From NCBI GenBank assembly GCA_003222195.1, contig QHVB01000029.1, positions 1-64,000 of the forward strand: 64,000 nt of DNA, given 5' to 3'. The stretch's first letter is position 1, and each line of letters opens with the position of its first letter. Shown piece by piece: positions 1 through 64,000 of this stretch. The translations under genes were made by a program, and so were the position numbers. This DNA is from Gemmatimonadota bacterium. Lineage in GTDB: Bacteria > Gemmatimonadota > Gemmatimonadetes > Gemmatimonadales > GWC2-71-9. The notes under the pieces were generated by a model. It was not told where the DNA came from. It worked only from the letters and a program-made list of their open reading frames with translations, and did not search any database.

Positions 1-66
1 ACCCGGCGCCGCCCGCGCCGATGACGACGACGTCGTAGGTGTGACTGCGAAGGTCGGACGCGGCCA

Positions 67-67
<1 letters not shown>
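1..67 (-). CDS. sdhA: Succinate dehydrogenase flavoprotein subunit, 5' end only
   Basis: Only the first 22 codons are in the window; the rest lies beyond position 1. The frame opens with a GTG that overlaps the TAG stop of the cytochrome b gene by one base. It reads into YDVVVIGAGGAG, the dinucleotide-binding GxGxxG loop that holds FAD in SdhA and FrdA. Position directly after an SDH-type membrane anchor makes the flavoprotein the natural call. Too little is visible to exclude another FAD oxidoreductase on sequence alone. Confidence 0.75.
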
Positions 68-1796
<1,729 letters not shown>

Positions 1797-1822
1797 TTAG
1801 GGACGCCGGGTGTGGCGGGCAA

Positions 1823-2800
1823 TCACAGCTTCGAGTCGGCGACTCTCGCGTTCTCCGCGATTATTGTTGCTTCGAGTGCGGTCAACGTCCCGTCGCTTAA
1901 GGCAGCTTGGGCGCGTTGCTGCAGGGCTGCGAGAACACTGTGAGCGGCGTTCGTCCTCCCGGCGGCGATGTGACGTTGCGCGTCGGTCGTCAGGCTTTGT
2001 GTCGACGTGCAGGTCCCCTGGCGTGCACCGGAGGTTCCCTGGCAGATCCCTGCAATAACCTCGGCCAACTGGGCCAGCACGTCCGGCGCTGACGCGGCAG
2101 CCATCCGCGGCTCGAGCTCGGCAGCGGCAGCGAGCAATCGATTCTTGATTACGGGATCCGCGATCGTGTCTGCGATTTGGCGCAGCGGCGCAAGAAGGGT
2201 GATGAGCGATGCCGTGCGGGCGGCGCGCGCCGCGGGGATCGGGTATGCGGGCACAGCCTGTATGATCCGACCGAGCAGCGCCGCCCGATCGTCCGGCGCG
2301 AGGCCGTTGGTCGTGCTGGCCAGGGTGTAGCCCCACGTCGTGATGATCGCCGGTCGCGCGGTCGCTTTGGAAATCCACACCTCGTTCAGAACGGGGATTG
2401 CCGCTGCCCCTCGGCTCGCGACGAACTCCTGCGCCGCGCGACTGGTCTCGATTCCCAGGAACGCGATCCCGCGGACGGCGGACGCGTCCTGCAGCCGGAG
2501 CACGCCACGCGTCAAATCGATCACGTACTCCGAGTATGTCTCATCGTCCTTTCCGGTCGTTTGGTCGTAGGGCACCTGGCCTGTGGCTTCTCGCTCGAGG
2601 AGCTGGACCAGCGCCTGCCGTGCAGCCGACGAGAGCGACTGGATGGGCACGAGATTAAGGCGTGCGACGGCCTGGGCCCGGGCGGAGACACTAGGGGAGC
2701 CGAGGACGCCGACTAAAGAATCCACGTTTTGGCCGAAGGCTCCGCCCGGAAGCGTGAGCAGGAGACCAAGCGCTGCCGTACCCATGCTGATCCTGGTCAT
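1823..2800 (-). CDS. Exported protein of unknown function, helical-repeat-like
   Basis: This protein of 325 residues begins with a clear signal peptide (MTRISMGTAALGLLLTL, cleavage after GGAFGQ). The mature part is rich in short amphipathic helices. Motifs such as VLGSPSVSARAQAVARLN, and repeated alanine-rich blocks, recall HEAT or other helical repeats, but no family is recognised. The ATG at 2800 overlaps the stop of the upstream lipoprotein gene (ATGA); an ATG at 2815 is the alternative. The two genes are therefore probably co-expressed. Nothing catalytic is visible. Confidence 0.6.
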   Translation of the reverse strand: MTRISMGTAALGLLLTLPGGAFGQNVDSLVGVLGSPSVSARAQAVARLNLVPIQSLSSAARQALVQLLEREATGQVPYDQTTGKDDETYSEYVIDLTRGVLRLQDASAVRGIAFLGIETSRAAQEFVASRGAAAIPVLNEVWISKATARPAIITTWGYTLASTTNGLAPDDRAALLGRIIQAVPAYPIPAARAARTASLITLLAPLRQIADTIADPVIKNRLLAAAAELEPRMAAASAPDVLAQLAEVIAGICQGTSGARQGTCTSTQSLTTDAQRHIAAGRTNAAHSVLAALQQRAQAALSDGTLTALEATIIAENARVADSKL

Positions 2801-4296
2801 GGCGCGAGAGGACATTTGAGCTCGATGTGAACGTGTCCGACGCCACTGAAGGAGGCGTCCGCGTGCTGAGGATCGGGGTCGCGTTGCTCCACGATGAACC
2901 CCAACGACAAGGCTTGGTCCGCGACAGCATCCCAGTAGCTTTGTGCGGCGGCTAGCTGGGCGGCTGTGGGGAACACGGGCAATGTCGGAAAGGTCTGTAG
3001 GTCCGCGGCACAACCGTACTGATGCCAACTGTCCGACACCGCTCCTGAGGCCTTGCCAACGTGGTAAGCGTTGTGCACGGGATTTCGGTACCCGCTGTTC
3101 ACCCGCAGCGATAACGGCTGCAGCGCGAGTTGCAGGGCAACGAATAAAGAATTGAAATCGCCGTTGGTCACGGCCACCGTATAGTCGCCCGTGTTAGTTG
3201 CAGACACCCCAAACTGCCCCCGACCCGGGACGCCCTGGGCGACGCCCAGTTCGATGTATTCCTCTCGAATCGTATCGATCTCATCCTGCCGCACGAGCGC
3301 CGGGGCCGACCGCACCAGCGTTCCTGAAGCATCAACCGCCGCCGTCACCCGCAACGCGAGCGACTTCTGATTCAAGCTCCCCGGATGCGGGACCGCGGCC
3401 CATCGGCCCGCATCCTGCGGCGGAACCAACGCCTCCACGTTGCTCCCAAACGGCGGAGTGACGCCGTTGGGCTCGAACGTGGTCACCGCGTCGGTGGGGT
3501 CGTCGACGATCTCCCACTGGATGGTGGGCGCCAGCGAGGCGGGCGTCACGCCCGCCCCGAGGCTCAGCCGATTCTCGCCCGGGCGACTGGTAAACGACCC
3601 CCCGGCATCGGGTCCTTGGGCTCGGAAGATCGTCACATCCGCGGTGGTGACCGGCTCGCGAAACGAGAGCAGGTACACCGTGCCGATGAAACCCTCGCTG
3701 GTCACCACATGATCGGGATAGAACACACTCGAAACCCAGGACATGTCGCTGGTAGGTCGAATGACCACGCGGGTCACGCTATCGAGACCGGTGATCACGA
3801 GAGATTGGGGGAGCGTGCCGCTGCCGAAGTAGTACACGTTGTGCTCCTCGTGCCGCACGCCACAGTCGGATTCATCCGCTGTGAAGGCCAGCGTCACACT
3901 CACGCCCGACGGCGCGTACGCGGTGATGGAGCCGGGGTCCGCGCCGCAGTGCCAGATGTCCACCGGCATGACGACGAGGTGAGCCACGGGCTGTGAGAAC
4001 GCGACGGTCAGGTCGTACGGACCAGTATGCCCGTCTTCGTAGACCGCCTGCAGCGGTGGCGAGACGATGTCAAGGGACGTCTCGCACAAGTGGCCGTAAT
4101 CGATGTAGCCCGCGGGACCGCCAAAGGCGCGTCCCTTGAGATAACCCGTGCAGACGACACCGCCTTCCCCCGGCGGGGGCACGTAGACGGCAAAACTGGG
4201 CGCCATGGTCTTGGTCGGTGCGATGACGTCGGTGTGCGTGCAAGCGGCGGCGCTAACGACGATCCAACACCAGGTAGCAGCGTGGCGGAGCTTCAC
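2797..4296 (-). CDS. Lipoprotein with C-terminal peptidase M15-like domain
   Basis: This 499-residue protein starts at GTG and has a lipoprotein signal ending at C19 (VVSAAAC). The first 350 or so residues are beta-rich and unrecognised, with paired cysteines. The last 100 residues look like a zinc carboxypeptidase of the M15/VanY/Hedgehog fold: SGYRNPVHN, then SWHQYGCAADLQ (a His-x6-Asp metal motif), and finally HVHIELKC near the end. Such domains cleave D-Ala-containing peptidoglycan peptides. An envelope role is inferred, with the enzyme anchored in a membrane. The domain call is moderately sure; the substrate is unknown. Confidence 0.65.
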   Translation of the reverse strand: MKLRHAATWCWIVVSAAACTHTDVIAPTKTMAPSFAVYVPPPGEGGVVCTGYLKGRAFGGPAGYIDYGHLCETSLDIVSPPLQAVYEDGHTGPYDLTVAFSQPVAHLVVMPVDIWHCGADPGSITAYAPSGVSVTLAFTADESDCGVRHEEHNVYYFGSGTLPQSLVITGLDSVTRVVIRPTSDMSWVSSVFYPDHVVTSEGFIGTVYLLSFREPVTTADVTIFRAQGPDAGGSFTSRPGENRLSLGAGVTPASLAPTIQWEIVDDPTDAVTTFEPNGVTPPFGSNVEALVPPQDAGRWAAVPHPGSLNQKSLALRVTAAVDASGTLVRSAPALVRQDEIDTIREEYIELGVAQGVPGRGQFGVSATNTGDYTVAVTNGDFNSLFVALQLALQPLSLRVNSGYRNPVHNAYHVGKASGAVSDSWHQYGCAADLQTFPTLPVFPTAAQLAAAQSYWDAVADQALSLGFIVEQRDPDPQHADASFSGVGHVHIELKCPLAP

Positions 4297-4369
4297 ATCG
4301 TGACATTAGGGAAGGCAGGCTCACCCGCAAGAGATCAGCGCGCCACAAGTCACAAGGGAAAACCCTTGG

Positions 4370-5389
4370 TCAACCGCCGCGCGTATGCATCTCCCGATGA
4401 GGATCAGCGCGGAGACCGTCGACTTGATACAGCGGCGCGCGATTGACTACGCCGAGCCGCTCCTCGGCGCCGCGATCAGTCCGCCCTCGCCACGTCGCGG
4501 CGATGAGATCCGATAGTTCCGCGTCGCTCGCGCCGCGGCGCAGAGGCTCGCGTAGATCGATGCCGCGTTCGGCATAGAGACAGAGGAACCATGTGCCATC
4601 CGCCGTCAGGCGACTGCGGTCGCACGTGCGGCAGAAGGGCGCCGTCGTGGACGCGACAATGCCGAACGTCGCGCCGTCAGGCAGACGGAAACGCTCGGCT
4701 GGGGCTGCCACCTCGCCGCTCCCCACGGGGGTGATAGTGCCGTAGTGACGGGACAACTGCTCGAGCATCTCGCGCTGCGACACCACCTGGTCCGTGCTCC
4801 ACCCGGTCGCGCCGCCGACATCCATGTACTCGATGAACCGGACTTCGGCCTGGTGGGCTCGCGCGAACTCGACCAGCTCGATCAGCTCGTCCTCGTTCAC
4901 GCCCCGCATCACGACCGTGTTGAGTTTCAGGGCGAACCCCACGCGCCGTGCGGTCGCGATCCCCGCCAGGACATCGGCATGCCGATCGCTGCGAGCCAGG
5001 GCCTGCATCCGCTCGGGTCGCAGCGTGTCCAGACTCACCGTGACGCGGCCCAAACCGGCCAGTTTGAGCGCGTCCGCCTGCCTGGCGAGCAAGAGGCCGT
5101 TGGTCGTCAACGCGAGATCACGAATGGCTGGGTTCTTGGCGAGCATTCCCGTGAGCGTCGCGAGATCATGCCGCAGCAGCGGCTCGCCTCCGGTCAGGCG
5201 CACCTTCTCGACGCCCAGCGCCGTGAAAATCTCCACCAGGCGCGCGATCTCTTCGAACGTCAGAATCGATTGTTTGGGCAGCCAGACGTATTCCTGCTCA
5301 GGCATGCAGTAACGACACCGCAGGTTACACCGATCGGTGACCGAGACGCGCAGACTGCCGAGCGGTCGCGCCAGGCGATCAGCGATCAC
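4370..5389 (-). CDS. moaA: GTP 3',8-cyclase (molybdenum cofactor step 1)
   Basis: This radical SAM enzyme converts GTP to 3',8-cyclo-7,8-dihydro-GTP, the first committed step of molybdopterin synthesis. The SAM cluster motif is C21, C25, C28 (CNLRCRYC). A second C-terminal [4Fe-4S] site is seen as CRTCDRSRLTADGTWFLC. The protein ends in R-G-G, the C-terminal Gly-Gly typical of MoaA. At 339 residues its length is normal. The GTG start overlaps the end of moaE by 11 bases, so moaD-moaE-moaA are read together. No moaC is present nearby. Confidence 0.95.
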   Translation of the reverse strand: MIADRLARPLGSLRVSVTDRCNLRCRYCMPEQEYVWLPKQSILTFEEIARLVEIFTALGVEKVRLTGGEPLLRHDLATLTGMLAKNPAIRDLALTTNGLLLARQADALKLAGLGRVTVSLDTLRPERMQALARSDRHADVLAGIATARRVGFALKLNTVVMRGVNEDELIELVEFARAHQAEVRFIEYMDVGGATGWSTDQVVSQREMLEQLSRHYGTITPVGSGEVAAPAERFRLPDGATFGIVASTTAPFCRTCDRSRLTADGTWFLCLYAERGIDLREPLRRGASDAELSDLIAATWRGRTDRGAEERLGVVNRAPLYQVDGLRADPHREMHTRGG

Positions 5390-5813
5390 GCAATCCTCCC
5401 GCCACAGTCTTGCCTGACGGATCGACCCATGTCGCCGTGCCGTCCGTGTGCAGTTCCTTCTTCCAGATTGGCAAGCGCCTCTTCACTTCTTCGATCACGT
5501 AGCGGCACGCGGCAAATGCATCGGCGCGATGCGGCGCGGCCGCCGCGATCGCAATGCTCGCTTCGCCCAACGGGATCAACCCGAGCCGGTGTTGCAACGC
5601 GACTCGCGCCTCGGGCCAACGTTCGCGCGCTTCGTCGAGCATCCGCGTGATCTCCGCCACCGCCATTTCGTCGTAGGCCGAGTATTCGATGCCGGTGACG
5701 TCACCGTCATTGCGGACGGTGCCCAGAAAGACGCAGGTGCCTCCGCGCTCGGGGCTCTGTACCACCCGCAGGAGCGATTCGACGGTGATCGGATCGCGCG
5801 TAAGCGGATTCAT
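5379..5813 (-). CDS. moaE: Molybdopterin synthase catalytic (large) subunit
   Basis: This subunit works with MoaD to insert two sulfurs into cyclic pyranopterin monophosphate, forming molybdopterin. At 144 residues it is typical for MoaE. Family landmarks include GTVRNDGDVTGIEYSAYDEMA, the PHRADAFAACRYVIEEVKRRLPIWKKE block with catalytic lysines, and WVD near the end (quoted pieces are partial). Its ATG shares one base with the moaD stop (TGATG), a tight coupling suited to 1:1 subunit synthesis. Confidence 0.93.
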   Translation of the reverse strand: MNPLTRDPITVESLLRVVQSPERGGTCVFLGTVRNDGDVTGIEYSAYDEMAVAEITRMLDEARERWPEARVALQHRLGLIPLGEASIAIAAAAPHRADAFAACRYVIEEVKRRLPIWKKELHTDGTATWVDPSGKTVAGGLRDR

Positions 5814-6061
5814 CAGCCGCCAGAGAGTGGAGGAAGGAGTGCCACTTCGTCCCCATCTTTCACGCGCGTATCGAGCTTTACCTGGCGCAGATTCAACGCC
5901 GCGAGCGGCCGCGGCGGCAGGCTGCGTGCGCCGGGGACGGTCTCGCGCACACGATCGAGCACGTCGTTCACCGTCGCGGCGGCCGGCACTGCCACGGCCG
6001 CGGTGTCGCAGCCGGTCAGCTCTGCGTAGCGCGCGAAGAAGCGAACCGTCACCTGAGCCAT
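5813..6061 (-). CDS. moaD: Molybdopterin synthase sulfur carrier (small) subunit
   Basis: This 82-residue ubiquitin-fold sulfur carrier ends in LLPPLSGG. The terminal Gly-Gly is adenylated and converted to a thiocarboxylate, then donates sulfur in MoaE. The N-terminal strand MAQVTVRFFARYAELTG is typical. It is the first of moaD-moaE-moaA and lies 7 bases after the M61 peptidase gene, so the four genes may share a transcript. Confidence 0.92.
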   Translation of the reverse strand: MAQVTVRFFARYAELTGCDTAAVAVPAAATVNDVLDRVRETVPGARSLPPRPLAALNLRQVKLDTRVKDGDEVALLPPLSGG

Positions 6062-6068
6062 GATTTGA

Positions 6069-7856
6069 TTATAGCCCCGACGCCAGGCCCTGCCAGATCT
6101 TCGCCTGCTTCGGCGTGGGATTCGGTGCGCGGTCGAGACTGAGACGTGACGTCGTCCGCTCGCGCACCGTCGTGTTGAGCGTCAGCGTGCGGCCCGCGCG
6201 CTGCACCGTGATCGTGAGCGGCTGCCCCACCTTGCCCTGATAGCGCGAGCGGAATGCCGTGCCCCAGTCCTGGCTGGCGGACACCGGGATGTCGCCGATC
6301 CGCGTGAGCACGTCCCCCGGCTCGATGCCCGCCTCGGCCGCCGCGCTTCCCGGCGTCACCGCCTGGATCAACACGCCGCCGCTCGGCGAGGGCGCGGCTG
6401 AGATACCGAGGAACAGCGAGGAGACCGGGTTGCGCCGGAATACCAGGCCGGCCTTCGCGAACACCGTCTCGTAGGGCAGCGAATCGCGGCCATCGATGTA
6501 GCGGCGATAGAACCCATCCACATCCGGCATCCCCGTGGCACGCAGCTGGTTCAGGAGATCGGCCGTCTGGAATCCTTTGTTCTCGCGGTAGTAGCGCGTG
6601 TACAGCGCGCGCATCACCTCATCGAGGTTGTGCGCGTTGTCCGTGGCGTCGCGGATCGAAATGTCGAGCAGGAATCCCAGGAGCGAGCCCTTGGGATAAT
6701 AAAGCTGCGAGCTGTTGACGTAAACTTCCTTGATCCAGGTCGCTTCGCTGCCGTCCTCCACACTCCAGGGCTCGGGGGCGTCCTCGACTTGCTGAATATT
6801 GGAGAGGGCGTTTTCCAGAAACTGGTTCGGACTCCACAGACCTGAGCGCAGATTTGTCAGATCGGCGTAATAGTCGGTCACTCCTTCCGACCACCACAAC
6901 AGCGGCGTGTACTGCTCGGCGTGATAGTCGTAGGGCCACATCTCGGCGGGACGGATGCGCTTGACGTTCCAGAGATGGAAGAACTCGTGCGACAGCAGCG
7001 GATACATGAAGTCGCCGAGGTTGCCCAAAGGATCCGCGAACGCCAGCGCAGGCATGATGTCGTACTGCGAGGAGCTGTGTTCGAGCCCGCCGCCGAATCC
7101 GATAGGGCCGTGAATGACGTTGAAGAAGATCGTGTAGACGTCGTACGGAGCGTCGCCCGTTCCCATGATCCGATTCTGCACCGGCGCCATTTTGGCCACG
7201 CCGTTGCGAAGGTTGCGCGCGACGGCCGGCGTGTAGTCGGCCGCCGGCCAGACGGCGATACGGATCCACTTTTCATCCGCTTGGAGCGAATCGAGGCTGT
7301 ACTTGCCGACAAACGTCATCGCGTCCGCGAGCTCGTGGTAATCGGCGGCGCGATAGACGCCGTTCGCCGGACCCTTGAGCGCCGTCGTCACCTGCCAGCC
7401 CGCCGGGAGCCGAAACCGGACTTCGGCGGGTCGCGCCAGCTGCCCTTCTTCGAACATGAACAGGTTGGTGCCGAGGAACTCACCGAAGTCTTCCACGGTC
7501 CGTGCGACGGAGAGATCGATCGTGTCGGGCGAGTAATCGAAATTCACGACGACGTGGTCAGCCTTGCCGGTGGCGACGCGCCAGGTGTCCTTATCGGCGC
7601 GATCCCAATGCAGCGCCTGGCCCGACGCATTCTTCGCGCCGAACCCATGGACGTAGCGCGCGTAGTTCTGGATCTCGTAGTTGCCGGGACTCCACGCTGG
7701 CAATGAGACGAACAGCGTGTCCTTGCCCGTCGTGGGAAAGTCCGCCGTGACGTGGAACTGATTTTGCGCGACCGAGACTTCGTAGCGGACGGCCTGCCCG
7801 GAGAGTGGCGACGCGAGCAGTGGGACGAGCAGCAGGCAGTGAAAACGACGCATCAT
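6069..7856 (-). CDS. Exported M61-family aminopeptidase with PDZ domain
   Basis: This is a glycyl-aminopeptidase-like zinc peptidase of family M61. The start is taken at the ATGATG pair 7856/7853, because a GGAG ribosome-binding site lies just upstream and a signal peptide (MMRRFHCLLLVPLLASPLSGQA) follows; a longer reading to 7883 adds residues before the signal. The N-terminal beta domain runs to about residue 220. The zinc site is HEFFH at about 290-294, with a downstream glutamate in WWSEGVTDYY. A PDZ domain (about 475-570) begins near the LFLGISAAPS block. It probably digests peptides in the periplasm. Its length is normal for the family. Confidence 0.88.
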   Translation of the reverse strand: MMRRFHCLLLVPLLASPLSGQAVRYEVSVAQNQFHVTADFPTTGKDTLFVSLPAWSPGNYEIQNYARYVHGFGAKNASGQALHWDRADKDTWRVATGKADHVVVNFDYSPDTIDLSVARTVEDFGEFLGTNLFMFEEGQLARPAEVRFRLPAGWQVTTALKGPANGVYRAADYHELADAMTFVGKYSLDSLQADEKWIRIAVWPAADYTPAVARNLRNGVAKMAPVQNRIMGTGDAPYDVYTIFFNVIHGPIGFGGGLEHSSSQYDIMPALAFADPLGNLGDFMYPLLSHEFFHLWNVKRIRPAEMWPYDYHAEQYTPLLWWSEGVTDYYADLTNLRSGLWSPNQFLENALSNIQQVEDAPEPWSVEDGSEATWIKEVYVNSSQLYYPKGSLLGFLLDISIRDATDNAHNLDEVMRALYTRYYRENKGFQTADLLNQLRATGMPDVDGFYRRYIDGRDSLPYETVFAKAGLVFRRNPVSSLFLGISAAPSPSGGVLIQAVTPGSAAAEAGIEPGDVLTRIGDIPVSASQDWGTAFRSRYQGKVGQPLTITVQRAGRTLTLNTTVRERTTSRLSLDRAPNPTPKQAKIWQGLASGL

Positions 7857-7895
7857 CACTCCGGGCAAGAAGTTGAGAGACACCTAAAACTAGAA

Positions 7896-7922
7896 AGGCC
7901 CCGGCTTTGGTGCCGAGGCCCT
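7896..7922 (-). terminator. Rho-independent terminator after HU gene
   Basis: On the minus strand the arms GGGCCTCGGC and GCCGGGGCCT pair around a short ACCAAA loop. They are followed by TTTCTAGTTTTA. It lies 27 bases after the HU stop and before the M61 start, so it ends the HU transcript. Confidence 0.8.
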
Positions 7923-7949
7923 TGTCCCAAGTTGTCGCAACGCAGCGGC

Positions 7950-8264
7950 TTACGACGGAACCTTTGCGCTGGCGTCCGCGACCATCGCGCGCAACTCCTT
8001 GCTGGGCTTGAAGACAGGAACGGGGCGCGCCGCGACTTCGACCGGATCACCGGTTCGCGGGTTACGCGCCATCCGCGTCTTCCGCTGGCGGATTTTGAAC
8101 GTCCCAAATCCACGTATCTCAATGTTATGCTGCTCAGCAAGCGCGGCTTTTACGGCGTCGAGAAAGGAGTCTACCACCCGCGCACAGTCCTTTTTTGAAA
8201 TGAGGGGACCGGCGGTTCGAGCGATTTGCGCGGTGACCTTTTCGACCAGATCGGCCTTCGTCAT
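7950..8264 (-). CDS. hup: HU/IHF family DNA-binding protein
   Basis: This nucleoid protein of 104 residues bends and packs DNA as a dimer. The helical N-terminus MTKADLVEKVTAQIA is followed by the beta arm IEIRGFGTFKIRQRKTRMARNP with the conserved R-N-P tip and then PVFKPSKEL. ATG 8264 is chosen over a longer frame because GGGGGGA sits a few bases before it. It has its own promoter (8310-8338) and terminator (7896-7922), so it can be expressed apart from the long operon upstream. HU versus IHF cannot be settled here. Confidence 0.93.
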   Translation of the reverse strand: MTKADLVEKVTAQIARTAGPLISKKDCARVVDSFLDAVKAALAEQHNIEIRGFGTFKIRQRKTRMARNPRTGDPVEVAARPVPVFKPSKELRAMVADASAKVPS

Positions 8265-8309
8265 TGGTCCCCCCGAAATTCTGCCGGGTTGGGGCAAAAG
8301 TCGGGGGCT

Positions 8310-8338
8310 ATCATACGGGCTTACTTATTTGGCGTCAA
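8310..8338 (-). promoter_or_regulatory. Sigma-70 type promoter for HU
   Basis: The minus strand shows TTGACG (8338-8333), a 17-base spacer and TATGAT (8315-8310). The expected start near 8303 gives a leader of about 38 bases ending in the GGGGGGA site before the HU ATG. The -35 hexamer lies just inside the end of carA. This is one of the best promoter matches in the window. Confidence 0.8.
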
Positions 8339-9485
8339 GGGCTTGTAGGAATTGTTGAAAATGTCCCTGGGCGTCATGGGGCCCCGGTGACGCCTCCGGA
8401 TGGTACTGGACGGCAAAAATAGGGTACTCCCGGTGCTTGATGCCTTCGACGGTTCCGTCGTTGAGGTTAAGGTGGGTGACCTCAAGCGACTTGGCGCCGG
8501 GAACGCCAGGCGTTTCGCCACGAACCGCGAATCCGTGGTTCTGCGACGTGATAAGTACTTGTCCGGTCGCAAGATCGCGCACGGGATGGTTGCCGCCGCG
8601 ATGGCCGTACGGCAGCTTCACGGTTTCCCCGCCCATCGCCAGGCCAAGCAGCTGGTGCCCGAGGCAGATGCCAAAGATCGGAACGTTCCCGTCGGCCAGC
8701 TTCCGGATTGTATCGATCGCGTAACCGACCGCCGCGGGGTCACCGGGGCCGTTCGACAGAAACACGCCGTCCGGTTTGAGGGCGCGGACGTGATCGGCAG
8801 TGGTGGCGGCCGGGACCACGGTGACGCGGCAACCCTGCTGCACGAATAACCGCAGAATATTGCGCTTCATCCCGAAGTCGAACGCGACCACGTGATGCCC
8901 CGCGTCGCTCGGCCCCTCGGTGTACGCAGTGGGAATCGTCGCGACACTCGCGAGATCGAGTCCGTTCATCGACGGCGAGGCAGCGAGTGCGGCTTTGATG
9001 GCATCGGTCGGTTTCTCGCCGGGTGCGAGGACCCCGCGCATCGCGCCGCGTGAACGGATGTAGCGCGTCAGTTGCCGCGTGTCGACATCAGCGACGAGCG
9101 GCACGGCGGCGCCGGCGAGCCAGTCGAGCAGCGTCCCGGTCGCGCGCCAGTTCGAAGGCGTTCGGGACAACTCGCGCACGACCACACCCGCGACGCGCGG
9201 CCGATCGGACTCCACGTCTTCCGGATTGATTCCGTAATTGCCGATCATCGGCGCGGTCATCACTACGATCTGGCCGAGATACGAGGGGTCGGTGAAGACC
9301 TCCTGGTACCCGCTGAGATTGGTGGTGAAGACGACTTCCGCGTAGGCCGGCTCAAACGGAAGCGGCGCGGTTCCGGGGAACCAGGCGCCGTCCTCTAGCA
9401 GGACGTAAGCGGGTTTGGAACTAGGGCCTGCGATTGCTTGGGGGCTGCGGCGGCGGAGGAGGAGGCGCCGTCGGCTGAGTTTCAA
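8325..9485 (-). CDS. carA: Carbamoyl-phosphate synthase small (glutaminase) subunit
   Basis: This subunit hydrolyses glutamine and feeds ammonia to CarB for arginine and pyrimidine synthesis. The N-terminal CPSase domain starts at AYVLLEDGAWFPG. The class I amidotransferase domain carries the nucleophile in GICLGHQLLG (about residue 269) and the His-Glu pair in YHPEASPGP (about 359). The start is uncertain: the only usable codon in frame is TTG 9485, which lies 65 bases inside secG and adds about 25 residues without a visible ribosome-binding site. No carB is in the window. Confidence 0.93.
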   Translation of the reverse strand: MKLSRRRLLLRRRSPQAIAGPSSKPAYVLLEDGAWFPGTAPLPFEPAYAEVVFTTNLSGYQEVFTDPSYLGQIVVMTAPMIGNYGINPEDVESDRPRVAGVVVRELSRTPSNWRATGTLLDWLAGAAVPLVADVDTRQLTRYIRSRGAMRGVLAPGEKPTDAIKAALAASPSMNGLDLASVATIPTAYTEGPSDAGHHVVAFDFGMKRNILRLFVQQGCRVTVVPAATTADHVRALKPDGVFLSNGPGDPAAVGYAIDTIRKLADGNVPIFGICLGHQLLGLAMGGETVKLPYGHRGGNHPVRDLATGQVLITSQNHGFAVRGETPGVPGAKSLEVTHLNLNDGTVEGIKHREYPIFAVQYHPEASPGPHDAQGHFQQFLQALDAK

Positions 9486-9786
9486 TCGGAAGGTGCGAAG
9501 GCGCGACCGGCGTTGGGGTCTGCCCCTGACCTTCGAGGACCGAGCGGACCTGGTTGCCCGACGTCGACATGAACGTCAGGACCAAGGCGAGAAACAGGAA
9601 GATGCCCGCGGTCCACCACGTCACCTTCGTAAGCAAGGTGGTCGCCTGGCGGCCACCCATGATCGTTTCGGTGCCGGCGCCGCCACCCATGGTGGCGAGC
9701 CCGCCTCCCTGCCCCGCCTGCAGCAGCACGGCGGTCGCGAGGATCAGTGCGTCGAGGATCAGGATGGCAACGAGAATTCCGTACAT
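9421..9786 (-). CDS. secG: Preprotein translocase subunit SecG
   Basis: This small SecYEG component has two membrane segments (about residues 3-24 and 53-75) joined by the glycine-rich loop QAGQGGGLATMGGGAGTE typical of SecG. ATG 9786 is chosen because MYGILVAILIL begins the first membrane helix; longer readings add an unrelated N-terminus. The C-terminus is an unusual proline-rich tail (TAPPPPPPQPP) that overlaps the start of carA. tpiA-secG order is common in many bacteria. Confidence 0.9.
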   Translation of the reverse strand: MYGILVAILILDALILATAVLLQAGQGGGLATMGGGAGTETIMGGRQATTLLTKVTWWTAGIFLFLALVLTFMSTSGNQVRSVLEGQGQTPTPVAPSHLPIETQPTAPPPPPPQPPSNRRP

Positions 9787-9802
9787 GCGCGGGGCAAGAT
9801 AC

Positions 9803-10554
9803 CTAGACGGCGGCGGTGCGCACAAGCTCGCCCCAGCCTGTGGGATCGAGCGATGCACCGCCGACGAGAACGCCATCCAATTCCGGTTCGGCCAAGAGGT
9901 CGGCGGCGTTCTTCAGATTGACGCTGCCACCATACAGGATTCGCGTCTCGGTAGCCTCGTGTTGCTCCAGCCACGCGCGGATCGCAGCGTGCACCGTTGC
10001 GGCATCGTGAGGCGTTGCGTTCCGGCCAGTGCCGATCGCCCACACCGGCTCATAGGCGATGGTCACGCGTGCGGTCGCCGCGCGGGCCCCTCCCCCTCCA
10101 GACAATGCGGTCTCCAATTGCCGCGTGACCACCTCCAGTGTCCGGCCGGCGTCACGCTGCTCGAGCGTCTCGCCCACACACAGCACGGGATGAAGCTTCG
10201 CTTCCAGGACCGCAGCCAGCTTTCTTCCCGTTTGCTCGTCCGTCTCGCCGAACACATGGCGGCGCTCGGAATGCCCGATCAGCGCTGCTTTGGCGCCCGC
10301 CTGGGCGGCGAGCGGCGCAGACGTCGCGCCGGTGAACGCGCCTTTGGGCTCCCAGTAGACATCCTGCACGCCGGCCAGAAGATCGGCCCGATTGCCGAGT
10401 CCGGTCGCAACCGCTTCCAGGGAGACCGCAGGGGGGAAAAACCAGACCTGGCGGTTCGGCTGGGGAGAATACGCCTTCAGGAACGTCGCGAGATAGTCGC
10501 GGGCTTCGGCCGGCCCGAGATTCATCTTCCAGTTGGCGGCAAACACCAACGGTC

Positions 10555-10558
<4 letters not shown>
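9803..10558 (-). CDS. tpiA: Triosephosphate isomerase
   Basis: This enzyme interconverts dihydroxyacetone phosphate and glyceraldehyde 3-phosphate. At 251 residues it is standard. Catalytic residues are K11 (NWKMN), H96 (IGHSERR) and E170 (AYEPVWAIGTG). The phosphate-binding loop LYGGSVN is present. Its GTG start overlaps the pgk stop (GTGA), and it is the third gene of a gap-pgk-tpiA glycolysis block. Confidence 0.97.
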
Positions 10559-13456
<2,898 letters not shown>

Positions 13457-13464
<8 letters not shown>

Positions 13465-14281
13465 GGAGCGCCCGCTGAACCGCGGCGCGCATGACCTCCC
13501 TCGGTGCCGTCGTGTCTGGGAAAAACCGCTCGAACGCCGCGGCGCCCTGTTGCACGAGCATCTCGCGTCCATCCGCTGCCTGGATTCCCCGTTCCCGGAG
13601 TGCATGTACCCAGCGCGTCTCACCCGGAGCGTACACGAGGTCGAGCGCTCGCTGCGCGCCGGGAACGTGGTTCACGTCGACCGGCAGTGGATCGTGACCG
13701 GCGAGTCCCAGCGGTGTGGCGTTGATTGCCACGTCGACCTCGACCGGCCCGTTGGCGACTCTGGTGACCACGCCGAGGCCGTTCGCCCATGCGGCGAATG
13801 CCTTGGCGCGCGCCGCGTCGCGCGAGCGCACGAAGATCGTCGCGCCCCGCTCAGCCGCGGCGACCGCCGTCGCGCGCGCCGATCCTCCGGTTCCCACCAC
13901 GAGCCACCGCTCTCCTTTATGAGTGCCGCCGATCTTGTCGAGCGCGGCGGTCACGCCGTACACGTCGGTGTTATCGCCGACCAGGCCCCCGTCTTCGGTC
14001 CAGAACGTATTGCACGCGCCGACGCGCGCGCAGACATCCGTTTTCCGCGCGACGGATTGTTCGACTGCCTCCTTGTGCGGCACGGTGACGTTGCCCGCCC
14101 CGCCGATCGCGGCCTGCGCGGCCAGCACCGCCGGCAGTGATTCCGCTGGAACGCGGAGTGCGAGGTACACGGCGTCGATGCCGAGCGCGCGGAACGCGGC
14201 GTTGTGCATCGCGGGAGAGAGGGAATGGGCCACCGGATCGCCGATGACCGTGAGGAGACGCGTCTTAGCGCTGATCTCCAC
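13457..14281 (-). CDS. aroE: Shikimate dehydrogenase (NADP+)
   Basis: This enzyme reduces 3-dehydroshikimate in aromatic amino acid synthesis. Starting at GTG 14281 gives 274 residues, the usual length. Landmarks are HSLSPAMHNAAF, the catalytic lysine in VTVPHKEA, GDNTDVYG, the NADP loop VGTGGSARA, and ATPLGL. The start overlaps the phosphatase gene by 17 bases. A longer reading to 14392 is the phosphatase gene out of frame. Confidence 0.93.
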
Positions 14282-14735
14282 GCTTGCTCTCAGCGGCGAG
14301 GCGATCGGCCACCGCGGCCGCGAGGGACTCGAGCTCCTGGCAGGTGTCGCGATAGACGCCGAGGTCGCCGCCAAACGGATCGCTGACCTCATCCGCGCCG
14401 CGGCCCGCGTATTCGCCCAACACGAACACCTTACCCTCGCCGCCCAGCTCGTCGACGCGGGCGCGATGATGCCGGGCCATCGTGAGAATCAGATCGGCGC
14501 GCTCGACCAGCTCGCGCGTGAGCAGACGCGCACGATGCCCCGAGAGGTCGAGGCCCTGCTCCAAGCCGACGAGGTACGCGCCCTCGGAGGCGGGAGCGCC
14601 GTCCCACGCGCCCGTCCCGGCCGACGCGACCGTGACCTCGAGCGCGCGCGCCTTGAGCGCGCGCTCGAGCAGCGAGGCGGCGAGCGGGCTGCGGCAGATG
14701 TTGCCGGTGCAGACGAACAGGACGTTTTGAATCAT
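14265..14735 (-). CDS. Low-molecular-weight protein tyrosine (or arginine) phosphatase
   Basis: This 156-residue cysteine phosphatase has the P-loop C9-TGNIC-R15-S and the general acid D119 (SDPFGG). The Tyr pair usual after that Asp in eukaryotic enzymes is absent. Together with adjacency to a Sua5/TsaC gene, as in Firmicutes ywlE/ywlC, this makes an arginine-phosphatase role possible. Its ATG overlaps the tsaC stop (ATGA). The substrate cannot be fixed from sequence. Confidence 0.9.
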   Translation of the reverse strand: MIQNVLFVCTGNICRSPLAASLLERALKARALEVTVASAGTGAWDGAPASEGAYLVGLEQGLDLSGHRARLLTRELVERADLILTMARHHRARVDELGGEGKVFVLGEYAGRGADEVSDPFGGDLGVYRDTCQELESLAAAVADRLAAESKRGDQR

Positions 14736-15385
14736 GGCGCGAGACGGCCCACGGCGCGGCGCAGCTCGTGAACGCTCAACGTTCCTTCGCGCACGATTTC
14801 GGGCCGGGGCTTGGTGCAGTCAACCACGGTCGACGGTGGCCGGTTCCCCAGCACGCCGCCGTCGAGCACGAGGAGACGGCCCTGCGTGACGGGCTCCGCG
14901 AAGTCCCGGGCAATCGCGTCGGCGCCGGGTCCAGGCGGCTGGCCCGGCAAATTCGCCGAGGTGGACGTCAGCGGCCCGCCCATTGCCGCGACCAGCTGGG
15001 CGATCCCCCGATGTGAAGTCCAACGGACCGCGATGCCGCCGTCCGGCCCGCGCAGCAAATCGGGCAGCCGGCCGGAGCCACCGGGCAGCACGAGCGTCAG
15101 CGGGCCCGGCCAGAACGCGCGCGCCAACGCATCCGCTGACGTGTTGAATGCCAGACCATTCGCCTCGGCCATGCCACGATCGCTGATCAAGAGGAGAAAC
15201 GGCTTGCTGGCGGTGCGCCCTTTCATGGCCGCCAGCGCGGCGACGTCGGCCTGCACGGCGCGCGAGCCGAGCCCGTAGACCGTCTCGGTGGGATAGGCCA
15301 GCAACCCTCCGCCCTGCAGATGCGTCACCACTTTGGGAATTGCAGTGGCGACCTCCGAGTCCGACTGGAACGGGACAGGTTTCAC
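14732..15385 (-). CDS. tsaC: L-threonylcarbamoyladenylate synthase (Sua5/YrdC)
   Basis: This enzyme makes threonylcarbamoyl-AMP from threonine, bicarbonate and ATP, the first step of the tRNA t6A37 modification. At 217 residues it is a stand-alone YrdC domain. Motifs are AYPTETVYGLG, the K-R-x-x-x-K type KGRTASKPF, and LTSTSANLPG. The GTG start overlaps the ispD stop (GTGA). No tsaB, tsaD or tsaE is in the window. Confidence 0.93.
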   Translation of the reverse strand: MKPVPFQSDSEVATAIPKVVTHLQGGGLLAYPTETVYGLGSRAVQADVAALAAMKGRTASKPFLLLISDRGMAEANGLAFNTSADALARAFWPGPLTLVLPGGSGRLPDLLRGPDGGIAVRWTSHRGIAQLVAAMGGPLTSTSANLPGQPPGPGADAIARDFAEPVTQGRLLVLDGGVLGNRPPSTVVDCTKPRPEIVREGTLSVHELRRAVGRLAP

Positions 15386-16110
15386 CGCAATTCACGCGCA
15401 AGAGCCTCGGCGATCCGGAAGTCGTCGGCCGTCGTGATCTTGAAGTTGTACGGCGAATCGGGAATCAGCTCCACCGGAAACCCCGCGCGCTCGCACACCT
15501 CGGCGTCATCGCTTGGCGGCCCGCCATTTGCGGCGGCGCCCAGCCGAGCGTAAGCGTCGTGTAGCATCTGTCGAGGGAATCCCTGCGGCGTTTGAGCCCG
15601 CCAGATGCGCTCGCGATCCACGGTGCGAGTAATGCGCGGCGTCGGGCGGTGGGGGCCCTCGCTGATTTCCTTGAGCGTGTCGGAGGCCGGGACCGCCGCG
15701 ACGGCGCCGACGCCGGCGCGCGCCCGCGCGATTACGGCGTCGATCGTCCCGCGGCTGACGAACGGCCGGGCCGCATCGTGGACGAGAATGATCGTCGCGT
15801 CGTCCGGCAGCGCGTCGAGTCCCGCGCGGACCGAGTCGACACGTTGCGCACCGCCCGGTACGAACCCCAGCCGGTCGCCGCGCAACTTGCCGAGCCAGTC
15901 CGGCGGCCGGTCGACGTACCCCGGCGGGAGCGTGACGACGACTTGGCGCACCTCCGGGTGTCCGATGAAGGCCCGGAGCGCCCGAAGCAGCATGGGCACG
16001 CCGAGGATGGGACGAAACTGCTTCGGTTCTCCTGGACCGGCCCGTACGCCTGCCCCGGCTGCGACCACGACGACGCCGACGTCAGGCGGCGAGGCGGCGG
16101 GTGAGCTCAC
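15382..16110 (-). CDS. ispD: 2-C-methyl-D-erythritol 4-phosphate cytidylyltransferase
   Basis: This enzyme joins CTP to MEP in the non-mevalonate isoprenoid pathway. The nucleotide loop VVVAAGAGVRAG(P) and KQFRPILG near the N-terminus, VHDAARPFVS, and ITRTVDRERIWRAQTPQ are family blocks. GTG 16110 is chosen because GGAGGG lies six bases upstream; a TTG at 16128 is the alternative. The start lies within the end of radA. ispF is not adjacent. Confidence 0.93.
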   Translation of the reverse strand: MSSPAASPPDVGVVVVAAGAGVRAGPGEPKQFRPILGVPMLLRALRAFIGHPEVRQVVVTLPPGYVDRPPDWLGKLRGDRLGFVPGGAQRVDSVRAGLDALPDDATIILVHDAARPFVSRGTIDAVIARARAGVGAVAAVPASDTLKEISEGPHRPTPRITRTVDRERIWRAQTPQGFPRQMLHDAYARLGAAANGGPPSDDAEVCERAGFPVELIPDSPYNFKITTADDFRIAEALARELR

Positions 16111-17440
16111 CGATTCCCTCCAACCCAATCACCTCGAGCTCGTCGCTGGTACCGCGAGAACGCGCCGATAGGTAGACGCGCCGGAATCCCTGGCGCGCCG
16201 CTTCGGCAAGGCGCCGCTCGACGCCGGCCACGGGACGAATCTCACCACCGAGGCCCACCTCGCCGAGGAACAGCGCGTCGGCGGGTACCGGGCGATCGTG
16301 GACCGTGGAGACAAGGGCCGCCAGAATCGCCAAGTCGGTCGAGGGTTCGATCAGACGAACGCCTCCGGTCACATTGACGAATACGTCGAGATTCCCGAAG
16401 GGCAGGCCGCCGCGCCGCTCGAGCACCGCGAGCAGCAAGGCGAGGCGGCGATGATCGAGTCCCGTGGCGACGCGTTGCGGCGTCCCGAATCCCGCCTTTG
16501 ACGCGAGCGCCTGGATCTCGACCAGCATCGGGCGTGTGCCTTCCATCAGCGCCGTCACCGCCGAGCCGGACGCGCCGGTCGTGCGCCCTGCGAGAAACGC
16601 GGCGGCGGGATTGGCGACGGGCTCGAGGCCCGTGCCCGTCATGCGAAAGACACCGATCTCGTCCACCGAGCCGAAGCGGTTCTTCACCGCACGCAGGATC
16701 CGGTGGTCCAGCGTGGTTTCGCCCTCGAAGTACAGCACGGTATCGACGATGTGCTCGAGCGTCTTCGGGCCGGCGATGCCGCCGCCTTTGGTTACGTGCC
16801 CGACGAGCAGGACGGCCGGACCGGATTCTTTGGCGAAGCGCATCAAGCGTGCGGCGCATTCGCGGACCTGCCCCACGTTGCCGGGCGCGCCCTCGAGCTC
16901 GTCGGTGTACGTGGTTTGCACGGAATCGAGGAGCACGACACTCGATTTCAGCTGCGCCGCGTGATGGAGGATCGCTTCGAGCCGGGTTTCGCCGAGCACG
17001 TGGATCCTGCCGGCGTCTTCCTCGAGCCGGTCGGCGCGCAGGCGCAGCTGGTCGGGCGACTCTTCGCCCGAGACGTACAGCGTCGACACCCCTTGGCTCT
17101 CGAGCCGCGCGGCGCATTGCATCAGCAGCGTGGACTTGCCGATCCCCGGCTCGCCGCCGACGAGCGTGACGGAGCCCGGGACTATTCCCCCGCCAAGTAC
17201 GAAATCGAACTCTGCCAACCCGGTGCGCCAGCGGTCAACCTGGCCTCCACTAATGTCGGATAGCCGGATCGGCGGATGGTCGGATGGAACTTGTCGATCC
17301 GCCGATCCGCCGATCCGCCGATTCAGGAGCGCCTCTTCCACCAAGGAATTCCACGCCCCGCACGCGTCACACCGCCCGCCCCATTTCGGCTGATCGGCGC
17401 CGCATTCGGTACAGCGAAACACGGACTTGCCTTTAGACAC
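16082..17440 (-). CDS. radA: DNA repair protein RadA (Sms)
   Basis: RadA is a RecA-like ATPase and helicase that helps branch migration in recombination. The zinc finger is C10, C13, C24, C27. Walker A GGEPGIGKST lies at 95-104, the RadA signature KNRFGSVDEIG follows near 257, and the C-terminal Lon-like domain begins near 300. At 452 residues it is of normal length. The linker between zinc finger and ATPase (about 40-59) is encoded by tandem 8-base repeats, described separately. The GTG start overlaps the dnaB stop by 8 bases. Confidence 0.95.
   Translation of the reverse strand: MSKGKSVFRCTECGADQPKWGGRCDACGAWNSLVEEALLNRRIGGSADRQVPSDHPPIRLSDISGGQVDRWRTGLAEFDFVLGGGIVPGSVTLVGGEPGIGKSTLLMQCAARLESQGVSTLYVSGEESPDQLRLRADRLEEDAGRIHVLGETRLEAILHHAAQLKSSVVLLDSVQTTYTDELEGAPGNVGQVRECAARLMRFAKESGPAVLLVGHVTKGGGIAGPKTLEHIVDTVLYFEGETTLDHRILRAVKNRFGSVDEIGVFRMTGTGLEPVANPAAAFLAGRTTGASGSAVTALMEGTRPMLVEIQALASKAGFGTPQRVATGLDHRRLALLLAVLERRGGLPFGNLDVFVNVTGGVRLIEPSTDLAILAALVSTVHDRPVPADALFLGEVGLGGEIRPVAGVERRLAEAARQGFRRVYLSARSRGTSDELEVIGLEGIGELTRRLAA
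17264..17323. repeat. 8-base tandem repeat with inverted partner inside radA
   Basis: CGATCCGC is repeated three and a half times at 17295-17323. An inverted counterpart, GGATCGGCGGAT, lies at 17265-17276. The two sides could form a hairpin around a loop of about 20 bases. The whole stretch is in frame and encodes the radA linker (RRIGGSADRQVPSDHPP). Because the unit is 8 bases, gain or loss of one copy would shift the frame. Confidence 0.8.
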
Positions 17441-18845
17441 TGACGGGAGCCTCGCGCGCGGTGTAATTGTCGAAGCGGGTGAATTCCTTCTTGAAGTGCA
17501 GCTTCACCGTCCCGGTCGGGCCGTTGCGCTGCTTGCCGACGATCACTTCCGCGATGCCTTCGATGCTCTCGTTCGTCTTGGGATCGACGGGCCCGTCGTA
17601 GAACTCCTGCCGATAGATGAAGCAGACGACGTCGGCGTCTTGCTCGATCGCGCCCGACTCGCGCAGGTCGGAGAGCTGCGGCCGCCGGTGCTCGCCGCCG
17701 CGCTGCTCCGGGGCGCGCGACAGCTGCGAGATGGCGACGACCGGCACGTCGAGCTCTTTGGCGAGCGCCTTGAGCGAGCGCGAGATGTATGAAATTTCCT
17801 GCTGGCGGTTCTCGGCGTCGCCCAGCCCCTGCATCAGCTGCAAATAATCCACGATCACGAGCGCAATATCGTGCTCGGCTTTCAACCGCCGTGCTTTCGA
17901 GCGCATCGCGAGCGGCGTCAGGGAGGCGGAATCGTCAATCCAGATCGGCGCGGTGCCGAGGAGGCCGGCGGCGCGGGCGAGCTTTGGATAGTCGTCGTCG
18001 CGCAGCTGGCCGCGGCGGAGCCGCTGGGCGTCGACCAGTCCCTCGGAGCAGAGGAGCCGCTGCACGAGCTGGTCTCTGGACATTTCGAGCGAAAAGAACG
18101 CGATGGGCGTGTTGTGCTCGATGGCCGCGTGTTGCACGATGTTGAGCGCCAGCGCCGTCTTTCCCATCGAAGGCCTGGCGGCGATGATGACCAGGTCAGA
18201 GCGCTGGAAGCCGGCCGTGTACCGATCGAGATCGACAAAACCACTCGGGACTCCCGTCAGCGCGCCAGCGCCCGATTGGAGCTGCTCGATGCGCTCCATC
18301 GTGGGCCAGATCAGCTCCTTGATGCGCACGAACTCTTCGGCACGCCGCGACTGCGCCACCTGGAAAACGCGATGCTCGGCGTTGTCGAGGACTTCGCCCG
18401 CGGTGCCGTGTCCCTCGTAGATGTCCTGGATGATGCCGGTCGCCGCCTCGACCAGACGCCGCATCACCGCCTTGTCCCGGACGATCTTCGCGTGATAGTC
18501 GACGTTCGCCGCCGTGGGGACGACGTCGATCAGCGCCGCGATGTATTCCATGCCGCCGGCCCGGTCGAGATCGCCGCGGCGGCTCAACTCGTCGCGCAGC
18601 GTGACGGGATCGATGACGTCGCCGCGTTCGGTCAACGACAGCATCGACCGGAACAGCAGGCGATGGCTCTCCTTGTAGAACATCGTGTCGTCCAGGATCT
18701 CCGCGGCCTTGAGCGCCGCGTCCTGGTCGAGCAACATCGCGCCTAAGACCGCCTGCTCCGCCTCGTTGCTCCACGGAGTCTGGCGACCGGCGTACTCGCC
18801 CGCCCTGTCAGTTGTCGAGGAGGCGAGCGGCGATACGGACGTCAT
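17433..18845 (-). CDS. dnaB: Replicative DNA helicase
   Basis: DnaB is the hexameric 5'-3' helicase at the replication fork. The N-terminal domain starts at PWSNEAEQAVLGAMLLD. The RecA-like domain contains Walker A ARPSMGKTALALN, the SLEMS motif, and VIVDYLQLM as Walker B. At 470 residues it is standard and no intein is present. ATG 18845 overlaps the end of the uracil-DNA glycosylase gene by 38 bases, so the true start may be slightly downstream. Confidence 0.96.
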   Translation of the reverse strand: MTSVSPLASSTTDRAGEYAGRQTPWSNEAEQAVLGAMLLDQDAALKAAEILDDTMFYKESHRLLFRSMLSLTERGDVIDPVTLRDELSRRGDLDRAGGMEYIAALIDVVPTAANVDYHAKIVRDKAVMRRLVEAATGIIQDIYEGHGTAGEVLDNAEHRVFQVAQSRRAEEFVRIKELIWPTMERIEQLQSGAGALTGVPSGFVDLDRYTAGFQRSDLVIIAARPSMGKTALALNIVQHAAIEHNTPIAFFSLEMSRDQLVQRLLCSEGLVDAQRLRRGQLRDDDYPKLARAAGLLGTAPIWIDDSASLTPLAMRSKARRLKAEHDIALVIVDYLQLMQGLGDAENRQQEISYISRSLKALAKELDVPVVAISQLSRAPEQRGGEHRRPQLSDLRESGAIEQDADVVCFIYRQEFYDGPVDPKTNESIEGIAEVIVGKQRNGPTGTVKLHFKKEFTRFDNYTAREAPVSV

Positions 18846-19581
18846 CCCAGGTTGGTCTCTTCCAATTGGGGTTCCGGAGCAGCGCGGCCGGGTGGTACGT
18901 CACGACCACGGGGATGCCGCGGAACCGGTGAACCTGATTGCGGAGGGCACCGAGTGACTGCTTGGTGTTGAGCAAGCTCTGGGCGGCGGTCCCTCCCATT
19001 GCCAGAATGACCTTGGGTTTCACCAGCTCGAGTTGGCGATACAGAAACGGCAGGCACGCGGCGATCTCATCGTACTGCGGCAGCCGATTCTCGGGCGGCC
19101 GGCATTTCACGATGTTGCAGATGAACACGTGATCCCGCGGGAGCTTGATGGCTTCGAGGATCTTCGTGAGCAGCTCGCCCGCTCTGCCGACGAATGGACG
19201 TCCGGTCTCGTCCTCCGTGCGACCGGGCCCTTCCCCGATCACGACCAGCCGGGCATTCGCCGGTCCCTCGCCAGGAACGGTGGTGGTGCGCGCTTCGCAC
19301 AACTTGCACCGCTCACAGGTGGCGATGAGCGACGCGAGGTCCTGGAGGCTCGACGCTTGCTGGATGGGGTCGCTGGCGAAGAGATCGGCGCTGGGTGGAT
19401 CGAATGAAATGCCAGGAGTCGGGAGCCTGGAATCAGGAGCCTGAACGACCACCGAGGCCGGCCCGGGCGGATCCCCAACTCCTGGCTCCAGACTCCTGGC
19501 TCCAGGAAGGATCACCGAATCTCCGCCAAGCAACCGTTGCTGCTTCAAGTATTCGATTGCGAGAGCCCGGCTATCAGTCAA
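18808..19581 (-). CDS. Family 4 (iron-sulfur) uracil-DNA glycosylase
   Basis: This repair enzyme removes uracil from DNA. Cluster cysteines fit family 4: C92 and C95 (CKLC), C160 (VKCRPPENR) and C176, the last two 16 apart. The active-site block is VVIGEGPGRTEDETGRPFVGRAG, with AMGG and VTYHPAALLRNP downstream (quoted in parts). TTG 19581 overlaps the coaBC stop (TTGA). The N-terminus MTDSRALAIEYLKQQ resembles the DNA-polymerase-associated form. Residues 26-57 are an extra proline-rich stretch encoded by an inverted repeat. Confidence 0.9.
   Translation of the reverse strand: MTDSRALAIEYLKQQRLLGGDSVILPGARSLEPGVGDPPGPASVVVQAPDSRLPTPGISFDPPSADLFASDPIQQASSLQDLASLIATCERCKLCEARTTTVPGEGPANARLVVIGEGPGRTEDETGRPFVGRAGELLTKILEAIKLPRDHVFICNIVKCRPPENRLPQYDEIAACLPFLYRQLELVKPKVILAMGGTAAQSLLNTKQSLGALRNQVHRFRGIPVVVTYHPAALLRNPNWKRPTWDDVRIAARLLDN
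19412..19506. repeat. Inverted repeat with 14-base tandem units inside udg
   Basis: ACTCCTGGCTCCAG occurs twice without change at 19478-19505. The other arm, 19412-19443, carries two degenerate 14-base units in inverted orientation; CCAGGAGTCGGGAG differs at one base from the complement of the right arm. The arms flank about 35 bases. The element is in frame and adds about 32 residues to the glycosylase. Confidence 0.75.
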
Positions 19582-20777
19582 AGCGCCTCTTCCACTACGT
19601 CGAGAATTCGGTCGGCCACGTCGCGCTTGGAGAGCAACGGCAGGTCGACTTGCTTGCCGTTGCGTCCGAGAATCGTCACGCGATTGGTCGTGACCTCGAA
19701 TCCGGCGCCGGGCTCAGTGGCGTCGTTCAGGATCACATAGTCAAGCGCCTTATTCTGCATCTTCGAGCGCGCGTGCGCCAACCCGTTCCCCGTCTCGAGG
19801 GCGAACCCGACCACGACCATCCCCTTGCGCCGCTCGAGCGAACCCAATATGTCGGGCGTCGCCTCCAGCTCCACCGTGAGCGGACCAGCCGTGCGCGGGC
19901 GTTTCTTAGCAGCGTGCGTCTTGGGGCGATAGTCGGCGGGAGCGGCGCTCATGATTAGGGCGTCGGCATTGGGGATCAGGGACTCGAGTGCGTGCTGCAT
20001 CTCTTCCGTCGTCTCGACGCGTGTCGTCGCGAGTCCCGCAGGAGGCGCGAGCTCCGTGGGTCCCGTGACCAGCACGACGTCCGCCCCGCGCGCGCGCGCG
20101 GCCTCGGCGAGCGCATAGCCCATCCGTCCACTCGACGGATTCGTGATCACACGCACGGGATCGAGGTGCTCGCGGGTCGGTCCCGCAGTGACGACGACAC
20201 GCTTCCCCGACCATTTGCTGTTGGCGGGATTGCCGGCGAGCAAGCGCTCGGCCGCCGCGAAGATCGCGTCCGGCTCGCTCATGCGACCCGGCCGCTCACT
20301 CGGCCCTTCCGCGAGCGCGCCGATGTCGGGTCCGATGAAGTGCCAGCCGCGCGCCGCCAGGGCCTTGATGTTCGCGGTGGTCGCAGGGTTCGCGTACATC
20401 GCGTCGTTCATCGCGGGCGCGGCCAGCACCGGTCGATCGGCGCGGGCGAGCAGCAAGGCGGTGAGCAAATCGTCCGCCATGCCCATCGCGGCGCGCGCCA
20501 GGATGTTCGCCGTGGCCGGTGCGACGATGACGAGATCGGGATCCTTGGCGAGGTCGATGTGTGCCAGCGCCCGGCCGCGCTCCCAGAGGGAGGAGAGGAC
20601 CGGCCGGCCGCTGAGCGCTTCGAACGTCACCGGCCGCACGAACTCGGCGGCCGCAGCGGTCAGCACCACGTCCACCGTGGCGCCCGCCTCGGTCAGCCGG
20701 CGCGCCAGGAAACAGCTCTTGTAGCAGGCGATTCCGCCCGACACGCCGAGGACGACGTGACGGCGGGCGAGCGACAT
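19578..20777 (-). CDS. coaBC: Bifunctional phosphopantothenoylcysteine synthetase/decarboxylase
   Basis: This enzyme makes 4'-phosphopantetheine for coenzyme A. The N-terminal CoaC flavoprotein half has VLGVSGGIACYKS, the catalytic His in AHIDLAK and the PAMN loop. The C-terminal CoaB half starts near residue 190 with VVVTAGPTREHLDPVR and has ITNPSSGRMG. At 399 residues it is a normal fused form. The ATG shares one base with the rpoZ stop (TGATG). Confidence 0.96.
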   Translation of the reverse strand: MSLARRHVVLGVSGGIACYKSCFLARRLTEAGATVDVVLTAAAAEFVRPVTFEALSGRPVLSSLWERGRALAHIDLAKDPDLVIVAPATANILARAAMGMADDLLTALLLARADRPVLAAPAMNDAMYANPATTANIKALAARGWHFIGPDIGALAEGPSERPGRMSEPDAIFAAAERLLAGNPANSKWSGKRVVVTAGPTREHLDPVRVITNPSSGRMGYALAEAARARGADVVLVTGPTELAPPAGLATTRVETTEEMQHALESLIPNADALIMSAAPADYRPKTHAAKKRPRTAGPLTVELEATPDILGSLERRKGMVVVGFALETGNGLAHARSKMQNKALDYVILNDATEPGAGFEVTTNRVTILGRNGKQVDLPLLSKRDVADRILDVVEEAL

Positions 20778-20992
20778 CAGGCTTCCTGCTGGCGCCGCCG
20801 CCGCACCAGGCGGTACTTCAGGCCGCCGCGGACGAGCTCGTCGAATGCCCGCGTGGTGAGCTTCTCTTCCCAGTCGACCGACCGGTCGCGCGGGAAATCG
20901 TTGACGAAGCGCGCGAACTTGGCCGCCACGAGGACGCCGAGGTACTTGTTCTGGGTCTGTCCTGCGACTTCTGCTGGTGTCACGATCCGCAT
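20777..20992 (-). CDS. rpoZ: RNA polymerase omega subunit
   Basis: This small subunit (71 residues) supports folding of beta-prime. It begins MRIVTPAEVAGQTQNKYLGV and has the typical V-V-A-A-K-x-A-R block (VLVAAKFARFVND) followed by KLTTRAFDELVRGGLKY. The yicC-gmk-rpoZ-coaBC order around it is a common bacterial arrangement and strongly supports the call. It starts 3 bases after gmk ends. Confidence 0.92.
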   Translation of the reverse strand: MRIVTPAEVAGQTQNKYLGVLVAAKFARFVNDFPRDRSVDWEEKLTTRAFDELVRGGLKYRLVRRRRQQEA

Positions 20993-20995
20993 TGC

Positions 20996-21661
20996 TCAGC
21001 CTTTCTGTTGGTCCAGGTTATCATATAATCGTTGTTTCTCGACCTGGATACCGTCTAGATAACGATTTAACCACGCAAAGTCATGCTCATCGCGCGACAG
21101 CTCCACGGGGCTCTGCTCCACGGATTGCACCACCGCGCGAACCGCGTCTTCCAGATCATCATTGCGAATCCAGCGGTTGAAGTTCCGGGCATGTCCTAAC
21201 TCGTAAATGGCCCGCTCCAACCGCCGTTGAATCTCCTGCGGGGACTCGCTGCCCCGGTGTACCAGACGCTGAATGAGCACGCGGGGATCACTCGGGAGAA
21301 TGAAGATCGTTGTCGCGTTCGGCTCTAGTTGTCTGACCTGCTCGGCTCCACGGACTTCGATATCGAGCAGGACATGACGGCCTGAGCCCAGAATCTTCTT
21401 CACATCGCTTTTCAACGTACCGTACAACTCCCCGGCGTACTCCGCATGCTCCAAGAACTTTCCCTGATTCACGGCCTCCAAGAAAGCACTGGGCTTCCAA
21501 AAGTGATAATCGACCCCGTCCTGCTCCCCCCGTCGCGGTTTTCGAGTCGTCGCGGACACCGAGAAACCGAAACGGTCTGGGTACCGCTCCCGCACCGCTT
21601 TCGCGATCGTCGTCTTGCCGCCACCTGATGGCGCCGACAGGACGACTATGCGCGGAGTCAC
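20996..21661 (-). CDS. gmk: Guanylate kinase
   Basis: This kinase phosphorylates GMP to GDP. The P-loop LSAPSGGGKTTIAK is at about 8-21. The GMP-binding region has SVSATTRKPRRGEQDGVDYHF (in part) and LEHAEYAGELYGT. At 221 residues it is normal, with a slightly longer C-terminus. The start is GTG and overlaps the yicC stop (GTGA). Confidence 0.96.
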   Translation of the reverse strand: MTPRIVVLSAPSGGGKTTIAKAVRERYPDRFGFSVSATTRKPRRGEQDGVDYHFWKPSAFLEAVNQGKFLEHAEYAGELYGTLKSDVKKILGSGRHVLLDIEVRGAEQVRQLEPNATTIFILPSDPRVLIQRLVHRGSESPQEIQRRLERAIYELGHARNFNRWIRNDDLEDAVRAVVQSVEQSPVELSRDEHDFAWLNRYLDGIQVEKQRLYDNLDQQKG

Positions 21662-22536
21662 TCCAAATTCTCCAACTGCTCCCGGAACTTCTCGAGGTCG
21701 CCCTTCATCCCGATCACCGTCTGCGTGATGCGCGCATCGTTCGCCTTCGAGCCCATCGTGTTCACCTCACGCAGCAGCTCCTGCGCCAGGAAGCCGAGCT
21801 GCTTTCCGATCGCCTGCTCGGACTTGAGCGCCGCCCGAGCCGCCGCGACGTGGGAGCGGAACCGCACCAGCTCCTCCGTGATGTCAACGCGGTCGGCCAG
21901 CAGGGCGATCTCGAGTGCCAGACGCTGCTCGTCGACAGTTGTCGCCGCCGTCAGCTCGGCGACTGCCTGCTTCAGTCGCTCGTGCTCGGACTTCAGCCGG
22001 GCCGGTGCCTGGTCTTCGACCACGCGTGCCGCGGCTTCCAGCGCGTCGAGCCGACTGTTCAGCTCGGCGGCGAGCGTCTGTCCTTCGCGCTCGCGCATCG
22101 CTACCACGTCGCGCACCGCGCGCTCCACGATCCCCTGCACATGGGACCACGTGACCGGCTGCTCGCTGGTCCCGTTCGCGGCGGTCAAGACATCGGGCTG
22201 CCGGGCGACAAACGCCAGGTCCACGGTGCCTTTCAGCTTCAGTTTCTTCTTGAGCTGCTGGGCGGCCGCCAAAACCTGCCTGGCCCGAGCGAGATCCACC
22301 GTTACCGCACGATCCGGCGCGGGACCCTCAATCCAGCGGGCCGTTACGGCCACGTGACCGCGCTCGAGCAGCTGGCGCAGCCGCTCGCGCATCTCGATCT
22401 CGACGCCGGCCATTTCCGCCGGCAGCTTGAGTTGCGGGTTGAAATAGCGGTGATTGACCGTGCGGATTTCGACGCGCAGCCGTCCGCTCAGCACCCGATC
22501 CTCGGCGGAGCCGAAGCCTGTCATACTGCGTGGCAC
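21658..22536 (-). CDS. yicC: YicC/YloC-family endoribonuclease
   Basis: This 292-residue protein matches YicC/YloC: SMTGFGSAE at the start, VEIRTVNHRYFN, a coiled middle with many Glu/Arg, and the closing block FLAQELLREVNTMGSKANDA. Family members act as endoribonucleases or help RNA decay. The start is GTG 22536; ATG 22524 (MTGFG) is the alternative. It is followed by gmk with a GTGA overlap. Confidence 0.93.
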   Translation of the reverse strand: MPRSMTGFGSAEDRVLSGRLRVEIRTVNHRYFNPQLKLPAEMAGVEIEMRERLRQLLERGHVAVTARWIEGPAPDRAVTVDLARARQVLAAAQQLKKKLKLKGTVDLAFVARQPDVLTAANGTSEQPVTWSHVQGIVERAVRDVVAMREREGQTLAAELNSRLDALEAAARVVEDQAPARLKSEHERLKQAVAELTAATTVDEQRLALEIALLADRVDITEELVRFRSHVAAARAALKSEQAIGKQLGFLAQELLREVNTMGSKANDARITQTVIGMKGDLEKFREQLENLE

Positions 22537-22561
22537 AGGGCCTTAAATGTAGTCAGGTGCG

Positions 22562-24364
22562 CTAGTTAGTGAAGAACCACCGGGCGCCATACTGCTGGGC
22601 CGCCTTGGGATAGCCCAGGCCCTCCACGTAGCTCGAGCGCATGACGTTGATGTTCTGGACGGCCCAGAAAATCGTGACCCCCGCGAGCTGTATCTCCAAG
22701 TTGGTGTTGACGAAGCTCGATCCGGTCATGGCGCGCTGGGCCCCCGTCGCGCGATCGATGCCGCCGAGTGTCGCGTGGCTCCACGATTCCATCGCGACCT
22801 CGCCGCGCAGCGCGAAGATCCCGCTCTTGAAGACGCGCCAAAACTTCGAATAGAAGCTCAGGGACACGAGGCCGTGTCGCGGCGGCTCGAAGTCGCCACC
22901 GCCCACGACCGGATCGAAATACCAGCCGGACAGCCGAAATCCGGGCGCGATGCGAAGCGACCCATGTGCCGCGACGAATTCCGTGCGCGGCGTCGGATTC
23001 AGCGAATCCACCGTGCTGATGCCGGCCGCGAACCCGAGGGGTGCGAACGGATCGCGCCGGCCGCGGCCGACTTCGAGGGTGATGAGGCGGTTGTCGAGCC
23101 CGATCCAGCCAGCGACGTCCAGCGTCCGCTGCAACTGATCGGTCGTGACCAACGGTGACTGCGCGTCGTCCTGCCAGGCGACTTCGGCGCGCGCCGACAA
23201 TCCGAGCAGAAGTGTGATCCCTGCAGCCCCAAAGGCACGGACGCCGGTGCGATTTCCCGTATACACGGTCCGCCGCACAGTTCCGGCGAGCGTGAACGGA
23301 CGAAGCGGCATCCAGCCCGCCTGCGCCTCGAGCTGTTGTGGCAGCCCGGCGGCGCCGAATCGCGCCGTACCGGCGATGGTCGCGTTGCGCCACGCCTGGC
23401 TGACCACCAGGTTCGCGGCGGACACGTTGCGTCGCGCGACTAACGTGTCTTGACTGATGCCGCTGGTACCGAGTGTCGCCGTGAGGCGCCACCCCCGGCC
23501 GTCGTCGCGTTGCGCGACGAAGACGCTTAGGAGGCGATCGCGGCGATCCTGTCGCCAACCCTCCACTTGGTTGCCGCTCGCCCGGTGCCAACTGGAGCTC
23601 GCGATCTGAAACGATGCGCCGACCAGCCCGTCGGGCGGGACGTACTCCGCTTTGAACCAGATATCGCTGGTGCCAAACGACGTCGTGGTGTTTGCGACGG
23701 GACCCGTGCCGATACTGGCCCAGTCAGCGAGAAACGAGACGCCGAGTCCCGAGCGCGTTCGCGTGGCATACCCGGCGCGGTAGTCGGCGATATCCTGCTG
23801 GCCCGTGACGACGCCGAGCTGCGTGAGCGGCGCCGTCGAGCGGTTTTGCGCCGTGACCAGATACACCCGCAGCGTAGCCGGCAGCACGATGACATCCACA
23901 CGTTCCACGGGGCCCAGGGGGATGCGGGCGGGATCGAGGTAGATCGAGTCGCGTCCGAGGGGCACCATCGGTACGCCGTCCCAGTACACCTCCAGCGATG
24001 CCGGGCCGCGGCCGCCGTAGAGGGCGATCTCCGCCTGACCGTACCAGCCGCCCCGCGCGATGTAGATGCCAGGGATATGGATGAGCAAATCGCTGAGCGT
24101 ACGCGCGCCGGAGAGCAGGATGGAATCATTGGTGAACGTGTAACGCGTGTGCTTCGGAAGCGGACCGGGGACGATGGCGGGGCCGAAAACGGGGAGCAAC
24201 GCGGCGCTCGTATCGCGGGCGGTCGTGTCTCTTGCTGTCGTGGTATCGCGTACCGTCGTGTCGGTCCGGGCCCGCCCCTCACGCCGGCGCGTGGTGTCGA
24301 CCTGGGCCGCCAGCATGCCAGGCAGCAGCGCGAGGGCGAGGAGGCCCCCCCCCGCGCGGATCAG
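22562..24364 (-). CDS. TonB-dependent-receptor-like outer membrane protein
   Basis: An exported protein of about 600 residues. After a signal peptide (LLALALLPGMLAAQ) comes a Thr/Asp/Arg-rich linker (TTVRDTTTARDTTARDT). A plug-like domain follows (about 75-190; LSDLLIHIPGIYIARGG, EVYWDGVPM, ERVDVIVLP), then a long run of alternating strands ending in aromatic WFFTN, as in beta-barrels. No ATG, GTG or TTG lies near the signal peptide in frame; a CTG at 24364 forms CTGA with the pepA stop and is taken as the start. Nine Gs follow within the signal region. The substrate is unknown. Confidence 0.72.
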   Translation of the reverse strand: MIRAGGGLLALALLPGMLAAQVDTTRRREGRARTDTTVRDTTTARDTTARDTSAALLPVFGPAIVPGPLPKHTRYTFTNDSILLSGARTLSDLLIHIPGIYIARGGWYGQAEIALYGGRGPASLEVYWDGVPMVPLGRDSIYLDPARIPLGPVERVDVIVLPATLRVYLVTAQNRSTAPLTQLGVVTGQQDIADYRAGYATRTRSGLGVSFLADWASIGTGPVANTTTSFGTSDIWFKAEYVPPDGLVGASFQIASSSWHRASGNQVEGWRQDRRDRLLSVFVAQRDDGRGWRLTATLGTSGISQDTLVARRNVSAANLVVSQAWRNATIAGTARFGAAGLPQQLEAQAGWMPLRPFTLAGTVRRTVYTGNRTGVRAFGAAGITLLLGLSARAEVAWQDDAQSPLVTTDQLQRTLDVAGWIGLDNRLITLEVGRGRRDPFAPLGFAAGISTVDSLNPTPRTEFVAAHGSLRIAPGFRLSGWYFDPVVGGGDFEPPRHGLVSLSFYSKFWRVFKSGIFALRGEVAMESWSHATLGGIDRATGAQRAMTGSSFVNTNLEIQLAGVTIFWAVQNINVMRSSYVEGLGYPKAAQQYGARWFFTN

Positions 24365-25827
24365 GCGCCGGCGCGTTTGAGCAGAAATTCGGTGAATAGC
24401 CGGACACCGATCGCCGTGGGGCCCTTCGCGTGGCTCACGCCCTCCCCCTCGAGGTACGCGGTCCCGGCGATGTCGAGATGCACCCACGGGAAGCTGCCGT
24501 CCACGAACTCGCGGAGGAACCACGCGCCGGCGATCGTGCCGGCGGCGCGACCGCCCGAGTTCTTGACGTCGGCCACATCGGATTTCAGCAGCTCGCGATA
24601 GTCGTCCCAGAGCGGCAGCGGCCAGCAGCGCTCGCCGGCCCGCTCACCGGCGTCGCGCACCTCGGCGAGCAGCGCTTCGTCATTCCCCAACATGCCGATG
24701 GCGTGGTGGCCCAGCGCGATCACGACCGCGCCCGTCAACGTGGCGGCATCGATCGCCGCCGCCGGTTTGAAGCGCCGGGCGTAGGAGAGGGCGTCGGACA
24801 GAATGAGCCGCCCTTCCGCATCGGTGTTGATGATTTCGATGGTCTTGCCGAGGTGGCTCTTCACGACGTCGCCCGGTTTGATCGCCGTGCCCGACGGAAG
24901 GTTTTCGGTGGCGGGGATCAGTCCGACGACGTTGATCTTTGGCTTGAGCCGTCCGAGCACCTCGAACGTGCCCAGCACGGCCGTGGCGCCCGATTTGTCG
25001 AACTTCATGTCCTCCATGTTCAGCGCCGGCTTGATCGAGATACCGCCGGAATCGAACGTCACGCCCTTGCCGATGAGGACGATCGGCGCGCCACTTCCGC
25101 CCTGATACTCCAGCACGATAAACCGTGGCTCTTCGGCACTGCCTTGCGCGACGGCGAGGAGCGCGCCCATCCCTTCCTTCTTTATCTGCGCGAGATCGAG
25201 AATCGTCACGCCGAACTTGTACTTCTCGGCGAGCTTGCGGGCTTGGTCGGCGAGGTAGCTCGGCGTGCAAACGTTGCCCGGCTGCATCTGCAGATTCCGC
25301 GTGAACAGATACCCGGCCGCGATCGCGTCGCCGATGCGGCGTCCCGCCTCAGCTTCCTCTTTGTCGCCCGGCTCGACGATCAGCTCGACCGATTCCAGCT
25401 CTGGCTTGGGGTCCTCCGGCTGCTTCTTGAGCTCGGTGAACTGCCAGCCGCCTTGTGCCGCACCCTCGATCAGGACCTGGGCCAGCTCTGCGGCGCCGAG
25501 GCCCGCCCGTGCTTCTTTCGCGACGGTGATGGAGAGCGCCTTCGTGCCGAGCCCGCGCGCGCGCTTGGCCGCGATGGCCGCGCCGCGGCGGATGGCGCTG
25601 CGCGTGACCTCGCTCGTCTTGCCGACGCCCACGAGCAGGAGGCGCTCCGCCTTGGCGACGCCGTAGACGAGCAGCGTTTCGTCTTTCTTGCCCTTGTAGT
25701 CGCCCGTGGCGAACGCGCGCTCGAGACTGCTGTCCTTGAGCGGCTGCGCGCCGCCCTGCGACACCATGATGGCGAGCAGTGGCGTTTCTGCGCTGCTGAT
25801 CGTCTTCGTCGAGATGGCAGTCTTCAT
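24361..25827 (-). CDS. pepA: Leucyl aminopeptidase (M17)
   Basis: This cytosolic two-metal aminopeptidase releases N-terminal residues. The N-terminal macro-like domain runs to about 165. The catalytic half has [18 protein letters not shown], the M17 signature [14 protein letters not shown], and [12 protein letters not shown]. At 488 residues it is normal. It overlaps icd (ATGA) upstream and the receptor-like gene (CTGA) downstream. Confidence 0.95.
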
Positions 25828-27071
25828 GCGAGGTGCTCGATGATCGCGTCGGCGAAGGCCGAGGTGGATACCTCGGTGGAGCCCGGCATCTGCCGCGCGA
25901 GATCGTAGGTGACGCGCCGCGCCCCGATCGCCCCTTCGAGTCCGTGCACAATCGCACTGGCGACGTCGTCCCAGCCCAGCTCCTCGAACATCATCACGCC
26001 CGAGAGGATCACGCTGCTGGGATTGATCTTGTCCTGCCCCGCGTACTTGGGCGCCGTGCCGTGCGTCGCTTCGAACACCGCATAGCCGTCACCCACATTG
26101 CCGCCTGGCGCGAGGCCCAGGCCGCCGACCTGCGCGGCGGCTGCATCGGACAGGTAGTCGCCGTTGAGATTGGGCGAGGCGATGACGGTATATTCGTCCG
26201 GCCGCAGCAACAACTGCTGGAACATGGAATCCGCGATGCGGTCCTTGATCGTGACCTTGCCGGCGTCTGCTTTGCGCTTGCCGCCCTCCGCCTCCGGTAC
26301 CGTGTGATCGCCAAAGCGTTCCTTCGCGATTTCGTATCCCCAGTCGCGGAAAGCGCCTTCGGTGAACTTCATGATGTTGCCTTTGTGCACCAGCGTGACG
26401 GACGGCAGGCGGCGCCGGATGGCGTGCTGAATCGCCTTGGTGATCAACCGCTGCGACCCGAACTTGGACATCGGTTTGATCCCGATCGCGCTCCCCTCGC
26501 GGATCTTGGCGCCGAACCGACGGCTGAGGAACTCGATGACCGCGTCCGCCTCGGCGCTTTGGGCCTTGTATTCGATGCCCGCGTACACGTCCTCGATGTT
26601 CTCGCGGAAGATGATGATGTTGAGTTTGCCGGGCTCTTTCATCGGCGAGGGCACGCCCTCGAAGTAGCGGACGGGCCGGATGCAGGCGTACAGGTCGAGG
26701 ATTTGGCGGAGCGCGACGTTGAGCGAGCGGATCCCGCCGCCCACGGGCGTCGTAAGCGGACCTTTGATCGCCACCCGGTGCTCGCGGATGACGTCGAGCG
26801 TTTCTGACGGGAGCCAGTTGCCGCTCTGGCTGAACGCCTTTTCGCCGGCCAGCACTTCGTGCCAGACGACGCTGCGCCTGCCCCCGGACGTCGTGGAGAC
26901 GGCGGCGTCGAATACCTTGGATGCCGCGCGCCAGATGTCGGGTCCGGTGCCATCGCCTTCGATGAACGGGATGATGGGATGGTCGGGAACGATCCAGCGG
27001 CCGTCTCGATAGTCGATTTTGGCGCCGACGGCCCCGCCGCGACGGCCTTCAATCTGGGATCGCATCGCCAC
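25824..27071 (-). CDS. icd: Isocitrate dehydrogenase (NADP+)
   Basis: This TCA-cycle enzyme makes 2-oxoglutarate. At 415 residues it is the homodimeric bacterial type. Landmarks are [14 protein letters not shown], the isocitrate-binding [26 protein letters not shown], and [19 protein letters not shown] with the metal Asp pair. [15 protein letters not shown] marks the coenzyme site. The start is GTG 27071 or ATG 27065. It appears to be the first gene of the long minus-strand operon. Confidence 0.95.
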
Positions 27072-27132
27072 AGTTTACAACAAAAACGTGACCTGCGGGA
27101 ACGGCGCCGGGTACTATGGGTAGGGGACAGAC

Positions 27133-27576
27133 ATGCGAATTACACACTCACGCGTCATCGTAACCCTACTCACCGGACTCGCCGCTGGCTGCACGGGCAC
27201 CGGTTCCGGCTTACGGGGCATCACCGGTGGCAACGGTGGTGGCGGCAATGGTGGATCGCCGGTGTTGGCGTTCTTCGTCCAGCCAAACTCCGCCAACGTC
27301 GGTCAGGTCATCAGTCCACCCGTCGAAGTCGTCGTGCGCGATTCCCTCGGCAGTACCGATAGCTCGTTCACCGGCACGGTTAGCGTCGCGCTCGCGTCCA
27401 ATTCGACTGGCGCGACGTTGAGCGGCACGACGGTGGTGCGACCAGTCAACGGGATCGCGAGCTTTTCGAGTCTTTCCATTGATAAGGCAGGGACCTACAC
27501 CCTGAGCGCGAGCTCGAGCGGCGCCGCGACAGTGACCAGCTCGGCGTTCTCAATCTCCACCGTCACGACTCCCTGA
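27133..27576 (+). CDS. Small lipoprotein with an Ig-like domain
   Basis: A 147-residue exported protein with a lipoprotein signal ending at C20 (LLTGLAAGC). A glycine-rich spacer (GGNGGGGNGG) is followed by a single bacterial Ig-like domain (about 43-145) with VEVVVRDSLGS and GTVSVALASNSTGATLSGTT. This form is typical of surface or adhesion-related domains. A possible promoter (-10 TACTAT at 27113-27118) precedes it. It is divergent from icd and convergent with the propeller gene. Its role is unknown. Confidence 0.65.
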   Translation: MRITHSRVIVTLLTGLAAGCTGTGSGLRGITGGNGGGGNGGSPVLAFFVQPNSANVGQVISPPVEVVVRDSLGSTDSSFTGTVSVALASNSTGATLSGTTVVRPVNGIASFSSLSIDKAGTYTLSASSSGAATVTSSAFSISTVTTP

Positions 27577-27580
27577 TCCG

Positions 27581-29548
27581 TTAGAGCTTGTAGCCCGCCA
27601 GCGTTCCGGCCGTCGTCTGCAGAAACAGCATGCCCGCAATGTCGTCGACCGCATACACAGGCTCGCGCTGCTTGCCGAGGTCCACGCGTGAGCGCGGCTG
27701 CGCGCTGTCCTTGTCGATTTGCAGGAGCACGTTGCCGTTCCCATCGGGCGAGCGCGTCAGCATGAACACGGAGCTCGGCGTCGCGAGCGACGCCTTGAAG
27801 CGTTTCGAGGCCATGGCGCTGGCCTGGGTCGAATAGCCCGTCAGCTGTGCCCCGCCCTGCGAGTACGCGGCCGCCATTTGACTGGTGAGCCGTTTGGCCG
27901 TCGTATCGGTCGCCTGGCGCGACATCTGTGCAAACGCGTCGCCATACGACGACGCCGCGGCGCCGTACAGTCCCGCGCGCACCGAATTGATCCGGTACAG
28001 CGCGCGTAGCAGCCCCGGCAGCTGCGGCGCGGGATGATACACCTGCTGTTTGATCTGCCCGTCGCGACCAACGATGACCACGTTCTGCGAGGAGCTCAGC
28101 ACGATGCCGGCCGTGCGCACTTCGAGCACGGTCGGGTCCTCGTCGCCCTGGAGCTTGATCTCGCCGCCGAGCGGGCGGTACGTGCCGTCCTGCCGATCGA
28201 CTGCATAAAGATGGCGGTCCTTGGCCGCGAATACGTACAACGTGCGACCATCCACCGCATGCACCATGGTGGATGATTTGGTGCCTTCGATCGCGTCTTT
28301 GTACTTCGGCGCGCCACTCGACAGGTCGATGATGTTGGCTTCGCCGTTCGTCGCGGCATCGGAGCGCGAGAGGTACAGCAGTCCCGCGGGAATCAGTTCC
28401 GCATAGGTCAGCTGGCCTTTGATCTTCACGTCCTTCTCGAGTCGCAGGGTCGCGGTTGCCACGTTCAGCACGTTCACGAACGTGCGGGACTCCGCGTCGA
28501 CGGCGAGCACGACCGCGTCGCCCGCGATCAGGGCGTCCTTCACCGTACCGCGCATGCGCAGCGGCTTCGCCGCGATCATCGCGCCGTCGTCAAAGCGCGC
28601 GACGTTGAGCCCGGTCTGCACCACGCCGTTGATGATGCGGACGTTGCCCGTCGCCTGATCGGGGGGCGGGCTTTCGGGAAGCATGATGATGCCCGCCGGA
28701 TGCTGCACGATGTCGCGGATCCAGCCATCGATGTTGGCCGGCTTCGCCCACAGCGGTTGGCCGTCGGCCAGGCGATAGGCCATGAGGCGGTCGTCGTAGC
28801 TCACGTAGATGCGGTCGTTCTTGGCGAGCGACGGATAGAGTCGCACCTTGTGCGGCACTGCGCCCGAGCGCGCCATCGGCATGGTTGCCGTCCAGCGGAT
28901 CGCGCCGGTTTTCGCATCGAGTGCGCGCAGGCCCATCAGCGTGTGCACCACGATCACGTCCGGACCCGCTTGCAGTACTTCCAGCGTCGTCGCGGCCGAG
29001 GCCATGCGCACCAGCCCCTGCATGAGGCCGCCGAGGCCGCCGCGCTTCTGCTCGGTCTGCTGGAACAGCGACTCGCTGACCCAGCGCTGGGTCCCCGTGG
29101 CGAGGTCGTAGAGGGCGACGAGCGGAGGTCCTGAGGCGCGCTGACCATGCACCAGCAGCGTCCCGGTCTGGGGCAGCACGCGCCGCGTGACGACGCGCGT
29201 CAGGCCGAGGCGGCGCGAATCGAAGAGCACCGTGCCGGTCACGGGATCGAAGATGAGTGACAAGCCGGGCTTTGCCGCTTCCATGAGCAGTGAACCTTCG
29301 ATCATGTGGACGCTGTCGACGGGAAGCCCGCCCAGCTCGGGCTTCTGCCAGGCGATCTGCCCGCGCTCGATGTCCACTGCCGCCAGCGCGCCGTCAGTCG
29401 AGACGAGGAGCGCGCCGGCGGGGGTGGTCTGTTGCCAGCGAATGTCGCCGCTGAGATGGACGGTCCATGCGGGGACGCTCGCCGTGGGCGTCTGAGGGGC
29501 CGTCGTGGTGGCCGCTTGAAGCAGCAAGAATAAGACCGGCAGACTCAT
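27581..29548 (-). CDS. Exported PQQ-like beta-propeller protein
   Basis: This 655-residue exported protein starts at ATG 29548, five bases after a strong AGGAGGG site, with a signal peptide MSLPVLFLLLQAATTTA. The body has repeated propeller blades of the outer-membrane BamB/PQQ type (ALAAVDIERGQIAWQKPEL, GLRALDAKTGAIRWTATM, MAYRLADGQPLWAKPA). It has no dehydrogenase residues that I can assign, so a scaffold or binding role is more likely than catalysis. Reading the frame further upstream enters the next gene out of frame and is rejected. Confidence 0.75.
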   Translation of the reverse strand: MSLPVLFLLLQAATTTAPQTPTASVPAWTVHLSGDIRWQQTTPAGALLVSTDGALAAVDIERGQIAWQKPELGGLPVDSVHMIEGSLLMEAAKPGLSLIFDPVTGTVLFDSRRLGLTRVVTRRVLPQTGTLLVHGQRASGPPLVALYDLATGTQRWVSESLFQQTEQKRGGLGGLMQGLVRMASAATTLEVLQAGPDVIVVHTLMGLRALDAKTGAIRWTATMPMARSGAVPHKVRLYPSLAKNDRIYVSYDDRLMAYRLADGQPLWAKPANIDGWIRDIVQHPAGIIMLPESPPPDQATGNVRIINGVVQTGLNVARFDDGAMIAAKPLRMRGTVKDALIAGDAVVLAVDAESRTFVNVLNVATATLRLEKDVKIKGQLTYAELIPAGLLYLSRSDAATNGEANIIDLSSGAPKYKDAIEGTKSSTMVHAVDGRTLYVFAAKDRHLYAVDRQDGTYRPLGGEIKLQGDEDPTVLEVRTAGIVLSSSQNVVIVGRDGQIKQQVYHPAPQLPGLLRALYRINSVRAGLYGAAASSYGDAFAQMSRQATDTTAKRLTSQMAAAYSQGGAQLTGYSTQASAMASKRFKASLATPSSVFMLTRSPDGNGNVLLQIDKDSAQPRSRVDLGKQREPVYAVDDIAGMLFLQTTAGTLAGYKL

Positions 29549-29604
29549 GGGTGCCCTCCTGAGAGGCCCCCATATCCCCCAATCGGGTCTCGTCGCGCAA
29601 GTGT

Positions 29605-30621
29605 CTAGGGCGGCGGCGCCTGGCGCCGGAAGCGAACGTCTACCGTCCGTTGCGTTTGGATGCGTGGCGCCTGACCGAAGCGGTACAGCGTGATCGCGCT
29701 GAGCGAATCCTGCAGCGATACGTTGCGGGCAATCGCGCGAAAGCGCGTCCGGAAGCTCACCGCCCGCACGTTGAGCAGCGCGGATCGCTCGGGTCGTGTG
29801 AGCGAGGTCGTGGTGTAGCGCAGCTCGTAGGTGGTCGAGTCGAGATAGGCTGCCCCCGCCATGTCCGCCGATCCAATGCGCGTGGCCGGCTCGAAGTCGA
29901 TGCGCACCAGCGTTTCTCCCCCAATCGTGTCGCGCCCCACCAGATGGAAGCAATGGCTGGCGACAAAGTCGGGGTTGCCTAGATCCTCGAGCTCGGCGCT
30001 GTGGATTACGAGCACGCTGTCGGGCGACCCCCACGCCCCCCAGGCCCGCTCGACGACTCGGCCCACCGCGTAGGGGTGGTGACGGTTGTCGCTGCTGGAG
30101 AACTGCAGCCTCCGGACCACCGGTGGTCCCGTGTCCCCGCGCTGGTTAACGATCCGGTCGGTGAGCTCGAGCGTGTAGCGGAACGGGTAGGTGTCGGCGA
30201 GCAGCTCGAAGCGCCGCGCACTTTCCTGGAGCTGGTCGAACACGGCCCGTAACGTCCTGTCGCTCGAATCGGGCGCGCCGGGATTCGTGCATTGGCCGGC
30301 GGAGATCGTCACGGGCGGAAGGTCAATCGCGAGGTGGTGCAGCACGATCCGCACACTCGTCGCGCTGTCGCCGGCGATGACGAGCTGCGTGTCGAGCGGG
30401 GCGTAGCCGATTTGACGAACGCTGAGGACGTAGGTACCCGGCTGCGCGATGTCGATTGAAAATCCGCCGCGGGCGTCGGTGAATCGCTTGCCGAAGCCTG
30501 GATAGAGCGTCACGATGCTGAAGCCGAGGGGTTCGCCGGATTCCGCGGCGCTGACGGTGCCGCGGAGCGTGAGTTGCGCAGAGCTGAGCTGCGTGAGCGC
30601 CAGCGGCACGCAGCAGAACAT
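29605..30621 (-). CDS. Exported protein with carboxypeptidase-regulatory-like domain
   Basis: About 338 residues. A signal-like start (MFCCVPLALTQLSSAQ) leads into a CarboxypepD_reg-like beta sandwich (about 16-105: LTLRGTVSAAESGEPLGFS, GGFSIDIAQPGTYVLSVRQIGY). A longer unassigned beta-rich part follows. Such domains often precede outer-membrane barrels, but no barrel is present here. ATG 30621 lies 7 bases after the tRNA-Leu gene; an earlier in-frame ATG at 30654 lies inside that tRNA and gives a better signal peptide (MRVRLSPRASAMFCC). The end is 57 bases before the propeller gene start. Confidence 0.6.
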   Translation of the reverse strand: MFCCVPLALTQLSSAQLTLRGTVSAAESGEPLGFSIVTLYPGFGKRFTDARGGFSIDIAQPGTYVLSVRQIGYAPLDTQLVIAGDSATSVRIVLHHLAIDLPPVTISAGQCTNPGAPDSSDRTLRAVFDQLQESARRFELLADTYPFRYTLELTDRIVNQRGDTGPPVVRRLQFSSSDNRHHPYAVGRVVERAWGAWGSPDSVLVIHSAELEDLGNPDFVASHCFHLVGRDTIGGETLVRIDFEPATRIGSADMAGAAYLDSTTYELRYTTTSLTRPERSALLNVRAVSFRTRFRAIARNVSLQDSLSAITLYRFGQAPRIQTQRTVDVRFRRQAPPP

Positions 30622-30627
30622 GGCTGA

Positions 30628-30710
30628 TGCCCGAGGAGAGAGTCGAACTCTCATGGGGTTGCCCCCGACGGATTTTGAGTCCGTTGCGTCTGCCATTCCG
30701 CCACTCGGGC
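30628..30710 (-). tRNA. tRNA-Leu (anticodon CAA)
   Basis: An 83-base class II tRNA. The acceptor arms GCCCGAG and CTCGGGC pair. The D region GGCGGAATGGCAGACGC leads to an anticodon stem ACGGA/TCCGT enclosing CTCAAAA, giving anticodon CAA. A long variable arm and the T loop GTTCGACTC follow. CCA is not encoded. A -10-like TATATT lies at 30732-30727. Class II form plus CAA supports leucine. Confidence 0.93.
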
Positions 30711-30747
30711 CGATCTCAGCGCGCGAAATATACCTACGGAAACAACA

Positions 30748-30781
30748 TGCGGCCGCCACGGAGCAACACGTGGCGGCCGCA
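30748..30781 (-). terminator. Perfect-stem terminator after the Spy-like gene
   Basis: Two 13-base arms (30748-30760 and 30769-30781) pair perfectly around an 8-base loop. On the minus strand the hairpin is followed by TGTTGTTTCC. It lies 21 bases after the Spy-like stop and upstream of the tRNA, so it separates the two units. Confidence 0.75.
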
Positions 30782-30801
30782 CTCAGTCTAGAGTTCCTCT
30801 G

Positions 30802-31359
30802 CTAGATCCCGCGCCGCCGCCCACCCCTGAGCCGCGGCCCGGGCGCGCCCATCCCACGACGCGGTGCGATTCCCCGCTGCTCCCGGCGCTCCATCCGCAT
30901 CTCGACGATGCGCCGCATGAATTGCTCGCGCATCTGCTGATACCGCGCGCGCTGCACGGGATTGAGATAGCCGGACATTTCCTGATCTTCATCCTGCTCG
31001 ATCCGGACCATCTCCCCCCGGCCGGCGCGCATGCCGTCCATGAGCTTCCGCACACTGTCGGAGTTTGCGGCGATGCCCGGCTGCATCTGATCGTCGAGCG
31101 CGCGACGCCGCTCCATCTGCTGCTGCATCAAGGAGCGGCGGCGGGTGCCGAACTTCTCCTGCGTGGCGCGCAGCTTGGACGACTGGTCGGGCGTCAGCTT
31201 CAGATCCTCCTGCACGCGACGTCCGAACGCCGAATCGATCCGCGCGCGCAACTGTCGCGCCTCCGCGGAATCGCCGCGCTGGCGCACACTATCGCGCTGC
31301 TGACCCGAGAGACTCGGCGCGAGCAGGACGGCAAGGCTGAGAACCAGATACCGCGTCAT
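30802..31359 (-). CDS. Spy/CpxP-like periplasmic LTxxQ protein
   Basis: This 185-residue exported protein has a signal peptide ending in LSGQQ and a highly charged helical mature region. The LTxxQ-type motifs LTPDQ (about residue 55) and LNPVQRARYQQ (about 131) are the Spy/CpxP signature. Spy is an ATP-independent chaperone, and CpxP senses envelope stress. It abuts the anti-sigma-like gene (TAA directly followed by ATG). The link to ECF sigma control suggests an envelope stress or metal response like the CnrXYH or Cpx type. Its C-terminus is unusually Arg/Gly-rich. Confidence 0.75.
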   Translation of the reverse strand: MTRYLVLSLAVLLAPSLSGQQRDSVRQRGDSAEARQLRARIDSAFGRRVQEDLKLTPDQSSKLRATQEKFGTRRRSLMQQQMERRRALDDQMQPGIAANSDSVRKLMDGMRAGRGEMVRIEQDEDQEMSGYLNPVQRARYQQMREQFMRRIVEMRMERREQRGIAPRRGMGAPGPRLRGGRRRGI

Positions 31360-31782
31360 TTATCCCTCCAAGGAGCGCAGCACCGCACGCAGCTGGCGCG
31401 CATCGAGGTCGCGGAGATCGGTATTGCCCTCCGGTGCGGCAACGCTGTCACTCTTTACGAGCTCGTCGAACGTCGCGAGGACGTCCCGCAACTGCTCCGT
31501 CGAGAGATCGTTCAAGTCATCGGCGACGAAGTGGGCGCCGTGTGCGGGACTGTCGCCGGAGCGCGTCGGGGTTAGCCGAGAGACTACCACTGAGCCTCCC
31601 ACGAGGACGACGAGGGCGGCCGCAATCCTGAGCCACGTCTGCTGGATCCAGACGATGCGGCGCACCGGCTGCTCACGCAGCCGCTCGACCACTTTCCGCG
31701 CGGTCGCCTCGACATCGAGTCGCTCCGCGGCCCGCGCCCCCAGCCGTTTGGCCAGATTCTCCAGCCTCGCTTCGTCGTTCAT
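31360..31782 (-). CDS. Putative membrane anti-sigma factor
   Basis: A 140-residue protein with a charged cytoplasmic N-terminus (about 1-45), a single membrane segment (about 47-67, WLRIAAALVVLVGGSVVV) and an extracytoplasmic tail. It overlaps an ECF sigma gene (ATGA) and precedes a Spy-like sensor or chaperone gene. This layout, more than sequence similarity, supports an anti-sigma role. No zinc-binding HxxxCxxC motif is seen, so it is not a ZAS-type anti-sigma. Confidence 0.6.
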   Translation of the reverse strand: MNDEARLENLAKRLGARAAERLDVEATARKVVERLREQPVRRIVWIQQTWLRIAAALVVLVGGSVVVSRLTPTRSGDSPAHGAHFVADDLNDLSTEQLRDVLATFDELVKSDSVAAPEGNTDLRDLDARQLRAVLRSLEG

Positions 31783-32330
31783 TCAACGATCTCCTTCAGC
31801 TTCCGCACTGCGTGATGGTAATGCACTCTCGCTGCCCCCGGCGTCGTGTGTAACGCCGCCGCGATCTCGTCGTACTCGAGTCCTTGCTGTGCCCGCAGCA
31901 GGAACACTTCCCGCTGCAGCCTTGGCAACTTCTGCAATCCCGCCGCGAGCAACTCTTCCGCTTCGCTCGCCTCGGCATGTTCGTGCGGGTCACCGGTGAC
32001 ATCGCGCACGGCCTCATCCAACGGCATCACTTTGCGTCGCGCCGCGCGGCGCCCGAAATCCTTCAGCACGTTGCCGCCGATCGTCAGCAGCCAGGTGCGA
32101 AACTGGCATTGCCCGCGGAACCGGTCCACGCTGCGAAACGCGCGGATGAACGTCTCCTGCACCAGATCGTCCACGTCCGCTTCGGGCGCTCCCGCCCCGG
32201 CGAGAAAACGCGCCAGAGGCCGGGCGTGGCGCCCGACGAGCTCGGCCGCCGCCTGTTCATCTCCCGATTGCCACGCGAGTATCAGCGCGGCGTCGCTGGA
32301 TGTCTCGGATAGCGGCAGAGGGTGCGCCAT
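31779..32330 (-). CDS. ECF-type RNA polymerase sigma factor
   Basis: A 183-residue sigma-70 family protein with only regions 2 and 4. Region 2 has VDDLVQETFIRAFRSVDRF and CQFRTWLLTIGGNVLKDF; region 4 has LPRLQREVFLLRAQQGLEYDEIA (in parts) and AARVHYHHAVRKLKE. It heads the sigma/anti-sigma/Spy-like operon, the usual self-regulated arrangement. Its target promoter was not identified; the gap to the divergent tetR holds only about 100 bases. Confidence 0.9.
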   Translation of the reverse strand: MAHPLPLSETSSDAALILAWQSGDEQAAAELVGRHARPLARFLAGAGAPEADVDDLVQETFIRAFRSVDRFRGQCQFRTWLLTIGGNVLKDFGRRAARRKVMPLDEAVRDVTGDPHEHAEASEAEELLAAGLQKLPRLQREVFLLRAQQGLEYDEIAAALHTTPGAARVHYHHAVRKLKEIVE

Positions 32331-32378
32331 CGATGTCGTTTGTCGGTGGACGTGGGAAGTGACGGAATATTAAGGCCC

Positions 32379-32407
32379 TTGCCGGTCCCAGCGCTTGGGC
32401 TTAGCTT
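32379..32407 (+). promoter_or_regulatory. Candidate promoter of the tetR-led operon
   Basis: TTGCCG (32379-32384), a 17-base spacer and TAGCTT (32402-32407) fit a weak sigma-70 promoter. The expected start, near 32414, falls in the palindromic operator, which would allow direct autorepression. The leader would be about 19 bases. Confidence 0.5.
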
Positions 32408-32411
32408 CAAA

Positions 32412-32429
32412 TTCGAACGATCGTTCGAA
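32412..32429. promoter_or_regulatory. Perfect 18-base palindrome, probable TetR operator
   Basis: TTCGAACGATCGTTCGAA is a perfect inverted repeat ending three bases before the tetR ATG. Palindromes of this size near the regulator start are typical operators for TetR-family repressors. Binding here would block the predicted promoter start site and possibly the divergent sigma gene. Confidence 0.8.
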
Positions 32430-32432
32430 ATT

Positions 32433-33002
32433 ATGCGACCATACGACGAGCGTTTAGACCACCTGCTCGCCCGTGCCGCCCGGGTCTTTGCGGACAAGGG
32501 CTACCACCCCACCACGATGCGGGACCTCTCCGCCGCGAGCGGGATGTCCCTGGCCGGGATGTACTACTACGTCCGCGGCAAGGAAGATCTCCTGGCGTTG
32601 ATCCAGGAGCGCTGCTTCACGCAGGTCTTGGAAGGCGCGCGGCAGGCGGTCGTGACGGCGAGCGACCCGCAGGAGCGGCTGCAGGCGTTCATCCGGCACC
32701 ACGTCGCGTTTTTCGCGCAACACATGGCCGAGATGAAGGTGTTGTCACATGAAGCGTCGCCGCGCAGTGTGAGCGCGATCAAGCGGCGCTATGTGGACCT
32801 GCTCGAGACGATTCTCAAAGACGCGGCTCCCGAGCAAAGCGCTGTCGACCGCAGTGCCGCGACCTATATCCTCTTTGGCATGATGAACTGGATCTACAAC
32901 TGGTACGACCCGGCCGGTCACATCGATCCCGCGCGACTGGCCGATCTCATGGCGAGCATCTTCCTCGGCGGCTTCGTCGAGACTCATCCGGAGGCGAAAT
33001 AA
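32433..33002 (+). CDS. TetR-family transcriptional regulator
   Basis: A 189-residue repressor. The N-terminal helix-turn-helix is about 10-55 (ARVFADKGYHPTTMRDLSA, SLAGMYYYVRGKEDLL). The C-terminal ligand domain is helical and of the type often found with acyl-CoA catabolism genes. ATG 32433 is chosen since the HTH then starts at the normal distance; a longer frame runs into the promoter. It is first in the plus-strand operon, 4 bases before the next gene. The ligand is probably an acyl- or aryl-CoA of the pathway (inference). Confidence 0.88.
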   Translation: MRPYDERLDHLLARAARVFADKGYHPTTMRDLSAASGMSLAGMYYYVRGKEDLLALIQERCFTQVLEGARQAVVTASDPQERLQAFIRHHVAFFAQHMAEMKVLSHEASPRSVSAIKRRYVDLLETILKDAAPEQSAVDRSAATYILFGMMNWIYNWYDPAGHIDPARLADLMASIFLGGFVETHPEAK

Positions 33003-33006
33003 TTCC

Positions 33007-33816
33007 ATGGCAACCATGACCGAACCGCAAGTCAAGATGCTGATTCAATACCGCACCGAGGATGGGCTCGCGATTATCGAGCTCGACGATCCCCCCGCGA
33101 ATACCTACACCTACGAAATGATGCACCAGCTCGACGAAGCGATCTTGCGGGCGCGCTTCGACGACAACGTCCACGTCATCGTGCTGCGCGGGCACGGCGA
33201 CAAGTTCTTCTCCGCCGGTGCCAACATCGGCATGCTGAACAAGGTGACGCCACGGTTCAAGTATTTCTTCTGTCTGCACGCGAATGAAACGCTGAACCGC
33301 CTGGAGCAAACACCCAAGCTGACGATCGCGGCGCTGAACGGGCACACGGTGGGCGGCGGCCTCGAGATCGCGATGGCGTGCGATCTGCGGATCGCCAAGG
33401 AGAACGCGGGCAAGATCGGCCTGCCGGAAGTGAACCTGGGCGTGCTCCCGGGCACGGGCGGCACCCAGCGACTCGCGCGCATCGTCGGCAAGTCTCTGGC
33501 GATCGAGCTGATGGTGAAGGGCGAGCTGTTCTCCTTCGATCGCGCCAAAGAAATTGGGCTCGTGAACGAGGTATTCGACGCGAAAGACTTCTGGGAGCAG
33601 GTCCTGCTCTATGCGAAGCAATTCTGCCCACCCCACAAGGCATCCAAGGCGGTCGGCCTGATCAAGCGCTCCGTCCAATCCGGCGCGGAGGTGCCGTTCG
33701 AGAGCGGCCTGGCCATCGAACGCGAGCTGCAGCAGCAGCTGTTCCAGAGCGATGACGCCAAAGAGGGCATCGCGGCGAACCAGGAGAAGCGGATGGCGGA
33801 GTTCAAGGGGAAGTGA
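33007..33816 (+). CDS. Enoyl-CoA hydratase/isomerase family protein
   Basis: A 269-residue crotonase-fold enzyme that probably hydrates an enoyl-CoA. The oxyanion-hole region is GDKFFSAGANIGML and NGHTVGGGLEIAMACD. Both catalytic glutamates of true hydratases appear to be present, in GGGLEIAM and GLPEVNLGVLPGTGG. The N-terminus carries the IIELDDPPANTY type seen in hydratases. It directly follows tetR and overlaps the aldehyde dehydrogenase gene (GTGA). Confidence 0.88.
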   Translation: MATMTEPQVKMLIQYRTEDGLAIIELDDPPANTYTYEMMHQLDEAILRARFDDNVHVIVLRGHGDKFFSAGANIGMLNKVTPRFKYFFCLHANETLNRLEQTPKLTIAALNGHTVGGGLEIAMACDLRIAKENAGKIGLPEVNLGVLPGTGGTQRLARIVGKSLAIELMVKGELFSFDRAKEIGLVNEVFDAKDFWEQVLLYAKQFCPPHKASKAVGLIKRSVQSGAEVPFESGLAIERELQQQLFQSDDAKEGIAANQEKRMAEFKGK

Positions 33817-35246
33817 AGACCGACCTCTTCATTAATAACGAGTGGCGGCCGGCGGCCAGCGGCAAGCGGTTCGCCGTCGAAAACCCGGCGACCGAGGAGA
33901 ACCTCGCTGATGTGGCGGCCGGTGACGCGGCGGATGTCGATAACGCGGTGCGTGCCGCGAAAGCCTGTTTCGAGTCAGCCGCCTGGCGCGATCTCTCCGC
34001 CCGCAAACGCGGTCGCCTGCTGTTCAAGGCGGCCGATTTGCTCGAAGCCCGGCTCGACGAGGTCGCCCGGCTCGAGACGGCGCAGAACGGCAAGACGCTG
34101 TTCGAATCGAAGATCGAAATCGGGATGGCGATCAACACGCTGCGCTACTACGCAGGGTGGGCGGATAAAATCGCCGGCGACACGCTGCCGGTCGAAGGGC
34201 CGTTTTTCACCTACACGCTGCGCGAGCCGATTGGGGTGGTCGGTGCGATCGTGCCGTGGAACTTCCCGCTCAACATCGCGAGCTGGAAGTTCGCGCCCGC
34301 GCTGGCGGCCGGCTGTACCGTCGTCCTCAAGCCCGCGTCCGAAACGCCCCTCACTGCCCTGCTCTTTGCCGAGATTGCACTCGAAGCGGGTTTGCCACCG
34401 GGCGCGTTCAACGTGGTGACGGGTGGGGGCTCGACGGCTGGCGCGGCCCTCGTACGCCATCCCGACGTCGACAAGATCTCCTTCACGGGGTCGACGGAAG
34501 TCGGGCGGCAGATCATGAAAATGGCCGCCGAGACGAACAAGCGCGTCACGCTCGAGCTCGGCGGCAAGAGTCCGAACATCATCTTCGCCGACGCCGACCT
34601 AAAGGCCGCGGTCCGCGGTGCGCAGACCGGCATCTTCTACGGCAAAGGCGAAGTGTGCGCCGCCGGCTCGCGCCTTCTGGTCGAGAACTCGGTGCACGCG
34701 CACGTGATCGAGCAGCTCGCCGAGGGGGCGAAGAAGATGACTCCCGGCGATCCGCTCGATAAGAACACGCGGCTGGGCGCGCTGGTCTCGAAGAAGCAGC
34801 AGGAGACGGTGCTCTCCTACATCAAGAAGGGCGTGGATGAAGGAGCGCAGCTCGTCGCCGGCGGCAAGGCCGCCAAGCCCAACGGGAAAGGTTACTACGT
34901 CGAAGCCACGGTCTTCGATCACGTGCAGCCAGAGATGACGATTGCGCGCGAAGAGATCTTCGGTCCCGTGCTCGCGGTGCTGACGTTCGACGATTTTGAG
35001 CAGGGCGTGAAGCTCGCCAACCAGACCATCTACGGCCTCGCGGCCGGTATTTGGACGAAAGACATCCAGAAGGCGCACCGCGCCGCGAAGGCGATTCGCG
35101 CTGGGACGGTCTGGATCAACTCATACAACTTCTACGACTCGGGCGCTCCATTCGGCGGCTTCAAGGCTTCCGGCTTTGGACGGGATCTGGGTCGCGAAGC
35201 GTTGGATGGATACTTGGAAACGAAGACTGTGTGGGTCGCCCTGTGA
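33813..35246 (+). CDS. NAD(P)-dependent aldehyde dehydrogenase
   Basis: A 477-residue ALDH-superfamily enzyme oxidising an aldehyde to an acid. Active-site residues are N150 (VPWNFP), K173 (LKPASETP), E248 (LELGGKSPN) and the nucleophile C282 (GEVCAAGSR). The C-terminal PFGGFKASGFGRDLG is typical. In a ring-epoxidation pathway an ALDH would oxidise the semialdehyde formed on ring cleavage (as BoxD or the PaaZ ALDH half does), but sequence does not prove the substrate. GTG start; both ends overlap neighbours by four bases. Confidence 0.92.
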   Translation: MKTDLFINNEWRPAASGKRFAVENPATEENLADVAAGDAADVDNAVRAAKACFESAAWRDLSARKRGRLLFKAADLLEARLDEVARLETAQNGKTLFESKIEIGMAINTLRYYAGWADKIAGDTLPVEGPFFTYTLREPIGVVGAIVPWNFPLNIASWKFAPALAAGCTVVLKPASETPLTALLFAEIALEAGLPPGAFNVVTGGGSTAGAALVRHPDVDKISFTGSTEVGRQIMKMAAETNKRVTLELGGKSPNIIFADADLKAAVRGAQTGIFYGKGEVCAAGSRLLVENSVHAHVIEQLAEGAKKMTPGDPLDKNTRLGALVSKKQQETVLSYIKKGVDEGAQLVAGGKAAKPNGKGYYVEATVFDHVQPEMTIAREEIFGPVLAVLTFDDFEQGVKLANQTIYGLAAGIWTKDIQKAHRAAKAIRAGTVWINSYNFYDSGAPFGGFKASGFGRDLGREALDGYLETKTVWVAL

Positions 35247-36409
35247 GGGAAGCCTTTGTTGTTGAGGCTCTCAGGACTCCTGTTGGGAAGCATGGTGGCT
35301 CGTTGGCCGGCGTGCGGGCGGATGATTTGGCGGCAGTGCCTATCAAAGCAGTGGTGGAACACTCCGGCGTCGATCCCGCAACGATCGACGACGTCATCCT
35401 CGGCTGCGCGAACCAGGCCGGCGAGGACAATCGCAACGTCGCCCGCATGGCGCTGCTCCTTGCGGGACTGCCGGTCGAAGTGCCCGGACAGACCGTGAAC
35501 CGGCTGTGCGGCTCCGGGTTGCAGGCGGTCGCGAGCGCGGCCCAGGCGATCAAGGCGGGCGAGGGGAACACGTTCATCGCGGGCGGCGTCGAGAGCATGA
35601 CGCGCGCCCCGTACGTGATACTCAAGCAGGGCGAGCCATGGAGCCGGAAGACGCCGGAGGTCGCCGATACGACCGTGGGCTGGCGTTTCGTGAATCCGCG
35701 CATGAAGAAGGAATGGACGATCTCGCTCGGCGAAACGGCCGAGGTGGTGGCGGAGCGCTACAAGATCAGCCGAGCCGAGCAGGATGCGTTCGCCGTAGAG
35801 AGCCAGCGACGGGCAGAGAAGGCGCTCAAGGAATGCGTGTTCACCAACGAGCTCGTACCTGTCACACTGCCGGATGGGTCAACGTTTGCGAAGGACGAGT
35901 ATCCGCGCGCAGGAACCACACTCGAGTCCGTGGCGAAATTGAAACCCGCCTTCAAGAAAGATGGAACTGTCACCGCTGCGACCTCCAGCGGAATCAATGA
36001 CGGCGCCGCCGCGCTGCTCGTGTCTGCGAAAGCGAGTAAACCGCTCGCAAGAATCGTTGCGACCGCCGTCGCGGGAGTCGATCCCGGCTGCATGGGACTC
36101 GGGCCGATTCCGGCGACTAAGCAGGTTCTAAAGCGAGCCGGTCTCACGATCGATCAGATCGATCTCGTGGAGCTCAACGAGGCTTTTGCCGCGCAGGCGA
36201 TCGCCTGCATCCGCGAGCTCCAGCTCGATCCCGAAAGGGTCAACATCTACGGTGGCGGTATCGCGCTGGGTCATCCACTTGGATGCACCGGAGCCAAGCT
36301 GTTGACCACGCTGCTTCACGCCTTACCGCGCCGTAACGCGCAGTTCGGTTTGGTCACCATGTGCATCGGCGTCGGTCAGGGGATCGCCATGGTCGTGGAG
36401 CGCGTCTGA
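35243..36409 (+). CDS. Acetyl-CoA acyltransferase (thiolase)
   Basis: A degradative thiolase of 388 residues that cleaves 3-oxoacyl-CoA to acetyl-CoA. The nucleophile is C89 (NRLCGSG). GGGIALGHPLGCTGA supplies the catalytic His, and CIGVGQG near the C-terminus the second Cys. NEAFAAQ is present. GTG 35243 overlaps the ALDH stop (GTGA); longer readings cover the ALDH out of frame. It resembles the PaaJ/PcaF/FadA group; the chain specificity is not decidable. Confidence 0.92.
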   Translation: MREAFVVEALRTPVGKHGGSLAGVRADDLAAVPIKAVVEHSGVDPATIDDVILGCANQAGEDNRNVARMALLLAGLPVEVPGQTVNRLCGSGLQAVASAAQAIKAGEGNTFIAGGVESMTRAPYVILKQGEPWSRKTPEVADTTVGWRFVNPRMKKEWTISLGETAEVVAERYKISRAEQDAFAVESQRRAEKALKECVFTNELVPVTLPDGSTFAKDEYPRAGTTLESVAKLKPAFKKDGTVTAATSSGINDGAAALLVSAKASKPLARIVATAVAGVDPGCMGLGPIPATKQVLKRAGLTIDQIDLVELNEAFAAQAIACIRELQLDPERVNIYGGGIALGHPLGCTGAKLLTTLLHALPRRNAQFGLVTMCIGVGQGIAMVVERV

Positions 36410-37146
36410 TGGCGGCGTACGAGCGGGTCCTCGTCGAAATCATCGATCACGTCGCGACGGCGACGCTCAACCGGCCGGACAAGCTCAACGCGTTCGATCC
36501 CGACATGTGCGAGGATCTGCTCGAGGCCCTGCGCATGCTGGCCGCCGCCGACGCGGTGCGCGTCATCGTCATGACGGGCGCCGGGCGCGCCTTCTGCGCC
36601 GGCGCCGATCTCGGCGTCCTCGGCAGCCAGGGCGAACAGCTCGTCCGCGCGGGCAAAGACATCGCGCTCACGATTCGCAATGCGCCGAAGCCGGTGCTTG
36701 CCGCCGTCAACGGCCCGGCGGCCGGCGGCGGAGCAAACCTGGCGCTCGCGTGCGACTACCGTCTGGCCTCGGATCAGGCGTCCATCGGACAGGTCTTTCA
36801 CAAGCTGGGATTGGGGCCGGACTGGGGCGGGAGCTACTTCCTGCCCCGCCTGACCAGCATCTCGAAGGCGCTGGAGCTGGTGTGGAGCGCGCGCATGGTG
36901 CCGGCCGCGGAAGCGGCGGAGCTGGGCTTGTTCGATCGCGTCGTGCCGCAGGCGTCGCTCGCTGCGGAGACAAAAGCCTTGGCGGAGCGGTGGGCCGGCA
37001 TGGCGCCGCTCGCGGTCCGCAAGACGAAAGCGGCGCTGTACCGCTCGCTGCACAGCACGCTCGAAGAGATGCTGGACGTCGAAATCGCTGATCAGGAAGT
37101 GCTGTTTGCCACTCCCGAAGCACGCCAACTCATAAGGAATCGCTGA
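36409..37146 (+). CDS. PaaG-like enoyl-CoA hydratase/isomerase
   Basis: A 245-residue crotonase-fold enzyme. It lacks the first hydratase glutamate (GGGANLALACDYRLA) and carries an aspartate in HKLGLGPDWGGSYFLPRL. This is the PaaG pattern: PaaG isomerises ring-1,2-epoxyphenylacetyl-CoA to an oxepin and uses Asp. The next gene encodes a PaaA/BoxB-like epoxidase, which supports the same role. The ATG shares one base with the thiolase stop. A delta3-delta2-enoyl-CoA isomerase function is the main alternative. Confidence 0.82.
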   Translation: MAAYERVLVEIIDHVATATLNRPDKLNAFDPDMCEDLLEALRMLAAADAVRVIVMTGAGRAFCAGADLGVLGSQGEQLVRAGKDIALTIRNAPKPVLAAVNGPAAGGGANLALACDYRLASDQASIGQVFHKLGLGPDWGGSYFLPRLTSISKALELVWSARMVPAAEAAELGLFDRVVPQASLAAETKALAERWAGMAPLAVRKTKAALYRSLHSTLEEMLDVEIADQEVLFATPEARQLIRNR

Positions 37147-38280
37147 ATGGTCCGCAAACTCCACAACTTCGACGACTGGATCGACTACTTCAAGTACTGG
37201 CAGGACTCGATCGGCCTGCCGCAGGGCGATCTTCGCAAGTACGGGTTCGAGGCAAAGTTTGGGGACCCCGAAGTCCCGCACATCGAGTTCGGCCACTACA
37301 AAGGGCAGCGCAAATGGCCGACCGTGATGCACATCCCCGACCAGCGCATCCGCGACGCGCTGCTCAACCTCATCGTCTATCAGGGTGACACCGAGTTCGC
37401 GTCGGTCGAACAACAGCGCAATCTCCTGCACCATGCGCCGTCAGACTACGACCTGCTGTCCCTGCAGCGCGTGATGACCGAAGAGATGCGGCACGGCTGG
37501 CAGATGTCCTACCTGCTTTGCTCGCACTTCGGCGACGAGGGCAAGCGCGAAGCCGCCAAATTGCTCGAACGTCGCGCCGACGAAGGCGAACGGCTGCTCG
37601 GCTCGTTCAACGAGATCGTCGACAACTGGCTCGACTTCTTCACGTACACGCAGTTCATCGACCGCGACGGCAAGTTCCAGCTGAAAATGCTCTCCGTCTC
37701 CGCGTTCGATCCGCTGTCTCGCTCGATGGGCCCGATGCTCAAGGAGGAGTCGTACCACCTGGGCACCGGCAACAACGGGCTGCTCCGCATCGTGAAGGCC
37801 GGGAAGATGCCACCCGAGGTCATCCAGCGCTTCTTCTATAAGTGGATCCCCACGGCGTTCGATCTGTTCGGCACCGACAACTCCTCGTCGGCGCATTGGG
37901 CCTATGTCTGGGGATTGAAGGGACGGTATGACGAGCGGGAGAGTCCCACGAACGGCGCCGCGGAGCCCGACAAGAGCAAGTTGAACGAGATGGCGCGCAA
38001 TCTGTACCGCCAGGAGATCGTAAAGCTCGTCGAGCGGCTCAACATGTTCATCCCGGAGCGCGAGCGGCAGCTCAAGGTCCCCGACCTCAAGTTCAACCGG
38101 CGAATCGGGATGTACGCGCACCAGAAGTTCACAGTGGACGGGCAACCCCTCGATGCCGCGAAGTACCCTGCGTATCTGGAATCGGTGCTGCCGCGCCCCG
38201 AGGACATCGCCATCGTGCACGACATCGAGAAAGAGCCGGACTGGATCGAGCCCAAGAAAGCCGACAGCCTGCAGCAGTGA
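37147..38280 (+). CDS. PaaA/BoxB-like diiron ring epoxidase
   Basis: A 377-residue ferritin-like protein. Diiron ligands are visible as E113-x2-H116 (TEEMRHG) and E201-x2-H204 (KEESYHLG), plus upstream acidic residues E83/E88. TAFDLFGTDNSSSAHWAYVW and GLKGRYDE (quoted in parts) resemble PaaA and BoxB, the catalytic subunits that epoxidise phenylacetyl-CoA or benzoyl-CoA. It is longer than PaaA (about 310) and shorter than BoxB (about 470). No PaaB, C, D or E and no BoxA is present, so the electron donor is unknown. A ring-epoxidase role is inferred. Confidence 0.72.
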   Translation: MVRKLHNFDDWIDYFKYWQDSIGLPQGDLRKYGFEAKFGDPEVPHIEFGHYKGQRKWPTVMHIPDQRIRDALLNLIVYQGDTEFASVEQQRNLLHHAPSDYDLLSLQRVMTEEMRHGWQMSYLLCSHFGDEGKREAAKLLERRADEGERLLGSFNEIVDNWLDFFTYTQFIDRDGKFQLKMLSVSAFDPLSRSMGPMLKEESYHLGTGNNGLLRIVKAGKMPPEVIQRFFYKWIPTAFDLFGTDNSSSAHWAYVWGLKGRYDERESPTNGAAEPDKSKLNEMARNLYRQEIVKLVERLNMFIPERERQLKVPDLKFNRRIGMYAHQKFTVDGQPLDAAKYPAYLESVLPRPEDIAIVHDIEKEPDWIEPKKADSLQQ

Positions 38281-38963
38281 AGCCCTTGGTGATCGCCCAC
38301 CGGGGCGCCTCCAGTGTCGAACTGGAGAATTCTCTGGCCGCGTTTCGTGCTGCCGCCGGGCTGGGAGCCGACGGCGTCGAGCTCGACGTCCACTCCACCC
38401 TCGACGGCGAGATCGTCGTCCACCACGACCCATCCGTGCTGGGGCTGCCCATTGCCCAGGCGCGGGCGCGCGATCTTGCCGGCGTGCCGCTTGCCAACGG
38501 CGAGCCCATCCCCACGCTCGCCCAGGCGCTGGACGTGCTGGGCACCCTCAGAGTGTTCGTCGAAGTGAAGGGGCTCGATTCCCGGTGGGACGATCGCCTG
38601 CTGGCAACGCTCGATCGCGGCCCGAACCCGGCCGGGTACGCGGTACACAGCTTCCTCCAGCCCGTCATCCGGCGACTGGGTCAGAAGCGGCCGACCCTGC
38701 AGCGGGGAATTCTTTCGGAAGTCCGGTCGCCGTCCGCGAAACAGCTCCTCGAGGACGCCGGGGCTCAGACACTCTGGCCAGAGCAATCGACGATCGATGA
38801 ACGGCTGCTGCAGGCGGTACACGGCCTGGGCGCGACGCTCATCGCGTGGACCGTGGACAATCCGAGTGACATGGAGCGTTTCGTGCGCTGGGGCGTGGAC
38901 GGCATCTGCACCAACCATCCCGAGCGCGCGCGTCGCGTCGTGGACGCTGCGCGAGCGGCATGA
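38277..38963 (+). CDS. Glycerophosphodiester phosphodiesterase-family protein
   Basis: A 228-residue TIM-barrel enzyme of the GDPD family, which hydrolyses glycerophosphodiesters to glycerol 3-phosphate and an alcohol. Landmarks are IAHRGASSVELENSLAAF (HR plus ENS), GVELDVHSTLDGEIVVHHD (ExD and HD; in parts), and FVEVKG, with WTVDNP near the end. No signal peptide is seen, so it acts in the cytoplasm. It overlaps neighbours on both sides (GTGA and ATGA) within an acyl-CoA operon, an unexpected location. Confidence 0.9.
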   Translation: MKPLVIAHRGASSVELENSLAAFRAAAGLGADGVELDVHSTLDGEIVVHHDPSVLGLPIAQARARDLAGVPLANGEPIPTLAQALDVLGTLRVFVEVKGLDSRWDDRLLATLDRGPNPAGYAVHSFLQPVIRRLGQKRPTLQRGILSEVRSPSAKQLLEDAGAQTLWPEQSTIDERLLQAVHGLGATLIAWTVDNPSDMERFVRWGVDGICTNHPERARRVVDAARAA

Positions 38964-39817
38964 CGGCGACGCGCGTCGCGGTCATCGGTGCGGGGACGAT
39001 GGGGCATGGCATTGCCTACGTCGCGGCCCTGGCGGGATGCGAAGTGCGGCTCACCGATTCGGGGCCGAATGCACTGGGGCGTGCGATCGTCCAGATCACC
39101 AGCTTGCTCGAAGGTGGTCTCAAGCGCGGGAAGCTCACCGAGTCGGACCGAGCGGCGGTCGTGAACCGCCTGCACGCCGAGCCCGACCTCCGCGGGGCGA
39201 TTGCCGATGCCGACGTCATCATCGAGGCGGTCGTCGAAGACCTGGCACTCAAGCAGCGCCTGTTTGCGGACGTCGAGCGGACGGCGCCGCGGAGTGCGTT
39301 GCTTGCGTCGAACACGTCGTCGCTCTCTATCGGCCAAATCGCCGCGGGGCTGACCGAGCCAGGACGTCTGGTCGGCATGCACTTCTTCAATCCCGTGGTG
39401 GTGATGAAGCTCGTCGAGGTGATCACCCACGGGGGGGAGAGCGGCCCGGCCGCCGAGCGCGCTGTCGAGTTCGCCCGCCGCCTCGGCAAGGAGCCGATTG
39501 TCGTCCGCGATTCGCCCGGCTTTGCATCGAGCCGCCTCGGCGTCGTACTCGGGCTGGAGGCGATGCGCATGCTCGAGCAGGACGTGGCGAGCGCGGAGGA
39601 CATCGACAAGGCAATGGAGCTCGGCTACAACCATCCGATGGGGCCGCTGAAGCTGACCGATCTGGTCGGCCTCGATGTGCGCCTCGCGATCGCGGAATAC
39701 CTGCATGCGACGCTGGGCAAGCCGCAGTACGAGCCGCCGAAAATTCTCAGGGAGAAAGTGAAGAAGGGAGAGCTGGGCAAGAAGTCGGGAAAGGGGTTCT
39801 ACACCTGGAGCGATTGA
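38960..39817 (+). CDS. 3-hydroxyacyl-CoA dehydrogenase
   Basis: A 285-residue enzyme that oxidises a 3-hydroxyacyl-CoA with NAD+, of the PaaH/Hbd type. The NAD loop is VIGAGTMGHGIA (8-19). The active-site blocks SNTSSLSI, GMHFFNPVVVMKLVEV and GYNHPMGPLKLTDLVGLD (substrate domain) are clear. It would act between the hydratase and the thiolase of the same operon. Confidence 0.95.
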   Translation: MTATRVAVIGAGTMGHGIAYVAALAGCEVRLTDSGPNALGRAIVQITSLLEGGLKRGKLTESDRAAVVNRLHAEPDLRGAIADADVIIEAVVEDLALKQRLFADVERTAPRSALLASNTSSLSIGQIAAGLTEPGRLVGMHFFNPVVVMKLVEVITHGGESGPAAERAVEFARRLGKEPIVVRDSPGFASSRLGVVLGLEAMRMLEQDVASAEDIDKAMELGYNHPMGPLKLTDLVGLDVRLAIAEYLHATLGKPQYEPPKILREKVKKGELGKKSGKGFYTWSD

Positions 39818-40671
39818 GCCGCATCACCGACGTTCACATTCACATCCAGCCGTGGCGCGACCTCAAGCCTCAAGTTCAGGAGGCGATGCGCAAGGGGAAG
39901 GAAGACCACTGGAACTTCCTGATCTCCGTCATGGACGATCCGCGGGCCTTGCTCGAGGTGATGGATCGTTCGGGCGTGTGGCGCGTCGGCCTCGTGAACT
40001 ATCCCAGCCCCGACATCATGGGCTTCGACGATTCGACGAACACGTTCGCGGCGAAATATGCGCGCGCCAATCCGGAGCGCCTGATCCCTTACGGCGGCGT
40101 GCACGCGCGCTTCACCCGGGATCCCGCCGGCGATGTCGATCGCTTGATCGATCAAGGCATCCGGCTGATCAAGATCCATCCGCCGCATCAGGCGTTCCCC
40201 GCCAACGCCTACACCGATGGGCTCACGGCGCTCGGCACGATTTACCGGCGCTGCGAGGAGCGCGGCCTGCCGGTCATGATTCACACCGGCACCTCGATCT
40301 TCCCCGGGGCCCGATCGAAGTACGGCAATCCGATGGAGCTCGACGACGTCGCCATCGATTTTCCTGATCTGCAGCTCGTGATGGCGCACGGCGGACGGCC
40401 GCTGTACATGGAGGAAGCGTTTTTCATCCTGCGACGTCATGGGAGAGTCAGGCTCGATGTCTCGGGCATTCCGCCCTCCAAGCTGCTGGAGTACTTTCCC
40501 CGCCTGCCGGAGATCGCGGACCGCGTCCTCTGGGGCACCGACTGGCCCAGCCCGGGCGTCAAAGATCTGCGGCAAAACATCGATCAATTCCTGGCCTTGC
40601 CGCTGACGATAGAGCAGCAACAGGCGATCCTCGAAACCAACGCGCTCGCGCTTTTCCCCGTGGAGTCCTGA
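39814..40671 (+). CDS. Amidohydrolase-2 family metal-dependent hydrolase
   Basis: A 285-residue TIM-barrel enzyme of the ACMSD-like amidohydrolase group. Metal ligands fit the family: HxH in DVHIHI near the N-terminus, His in VMIHTGTS and VMAHGG, and Asp in LWGTDWPSPG. Such enzymes hydrolyse lactones or decarboxylate ring-derived acids. The TTG start overlaps the previous stop (TTGA). In this operon it might open or trim a ring-derived intermediate (inference). Confidence 0.82.
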   Translation: MSRITDVHIHIQPWRDLKPQVQEAMRKGKEDHWNFLISVMDDPRALLEVMDRSGVWRVGLVNYPSPDIMGFDDSTNTFAAKYARANPERLIPYGGVHARFTRDPAGDVDRLIDQGIRLIKIHPPHQAFPANAYTDGLTALGTIYRRCEERGLPVMIHTGTSIFPGARSKYGNPMELDDVAIDFPDLQLVMAHGGRPLYMEEAFFILRRHGRVRLDVSGIPPSKLLEYFPRLPEIADRVLWGTDWPSPGVKDLRQNIDQFLALPLTIEQQQAILETNALALFPVES

Positions 40672-40675
40672 ACCC

Positions 40676-42052
40676 ATGCGCACACTGTTCGCGCTCCTGC
40701 TGGTTCTCCCTGGAACATTGCTCGCCCAGGCTGCTTCCCCCTCGCCGCCGGCTGGACGCATCGCCTTCGAGCAGTTCACGCTGCCGAACGGGCTGCGCGT
40801 GATCTATTCCGAAGATCACTCGACGCCGATCGTCACGGTCGATGTGTGGTACGAGGTCGGCTCGCGCAACGAGCGCGCCGGCCGCTCCGGTTTCGCCCAC
40901 CTCTTCGAACACATGATGTTCGAGGGCTCGGCGCACGTGAAGAAATCGGAGCATGGGCAGCTCGTGGAGCGGGCCGGCGGCAACTACAACGGCAGCACCG
41001 CCGAGGACCGGACCAACTACTACGAGACGGTGCCGTCGAATCGCCTCAATTTGGCGCTGTGGCTCGAGGCGGATCGGATGCGGTCGCTCGCGATCACGGA
41101 GGACAAGTTCGAGAATCAGCGCCAGGCGGTGAAGGAGGAGCGCCGGCTCCGCGTCGACAATCAGCCCTACGCCGGAGCGTTTACCGACGGTCTCACGTGG
41201 CCGTTCGACAGCACGACGTGCTTCCCGTACGCGCACACGGTGATCGGTTCGATGGCCGATCTCGACGCGGCGAAGCTGGCGGATGTCCAGGCGTTCTTCG
41301 ATACGTACTATGCGCCGAACAACGCCACGCTGGTGGTGGTCGGCGACTTCAGCCCGGGCGAGCTGCGGCGCTTGGTGAATCAGTACTTCGCCGGCGTGCC
41401 GAGTCATGCCGCGCCCGAAGCGCCGCGCTGTGACGCCGGGACGGCGGCGGCGAAAGCGGCGCAACGGCGGGAAGTGCACGACCCCCACGCCAATCTCGAT
41501 CTGGTCATGCGGCTGTATCGCATTCCCGAACATCGCAGCGCGGACACCCCGGCCCTCGAAGTCCTCAACATCATCCTCGGCCAGGGCGAGAGCTCCCGGC
41601 TGAATGTGTCGGTGGTGCGGCGCGACAAGGCGGCGGTCGGGGCGGGTTCGATCTTGAATCCCTATGGGTCACGCAACGGTCCAGGCGTGCTGGCCGCCTA
41701 TGGCATCGTCAATCAGGGTGTCTCGGCCGACCGCCTCGACAGCCTGCTCAGTCAGCAGCTCGATTCCATCCGCGCGAACGGCATCAGCGCGGCGGAACTC
41801 GACAAGGCCAAGAACATCCTCCGGGCGGGATTCATCGACAACCGTGAGACGACCTTCGGGAAAGCCGAGGAGCTGCACCATTATCTCACGTTCCATTCGA
41901 CGATCGATGAGATCAACACCGATCTCGACCACCTGCTGACGGTGACGAGCGACGACGTGAAGCGCGTCGCGAACGCGTATCTCGCGCCGGCGAATCTGAC
42001 GCGGCTGATCGTCCGCGCGGGTGCGGGTCCGACGTCCGGAGGTGGCCAATGA
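40676..42052 (+). CDS. M16 zinc peptidase, catalytic partner
   Basis: An exported 458-residue peptidase with a signal peptide (MRTLFALLLVLPGTLLAQA). The inverted zinc motif HxxEH is H75-LFE-H79 (FAHLFEHMMFEG), with a downstream Glu in WLEADRM. Two M16 domains of about 210 residues follow. It overlaps a second M16-like gene (ATGA) that lacks the zinc motif; the two probably form an M16B heterodimer in the periplasm like other paired bacterial M16 proteins. Confidence 0.92.
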   Translation: MRTLFALLLVLPGTLLAQAASPSPPAGRIAFEQFTLPNGLRVIYSEDHSTPIVTVDVWYEVGSRNERAGRSGFAHLFEHMMFEGSAHVKKSEHGQLVERAGGNYNGSTAEDRTNYYETVPSNRLNLALWLEADRMRSLAITEDKFENQRQAVKEERRLRVDNQPYAGAFTDGLTWPFDSTTCFPYAHTVIGSMADLDAAKLADVQAFFDTYYAPNNATLVVVGDFSPGELRRLVNQYFAGVPSHAAPEAPRCDAGTAAAKAAQRREVHDPHANLDLVMRLYRIPEHRSADTPALEVLNIILGQGESSRLNVSVVRRDKAAVGAGSILNPYGSRNGPGVLAAYGIVNQGVSADRLDSLLSQQLDSIRANGISAAELDKAKNILRAGFIDNRETTFGKAEELHHYLTFHSTIDEINTDLDHLLTVTSDDVKRVANAYLAPANLTRLIVRAGAGPTSGGGQ

Positions 42053-44160
42053 AGCCGTGGAACGTTGGACGGTTGGACGGTTGGAAGGTGGGAATGTTGA
42101 CAGTGTGGACACTGTCCAACATTCCCACCTTCCAACTTTCCGCGCAGGAGCCCTTCCCCACGCGTCCGCCCGCGCCTGTACGGCTGCGCCCGGTCCAGTT
42201 TCCGCCATTCCGCGAAGTCGCGCTGCCGAACGGAATGACGCTCCTCCTCGTCGAGAATCACGAACAGCCGACGCTGTCGGTCAGTCTGAGCTTCCGCGCG
42301 GGGAGCGCCTATGATCCCGCCGGCAAGGAAGGCGTCGCGGCGATTGTGGCGGAGCTGCTGACCAAGGGCACGCCCACGCAGAACGCCGAGCAGATCGCCG
42401 AGGCGATCGAAGGTGTCGGCGGCAGCATCGGGGCGAGCGCGGGAGACGATTTTCTCGCGGTGTCCGCCGACGTGCTGAGCGATCACGCCGAGCTGGCGTT
42501 CTCGCTGCTCGGCGACGTGACCCGGCGCGCGACGTTCCCCGATCAGGAGCTCGAGCTGGCGCGCACCCGATTCCTGTCAGCGCTCGAAGTCGAGCTGTCA
42601 CAGGCCCAAAACGTGGCCGGCCGGGCGTTCCAGCAGGAGATCTACGGGCGCAATCCCTACGGCCGGAACACGAGCGCCGCCGCGTACAAGGCGATTACGC
42701 GCGACGATGTGGTCGGGTTCGCGGGACGACGGCTGCGGCCGACTGGCTCACTGCTCGTCGTCGCGGGTGACATCACTCTGCCGCGCGCCCGCGAGCTCGC
42801 GACGCAGGCGTTCGGCAGCTGGCACGGCGCCGCGCCCCCGGCGCCGGCATTCCCCGCCCCGCCGGCCAAGCGAGGCACGGATATTCTGCTCGTCAATCGG
42901 CCGGGCTCGGTCCAATCGAACATCGTCATCGGCAACACCACGTTCCTGCCGACCGACACGACGTACTACGCGGCGCGCATCGCGACTCACGTGTTGGGCG
43001 GCGGCTCGGACTCGCGCCTTTTCATCATACTGCGCGAACAAAAGAGCTGGACCTACGGCTCCTACGCGGCACTGCGCCGCAACCGGGGTGTGGGTTTCTG
43101 GCAGGCGACGTTCGAGGGGCGCACTGAAGTGACCGACAGCGCGCTGACGGAGTTGCTGCACCAGATCGATCGCATCCGTACGGAAGCGATTCCCGACAGC
43201 GAGCTCGTGGCGGCGAAGGGATTTCTCGTGGGCTCCTTCCCGCTGACGATCGAAACGCCGCGGCAGATCGCCCAGGTGGTGTCGACGTCTCGGCTCCTCG
43301 GGCTGGGTTCGGACTACGTCCAACACTACCGCGAGCGGCTTGCCCGGGTGAGCGCGGCGCGCGCGCGTGCTGCGGCGCAACGCGCGATTCACCGCGACGC
43401 TTTCACCATCGTTGTCGTCGGCGACGCCAAGGCGCTGTACGACAGACTCAAAGCGATCGCCCCCGTGCGCCTCGTGGACATCGCGGGTAAGGCGACGGAT
43501 CCCGCAGAGCTCAATCCCAAAGGCGGGCCGGTCGCGTTCGATCGCAGTCAAATCGTCGCACGCAGCGACACCTTCCACGCGTTGGTCCAAGGCAACGTGC
43601 TCGGCGGCCAGGCGGCGAAGGTCGACGTGATGGGCGATTCGATCGTCTATACGGAAGCGACGACGATCGGCCAGTTCCAGCAGCTGTCGCGCGTGGTGTT
43701 GAACAGCGATCTCTCGATGCGGCGCACCGATCAAACCGGCACGGTCCAGGGTCAGCATACGGAGATCCATCTGAGCTACGCCGAGGGACGCGTCAAAGGC
43801 ACGTCGATGAGCCCGCAACCGGGCGGCACGCCTAAATCGATCACAGTAGATACGACCATCCCCGCGGGCACAATCGACGACAACGTCCTGGCGCTGCTCT
43901 TGACCGCGCTGCCGCTCGAACAAGGGAAGACGTTCAACCTGAACGTGTTCTCGACCGGCGAGGGCACGACGAAAGTCGTCAGCGTGAAGGTCGCTGCCTT
44001 CGAGAACGTGGCCGTCCCGGCCGGGACCTTCCCGGCGTATCGCCTCGAGCTGTCGGGAATGCAGCTGCCGCTCGTGATGCACGTGACCCAGCAAGCGCCG
44101 CGGCGGATCGTCCGGATCGCACCGACCGGGGCGCCGCTGGTGTTTGAACTCGTGAAATAA
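42049..44160 (+). CDS. M16-like non-catalytic partner with extra C-terminal domain
   Basis: A 703-residue exported protein. At the position of HxxEH it has GVAAIVAELLTKG, so the zinc site is missing. The R/Y pocket of the C-domain (SRLFIILREQKSWTYGSYA) is kept, as expected for the substrate-binding half of an M16B pair. The last 200 residues (after about 500) form an added beta-rich domain, perhaps DUF3108-like. The signal peptide (residues 1-33) is encoded almost wholly by a palindromic repeat. The start is fixed by the ATGA overlap with the catalytic gene. Confidence 0.82.
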   Translation: MKPWNVGRLDGWKVGMLTVWTLSNIPTFQLSAQEPFPTRPPAPVRLRPVQFPPFREVALPNGMTLLLVENHEQPTLSVSLSFRAGSAYDPAGKEGVAAIVAELLTKGTPTQNAEQIAEAIEGVGGSIGASAGDDFLAVSADVLSDHAELAFSLLGDVTRRATFPDQELELARTRFLSALEVELSQAQNVAGRAFQQEIYGRNPYGRNTSAAAYKAITRDDVVGFAGRRLRPTGSLLVVAGDITLPRARELATQAFGSWHGAAPPAPAFPAPPAKRGTDILLVNRPGSVQSNIVIGNTTFLPTDTTYYAARIATHVLGGGSDSRLFIILREQKSWTYGSYAALRRNRGVGFWQATFEGRTEVTDSALTELLHQIDRIRTEAIPDSELVAAKGFLVGSFPLTIETPRQIAQVVSTSRLLGLGSDYVQHYRERLARVSAARARAAAQRAIHRDAFTIVVVGDAKALYDRLKAIAPVRLVDIAGKATDPAELNPKGGPVAFDRSQIVARSDTFHALVQGNVLGGQAAKVDVMGDSIVYTEATTIGQFQQLSRVVLNSDLSMRRTDQTGTVQGQHTEIHLSYAEGRVKGTSMSPQPGGTPKSITVDTTIPAGTIDDNVLALLLTALPLEQGKTFNLNVFSTGEGTTKVVSVKVAAFENVAVPAGTFPAYRLELSGMQLPLVMHVTQQAPRRIVRIAPTGAPLVFELVK
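42064..42135. repeat. 8-base tandem plus near-perfect palindrome in a signal peptide
   Basis: GTTGGACG is repeated 2.75 times at 42064-42085. It leads into a palindrome with arms 42081-42105 and 42110-42135 that pair except for one extra base, around a 4-base loop. The element lies wholly inside the M16-like reading frame and encodes residues 6-29 of the protein. Confidence 0.85.
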
Positions 44161-44176
44161 CCGGGAGGATTTCGGC

Positions 44177-45574
44177 ATGCGGTTTTCACTGATCGCTTTG
44201 GGGCTCCTCGCGACAGGCGGATGCGCGTCGGCCGGTGCGCGGACGACGGCGGCGGCTCCCCCGGCCGCTTCTGCGCCCGCTGTCGCTCAGGATACGACGG
44301 GCATCGGCCCACAGTATCCCTCGACCTACAAGCGCCACGCCAATCCTCCGGTGCTCATTCGTAACGCGACCATTATGACGGCGGCCGGTCAGGAAATCCA
44401 AGGTGGCTCGATTCTGTTTCGCGATGGGCGCATCGTCGCGGTCGGCACGAATGTGAACGCGCCGAGTGATGCGACCGTGGTGGACGGCACGGGCAAGTGG
44501 GTGACGCCGGGTGTGATCGATGTGCATTCGCATCTCGGTGTGTACGCAGCGCCGGGCACCTTCGCGGAATCGGACGGCAATGAAGCCACGAATCCCGTGA
44601 CCGCCGAGGTCTGGGCGGAGCATTCGTTCTGGCCGCAGGATCCGCAGATACCCCTCGCGATTGCGGGTGGCGTGACCACGATTCAGGCGCTGCCCGGGTC
44701 GGCGAATCTGATCGGCGGCCGGAGCGCCGTCCTGAAGCTGATTCCTGCCCGCTCGGTGCAGGAGATGAAATTTCCCGGCGCGCATTATGGGTTGAAGATG
44801 GCCTGCGGCGAAAACCCCAAGCGGACATACGGCAATCGTGGCGGTCCGTCCACCCGCATGGGCAACATGGCGGGCTATCGGGCCGCGTTCATCGGGGCGC
44901 AGGCCTACCGGCAGCGCTGGGACAAATGGAACAAGGATCATCAGGGCGACCGGCCCGAGCGGAACTTGCGTAACGAGACCCTCGCCGAGGTGCTGCGCGG
45001 CAACATCTACGTCCAGAACCACTGCTATCGTGCCGACGAGATGATGCAGATGCTCGATCTTGCCCATGAATTCGGCTTCAAGATTCGCGCGTTCCATCAC
45101 GCCGTGGAGGCGTACAAGATCGCGGATGTGCTGGCCCGGGAAGGCACGGCGTCCGCGGTCTGGGCGGATTGGTGGGGGTTCAAGGAAGAGGCGATGGACG
45201 GCATTCACGAGAATGCGGCGCTGTTACAGCAGGCGGGTGCGCGCGCGGACATTCACTCGGATGATGCCGGAGGCATCCAGCGGCTGAATCAGGAAGCGGC
45301 GAAAGCGATGTACGCGGGTCGCCGTGCCGGGATTCCGATTACGCGCGACCAGGTGCTGCGCTGGTTCACCGCCAATGCTGCGTGGGTCCTGGGACTCGAT
45401 TCGATCGTCGGGACGCTCGAGCCCGGCAAGATGGCCGATGTGGTCGTCTGGTCGGCCGATCCTCTGTCGGTTTATGCACGGGCCGTGCAGGTCTACAACG
45501 ACGGTTGGCTGGTCTACGATCGGAACGATCCGGCGCACCAACCGAAAACCGACTTCAGCCTGGGGCAGCCATGA
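44177..45574 (+). CDS. Amidohydrolase-family lipoprotein
   Basis: A 465-residue exported imidazolonepropionase-like amidohydrolase. The lipobox ends at C16 (LLATGGC). The N-terminal beta domain (LIRNATIMTAAGQEI) leads to the metal motif HxH in VIDVHSHLG. Further histidines are in NHCYRADEM and FHHAVEAYK, with Asp in HSDDAGG. GTLEPGKMADVVVWSADP closes the fold. It is probably a peptidase- or lactonase-like enzyme in the periplasm. It overlaps a paralogue (ATGA). Confidence 0.88.
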   Translation: MRFSLIALGLLATGGCASAGARTTAAAPPAASAPAVAQDTTGIGPQYPSTYKRHANPPVLIRNATIMTAAGQEIQGGSILFRDGRIVAVGTNVNAPSDATVVDGTGKWVTPGVIDVHSHLGVYAAPGTFAESDGNEATNPVTAEVWAEHSFWPQDPQIPLAIAGGVTTIQALPGSANLIGGRSAVLKLIPARSVQEMKFPGAHYGLKMACGENPKRTYGNRGGPSTRMGNMAGYRAAFIGAQAYRQRWDKWNKDHQGDRPERNLRNETLAEVLRGNIYVQNHCYRADEMMQMLDLAHEFGFKIRAFHHAVEAYKIADVLAREGTASAVWADWWGFKEEAMDGIHENAALLQQAGARADIHSDDAGGIQRLNQEAAKAMYAGRRAGIPITRDQVLRWFTANAAWVLGLDSIVGTLEPGKMADVVVWSADPLSVYARAVQVYNDGWLVYDRNDPAHQPKTDFSLGQP

Positions 45575-46797
45575 TCGCGTTCCTGCTGGCTCAGACCATT
45601 GCGATCACCGGCGGCACCGTGTACCCGGTGTCGGGCCCGAAAATCAACAACGCCACGGTGCTCATTCGTGACGGGCGGATCGCGGCTGTGGGGACCAATC
45701 TCGCGGTGCCCGCAGGCGCGACGAGCATCGACGCGTCGGGCAAGTGGGTCACGCCGGGTCTGATAGACGGCGCCGGCCAGATGGGACTGCGGGAGATCCA
45801 GGTGGTACAAGGCACCAACGAGTACACGCAGCGCGGCAATGATGTGGCGGCGGCGTTCAACGTCCTCGAGGGCCTCAACCCCGCGTCGACACTCATCGCG
45901 GTCAACCGGATCGAAGGTGTCACGACCACGTTGGCGGTTCCTGGATCGTTCGCACTTCCGGGCGAGAGCATGATCTGGGGCCAGGCGGCGCTCATCGATC
46001 TCGACGGCGCCACGATCGAGGCCATGCGCGTGAAATCACCCGCGGCGATGGTCGCCGGGTTGAGCGAGGCCGCGAAAGACGCGGGCGGTGGGTCGCGCGC
46101 CGGCGTCACCGCGCGGTTGCGCCGGCTGCTGGACGACGCGCGGGAGTATGCGACGCGGCGCGCCGACTACCGGCGCCGCCAGATCGAAGATCTCAGTGCC
46201 AGCGCCGCCGACCTCGAAGCGTTGCAGCCGGTGCTGCGTGGCGAGCTGCCGTTGATCGTCGTGGCCAATCGCCGCAGCGACATCGAAACGGCGCTCCGGA
46301 TCGGACGCGAGTACCGGCTCAAGCTGATTCTCGCCGGCGCGGCGGAAGGTTGGATGATTCCCGGTGAGATCGCCGCGGCGGGGGTGCCCGTGCTGGTCGA
46401 GCCGCTCGACAACATTCCGTCGTACGACGCGCTCGGTATTCGCTACGAGAACGCCGCACTGCTTGCGAAGGGCGGCGCAAAGGTCGCCCTGATGGAGACC
46501 ACCACAGAGAATACGCGCGACTTGCGGCAGCAGGCCGGCAATGCCGTCGCGAATGGGATGACGTGGGAGCAGGCGCTGCGGGCGGTGACACTCACGCCGG
46601 CCGAGATTTTTGGGGTAGCGGGTCAGTACGGATCACTCGATGCTGGAAAGGTTGCGAACGTCGTCGTGTGGAGCGGAGACCCGTTCGAATTCTCGACCGG
46701 GGTCGAGCATGTCTTTATCCGAGGAAGGGATATTCCATTACGAAGTCGCCAGACTGAGCTACTCGAGAGATACAGAACGCTGCCACCGAAATACTAA
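45571..46797 (+). CDS. Amidohydrolase-like protein lacking metal ligands
   Basis: A 408-residue paralogue of the gene before it. A short signal (MIAFLLAQ) is followed by AITGGTVYPVSGPKINNATV and WVTPGLIDGAGQMGL, where HxH has become G-A-G. The lower metal ligands are also not obvious. The C-terminal SLDAGKVANVVVWSGDP remains. It may be a non-catalytic subunit of a dimer with the neighbour. ATG 45571 is set by the ATGA overlap; a longer frame covers the upstream gene. Confidence 0.8.
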   Translation: MIAFLLAQTIAITGGTVYPVSGPKINNATVLIRDGRIAAVGTNLAVPAGATSIDASGKWVTPGLIDGAGQMGLREIQVVQGTNEYTQRGNDVAAAFNVLEGLNPASTLIAVNRIEGVTTTLAVPGSFALPGESMIWGQAALIDLDGATIEAMRVKSPAAMVAGLSEAAKDAGGGSRAGVTARLRRLLDDAREYATRRADYRRRQIEDLSASAADLEALQPVLRGELPLIVVANRRSDIETALRIGREYRLKLILAGAAEGWMIPGEIAAAGVPVLVEPLDNIPSYDALGIRYENAALLAKGGAKVALMETTTENTRDLRQQAGNAVANGMTWEQALRAVTLTPAEIFGVAGQYGSLDAGKVANVVVWSGDPFEFSTGVEHVFIRGRDIPLRSRQTELLERYRTLPPKY

Positions 46798-46805
46798 AAA
46801 CCATC

Positions 46806-46832
46806 GAGGCCGCCTTAGTTCTTGGCGGCCTC
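46806..46832 (-). terminator. Terminator overlapping the end of rpmA
   Basis: GAGGCCGCC (46832-46824 on the minus strand) pairs with GGCGGCCTC (46814-46806), with the loop containing the last codons and TAA of rpmA. GATGGTTTTTAG follows. The upstream arm itself encodes Glu-Ala-Ala of L27. It also lies just after the stop of the plus-strand gene, without a T-run in that direction. Confidence 0.85.
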
Positions 46833-47090
46833 AGTCGTTACTGGGTAAACACTGACCTGCATCCGCTTCTTGTTCTTGTGCTCGAATTTCACTTGCCCAT
46901 CGACAACCGTGAACAGTGAGTCGTCCGAGGCCCGGCGCACGTTCCGGCCAGGATGAAACTTCGTCCCGCGTTGCCGCACGATGATGCTGCCTGCGGTCAC
47001 GAATTCTCCGCCGAACCGCTTCACGCCGAGGTACTTCGGATTCGAGTCGCGCCCGTTGCGCGAAGAGCCGACACCCTTCTTATGAGCCAT
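46815..47090 (-). CDS. rpmA: 50S ribosomal protein L27
   Basis: L27 sits at the peptidyl-transferase centre. The 91-residue sequence starts [22 protein letters not shown] and has [15 protein letters not shown]. It starts with Ala-His-Lys after Met, so there is no cleavable N-terminal extension of the Firmicutes type. It is co-transcribed with rplU, 7 bases apart. Confidence 0.97.
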
Positions 47091-47097
47091 GCGATCC

Positions 47098-47415
47098 TCA
47101 GCCGACCTTCACGTCGGCGATCTTGATTTCGGTGAAGTCCTGCCGATGCCCGGCGTGGCGGCGATAGCCGGTGCGGCGCGCGAACCGGAAGATCCGGACC
47201 TTCTTGTCCTTGCCGTGCCGCACGACCTCGGCCGTGACCTTGGCACCCTTGATCAGCGGCTTGCCGCTCTGCACCTGCTTGCCGTCGCTCGCGATCAGCA
47301 CGTGATCGAACGACACCTCGTCCCCCGGCTTCGCGTCGAGCAGGGGGACCTTGATCGTGACTCCCGGCTCGGCGCGGAACTGGCGGCCACCGGTGGTGAA
47401 AATCGCGTATGACAT
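47098..47415 (-). CDS. rplU: 50S ribosomal protein L21
   Basis: L21 (105 residues) begins [18 protein letters not shown] and ends with the basic [15 protein letters not shown] region typical of the family. It leads the rplU-rpmA operon, with a promoter at 47425-47453. Confidence 0.97.
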
Positions 47416-47424
47416 AGGGGCCGG

Positions 47425-47453
47425 AACCTAAACAGGGACAATCGGTTGGTCAA
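47425..47453 (-). promoter_or_regulatory. Promoter of rplU-rpmA
   Basis: On the minus strand TTGACC (47453-47448) and TAGGTT (47430-47425) are 17 bases apart, 10 bases upstream of the rplU start. The closeness of the -10 to the ATG suggests a very short leader. The same hexamers and spacing recur before the RNase E/G gene. Confidence 0.65.
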
Positions 47454-47464
47454 GGTCGTGGGAT

Positions 47465-47492
47465 GTAGGGGCGCAGCATGCTGCGCCCCTAC
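47465..47492. repeat. Perfect 28-base palindrome between rng and rplU
   Basis: Positions 47465-47478 (GTAGGGGCGCAGCA) are exactly complemented by 47479-47492, with no loop bases. It lies 3 bases after the RNase E/G stop. It may act as a terminator hairpin without a T-run or be a dispersed repeat of the genome. Confidence 0.85.
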
Positions 47493-47495
47493 CCA

Positions 47496-49139
47496 TCACG
47501 CCACAGCATATTGCTCAGTCACATCGCGACCCGCCGGCCGAGCCATCATCCGGAACTCATCGAGTCTCATCATTGGGTCGTCACGGACCTCGAGCTCGAG
47601 CCCCGTCTGCTTCTCGAGTTGCCGCAGGAAGTTCGGCTCCTGCTCCACAAGGTAGAGCGCGACTTCCGGGTGCAGACGGACTGACAGCTGGCGTTCCTTG
47701 TGATCGGCGCCCGCCCGCTTGAGGGAGCGCTCCATCCGTCGCACCACGACCTCCGGCCGGAACACGCGACCTGTGCCGCTGCATGTCGGGCATTCGATCG
47801 TCATCGACTGCCACAGCGAGGGGCGGACGCGCTGGCGGGTCATCTCAATCAGCCCGAGCTCGGACACGGCGAACGCCCGCGTGCGCGCGCGGTCTCGACC
47901 GAGGTGGGTGCGCAGCTCCTGGAGGACCTTATCCCGATTGGACCGCGTCTCCATGTCGATGAAGTCCACCACGATGATCCCGCCGATGTCGCGCAGCCGG
48001 AGTTGGCGCGCCACTTCCCGCGCCGCCTCGAGATTGGTCCGGAGGATTGTGCTCTCGGGGTCGCGCTTGCCGGTGTACCGGCCGGTGTTCACGTCGATTG
48101 AGATCAGCGCTTCGGTCGGCTGGATGATGAGATAGCCGCCCGTCGGCAGCTCCACGCGCTGCTTGAACAGGTTGCGGATCTCCGCCTCGACGTCGTATTC
48201 GTCGAAGAGCGGCGTCTCGGCGGTGTACAGCTTGACCCTGGGCAACAGCTCGGGGTCGATCTGCTTCAAGTACTGTTCGACTTCGTTGTACAGGAGCTTG
48301 GAGTCGACGAGGAGCAGGTCGACGCTGTCGGACAGCAGGTCGCGCACGATGCCCCGTGTGAGGCTCGTCTCGCGCTGGAGCAGCGCGGGCGCACGGCCTG
48401 ACGCCTGCTTCCGCTTGATCTTCTTCCAGAGGCTGAGGAGGTGGTCGATCTCGCGTTTGCAGCTCGCCTCGGTGAGGTCGTCGGCGACGGTGCGGATGAT
48501 CCAGCCGCCCGAATCGGCGGGGACGAGCTTCGTCACCATCTCGCGCAGCTTGGCGCGCTGGTCGCGCGCCTCGATCTTGCGCGAGACGCCCACCTTCGAA
48601 GCGAACGGCATGTAAACGAGGAACCTGCCGGCGAGTGAGACCTGCGCGGTGACGCGCGGACCCTTGGTACCGATGGCTTCCTTGATGACCTGGACGAGCT
48701 TGGTCTGACCGCGTTTCAGCTCGTCGGCGATGTTGGGCGCCGGGCGACGCCGGGTCCGCTCACGGGGGGGGCCACGGCGATTCGCAATCGTCTGAGAACC
48801 GCCCTTCCCTTCTCCCCTGCCGTTTCCCCCACCGTTTCCGTTGCCCCCCCCGTTCCCGTTCTCGTCGTCCGCGTCGTCGGGTTCACGGTCCTCGGGGTCT
48901 TCGTCTTCGTCCGCCTCGATCAGGTCCGAGGCGTGGAGGAACGCACTCTTTTCGGCGCCGATGTCGACGAAAGCCGCCTGAATGCCCGGCAGCACCGCCT
49001 CGACCTTGCCGAGATAGATATCGCCGACCGAGCGGCGGGAATCGGGACGATCGACCAGGAGCTCAACAAGGCGGTCGTCCTCGAGAATGGCCACGCGGGT
49101 CTCCCGCGGGCTTCCAGAGATCAGTATCTCGCGCTTCAA
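47496..49139 (-). CDS. rng: Ribonuclease E/G family protein
   Basis: An RNase E/G catalytic domain. The S1 domain starts at GDIYLGKVEAVLPGIQAAFVDIG; the RNase H-like and DNase I-like parts include ISIDVNTGRYTG and GGIIVVDFIDM. The zinc-link CPTCSGTGRV follows. Within the S1 domain an acidic then Asn/Gly-rich low-complexity segment is inserted (about 75-115). The start is taken at TTG 49139 (MKREILI) with GAGGG upstream; a GTG at 49217 would add 26 residues. There is no long RNase E-like C-terminal scaffold. Confidence 0.92.
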   Translation of the reverse strand: MKREILISGSPRETRVAILEDDRLVELLVDRPDSRRSVGDIYLGKVEAVLPGIQAAFVDIGAEKSAFLHASDLIEADEDEDPEDREPDDADDENGNGGGNGNGGGNGRGEGKGGSQTIANRRGPPRERTRRRPAPNIADELKRGQTKLVQVIKEAIGTKGPRVTAQVSLAGRFLVYMPFASKVGVSRKIEARDQRAKLREMVTKLVPADSGGWIIRTVADDLTEASCKREIDHLLSLWKKIKRKQASGRAPALLQRETSLTRGIVRDLLSDSVDLLLVDSKLLYNEVEQYLKQIDPELLPRVKLYTAETPLFDEYDVEAEIRNLFKQRVELPTGGYLIIQPTEALISIDVNTGRYTGKRDPESTILRTNLEAAREVARQLRLRDIGGIIVVDFIDMETRSNRDKVLQELRTHLGRDRARTRAFAVSELGLIEMTRQRVRPSLWQSMTIECPTCSGTGRVFRPEVVVRRMERSLKRAGADHKERQLSVRLHPEVALYLVEQEPNFLRQLEKQTGLELEVRDDPMMRLDEFRMMARPAGRDVTEQYAVA

Positions 49140-49305
49140 AGCAGGTACCCTCGCGTCCCGGCGGGAAGCACCCGCCCCCCGGGAGCCTGTGGTTTTCCCA
49201 GCAATAGTCCAACTCACCGGGCACGCGCAGCTGCGGCGGCACCGGCAGGGAGATCAATCGATTGGAAAGGCGGCTGAGAGACGCCAGAGACCAATGCATG
49301 AGGTA

Positions 49306-49334
49306 AACCTAAGACGAGTGGGAGTTTAGGTCAA
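49306..49334 (-). promoter_or_regulatory. Promoter of the RNase E/G gene
   Basis: On the minus strand TTGACC (49334-49329) and TAGGTT (49311-49306) are 17 bases apart, the same pair as before rplU. The -35 overlaps the stop of the acyl-CoA dehydrogenase gene. The leader to TTG 49139 would be about 160 bases (or about 80 to GTG 49217). Confidence 0.65.
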
Positions 49335-50557
49335 TCTATCAAACCGCCCAGGAGCTGCCGGGCAATCACCACGCGCTGAATTTCGCTGGTTCCCTCGCCG
49401 ATTTCACAAATCTTGGCGTCGCGCATCATTCGCTCGACCGGATACTCGGTCGTGTATCCGTACCCGCCGTGGAGCTGGACCGCTTTGGTCGTGGCCCGCA
49501 TGCTGAGCTCGGAGGCGTACAGTTTGGCCATCGCCGCCTCTCGCTTGAACGGATGGCCATGCTGCTTGAGCCAGGCCGCGTGGTAGACGAGTTGTTTCGC
49601 GGCTTCGATTTCGGTGGCCATGTCGGCGAGGGCGAAATGCACGCCCTGGAAGCTCGCAATCGGCCGGCCGAACTGTTTGCGCGTGGACGTATACGTCAGA
49701 CACTCCTCCAGCGCTCCCTCGGCGAGTCCCAGTGCCAAGGCGGCGATGCCAATGCGGCCGCCATCGAGAGTGTGGAGGAACTGGCGAAACCCGTTGTTCA
49801 CGGGCCCCAACACATTCTCCTTCGGCACAACTGCGTCCTGGAAGATCAGCTCCCGCGTGTCCGAGGCGCGCCAGCCGAGCTTGTCTTCTTTCTTCCCGGA
49901 GAGCACGCCCCGGTTCTTTGGCAGCTCGGAGGGGGGCGCATGACCGATCCCGACGCGTTTCGTCTCGTCGAGATCGCAGGTGTCCTTGGTAACGATGAAG
50001 GCGGTGATGCCGTGGGTGCGTTTGGCGTTCGGATCGGTGCGGGCCGTGACGCAGAAGATCTCGCCCACACCCGCGTGCGTAATGAAAATCTTCGAGCCGT
50101 TCAGGACGTAGTGGTCGCCGCGATCGACGGCGCTGGTTTTAGTGCCGCCCGCGTCCGAACCGGCTCCCGGCTCCGTTAGCCCGAAGCCGCCTAGAACCTT
50201 CCCGGTCGCGAGCGGGGGCACGAAGCGCCGCTTTTGATCGTCGGTGCCAAAATCCACGATCGGCGAGGTGCCGAGTGTGGTGTGTGCGCTGACCGTGATG
50301 GCGTGGCTCGCATCGACTTTCGCGAGCTCGTGGATCACGGTGATGTAGGACAGGTAATCCATCCCCGAGCCACCGAGCTCCTCTGGCCACGGAATGCCGA
50401 AGAGGCCGAGCTCCGCCATCTGCTTCACGTTGTCCCAGGGGAACCGACTCTCGAGGTCGTATTGGCGGGCGGTGGGTTTGACGACGTTCTTGGCGAAGTC
50501 TCTCACCATCTCGCGAACCTGGAGATGGTGGTCGGAGAAGTAGAGGCTATCGTGCAT
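49331..50557 (-). CDS. Acyl-CoA dehydrogenase
   Basis: A 408-residue FAD enzyme that introduces a 2,3-double bond into acyl-Co[18 protein letters not shown] and [16 protein letters not shown] line the flavin. [12 protein letters not shown] and the end block [21 protein letters not shown] (in parts) fit the short-chain group. The catalytic base is probably the Glu of [10 protein letters not shown]. An insertion (about 205-235; [13 protein letters not shown]) lies before the usual [10 protein letters not shown]. It lies 12 bases after recQ. Confidence 0.93.
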
Positions 50558-50569
50558 GCCGAAATATCA

Positions 50570-51733
50570 TCAGGGCTCCCCGAAGTACTCCAGTATCATC
50601 GCCCGGTGGTTTGTCCGAGACTCGACATAGCGTCTCATGGCTGGACTGATGTGGCCCCAGGCAAGGTCCTCGGGCCGCCACAGCACGAGGCACTCTGATG
50701 CCTTGCCGTCCCTGCCGCCCCTGCCCGCCTCCTGATAGTAGGCCTCGAGGGTCGGCGGCGCGCCCCAATGCAGCACCTGCCGGACGTCCGGCTTGTCGAT
50801 TCCCATGCCGAAAGCGCTCGTGGCGACGATCACGTGGACCTGATCGGCGAGGAAGGCCCGCAGCACTCGCCGGCGAGTGTTCGCGCTCAGCCCGGCGTGA
50901 TAGGGTGCAGCCCGCACGCTGGTCCGGAGCAGCGCGCGCGTGACCAGCTCGGTGAGGCGTCGTGTCGGCGTGTAGATCAGGGAGGCGCCTGGCGCATCAC
51001 GGACCCGCGCACGGATCGCGGCGAATCGCTCGCGATCGTCGCGCATCCGGCGCGTGCCGAAAACGAGATTGGGGCGATCGAACGACGTGACGATGACCTC
51101 CGCGTCGGGCATCCGCAGCACGTGGAGAATGTCCGCTCGGGCGGCGGGCGTCGCGCTGCCCGTGAGCGCGATCGTCGGCGGCCGGCCGAGCAGCGATCGG
51201 AATACGCCGAGCCGCCGATACACCGGCCGGAATTCGTTGCCCCATTCGGTGATGCAGTGCGCCTCGTCGATGGCCAGCAGGCTCACGCGCGTCCCACCGC
51301 CTGTAAGCCGGCGCGTCAGGGATCCCAGCCGCTCCGGCGCGCAGTAGAGCAGCGCGAGCCGGCCGCTCGTCGCGGCGTCGAGCACGAGACGGCGCTGTTG
51401 GGCATCGAGCTGGCTGTTCACATATGCCGCCGCGATCCCGCGGCGCCGCAGCGCGCCCACCTGATCCTGCATCAAGGAAATGAGCGGCGAGATCACGAGC
51501 GTGAGTCCGGTGCTGAGCAGCGCGGGCACTTGATAGCAGAGCGACTTGCCGGCACCCGTGGGCAGGACAGCGAGGACATTCCGACCCGCGAGCAGCGGGC
51601 CGAGCACTTTGAGCTGGTGTACGCGGAAACGGGCGTGACCGAACCGTTCGCTGAGGATTGCGCGCGCGGCGTCGAGCCCGCCGAGCCCGCCGAGCCCGCC
51701 GAGCCCCCCGAGTCCCACGAAGCAGGTCGGCAT
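50570..51733 (-). CDS. RecQ-like DNA helicase lacking the zinc-binding and HRDC regions
   Basis: A 387-residue RecQ-family helicase core. Walker A is VLPTGAGKSLCYQVP, the DExH box is IDEAHCITEWGNEFRP, motif III is ALTGSATP, and the helicase C domain ends with YYQEAGRGGRDG. The protein stops at ILEYFGEP, just where the zinc-binding Cys set of full RecQ begins; the first Cys is replaced (NHR). The N-terminus is a Gly-Leu repeat encoded by 9-base units. Starting ATG 51733 places the repeat before the first helix. Confidence 0.88.
   Translation of the reverse strand: MPTCFVGLGGLGGLGGLGGLDAARAILSERFGHARFRVHQLKVLGPLLAGRNVLAVLPTGAGKSLCYQVPALLSTGLTLVISPLISLMQDQVGALRRRGIAAAYVNSQLDAQQRRLVLDAATSGRLALLYCAPERLGSLTRRLTGGGTRVSLLAIDEAHCITEWGNEFRPVYRRLGVFRSLLGRPPTIALTGSATPAARADILHVLRMPDAEVIVTSFDRPNLVFGTRRMRDDRERFAAIRARVRDAPGASLIYTPTRRLTELVTRALLRTSVRAAPYHAGLSANTRRRVLRAFLADQVHVIVATSAFGMGIDKPDVRQVLHWGAPPTLEAYYQEAGRGGRDGKASECLVLWRPEDLAWGHISPAMRRYVESRTNHRAMILEYFGEP
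51672..51716. repeat. 9-base tandem repeat at the recQ N-terminus
   Basis: GAGCCCGCC is repeated three times (51672-51698), followed by two degenerate copies to 51716. Being a multiple of three, the repeat encodes VGLGGLGGLGGLGGL without changing the frame. Confidence 0.9.
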
Positions 51734-51804
51734 GTCGCACGAAACAGCATCGCCCGCTGCGGCCCCCTACCCCCAAAACGCGGCTCGGGGCACGTTTACG
51801 CGTC

Positions 51805-53940
<2,136 letters not shown>

Positions 53941-53952
53941 GAGACCACCGCC

Positions 53953-54696
53953 ATGCCCAAAGTGACGTGTTCGTTGTGCGACAGCGTGGTCGAAGGTCGC
54001 ACACTCGCTTCTCCCCAGAAGCTGGAAAACCGGATCATCGATCTCATCAAGCAAGACCGCCCCGAATGGGAAGGAAAGCGCGGCATCTGCGCGCACTGTC
54101 TGGAGCAGTACCGCGCCAAGAAGTTCATCGGGTATCTCGAGGCGGAGTATCAGAAGCTGTCGGAGCTCGAGCACGCGGTGGTGTCGAAGGTCACGCGCCG
54201 GGGTCGGGTGAGCAAGCTCGTGCATCAGGATATGGACACACAGATGACGTTCGGCGAGCACGTGGCCGATCGGGTTGCGCAGTTTGGCGGGAGCTGGCGA
54301 TTCATCAGCCTGTTCGGAGGGATTCTCGTCATCTGGATGGGGGTCAACGTTTGGGTGCTCGCCAGCCATCCGTTCGACCCGTATCCCTTCATTCTTTTGA
54401 ATCTCGTATTGTCCACGCTCGCGGCGCTCCAGGCGCCGGTGATCATGATGAGCCAGAACCGCCAGGCGCACAAAGACCGCGTGCAGGCGAATCAGGACTA
54501 CGAGATCAACTTGATGGCAGAGATCGAGATTCGGGATCTACACGACAAACTGGATTCGCTCAGGTTCAAGCAGTGGCACGAGCTCTGGCACATTCAGAAG
54601 CGTCAAATCGAGCTGCTGGAGCATTTGTGCGAACGACAGGCGAATCCCGAGGCAAAGAAGCCGGTGCCGACGCCCTACGTCCCGCCGGAGCTCTAG
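53953..54696 (+). CDS. DUF1003 membrane protein with N-terminal zinc motif
   Basis: A 247-residue protein. Two Cys pairs (C6/C9 and C46/C49) form a likely zinc site. The DUF1003 core follows: FGEHVADRVAQFGGSW, two membrane segments (about 118-138 and 143-162; FPFILLNLVLSTLAALQAP type), and IMMSQNRQAHKDR. A helical tail with charged repeats follows. The family has no known function. Its stop shares the CTAG of a convergent gene. Confidence 0.8.
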   Translation: MPKVTCSLCDSVVEGRTLASPQKLENRIIDLIKQDRPEWEGKRGICAHCLEQYRAKKFIGYLEAEYQKLSELEHAVVSKVTRRGRVSKLVHQDMDTQMTFGEHVADRVAQFGGSWRFISLFGGILVIWMGVNVWVLASHPFDPYPFILLNLVLSTLAALQAPVIMMSQNRQAHKDRVQANQDYEINLMAEIEIRDLHDKLDSLRFKQWHELWHIQKRQIELLEHLCERQANPEAKKPVPTPYVPPEL

Positions 54697-55010
54697 CTCG
54701 CGTCTTTCCAGTCGATCGGGTACGTCCTGCCGCATTCGTGACACTTCGCTTCCTTCTTCCCTTCAGGGACCACCGTGCGCGAATGGCATCCGGGACAGAC
54801 GAGGTGGGGCTCGCGCACCACGCTCCAGCCGTTGGGCCGCTCGTTCCGAATCTCGAGATCGCCTTTCGGAATCCGAACCTCCACGTGGTGCACGTCGAGG
54901 ACCACATACTCCTTCGGGGGAGTCTCGACGACGCGATACCACGCCCCACGGCGGAGGCCCTGGCCCTCGGCGCGATCCCCGCGACTGCGTGCCCACCCGA
55001 TGTCAGCCAT
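54693..55010 (-). CDS. Small zinc-ribbon protein
   Basis: A 105-residue protein of unknown role. Basic N-terminus, a beta-rich middle (YVVLDVHHVEVRIPKGDLE) and a C-terminal zinc ribbon with CPGC and CHEC. The ATG overlaps the GroES-like gene by 8 bases, so they are made together. The stop is shared on CTAG with the DUF1003 gene. Confidence 0.65.
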   Translation of the reverse strand: MADIGWARSRGDRAEGQGLRRGAWYRVVETPPKEYVVLDVHHVEVRIPKGDLEIRNERPNGWSVVREPHLVCPGCHSRTVVPEGKKEAKCHECGRTYPIDWKDAS

Positions 55011-55374
55011 GCGTCCCTCGTACGAGTACCAGAATGGCGGCCTGCGGCACGACGAGATACGTCTTCCCCTCGAACGTGATTTCGACCGCCGCCTTGCGGA
55101 AGAACAGCGCGTAGTCGCCGACCTCGGCCTGCATCGGCAGGTACTTCACCTCGGCGCCGCCGGCGTGCGTTTTCCACGGTTCGTCGTCCATGCTGGCGGG
55201 CTCGGCCATCGGGGTGCCGGGGCCGGTGGCGACGATCCGCCCGCCCTGCACTTGCCGGCCTTCGATGGCGGACGGCGGTAAATAGAGGCCGACGTTCGTG
55301 CGCTCCTCCCCTTCCTCGGGAGTGATCAACACACGATCGCCCACGACGATCAAGCGTTTCGGGTCATCCGCCAC
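55003..55374 (-). CDS. GroES-like co-chaperonin family protein
   Basis: A 123-residue GroES-fold protein; classical GroES is about 97. Landmarks are GDRVLITPEEGEERTNVGL with a GLYLPP version of the mobile-loop/roof area, VATGPG, and DYALFFRKAAVEITFEGKTYL. An insertion (about 56-78, including the MDDEPW and HAGGAEVKYLP area) accounts for the length. There is no groEL next to it, and its partner is a zinc-ribbon gene, so it is likely a paralogue of the main groES rather than the chaperonin lid. GTG start. Confidence 0.82.
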   Translation of the reverse strand: MADDPKRLIVVGDRVLITPEEGEERTNVGLYLPPSAIEGRQVQGGRIVATGPGTPMAEPASMDDEPWKTHAGGAEVKYLPMQAEVGDYALFFRKAAVEITFEGKTYLVVPQAAILVLVRGTHG

Positions 55375-55448
55375 GTCAGATGATTAGCCTTTCATGGGCG
55401 TTTTGCGCAAGTCGCAGGCTCGGCGTGACGTCCGTCACCCGACTTTCC

Positions 55449-55477
55449 TTGACTTGTCCCGTCCCGTTTATAACAAT
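55449..55477 (+). promoter_or_regulatory. Candidate promoter for the membrane/vWA operon
   Basis: TTGACT (55449-55454), a 17-base spacer and AACAAT (55472-55477) lie in the divergent gap. A GGGAGGG ribosome site precedes ATG 55528 by 8 bases. The leader would be about 45 bases. Confidence 0.6.
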
Positions 55478-55527
55478 GTGCCCGCCTCGTAGCGCACGCC
55501 GTCCTCTTTTGCGGGAGGGCTCTTTCG

Positions 55528-56754
55528 ATGCAAGACGCTGTCACCAACGCCGCCCAGACCCAGCAGTGGAGCTTCATCCTCTCGCAGCTGTTCGAGTGGG
55601 TGATGGCTGGGCTCGCGTGGATCGTGCCGTTCCAGGCCCGGGTGTTCGGCTTCGTGCTCCAGGGTCAGACCTTCTGGAGCCTCGCCGGTACGGGGATTCT
55701 CCTGCTCGTGCCCGCCGCCGTATTCATCGCCGGCATCTGGGGCACGATGGTAGCGCTCTACACGATCCCATTCCGTCTGGGGCGCTCGGTGACGCTGCTG
55801 CAGTCGGTCGCGCTCGCGTGGTGGGACGCACTGCGGATGGTCTGGTTCTATTGGGCCGGCCTGGTGCGATTCCTCATTGTGCTGGTCGGCTGGGTCTGGG
55901 GATTGCTCAAGACGGCCGTCCAGCTCGTCTGGGGGACGCTGAAAGGCGCGGTGACCTCCCCGCTCGCCGTGTTGGACGCGACGTCGCGCCGCCCGGGCGT
56001 TCCCTGGCCCGCGTTCTTCATGCTGGTGTTCTGGTCGATGATCGAGGCCACAATTTTCACCTTCACGCTGAAGCCTACGGCGAGCGAGTTGCTCGGCGAG
56101 CTCACCGGCTACGACGTCAACGGGTTCGCGTTCATCACGTTGCTTTGGCTGTTCCTGTGGGTTCTGGTCGCGGGCAGCTTCGCTTGCATTCAGGTTTTGA
56201 ACGAAGCCTTCAAGAGCAAAAAGTACGGGCAGATTGTCTCGATGGTGGCCATCGAAATCGCCGTGGCGATGTTCGAGGTGCTGTTCCTGTATCGCGAGCT
56301 GGTCGATGCCATGACGCCGTGGCTCGCGCAGCAGGGCGTTCAGCTCACAGCCCTTGAGACGATCGGACTCGCGTTCTTCGCCTGGGTGGGCGTGCGCGGT
56401 ATGACGTGGTTCCTCTTTGGCCGCTTTGGCGCGCCGGCGTTGATCGCATTGCTCGGCCGCCAGGCGTTTGTAGTCGAGGGTGCGGGGAGCCACGGCCCGG
56501 CCCCGCAGATGGCGGACTACTGGAAGGGTCCGATCGCGGCCCTGAAAGCGGAGCGCGAATGGTTCCGGAAGGAAGGCCGCGAGGTGTTCGAGCTGGCGTC
56601 GCTCCCGGTCCTGCAGGTGGTTGCGGCAGGCCTCAACTTCCTCTTCGTCGTCTTCACCGGGCGCGGGCATTTCACGCTGCCCTTCAAATCGATCGACGAG
56701 GTCATGGCGGCGACGCATTTCCCGGCCCGCGTGAGCGGCGAGGTGGCCCGGTGA
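55528..56754 (+). CDS. Multi-pass membrane protein of unknown function
   Basis: A 408-residue protein with about seven hydrophobic segments, several in the first 145 residues (rich in Trp, e.g. WVWGLLKTAVQLVWG) and more near 170-190, 205-225, 240-260 and 285-300. A cytoplasmic tail carries a charged segment (AALKAEREWFRKEGREVFE). I do not recognise a family. The stop overlaps a vWA lipoprotein gene (GTGA), which suggests a two-part envelope system. Confidence 0.6.
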   Translation: MQDAVTNAAQTQQWSFILSQLFEWVMAGLAWIVPFQARVFGFVLQGQTFWSLAGTGILLLVPAAVFIAGIWGTMVALYTIPFRLGRSVTLLQSVALAWWDALRMVWFYWAGLVRFLIVLVGWVWGLLKTAVQLVWGTLKGAVTSPLAVLDATSRRPGVPWPAFFMLVFWSMIEATIFTFTLKPTASELLGELTGYDVNGFAFITLLWLFLWVLVAGSFACIQVLNEAFKSKKYGQIVSMVAIEIAVAMFEVLFLYRELVDAMTPWLAQQGVQLTALETIGLAFFAWVGVRGMTWFLFGRFGAPALIALLGRQAFVVEGAGSHGPAPQMADYWKGPIAALKAEREWFRKEGREVFELASLPVLQVVAAGLNFLFVVFTGRGHFTLPFKSIDEVMAATHFPARVSGEVAR

Positions 56755-57503
56755 AGCGCGCGGTAGTCGGGCTACTGGTCCTCGCTCTCGCCGGCTGCAA
56801 ACCGCCGGCGAACGCTCCGCCGCCGCGGAACACCCTGGTCGTGGGTCTCGACATCTCCGGGTCGTTCCGGAAGAGCGGTTATTTCGACGAGGCGATGCGA
56901 TACGCCGCACTGTACATCTACGGCCACGTGAATGGTCTGGGTGGACTCAAGGTGACCACCGACGTCTTCGTCGGTTCCCTCGGCGGCGAGCACGTCGGCC
57001 AGCCGAAGAGCTTCCACCCCATTCAGGATCTCTCGGGGAAAACGCCGGCACAGATCGAAGCCGATTTACGCGCCTGGTTCCCCGAAGACGATCCGATCAC
57101 GGATTTCAACGCGTTCTTCCAGCGCACGGCGGTGCACATCAAGCGCCAGAACCTGGTGCTCGCACCGCTCAACATCGTGCTGTTCTCCGACGGTGTCCCC
57201 GATTTCCCGGGCGCGGGACGCATGCCAGCCGCGCAGCTCTATGCGAAGATCGACGTCAGCCCGATCGAGTACCTCTCACGCAACGTCACGGTCCGGCTCC
57301 TGTACGCGCAGCCACAGGTGGCGCAGAACTGGGAGAAGCTCGTGCCGCGCAATCGCGTGAAAATCTGGACGCAGGATCAGAACGTCATGACCGGCTGGCA
57401 CCGCCACGAAGTGGCAGGTGTCGCCATGGAACGGCAGGACTCGCTCTGGAGTTGGACGCAGCAGATCGTGGACTTCAGGGTGCGCCGGGGCAAAATCCTC
57501 TAG
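56751..57503 (+). CDS. vWA-domain lipoprotein
   Basis: A 250-residue exported lipoprotein (lipobox LALAGC, C16). A proline-rich spacer is followed by a von Willebrand A-type domain with the MIDAS motif D34-I-S36-G-S38 (VVGLDISGS). NIVLFSDGVPD provides a second MIDAS Asp. A protein-protein contact role tied to the upstream membrane protein is inferred. The stop is shared on CTAG with the convergent methyltransferase gene. Confidence 0.75.
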   Translation: MKRAVVGLLVLALAGCKPPANAPPPRNTLVVGLDISGSFRKSGYFDEAMRYAALYIYGHVNGLGGLKVTTDVFVGSLGGEHVGQPKSFHPIQDLSGKTPAQIEADLRAWFPEDDPITDFNAFFQRTAVHIKRQNLVLAPLNIVLFSDGVPDFPGAGRMPAAQLYAKIDVSPIEYLSRNVTVRLLYAQPQVAQNWEKLVPRNRVKIWTQDQNVMTGWHRHEVAGVAMERQDSLWSWTQQIVDFRVRRGKIL

Positions 57504-58237
57504 CTGACTGCTCGGACCCACGCGGCCGGATCGGGGGCCGCGTGGGGTACGAGCCCGCGCCACAACTTGTAACGCAGCTTCGCGAAACCCTTGGGCTCCC
57601 GGCCGTCCTTCACGAACGGAATCAAGCGCGCCACGCCGCGGCGCAGGTGGAGCCGGTCGTTTCGCCACCGCTTCCCATCGCTGGGGCGGTATTGCGCCCA
57701 GCCAATCGATCCGCACAGCCCCGCGGCTCCGAACAGGTCTGAGCCCAGCAACTCCTCGCTGAACACGCGCACCGGTCCCTCGAACGAGTGAAGCACGTCG
57801 TGCAGCGCGACGATGGCGCCGGGGACCAGATGCCCGCGAAAGAGATCGATATCGTCCTTTACTCCGCGATAGGTGTGATCGCCATCGATCCAGAGAAACC
57901 GGATGGGACGGGTCCAGCCGCCCGCCAGATCGCGGGAGTACGCGCGGTGGGCGTCGACCGCGGTCTCGACGCCCGCCGCGCGCAGCGACGCGCGGAAGTC
58001 GTCCCAGGATGACCCTCGCGGGCCCACGTCGGGATCGGTGACCGACGGCCCCGAGTGCGGATCGACCGTGATCACCGGGCCGAGCCCGTACCGCATCGCC
58101 ACCGACGCCAACCCGACCGTCGATTTCCCTTTGAAGCTGCCGATTTCGAGGATGACGCCCTGCGCAGGAGCACACGCTGCGACGAGGGCGAGAAAGCGGG
58201 CTTCGCGCTCGGTGAGCATGCCGGGCGTGGCGCGCAC
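57500..58237 (-). CDS. Class I SAM-dependent methyltransferase (Methyltransf_24 type)
   Basis: A Rossmann-fold methyltransferase-like protein. The SAM loop is VILEIGSFKGKST, the acidic strand end is VDPHSGP, and IRFLWIDGDHTYRGVKDD with LHDVLHSFEGP are typical of the cephalosporin-hydroxylase/Methyltransf_24 group. The GTG at 58237 gives 245 residues. A CTG at 58300 that forms CTGA with the upstream stop would add 21 residues of plausible helix. The substrate is unknown. Confidence 0.75.
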   Translation of the reverse strand: MRATPGMLTEREARFLALVAACAPAQGVILEIGSFKGKSTVGLASVAMRYGLGPVITVDPHSGPSVTDPDVGPRGSSWDDFRASLRAAGVETAVDAHRAYSRDLAGGWTRPIRFLWIDGDHTYRGVKDDIDLFRGHLVPGAIVALHDVLHSFEGPVRVFSEELLGSDLFGAAGLCGSIGWAQYRPSDGKRWRNDRLHLRRGVARLIPFVKDGREPKGFAKLRYKLWRGLVPHAAPDPAAWVRAVS

Positions 58238-58296
58238 ACGCGCCCACGCCTCATCGATCGCAGCGGCGAGGTTCGCTGACGAGGGAGTGGGTGGCG

Positions 58297-58731
58297 TCAG
58301 CAGTACTGCTCGAATGCCGCGGTCAGATCAGCGGCAATGTCCCGGGCATTGCGGCCCTCGATGTTGCGGCGTTCCAGCATGAACACGAGCCGTCCGTCCT
58401 TGAACAGCGCGATCTGCGGCGACGACGGCGGGTAGCCGGTGAAGTAGCCGCGCGCGCGCGCCGTGGCATCCGCGTCCTGCCCGGCGAACACGGTGACGAG
58501 GCGCGCGGGCCGGCGGTCGTGCTGAATCGCCAAGGCCGCCGCCGGGCGCGCATTCCGCGCGGCACAGCCGCAGACCGAGTTCACCACCACGAGTGTAGGC
58601 GCCTGCTCCTTGGTGAGCACGGCGTCCACTTCGTCAGGAGTTCGGAGCTCCTCAAAGCCCAGCCGGGTCAGCTCCTCCCGCATTGGGCGTACCATTTCCG
58701 GATCGTACATCGGGACATTCAGATTGCGCAT
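58297..58731 (-). CDS. BrxA/BrxB-family bacilliredoxin
   Basis: A 144-residue thioredoxin-like protein with the C54-G-C56 motif (NSVCGCAARN) of BrxA/YphP. These reduce mixed disulfides between bacillithiol and proteins. The C-terminus ends in Cys (FEQYC), which is unusual. If the organism makes bacillithiol (some Gemmatimonadota-like phyla may), this is its de-bacillithiolation enzyme; synthesis genes are not in the window. Confidence 0.88.
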   Translation of the reverse strand: MRNLNVPMYDPEMVRPMREELTRLGFEELRTPDEVDAVLTKEQAPTLVVVNSVCGCAARNARPAAALAIQHDRRPARLVTVFAGQDADATARARGYFTGYPPSSPQIALFKDGRLVFMLERRNIEGRNARDIAADLTAAFEQYC

Positions 58732-58738
58732 ATGCTCC

Positions 58739-59497
58739 TCATTTCTTCAAGAACGCGCTGAGCCCGGCGCGAAAATCGGGCGTGCTGCGACTGACGGCGT
58801 TGACATCGGCGCCCAGTCGCAGACCGTCGTCGAAACTTAAGCCGTCGAGCTGATAGAACTGCTGCTTGGTGAACGCGAGCGCCGACGGGCTTGCTTCGGC
58901 GAGCACACGCAGGACCTCCCCCGCCTGGTCCTCGAAATCGGCGTCTTCATACACCCGCGACGCAAGGCCGACGGCCGCGGCCTCGGTGCCGCCCAGCAGG
59001 CGGCCCGTCGCCGCAAGGTCGAACGCGATCTTCTCGCCGACGGTGCGCCGCAGCATCGTCATGACGATCGCGGGGACGAATCCGCGCTGCACCTCCGGAT
59101 AGCCGAACTGCGATGATTCCGCCGCCAGGATGACATCGCACGCGGTTGCCAGGCCACAGCCGCCCGCCAGCGCTCGGCCGTGGACCAGGGCGACGATCGG
59201 CTTCGGCAGCTTGCGCATCCGCACGAACACCTGGGCGAAATCCAGCGCCGCCTGGCGATTCTGCTCGAGCGTGCGATCGGCGGACGCGAGCAGCTCGTTC
59301 AGATCCATCCCGGCGCAGAAGTCCCGGCCCGCGCCGCGAATGGCAACGACGCGAACGCTCGCGTCGAGATCCGCCTGTTCCAGCGCTGCGAGCAACGCGT
59401 CGATCATCGCGGTATCGATCGCGTTGCGCTTATCGGGGCGGTTGAGCGTCGCGGTCATCACACCGCCGGCGACCTGTGCGAGGACGCGATCGCTCAC
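58739..59497 (-). CDS. Enoyl-CoA hydratase (methylglutaconyl-CoA-like)
   Basis: A 252-residue crotonase-fold enzyme. GRDFCAGMDLNEL and GRALAGGCGLATACD form the oxyanion site, and the second catalytic Glu is in FGYPEVQRGFVPAIV. The GFxPAxV block recalls methylglutaconyl-CoA hydratases (LiuC). Grouping with AtuA supports branched-chain or acyclic terpenoid acyl-CoA breakdown. GTG overlaps the upstream stop (GTGA). Confidence 0.85.
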   Translation of the reverse strand: MSDRVLAQVAGGVMTATLNRPDKRNAIDTAMIDALLAALEQADLDASVRVVAIRGAGRDFCAGMDLNELLASADRTLEQNRQAALDFAQVFVRMRKLPKPIVALVHGRALAGGCGLATACDVILAAESSQFGYPEVQRGFVPAIVMTMLRRTVGEKIAFDLAATGRLLGGTEAAAVGLASRVYEDADFEDQAGEVLRVLAEASPSALAFTKQQFYQLDGLSFDDGLRLGADVNAVSRSTPDFRAGLSAFLKK

Positions 59498-59859
59498 GTG
59501 TGCACCTCGATCTCCAGGCGCAGGAGCGCCGTGGAGAAGACCTTGCCTTGCGCATCCGTCTTGAGCGAGATGGTGCCGCCGCCATCCAGCGCGCCGTGCA
59601 ACAGGAAGTTCAGCGCGTAGAGGTTGGGCAGCTCGAAGCGCTCGACCTTGCCGGTGATCATGCCCTTAAAATGTCGCGCCACGCGCGCGGCCGTCACCTG
59701 CTTCACGAGTAACGGGTAGTCCCGCGGCTTGAGCGCGATGAGCCCGATATTGGCGGTGTCCCCTTTATCACCCGATCGAGCGTGGGCGAGGTCTACGAGC
59801 CGGACCTTGCGCGCCCGTGACCGTCCGGCCGTCCGGCCGAGCGACCGTCGTTGTTTCAT
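59494..59859 (-). CDS. Small AtuA-like (AtuA C-terminal-domain) protein
   Basis: A 121-residue protein with the block [12 protein letters not shown] that is typical of the AtuA C-terminal domain. In many bacteria AtuA is one chain; here the domain is a separate gene overlapping atuA (ATGA). The first 18 residues ([15 protein letters not shown]) are encoded by an 8-base repeat (CCGTCCGG twice at 59821-59836) and are not part of the family core. Confidence 0.78.
59821..59836. repeat. 8-base tandem repeat at the AtuA-like N-terminus
   Basis: CCGTCCGG is present twice in a row, in the part of the gene before the conserved core begins. The minus-strand form ACGGCCGG differs at two bases from the ACGGTTGG unit in the M16-like gene. 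Confidence 0.7.
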
Positions 59860-61238
59860 GCCTGAATCAGCTCGACTGCCGGCTGCACCATCCGCTTGTC
59901 GATCAAGGCGGGCCAATACGCCACGATCTCCTCCGGCTTGGGCCGTCCACCGGCAAAGCCCGTCACACTCGGCGGCCCGTTGAGAATCAGCGGCGCGATC
60001 TCGCGCGTGAACCGATCCACCGGTTTCTCATCGCGAGCGCGCACGCCGATACGCAGCTGCACCTCGGGAAGCGCAGCGACATCCACGTCCTGTAACGCGA
60101 GCGGTCCGTGGGTGGCGTTCGCGCCGAGGAACTCCGTGTGGATCGCCTCGAACAGCAGGCCGAGATCCTTGAGGCGCTGCCGGAGAATGCGATCGGCGGC
60201 CCGCGCCTTTTCAAGCGCATCGGGCCATGCGTAGACGAGCGTGCCAATGGCCTTGTAGCCGTAGAAAAAGGCAATCGAGACCTTGAGTTTGTCCGTCGCC
60301 GGTTTGCCTTTGATGCCCGAGACTCGCACCCGGTCCTGGCCCGCTTGTGTGAGCTGAATCGTCGTAAAGTCGGCGACCCCATCGGGCGTGATGTATTCGC
60401 CTGGATCGCCCATTTCGTATACGAGCTGCTCCGTGACCGAGGCAACGTCGATCCGGCCGCCCGTGGCGGGATGCTTGATGAGATCGAACGTGCCATCGGG
60501 TCGCGCTTCGACGATGGGATAACCGATGTTGGCCATGTCCGGGATGCGCTTCCAGTCCTTGAGGCAGTTGCCGCCGCTGCACTGCGCGCCGCATTCGATG
60601 ATGTGTCCCGCGACCGTCCCCGCTGCAATACGATCCCATGCGTCCGGCGCCCACCCAAAGGCGTGCATCAACGGTCCCAGCGTGAGCCCGGTGTCAGTCA
60701 CGCGCCCCGTGATGACGACCTGGGCGCCGCGCTGCAGCGCCTCCACCACCGGCGCGGCGCCGAGGTAGGCGTTCGCGGAAAGGACGCGGTCGCGCACGTC
60801 GCGCAAGGGACGGCCGGTGTCGAGGTTCTTGAGCGCGTGGCCGCGGGCGAGCAGCCCGTCCAGACGACCCAGGAGATCGTCGCCGGTGACCACGCCGATC
60901 GTCAGTTTCCCCCCCAGCCCGAGCCGCCGCGCGACGTCGGCGACCGCCATGGCGCAGGCACGCGGGTTCACACCGCCGGCGTTCGCCGTGACCTTGATCC
61001 CGCGCTTCACGGTGGTCGGTAGGATGCGTTCCATCTGAGTGACGAAATCGGTGGCGTAGCCCCGCGCCGGATCGCGCGACTTCTGTTTTTGCAGGATGGA
61101 CATCGTGACTTCAGCGAGGTAGTCCATCATCAGGTAATCCACCGGACCGCCGGTCACCTGCCGGTACGGTGCTTCCAGCCAGTCTCCCCAAAAACCCTGC
61201 CCGCCCGCGACCCGCACCGTTGCCGCAGGCGACGTCAC
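59856..61238 (-). CDS. AtuA-family protein (DUF1446; acyclic terpene utilisation)
   Basis: A 460-residue protein of the AtuA/DUF1446 family. It has [12 protein letters not shown], the TANAGGVNP(R) block, [15 protein letters not shown], and SGGNCLKDW with conserved residues. The AtuA protein is linked to citronellol/geraniol catabolism in Pseudomonas, but its reaction is not settled. GTG 61238 overlaps the subtilase stop (GTGA); a longer frame runs into that gene. Confidence 0.85.
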
Positions 61239-64000
61239 CGGAGACCGCCTGCGCCGCGCGACGTCGCAGCGACGACCGTGCGCCGCGCTGCCACCGATCC
61301 GGTCGAAGTCGTCACGCGTGTCTCGATCAGCGCGCCGAATCCTTCCGGCATCTCGAGCGGCGGCGCATTGGGTAGGCGCACCATACTGCGTCCCCCCGCC
61401 ACGATCGACAGCGCACCGCCCTCTCCTACCGGCGTGTCCGGGCCGAGGAAACGAATGCGAGCGTCCCCCTGCCATGGATGGCCGGGGAGACGCGCAAAGG
61501 CGGGGTAGAACTCGACCGTCAACGGAACGCCGCGAGCCGAGTCGGACAGCGCCACACTCATCCGGCCGAATGCGTAGTTCACGGGTTGATTGCCGCCGCG
61601 GATTTGCTGCCCCGTCGAATCGTAGACGGTGACGGACAGGTCCGTGAGCTCGTCCCACAAGTCCGGCGGCAGCGCGAGGTCGACTTCCATCCGTTTGGCC
61701 CAGCGCGGTGGACGCACCTGGAGGGATTCAGCCGGCTGACCGCGCCCGGCGATCGCGTAACTGCGCTCCGCGCCGACGAGCCGATGCGCGATGTCGCCGC
61801 TGGTCGTGCTTGCCTGGGCCGCGCCTGCCAGCACGCTCGATGCCTCCAGACTGCCATGCTGGGCCGGCGCCAGGGCGACCGGGCCCAGCTCGGCACGGAC
61901 GGTGGCCGTCGCGCGAGTGAGCGACGGGGCGATCACGTCGAGCTCGTACACGCCAGCCACCATGTCTTCCGCGCGAACAGTGATCACGGCACTACCAGAT
62001 TCCTGTTGGCCAATCTCGATATCTTCGGGCGCCGAACGGGCGGGTTCGCCATTGGGCTCGTAGAGGCGCACCGTGGCCTGCTGGGTCTGCGAATCAGACA
62101 GCGTGACGGTCGCTCGCAGCGTGGCATCGTCTTGCGGGACCCGCAGGAAATAGCGCTGCACACTCCCTGGGGCCACGGCGCGCCGCTCGTCGAACAGGGC
62201 TTTCGTGCTGAGATCCATCGGAACAATCACCGTGTTCACCAGCGTAAACAGCGGCCCGGCGACAGGATCGCGGGGATTGATTGCGGTCACGGTCCCGACG
62301 TACAGCCCTGGAGCCGTCAACGCGCTCCGCTGGTACGTCACAGGGATCTGTGTCGCGCGCGGCGCGGCATCTACCGCCTCGTCCACGCTGAGCCACGGCA
62401 CGTCGGAGCGCAGCGCAAACTCCGCGGCGCGCAATCCCGCGAGGTGGCGCACGGTGAACGTTTCGACGCTATCGGGTCCCGCGAACCCGTTCCGCAAGAA
62501 GGCGGCCGTCACGCCATGTGCGGCTTGCACGCCGTAGATCGAGCCCTGATGTCCGCCTTCGAGCCACCGGTAGGCACCCTCGAGCGCCGGCATCCCCGCC
62601 CCGTCGTCGATGGTGCGCGCGCCGGCGAACGGGCGTGCGGATATGCGGAGCGCCTGGATGATGTCCGCGGCCACGCCGCGTCTGCCTTCCTGTGTCAACG
62701 CCGATACGAGACAGGCGGCGAGTCCGGCGGCGTGCGGCGACGCCATGCTCGTCCCGCCTTTGATCTCATTCCCCGTGTCCCAGCGCGGGACGCTCGAGAA
62801 CGCGACCCCGGGCGTGACGACATCGGGTTTGGCGAGCTCACCGCCGCGCGAGCTGAACCACGCCAGCACATCGCGCGCCGGTGGCACGCCCGGCTGCGGC
62901 GCCCGCTGAAATGCTCCGGGATAAGCGGCGCCGACCGACAACGCCAGGTCCGCCGACCCCGGGAAGCCGACGGTCGACAGGCCGGGTCCGTCGTTGCCGG
63001 CGCTGATCGCGAAGACCGCCTCGGGATGGCTGACGAGAAAGGCGTCGACGATCGAATCGATGACCGCGCGTCCCTCATGCTCGTTGCCGACGCCGAAACT
63101 CATGTTGAGCACCAGCGGCAGGCCGCGCTGCGCCGCGTAGCGCGCGGCATAGTCGATCGCGCGCATCATGCTGCCGTGGACCGTGACGCCGCCGCGCGCA
63201 TTGTTCGCGATCTTCAGGCCGATGATCTGCGCGCCCGGGGCCACCCCGTTGAATCCCGCCACATCGAACAGGTTGTAACCGGCCGCGATGCCGGCCACGT
63301 GGGTGCCGTGGCCAGAGGTGTCGAAGAACAAGTCGAGGACGGGCGCGCTGTCCGCCGTCTGGCTGAAGTTCGCGACGATCGTGAGCGGCTTCTTGCCGAG
63401 TGCGATGGTCTCGTGGCCCTGGCGGAAGTCGTGCAGCGGCATTTCGTCCTCGAACGAGCCGTCGAGGTTCGTGTCGAGGAATGCGACCCACCCGTCTGAG
63501 GCTTTCACGACCACGACCGGGAATTCGTCGGTGTTGCGGCCGTTGCCGTTGATGTCGCCCGCCGGCGGACGGCCCAGCGGCAGCTCTCTGAATACGCCTC
63601 GATACCACGTCGTCGCCGCCGTCAGGCGCCCGATGCGCGCCGCGCCTTTCATCTCGGTGCCGGTGGGCGCCGGGAATGCGGCCAGCGCCACACGGCCTTC
63701 CCCCGAGAAATCCCGCAGCTCGACGATCTTGGGTGCGCCGGTGCTGGTCGCGATCAGTCCGGGGACGCCGGGATCGATGCCGCTGTCGAGAATGGCGATG
63801 AGCACGCCACGGCCGTCGTAGGTCGGATGCAGTGAGCGAAACAGGTCCACGCCGGTACTCTTGAGCGGCATGAGCCCGAGCATGTAGGCCACGGCCGGCT
63901 CGACCGCCGGCTGCGGTGTGGACGCTCGGCTGCCATCCGATGGAGTCGGGGCGGGAGCCGCGGGCGCGGGCTTGATGGGTTTGGTCACGGCTTTGGAGCT
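61235..64000 (-). CDS. Subtilisin-like S8 peptidase, tripeptidyl-peptidase II type (5' end open)
   Basis: At least 917 residues. The catalytic triad is D68 (AILDSGID), His in SGHGTHVAG (about 230) and Ser in [12 protein letters not shown] (about 414). A long insertion between Asp and His (about 160 residues) and a large beta-rich C-terminal part recall tripeptidyl-peptidase II. The first visible start is GTG 63988, but the frame is open to the window edge. The visible N-terminus is a Pro/Ala-rich linker without a signal peptide, so the true start probably lies outside. Confidence 0.85.

Follow-up and report, generated by a model that had tools for sequence, protein, structure and literature searches.

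The 64,000-nucleotide stretch of DNA analysed here (referred to below as the window) contains a gene with early codons written in a palindromic repeat, and the locus raises the question of how such a repeat could come to encode what reads as the export signal of a protein. The gene (42049..44160, plus strand) encodes an M16 peptidase-like protein of 703 amino acids with a DUF3108 domain. In a Pfam scan, the protein matched Peptidase_M16, Peptidase_M16_C, and DUF3108, with both M16 domains above the Pfam cut-off.

The region 42064-42135 has the sequence GTTGGACG GTTGGACG GTTGGAAG GTGGGAATGTTG..., in agreement with the initial annotation, which had described tandem units and an in-frame, near-perfect palindrome forming residues 6-29; both the sequence and the translation bear this out. 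The tandem octamers GTTGGACG GTTGGACG GTTGGAAG, located by sequence and octamer scan, form an array at the 5' side (42064..42087, plus strand) and run into the palindrome, and codons 6-29, read in frame from the ATG at 42049, give VGRLDGWKVGMLTVWTLSNIPTFQ. The 5' arm occupies positions 42080..42106 and the 3' arm positions 42109..42136 of the plus strand, with a perfect core in which all 20 bases of 42080-42099 pair with 42117-42136; the 3' arm encodes the SNIPTFQ of the c-region. The extended pairing of 42075-42106 with 42109-42141 includes a single 1-base bulge and some mismatches toward the outside. The sizes given earlier (arms of 25 and 26 bases, a 4-base loop) were corrected to 27 and 28 bases with a loop of 2-4 bases, according to the way the bulge is counted. 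When the inverted repeats of the window were ranked (arms of at least 14 bases, at most one mismatch), this element was the longest, with 20 bp versus 17, 15, 15, and 15 bp elsewhere, and the longest inverted repeats in three codon-shuffled windows were 14-17 bp. A single hairpin of ~27 bp dominated the predicted RNA fold of 42049-42150 (-58.6 kcal/mol).

The stretch 42049..42147 (plus strand) encodes a candidate signal peptide, MKPWNVGRLDGWKVGMLTVWTLSNIPTFQLSAQ, in which the order of parts is that of a Sec signal peptide: a basic n-region, the core VGMLTVWTL, and LSA ahead of the likely cut before Q. The sequence features of a Sec signal peptide were recognized by simple rules at a hydrophobicity cut of 1.3; the core is moderately hydrophobic, since its best 8-residue mean (1.43) lies above this permissive cut and below the stricter one of 1.6. 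According to the proposed scheme, the 5' arm would encode the Arg/Lys-bearing n-region, the spacer and the arm ends would give the hydrophobic core, and the 3' arm would encode the c-region L[ST]xxPxx[RQ]L[SA]AQ ahead of the cleavage site. We infer an export function; in orthologues, the corresponding position is taken by an ordinary signal peptide, for example MRPRLLSIVAPLLVSAPLAAQ in G006. This supports the view that the repeat provides the sole stretch of the M16 protein that reads as an export signal. The same comparison favors the earlier suggestion that the repeat became, or replaced, an export signal as far as targeting is concerned; the notion of a singular event did not hold. None of about 77 orthologues had the same N-terminal peptide without the repeat at the DNA level, which had been named as the case that would speak against the suggestion.

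A search of the genome and its relatives showed that the repeat is recurrent rather than a one-off, and that genera share its sites but not its octamers. The DNA of the M16 element alone had 18 matches in its own genome (G000). The family pattern was defined as two octamers, a spacer, and an inverted half-octamer (GTYGGANNGTYGGA..TCCRAC); it was found 34 times in G000, 38 times in G002, 61 times in G019, and 17-31 times in several further genera, with 28-31 matches in G062, G174, and G229. The comparative genomes of the family are metagenome-assembled. The reversed control pattern gave three matches in all 395 genomes of the phylum sample, and f2, the order's other large family in this sample, had 0-3 pattern matches per genome. 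A sequence-independent period-8 scan of 734 kb of G000, in contiguous stretches including the window, revealed 30 arrays versus 1-3 after codon shuffling. Among them were seven distinct inverted elements: four in predicted N-terminal signal peptides, one in the linker of RadA, and two internal to other proteins. The arrays have a common anatomy, in which a few units of roughly GNYGGNNR are inverted around a short spacer. Several octamer types (GTTGGAMG, GTCGGACG, GGCGGATC, and GGCGGTTA) occur in G000, which ruled out one octamer type per genome.

To describe where the elements lie, 71 pattern-defined elements from eleven genomes were classified with a codon-usage gene caller. Twenty-three were N-terminal with a hydrophobic core overlapping the element, as in putative Sec-type signal peptides; 13 were N-terminal without such a core by the rule used, some of them Tat-like (e.g., MKRREFLVSVGRTVGLSVGADFMGF); 23 were internal and in frame, and 12 were intergenic. 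In-frame, stop-free palindromes within protein genes, the arrangement known from Rickettsia palindromic elements (RPEs), therefore comprised 36 N-terminal and 23 internal elements of the 71. The class with a core (23/71) was 7.3-fold more frequent than among random 63-base intervals of G000 (4.5%), with a p value of 3e-14 that overstates the evidence, as many elements are orthologous and not independent; even so, about 13 distinct protein families contribute. In five unrelated proteins of G000 the c-region is nearly the same (LSNIPTFQLSAQ, LSNLPTFQLSAQ, LSNLPTFPLSAQ, LSNIPTVNLSAQ, and LSNIPTVQLCAQ). One-sided arrays were also observed: the window has tandem octamers GACCGTCCGGCCGTCC without an inverted partner at the start of a called ORF (59819-59847), and two other G000 proteins (L291, 19799-19838; L292, 12844-12883) carry FQPPNRPSAHPPLFRDVTAQ and IRPSAHPPLFSDITDRV at similar places, perhaps as an arm without its partner.

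The octamer length itself helps to account for the tolerance of such arrays in coding DNA. Because 8 and 3 are coprime, octamers in tandem give the same cyclic run of eight residues whichever of the three frames is read, and many units, such as GTTGGAMG and GTCGGACR, contain no stop on either strand; when arrayed in tandem, 46% of all octamers lack stops in six frames, with GTTGGACG, GTTGGAAG, and GTCGGACG among them. Arrays can thus be tolerated at loosely constrained places such as signal peptides, linkers, loops, and gene ends. One strand encodes Arg-rich VGRLDGWT-like peptides, and its complement PTVRLS/PTFQPSN-like ones, two kinds of peptide that fit the n- and c-regions of signal peptides.

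Comparison of orthologues demonstrated that the sites are conserved and that their octamers differ between genera (GTTGGAMG, GTCGGACR, GGCGGATA, and GGCGGTTA at shared sites). The M16 signal peptide region was palindromic in 18 of 27 orthologues of the family versus 1 of 40 distant ones (z>4), the latter having ordinary signal peptides. The octamers at this site were GTTGGAMG (L127), GTTGGAAC/GGAATGAT (L097, L094), GTCGGACR (L099, L106, L108), GGCGGATA with the inverse TATCCGGC (L113), GGCGGTTA with the inverse TAACCGCC (L118), and GGTCGGGC (L103), and despite these changes the register of the c-region remained constant. A second element of the window (GGCGGATC octamers with inverted partners; 17263..17326, minus strand) was found by octamer scan, inverted-repeat ranking, and orthologue comparison in the RadA gene (16082-17440, minus strand), where it forms the linker between the zinc finger and the ATPase. 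Fourteen of 30 RadA linkers were palindromic, with octamers of several types, and the linker was mostly 36 aa with or without the palindrome; the element thus overwrites the linker and leaves its length unchanged. Elements with different octamers occupied the same sites across genera in RadA, Tgt (four genera), MeaB-like (three), XdhB-like (two), PorV-like, TPR, LolA-like, and TupA-like proteins, these names being assigned by sequence recognition and the M16 name by Pfam scan. In the TPR protein, for instance, the same site carries GGCGGTTA in G000, GTTGGAAT in G002, GGCGGATG in G196, and GTCGGACA in G019. The element of the XdhB-like FAD-binding protein (L007, L279) lies at the same place in G000 and G230 (RRLDGWNVGTCVTLSALSSLPTF / RKLDGWTVGTCLTLSELSDVPTF) and apparently overwrites rather than interrupts the protein.

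In addition to the turnover of octamers, the two arms of an element were found to vary together. The 5' arms of M16 orthologues matched their own 3' arms better than those of other orthologues (18.6 versus 11.9), as did the arms of RadA (19.8 versus 13.1), with a permutation p of 5e-5 in both cases, which is the limit of the test. Arms are thus homogenized within a locus and not between loci at both sites, the pattern by which template switching was to be recognized. One pair of M16 genes illustrates the same point, as a single pair and not a polarized tree: where the 5' arm has GTGGG in G000 and GTTGG in G002, the 3' arm has CCCAC and CCAAC, respectively, so that the G000 variant is mirrored across the element. 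In place of the G002 spacer, G000 has GACAGTGT, which repeats in inverted orientation the neighboring ACACTGTC common to both genomes. The replacement creates a perfect inner palindrome and turns the VFT of the signal peptide core into TVWT. Such mirrored differences are what a hairpin template switch would give. In the closest M16 orthologue, about 95% identical (G009; L035/L114), the element is different and frame-broken, which may reflect genuine slippage or a fault in the assembly. Between G000 and G009, recombination with a breakpoint at the element was rejected, as the identity of the flanks was mostly 0.92-0.98 and dropped to 0.74-0.82 only around the element.

The obtained data, which are those of comparative sequence analysis, make it probable that the M16 feature belongs to a set of in-frame inverted octamer arrays extending across the clade, that it was exapted as a signal peptide, and that it is maintained by slippage and hairpin template switching, not by fresh insertion. 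We infer two steps in this maintenance. Local replication slippage would multiply octamer units within an arm, and template switching at the hairpin (quasipalindrome) would copy one arm onto the other; together they would leave each site palindromic while its octamer drifts, and the process would keep rewriting signal peptides that still work. Template switching is known to homogenize the arms of inverted repeats in yeast coding genes (PMC8604942). In yeast, as reportedly in E. coli (PMC7202029), an arm is copied onto the other and several residues change at once, as proposed here; however, those mutations are sporadic, whereas here the events appear to recur at fixed sites, over genus-level time and with octamer periodicity. 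Generic template switching does not explain a period of exactly 8 across octamer types. A further possibility, which we put forward only tentatively, is a continuing process specific to the clade, in which slippage of octamers together with template switching at hairpins, perhaps aided by a dedicated factor, would rewrite signal peptides and linkers at fixed sites and act as a transposition-independent engine for the diversification of export signals.

The initial annotation had left a mobile or slippage-derived origin open, and the results favor slippage. It is unlikely that the elements are non-autonomous mobile elements of the RPE, MITE, or REP kind that inserted in frame and were kept as signal peptides at gene starts, although the copies are dispersed and palindromic and lie both between and within genes, as RPEs do. 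The likeness to Rickettsia that had been pointed out is apt, as the M16 element is one of many in-frame palindromes. However, RPEs are ~105-146 bp long with a recognizable family sequence (PMC2229807), whereas the present elements are shorter, share no such sequence, and are built of an 8-mer unit that changes between orthologous sites and species; in addition, a third of the copies are predicted signal peptides. A precedent for a signal peptide derived from a repeat element exists in Yersinia, where the YPAL/RU-2 MITE (168 bp) partly forms the predicted signal peptide of YPO1552, a putative protein of 144 aa (PMC2229807); that is a single case, unlike the octamer arrays in many predicted secreted, conserved proteins of many species described here. 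The M16 signal peptides with a palindrome also run to 31-34 aa up to AQ, which exceeds the 20-24 aa of some that lack the repeat and speaks for insertion. Against this, different octamers occupy the same site across genera, several octamer types coexist in one genome, and the unchanged length of the RadA linker argues against recent mobile insertion and for in-place slippage with arm homogenization. REP/BIME elements with RAYT resemble the present ones as short dispersed hairpins in tens of copies, but they are mostly extragenic and bear conserved tags. As a driver, a RAYT/Y1 transposase was rejected: Y1 genes do not track the elements, with none found in G174 or G230 and some present in element-poor genomes, and no elements lie at or near Y1 genes. 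A non-exhaustive search identified no target duplications at the elements. Slippage with template switching and mobile insertion could both have contributed, at different times.

We consider it quite improbable that selection on nucleic-acid structure, acting on an mRNA hairpin at the very beginning of the coding region or on a DNA cruciform or protein site, keeps the palindrome and that the peptide simply follows. The co-variation of arms at conserved sites, the strong predicted hairpin, and the position of elements at gene starts and between genes are consistent with such selection. However, sense-strand G-T mismatches did not consistently exceed A-C mismatches (34 versus 23 and 30 versus 38; 64 versus 61 in total), and thus there was no sign of RNA wobble pairing; the octamer varies by locus and species, unlike a protein site, and orthologues without a palindrome are common. 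No Rfam family was matched at the gathering threshold, and a known RNA family was dismissed, as the only matches were sub-threshold miRNA ones, such as any perfect hairpin gives.

A start of translation within or after the repeat, with the array as an untranslated leader, is very unlikely. The in-frame ATG at 42094 is preceded by GGAAGGTGGG, and in-frame TTG/GTG codons occur at 42073, 42088, 42097, and 42103. However, the ATG at 42049 follows a Shine-Dalgarno sequence, GGAGGT (42038..42043, plus strand), at a spacing of 5 nt and is coupled to the stop of the upstream gene by an ATGA overlap. Close orthologues with different repeats start at the corresponding place, and a start at 42094 would leave no basic n-region. 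The upstream gene (40676..42052, plus strand), identified by translation and codon-usage gene calling, encodes another M16-like protein, which has an ordinary signal peptide (MRTLFALLLVLPGTLLAQ). As a separate observation, GGAAGGTGGG is supplied by the octamer array itself (42088-42096); octamer arrays could also serve as ribosome-binding sites, and in several elements (e.g., L231 and L252) the start codon as called falls within or beyond the 5' arm.

That the signal peptide is an ordinary one and its palindrome a by-product of amino-acid constraint or chance is hardly credible: a signal peptide does require basic, hydrophobic, and small residues, but the 20-bp perfect core exceeds all else in the window or its shuffles, distant orthologues have ordinary signal peptides without a palindrome, and the same octamers are also present within cytosolic proteins and in intergenic DNA.

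The usual account of signal peptides is that they are loosely constrained and evolve fast through point mutations. In the present case, whole signal peptides appear to be created, and created anew, by a DNA process driven by repeats, in parallel across many genes and species. In these uncultured soil Gemmatimonadota, a process at the DNA level seems to keep rewriting working segments of proteins. The elements are concrete, countable loci for asking how palindromic repeats yield functional N-terminal sequence, and the octamer palindromes offer a natural experiment, in bacteria, on how template switching acts on coding DNA over the long term. In-frame palindromes (Rickettsia), a MITE-derived signal peptide (Yersinia), and coding palindromes (Nematomorpha) are already known. 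In the mitochondria of Nematomorpha, long inverted repeats of up to 284 bp lie in coding sequence, and both arms encode conserved regions (PMC6649704). Protein and palindrome are kept together there, as here, but those repeats are mitochondrial and are neither octamer arrays nor signal peptides. In the open-licence literature searched, we found no earlier report of such elements in Gemmatimonadota, nor of recurrent inverted octamer arrays as signal peptides with conserved sites and octamer turnover. Two further proteins, L049 and L047 (G032 and G030, from another family of the order), have M16-type candidate signal peptides on GTTGCAGG-like tandem octamers, which suggests that the phenomenon reaches beyond the family of the window, with another unit.
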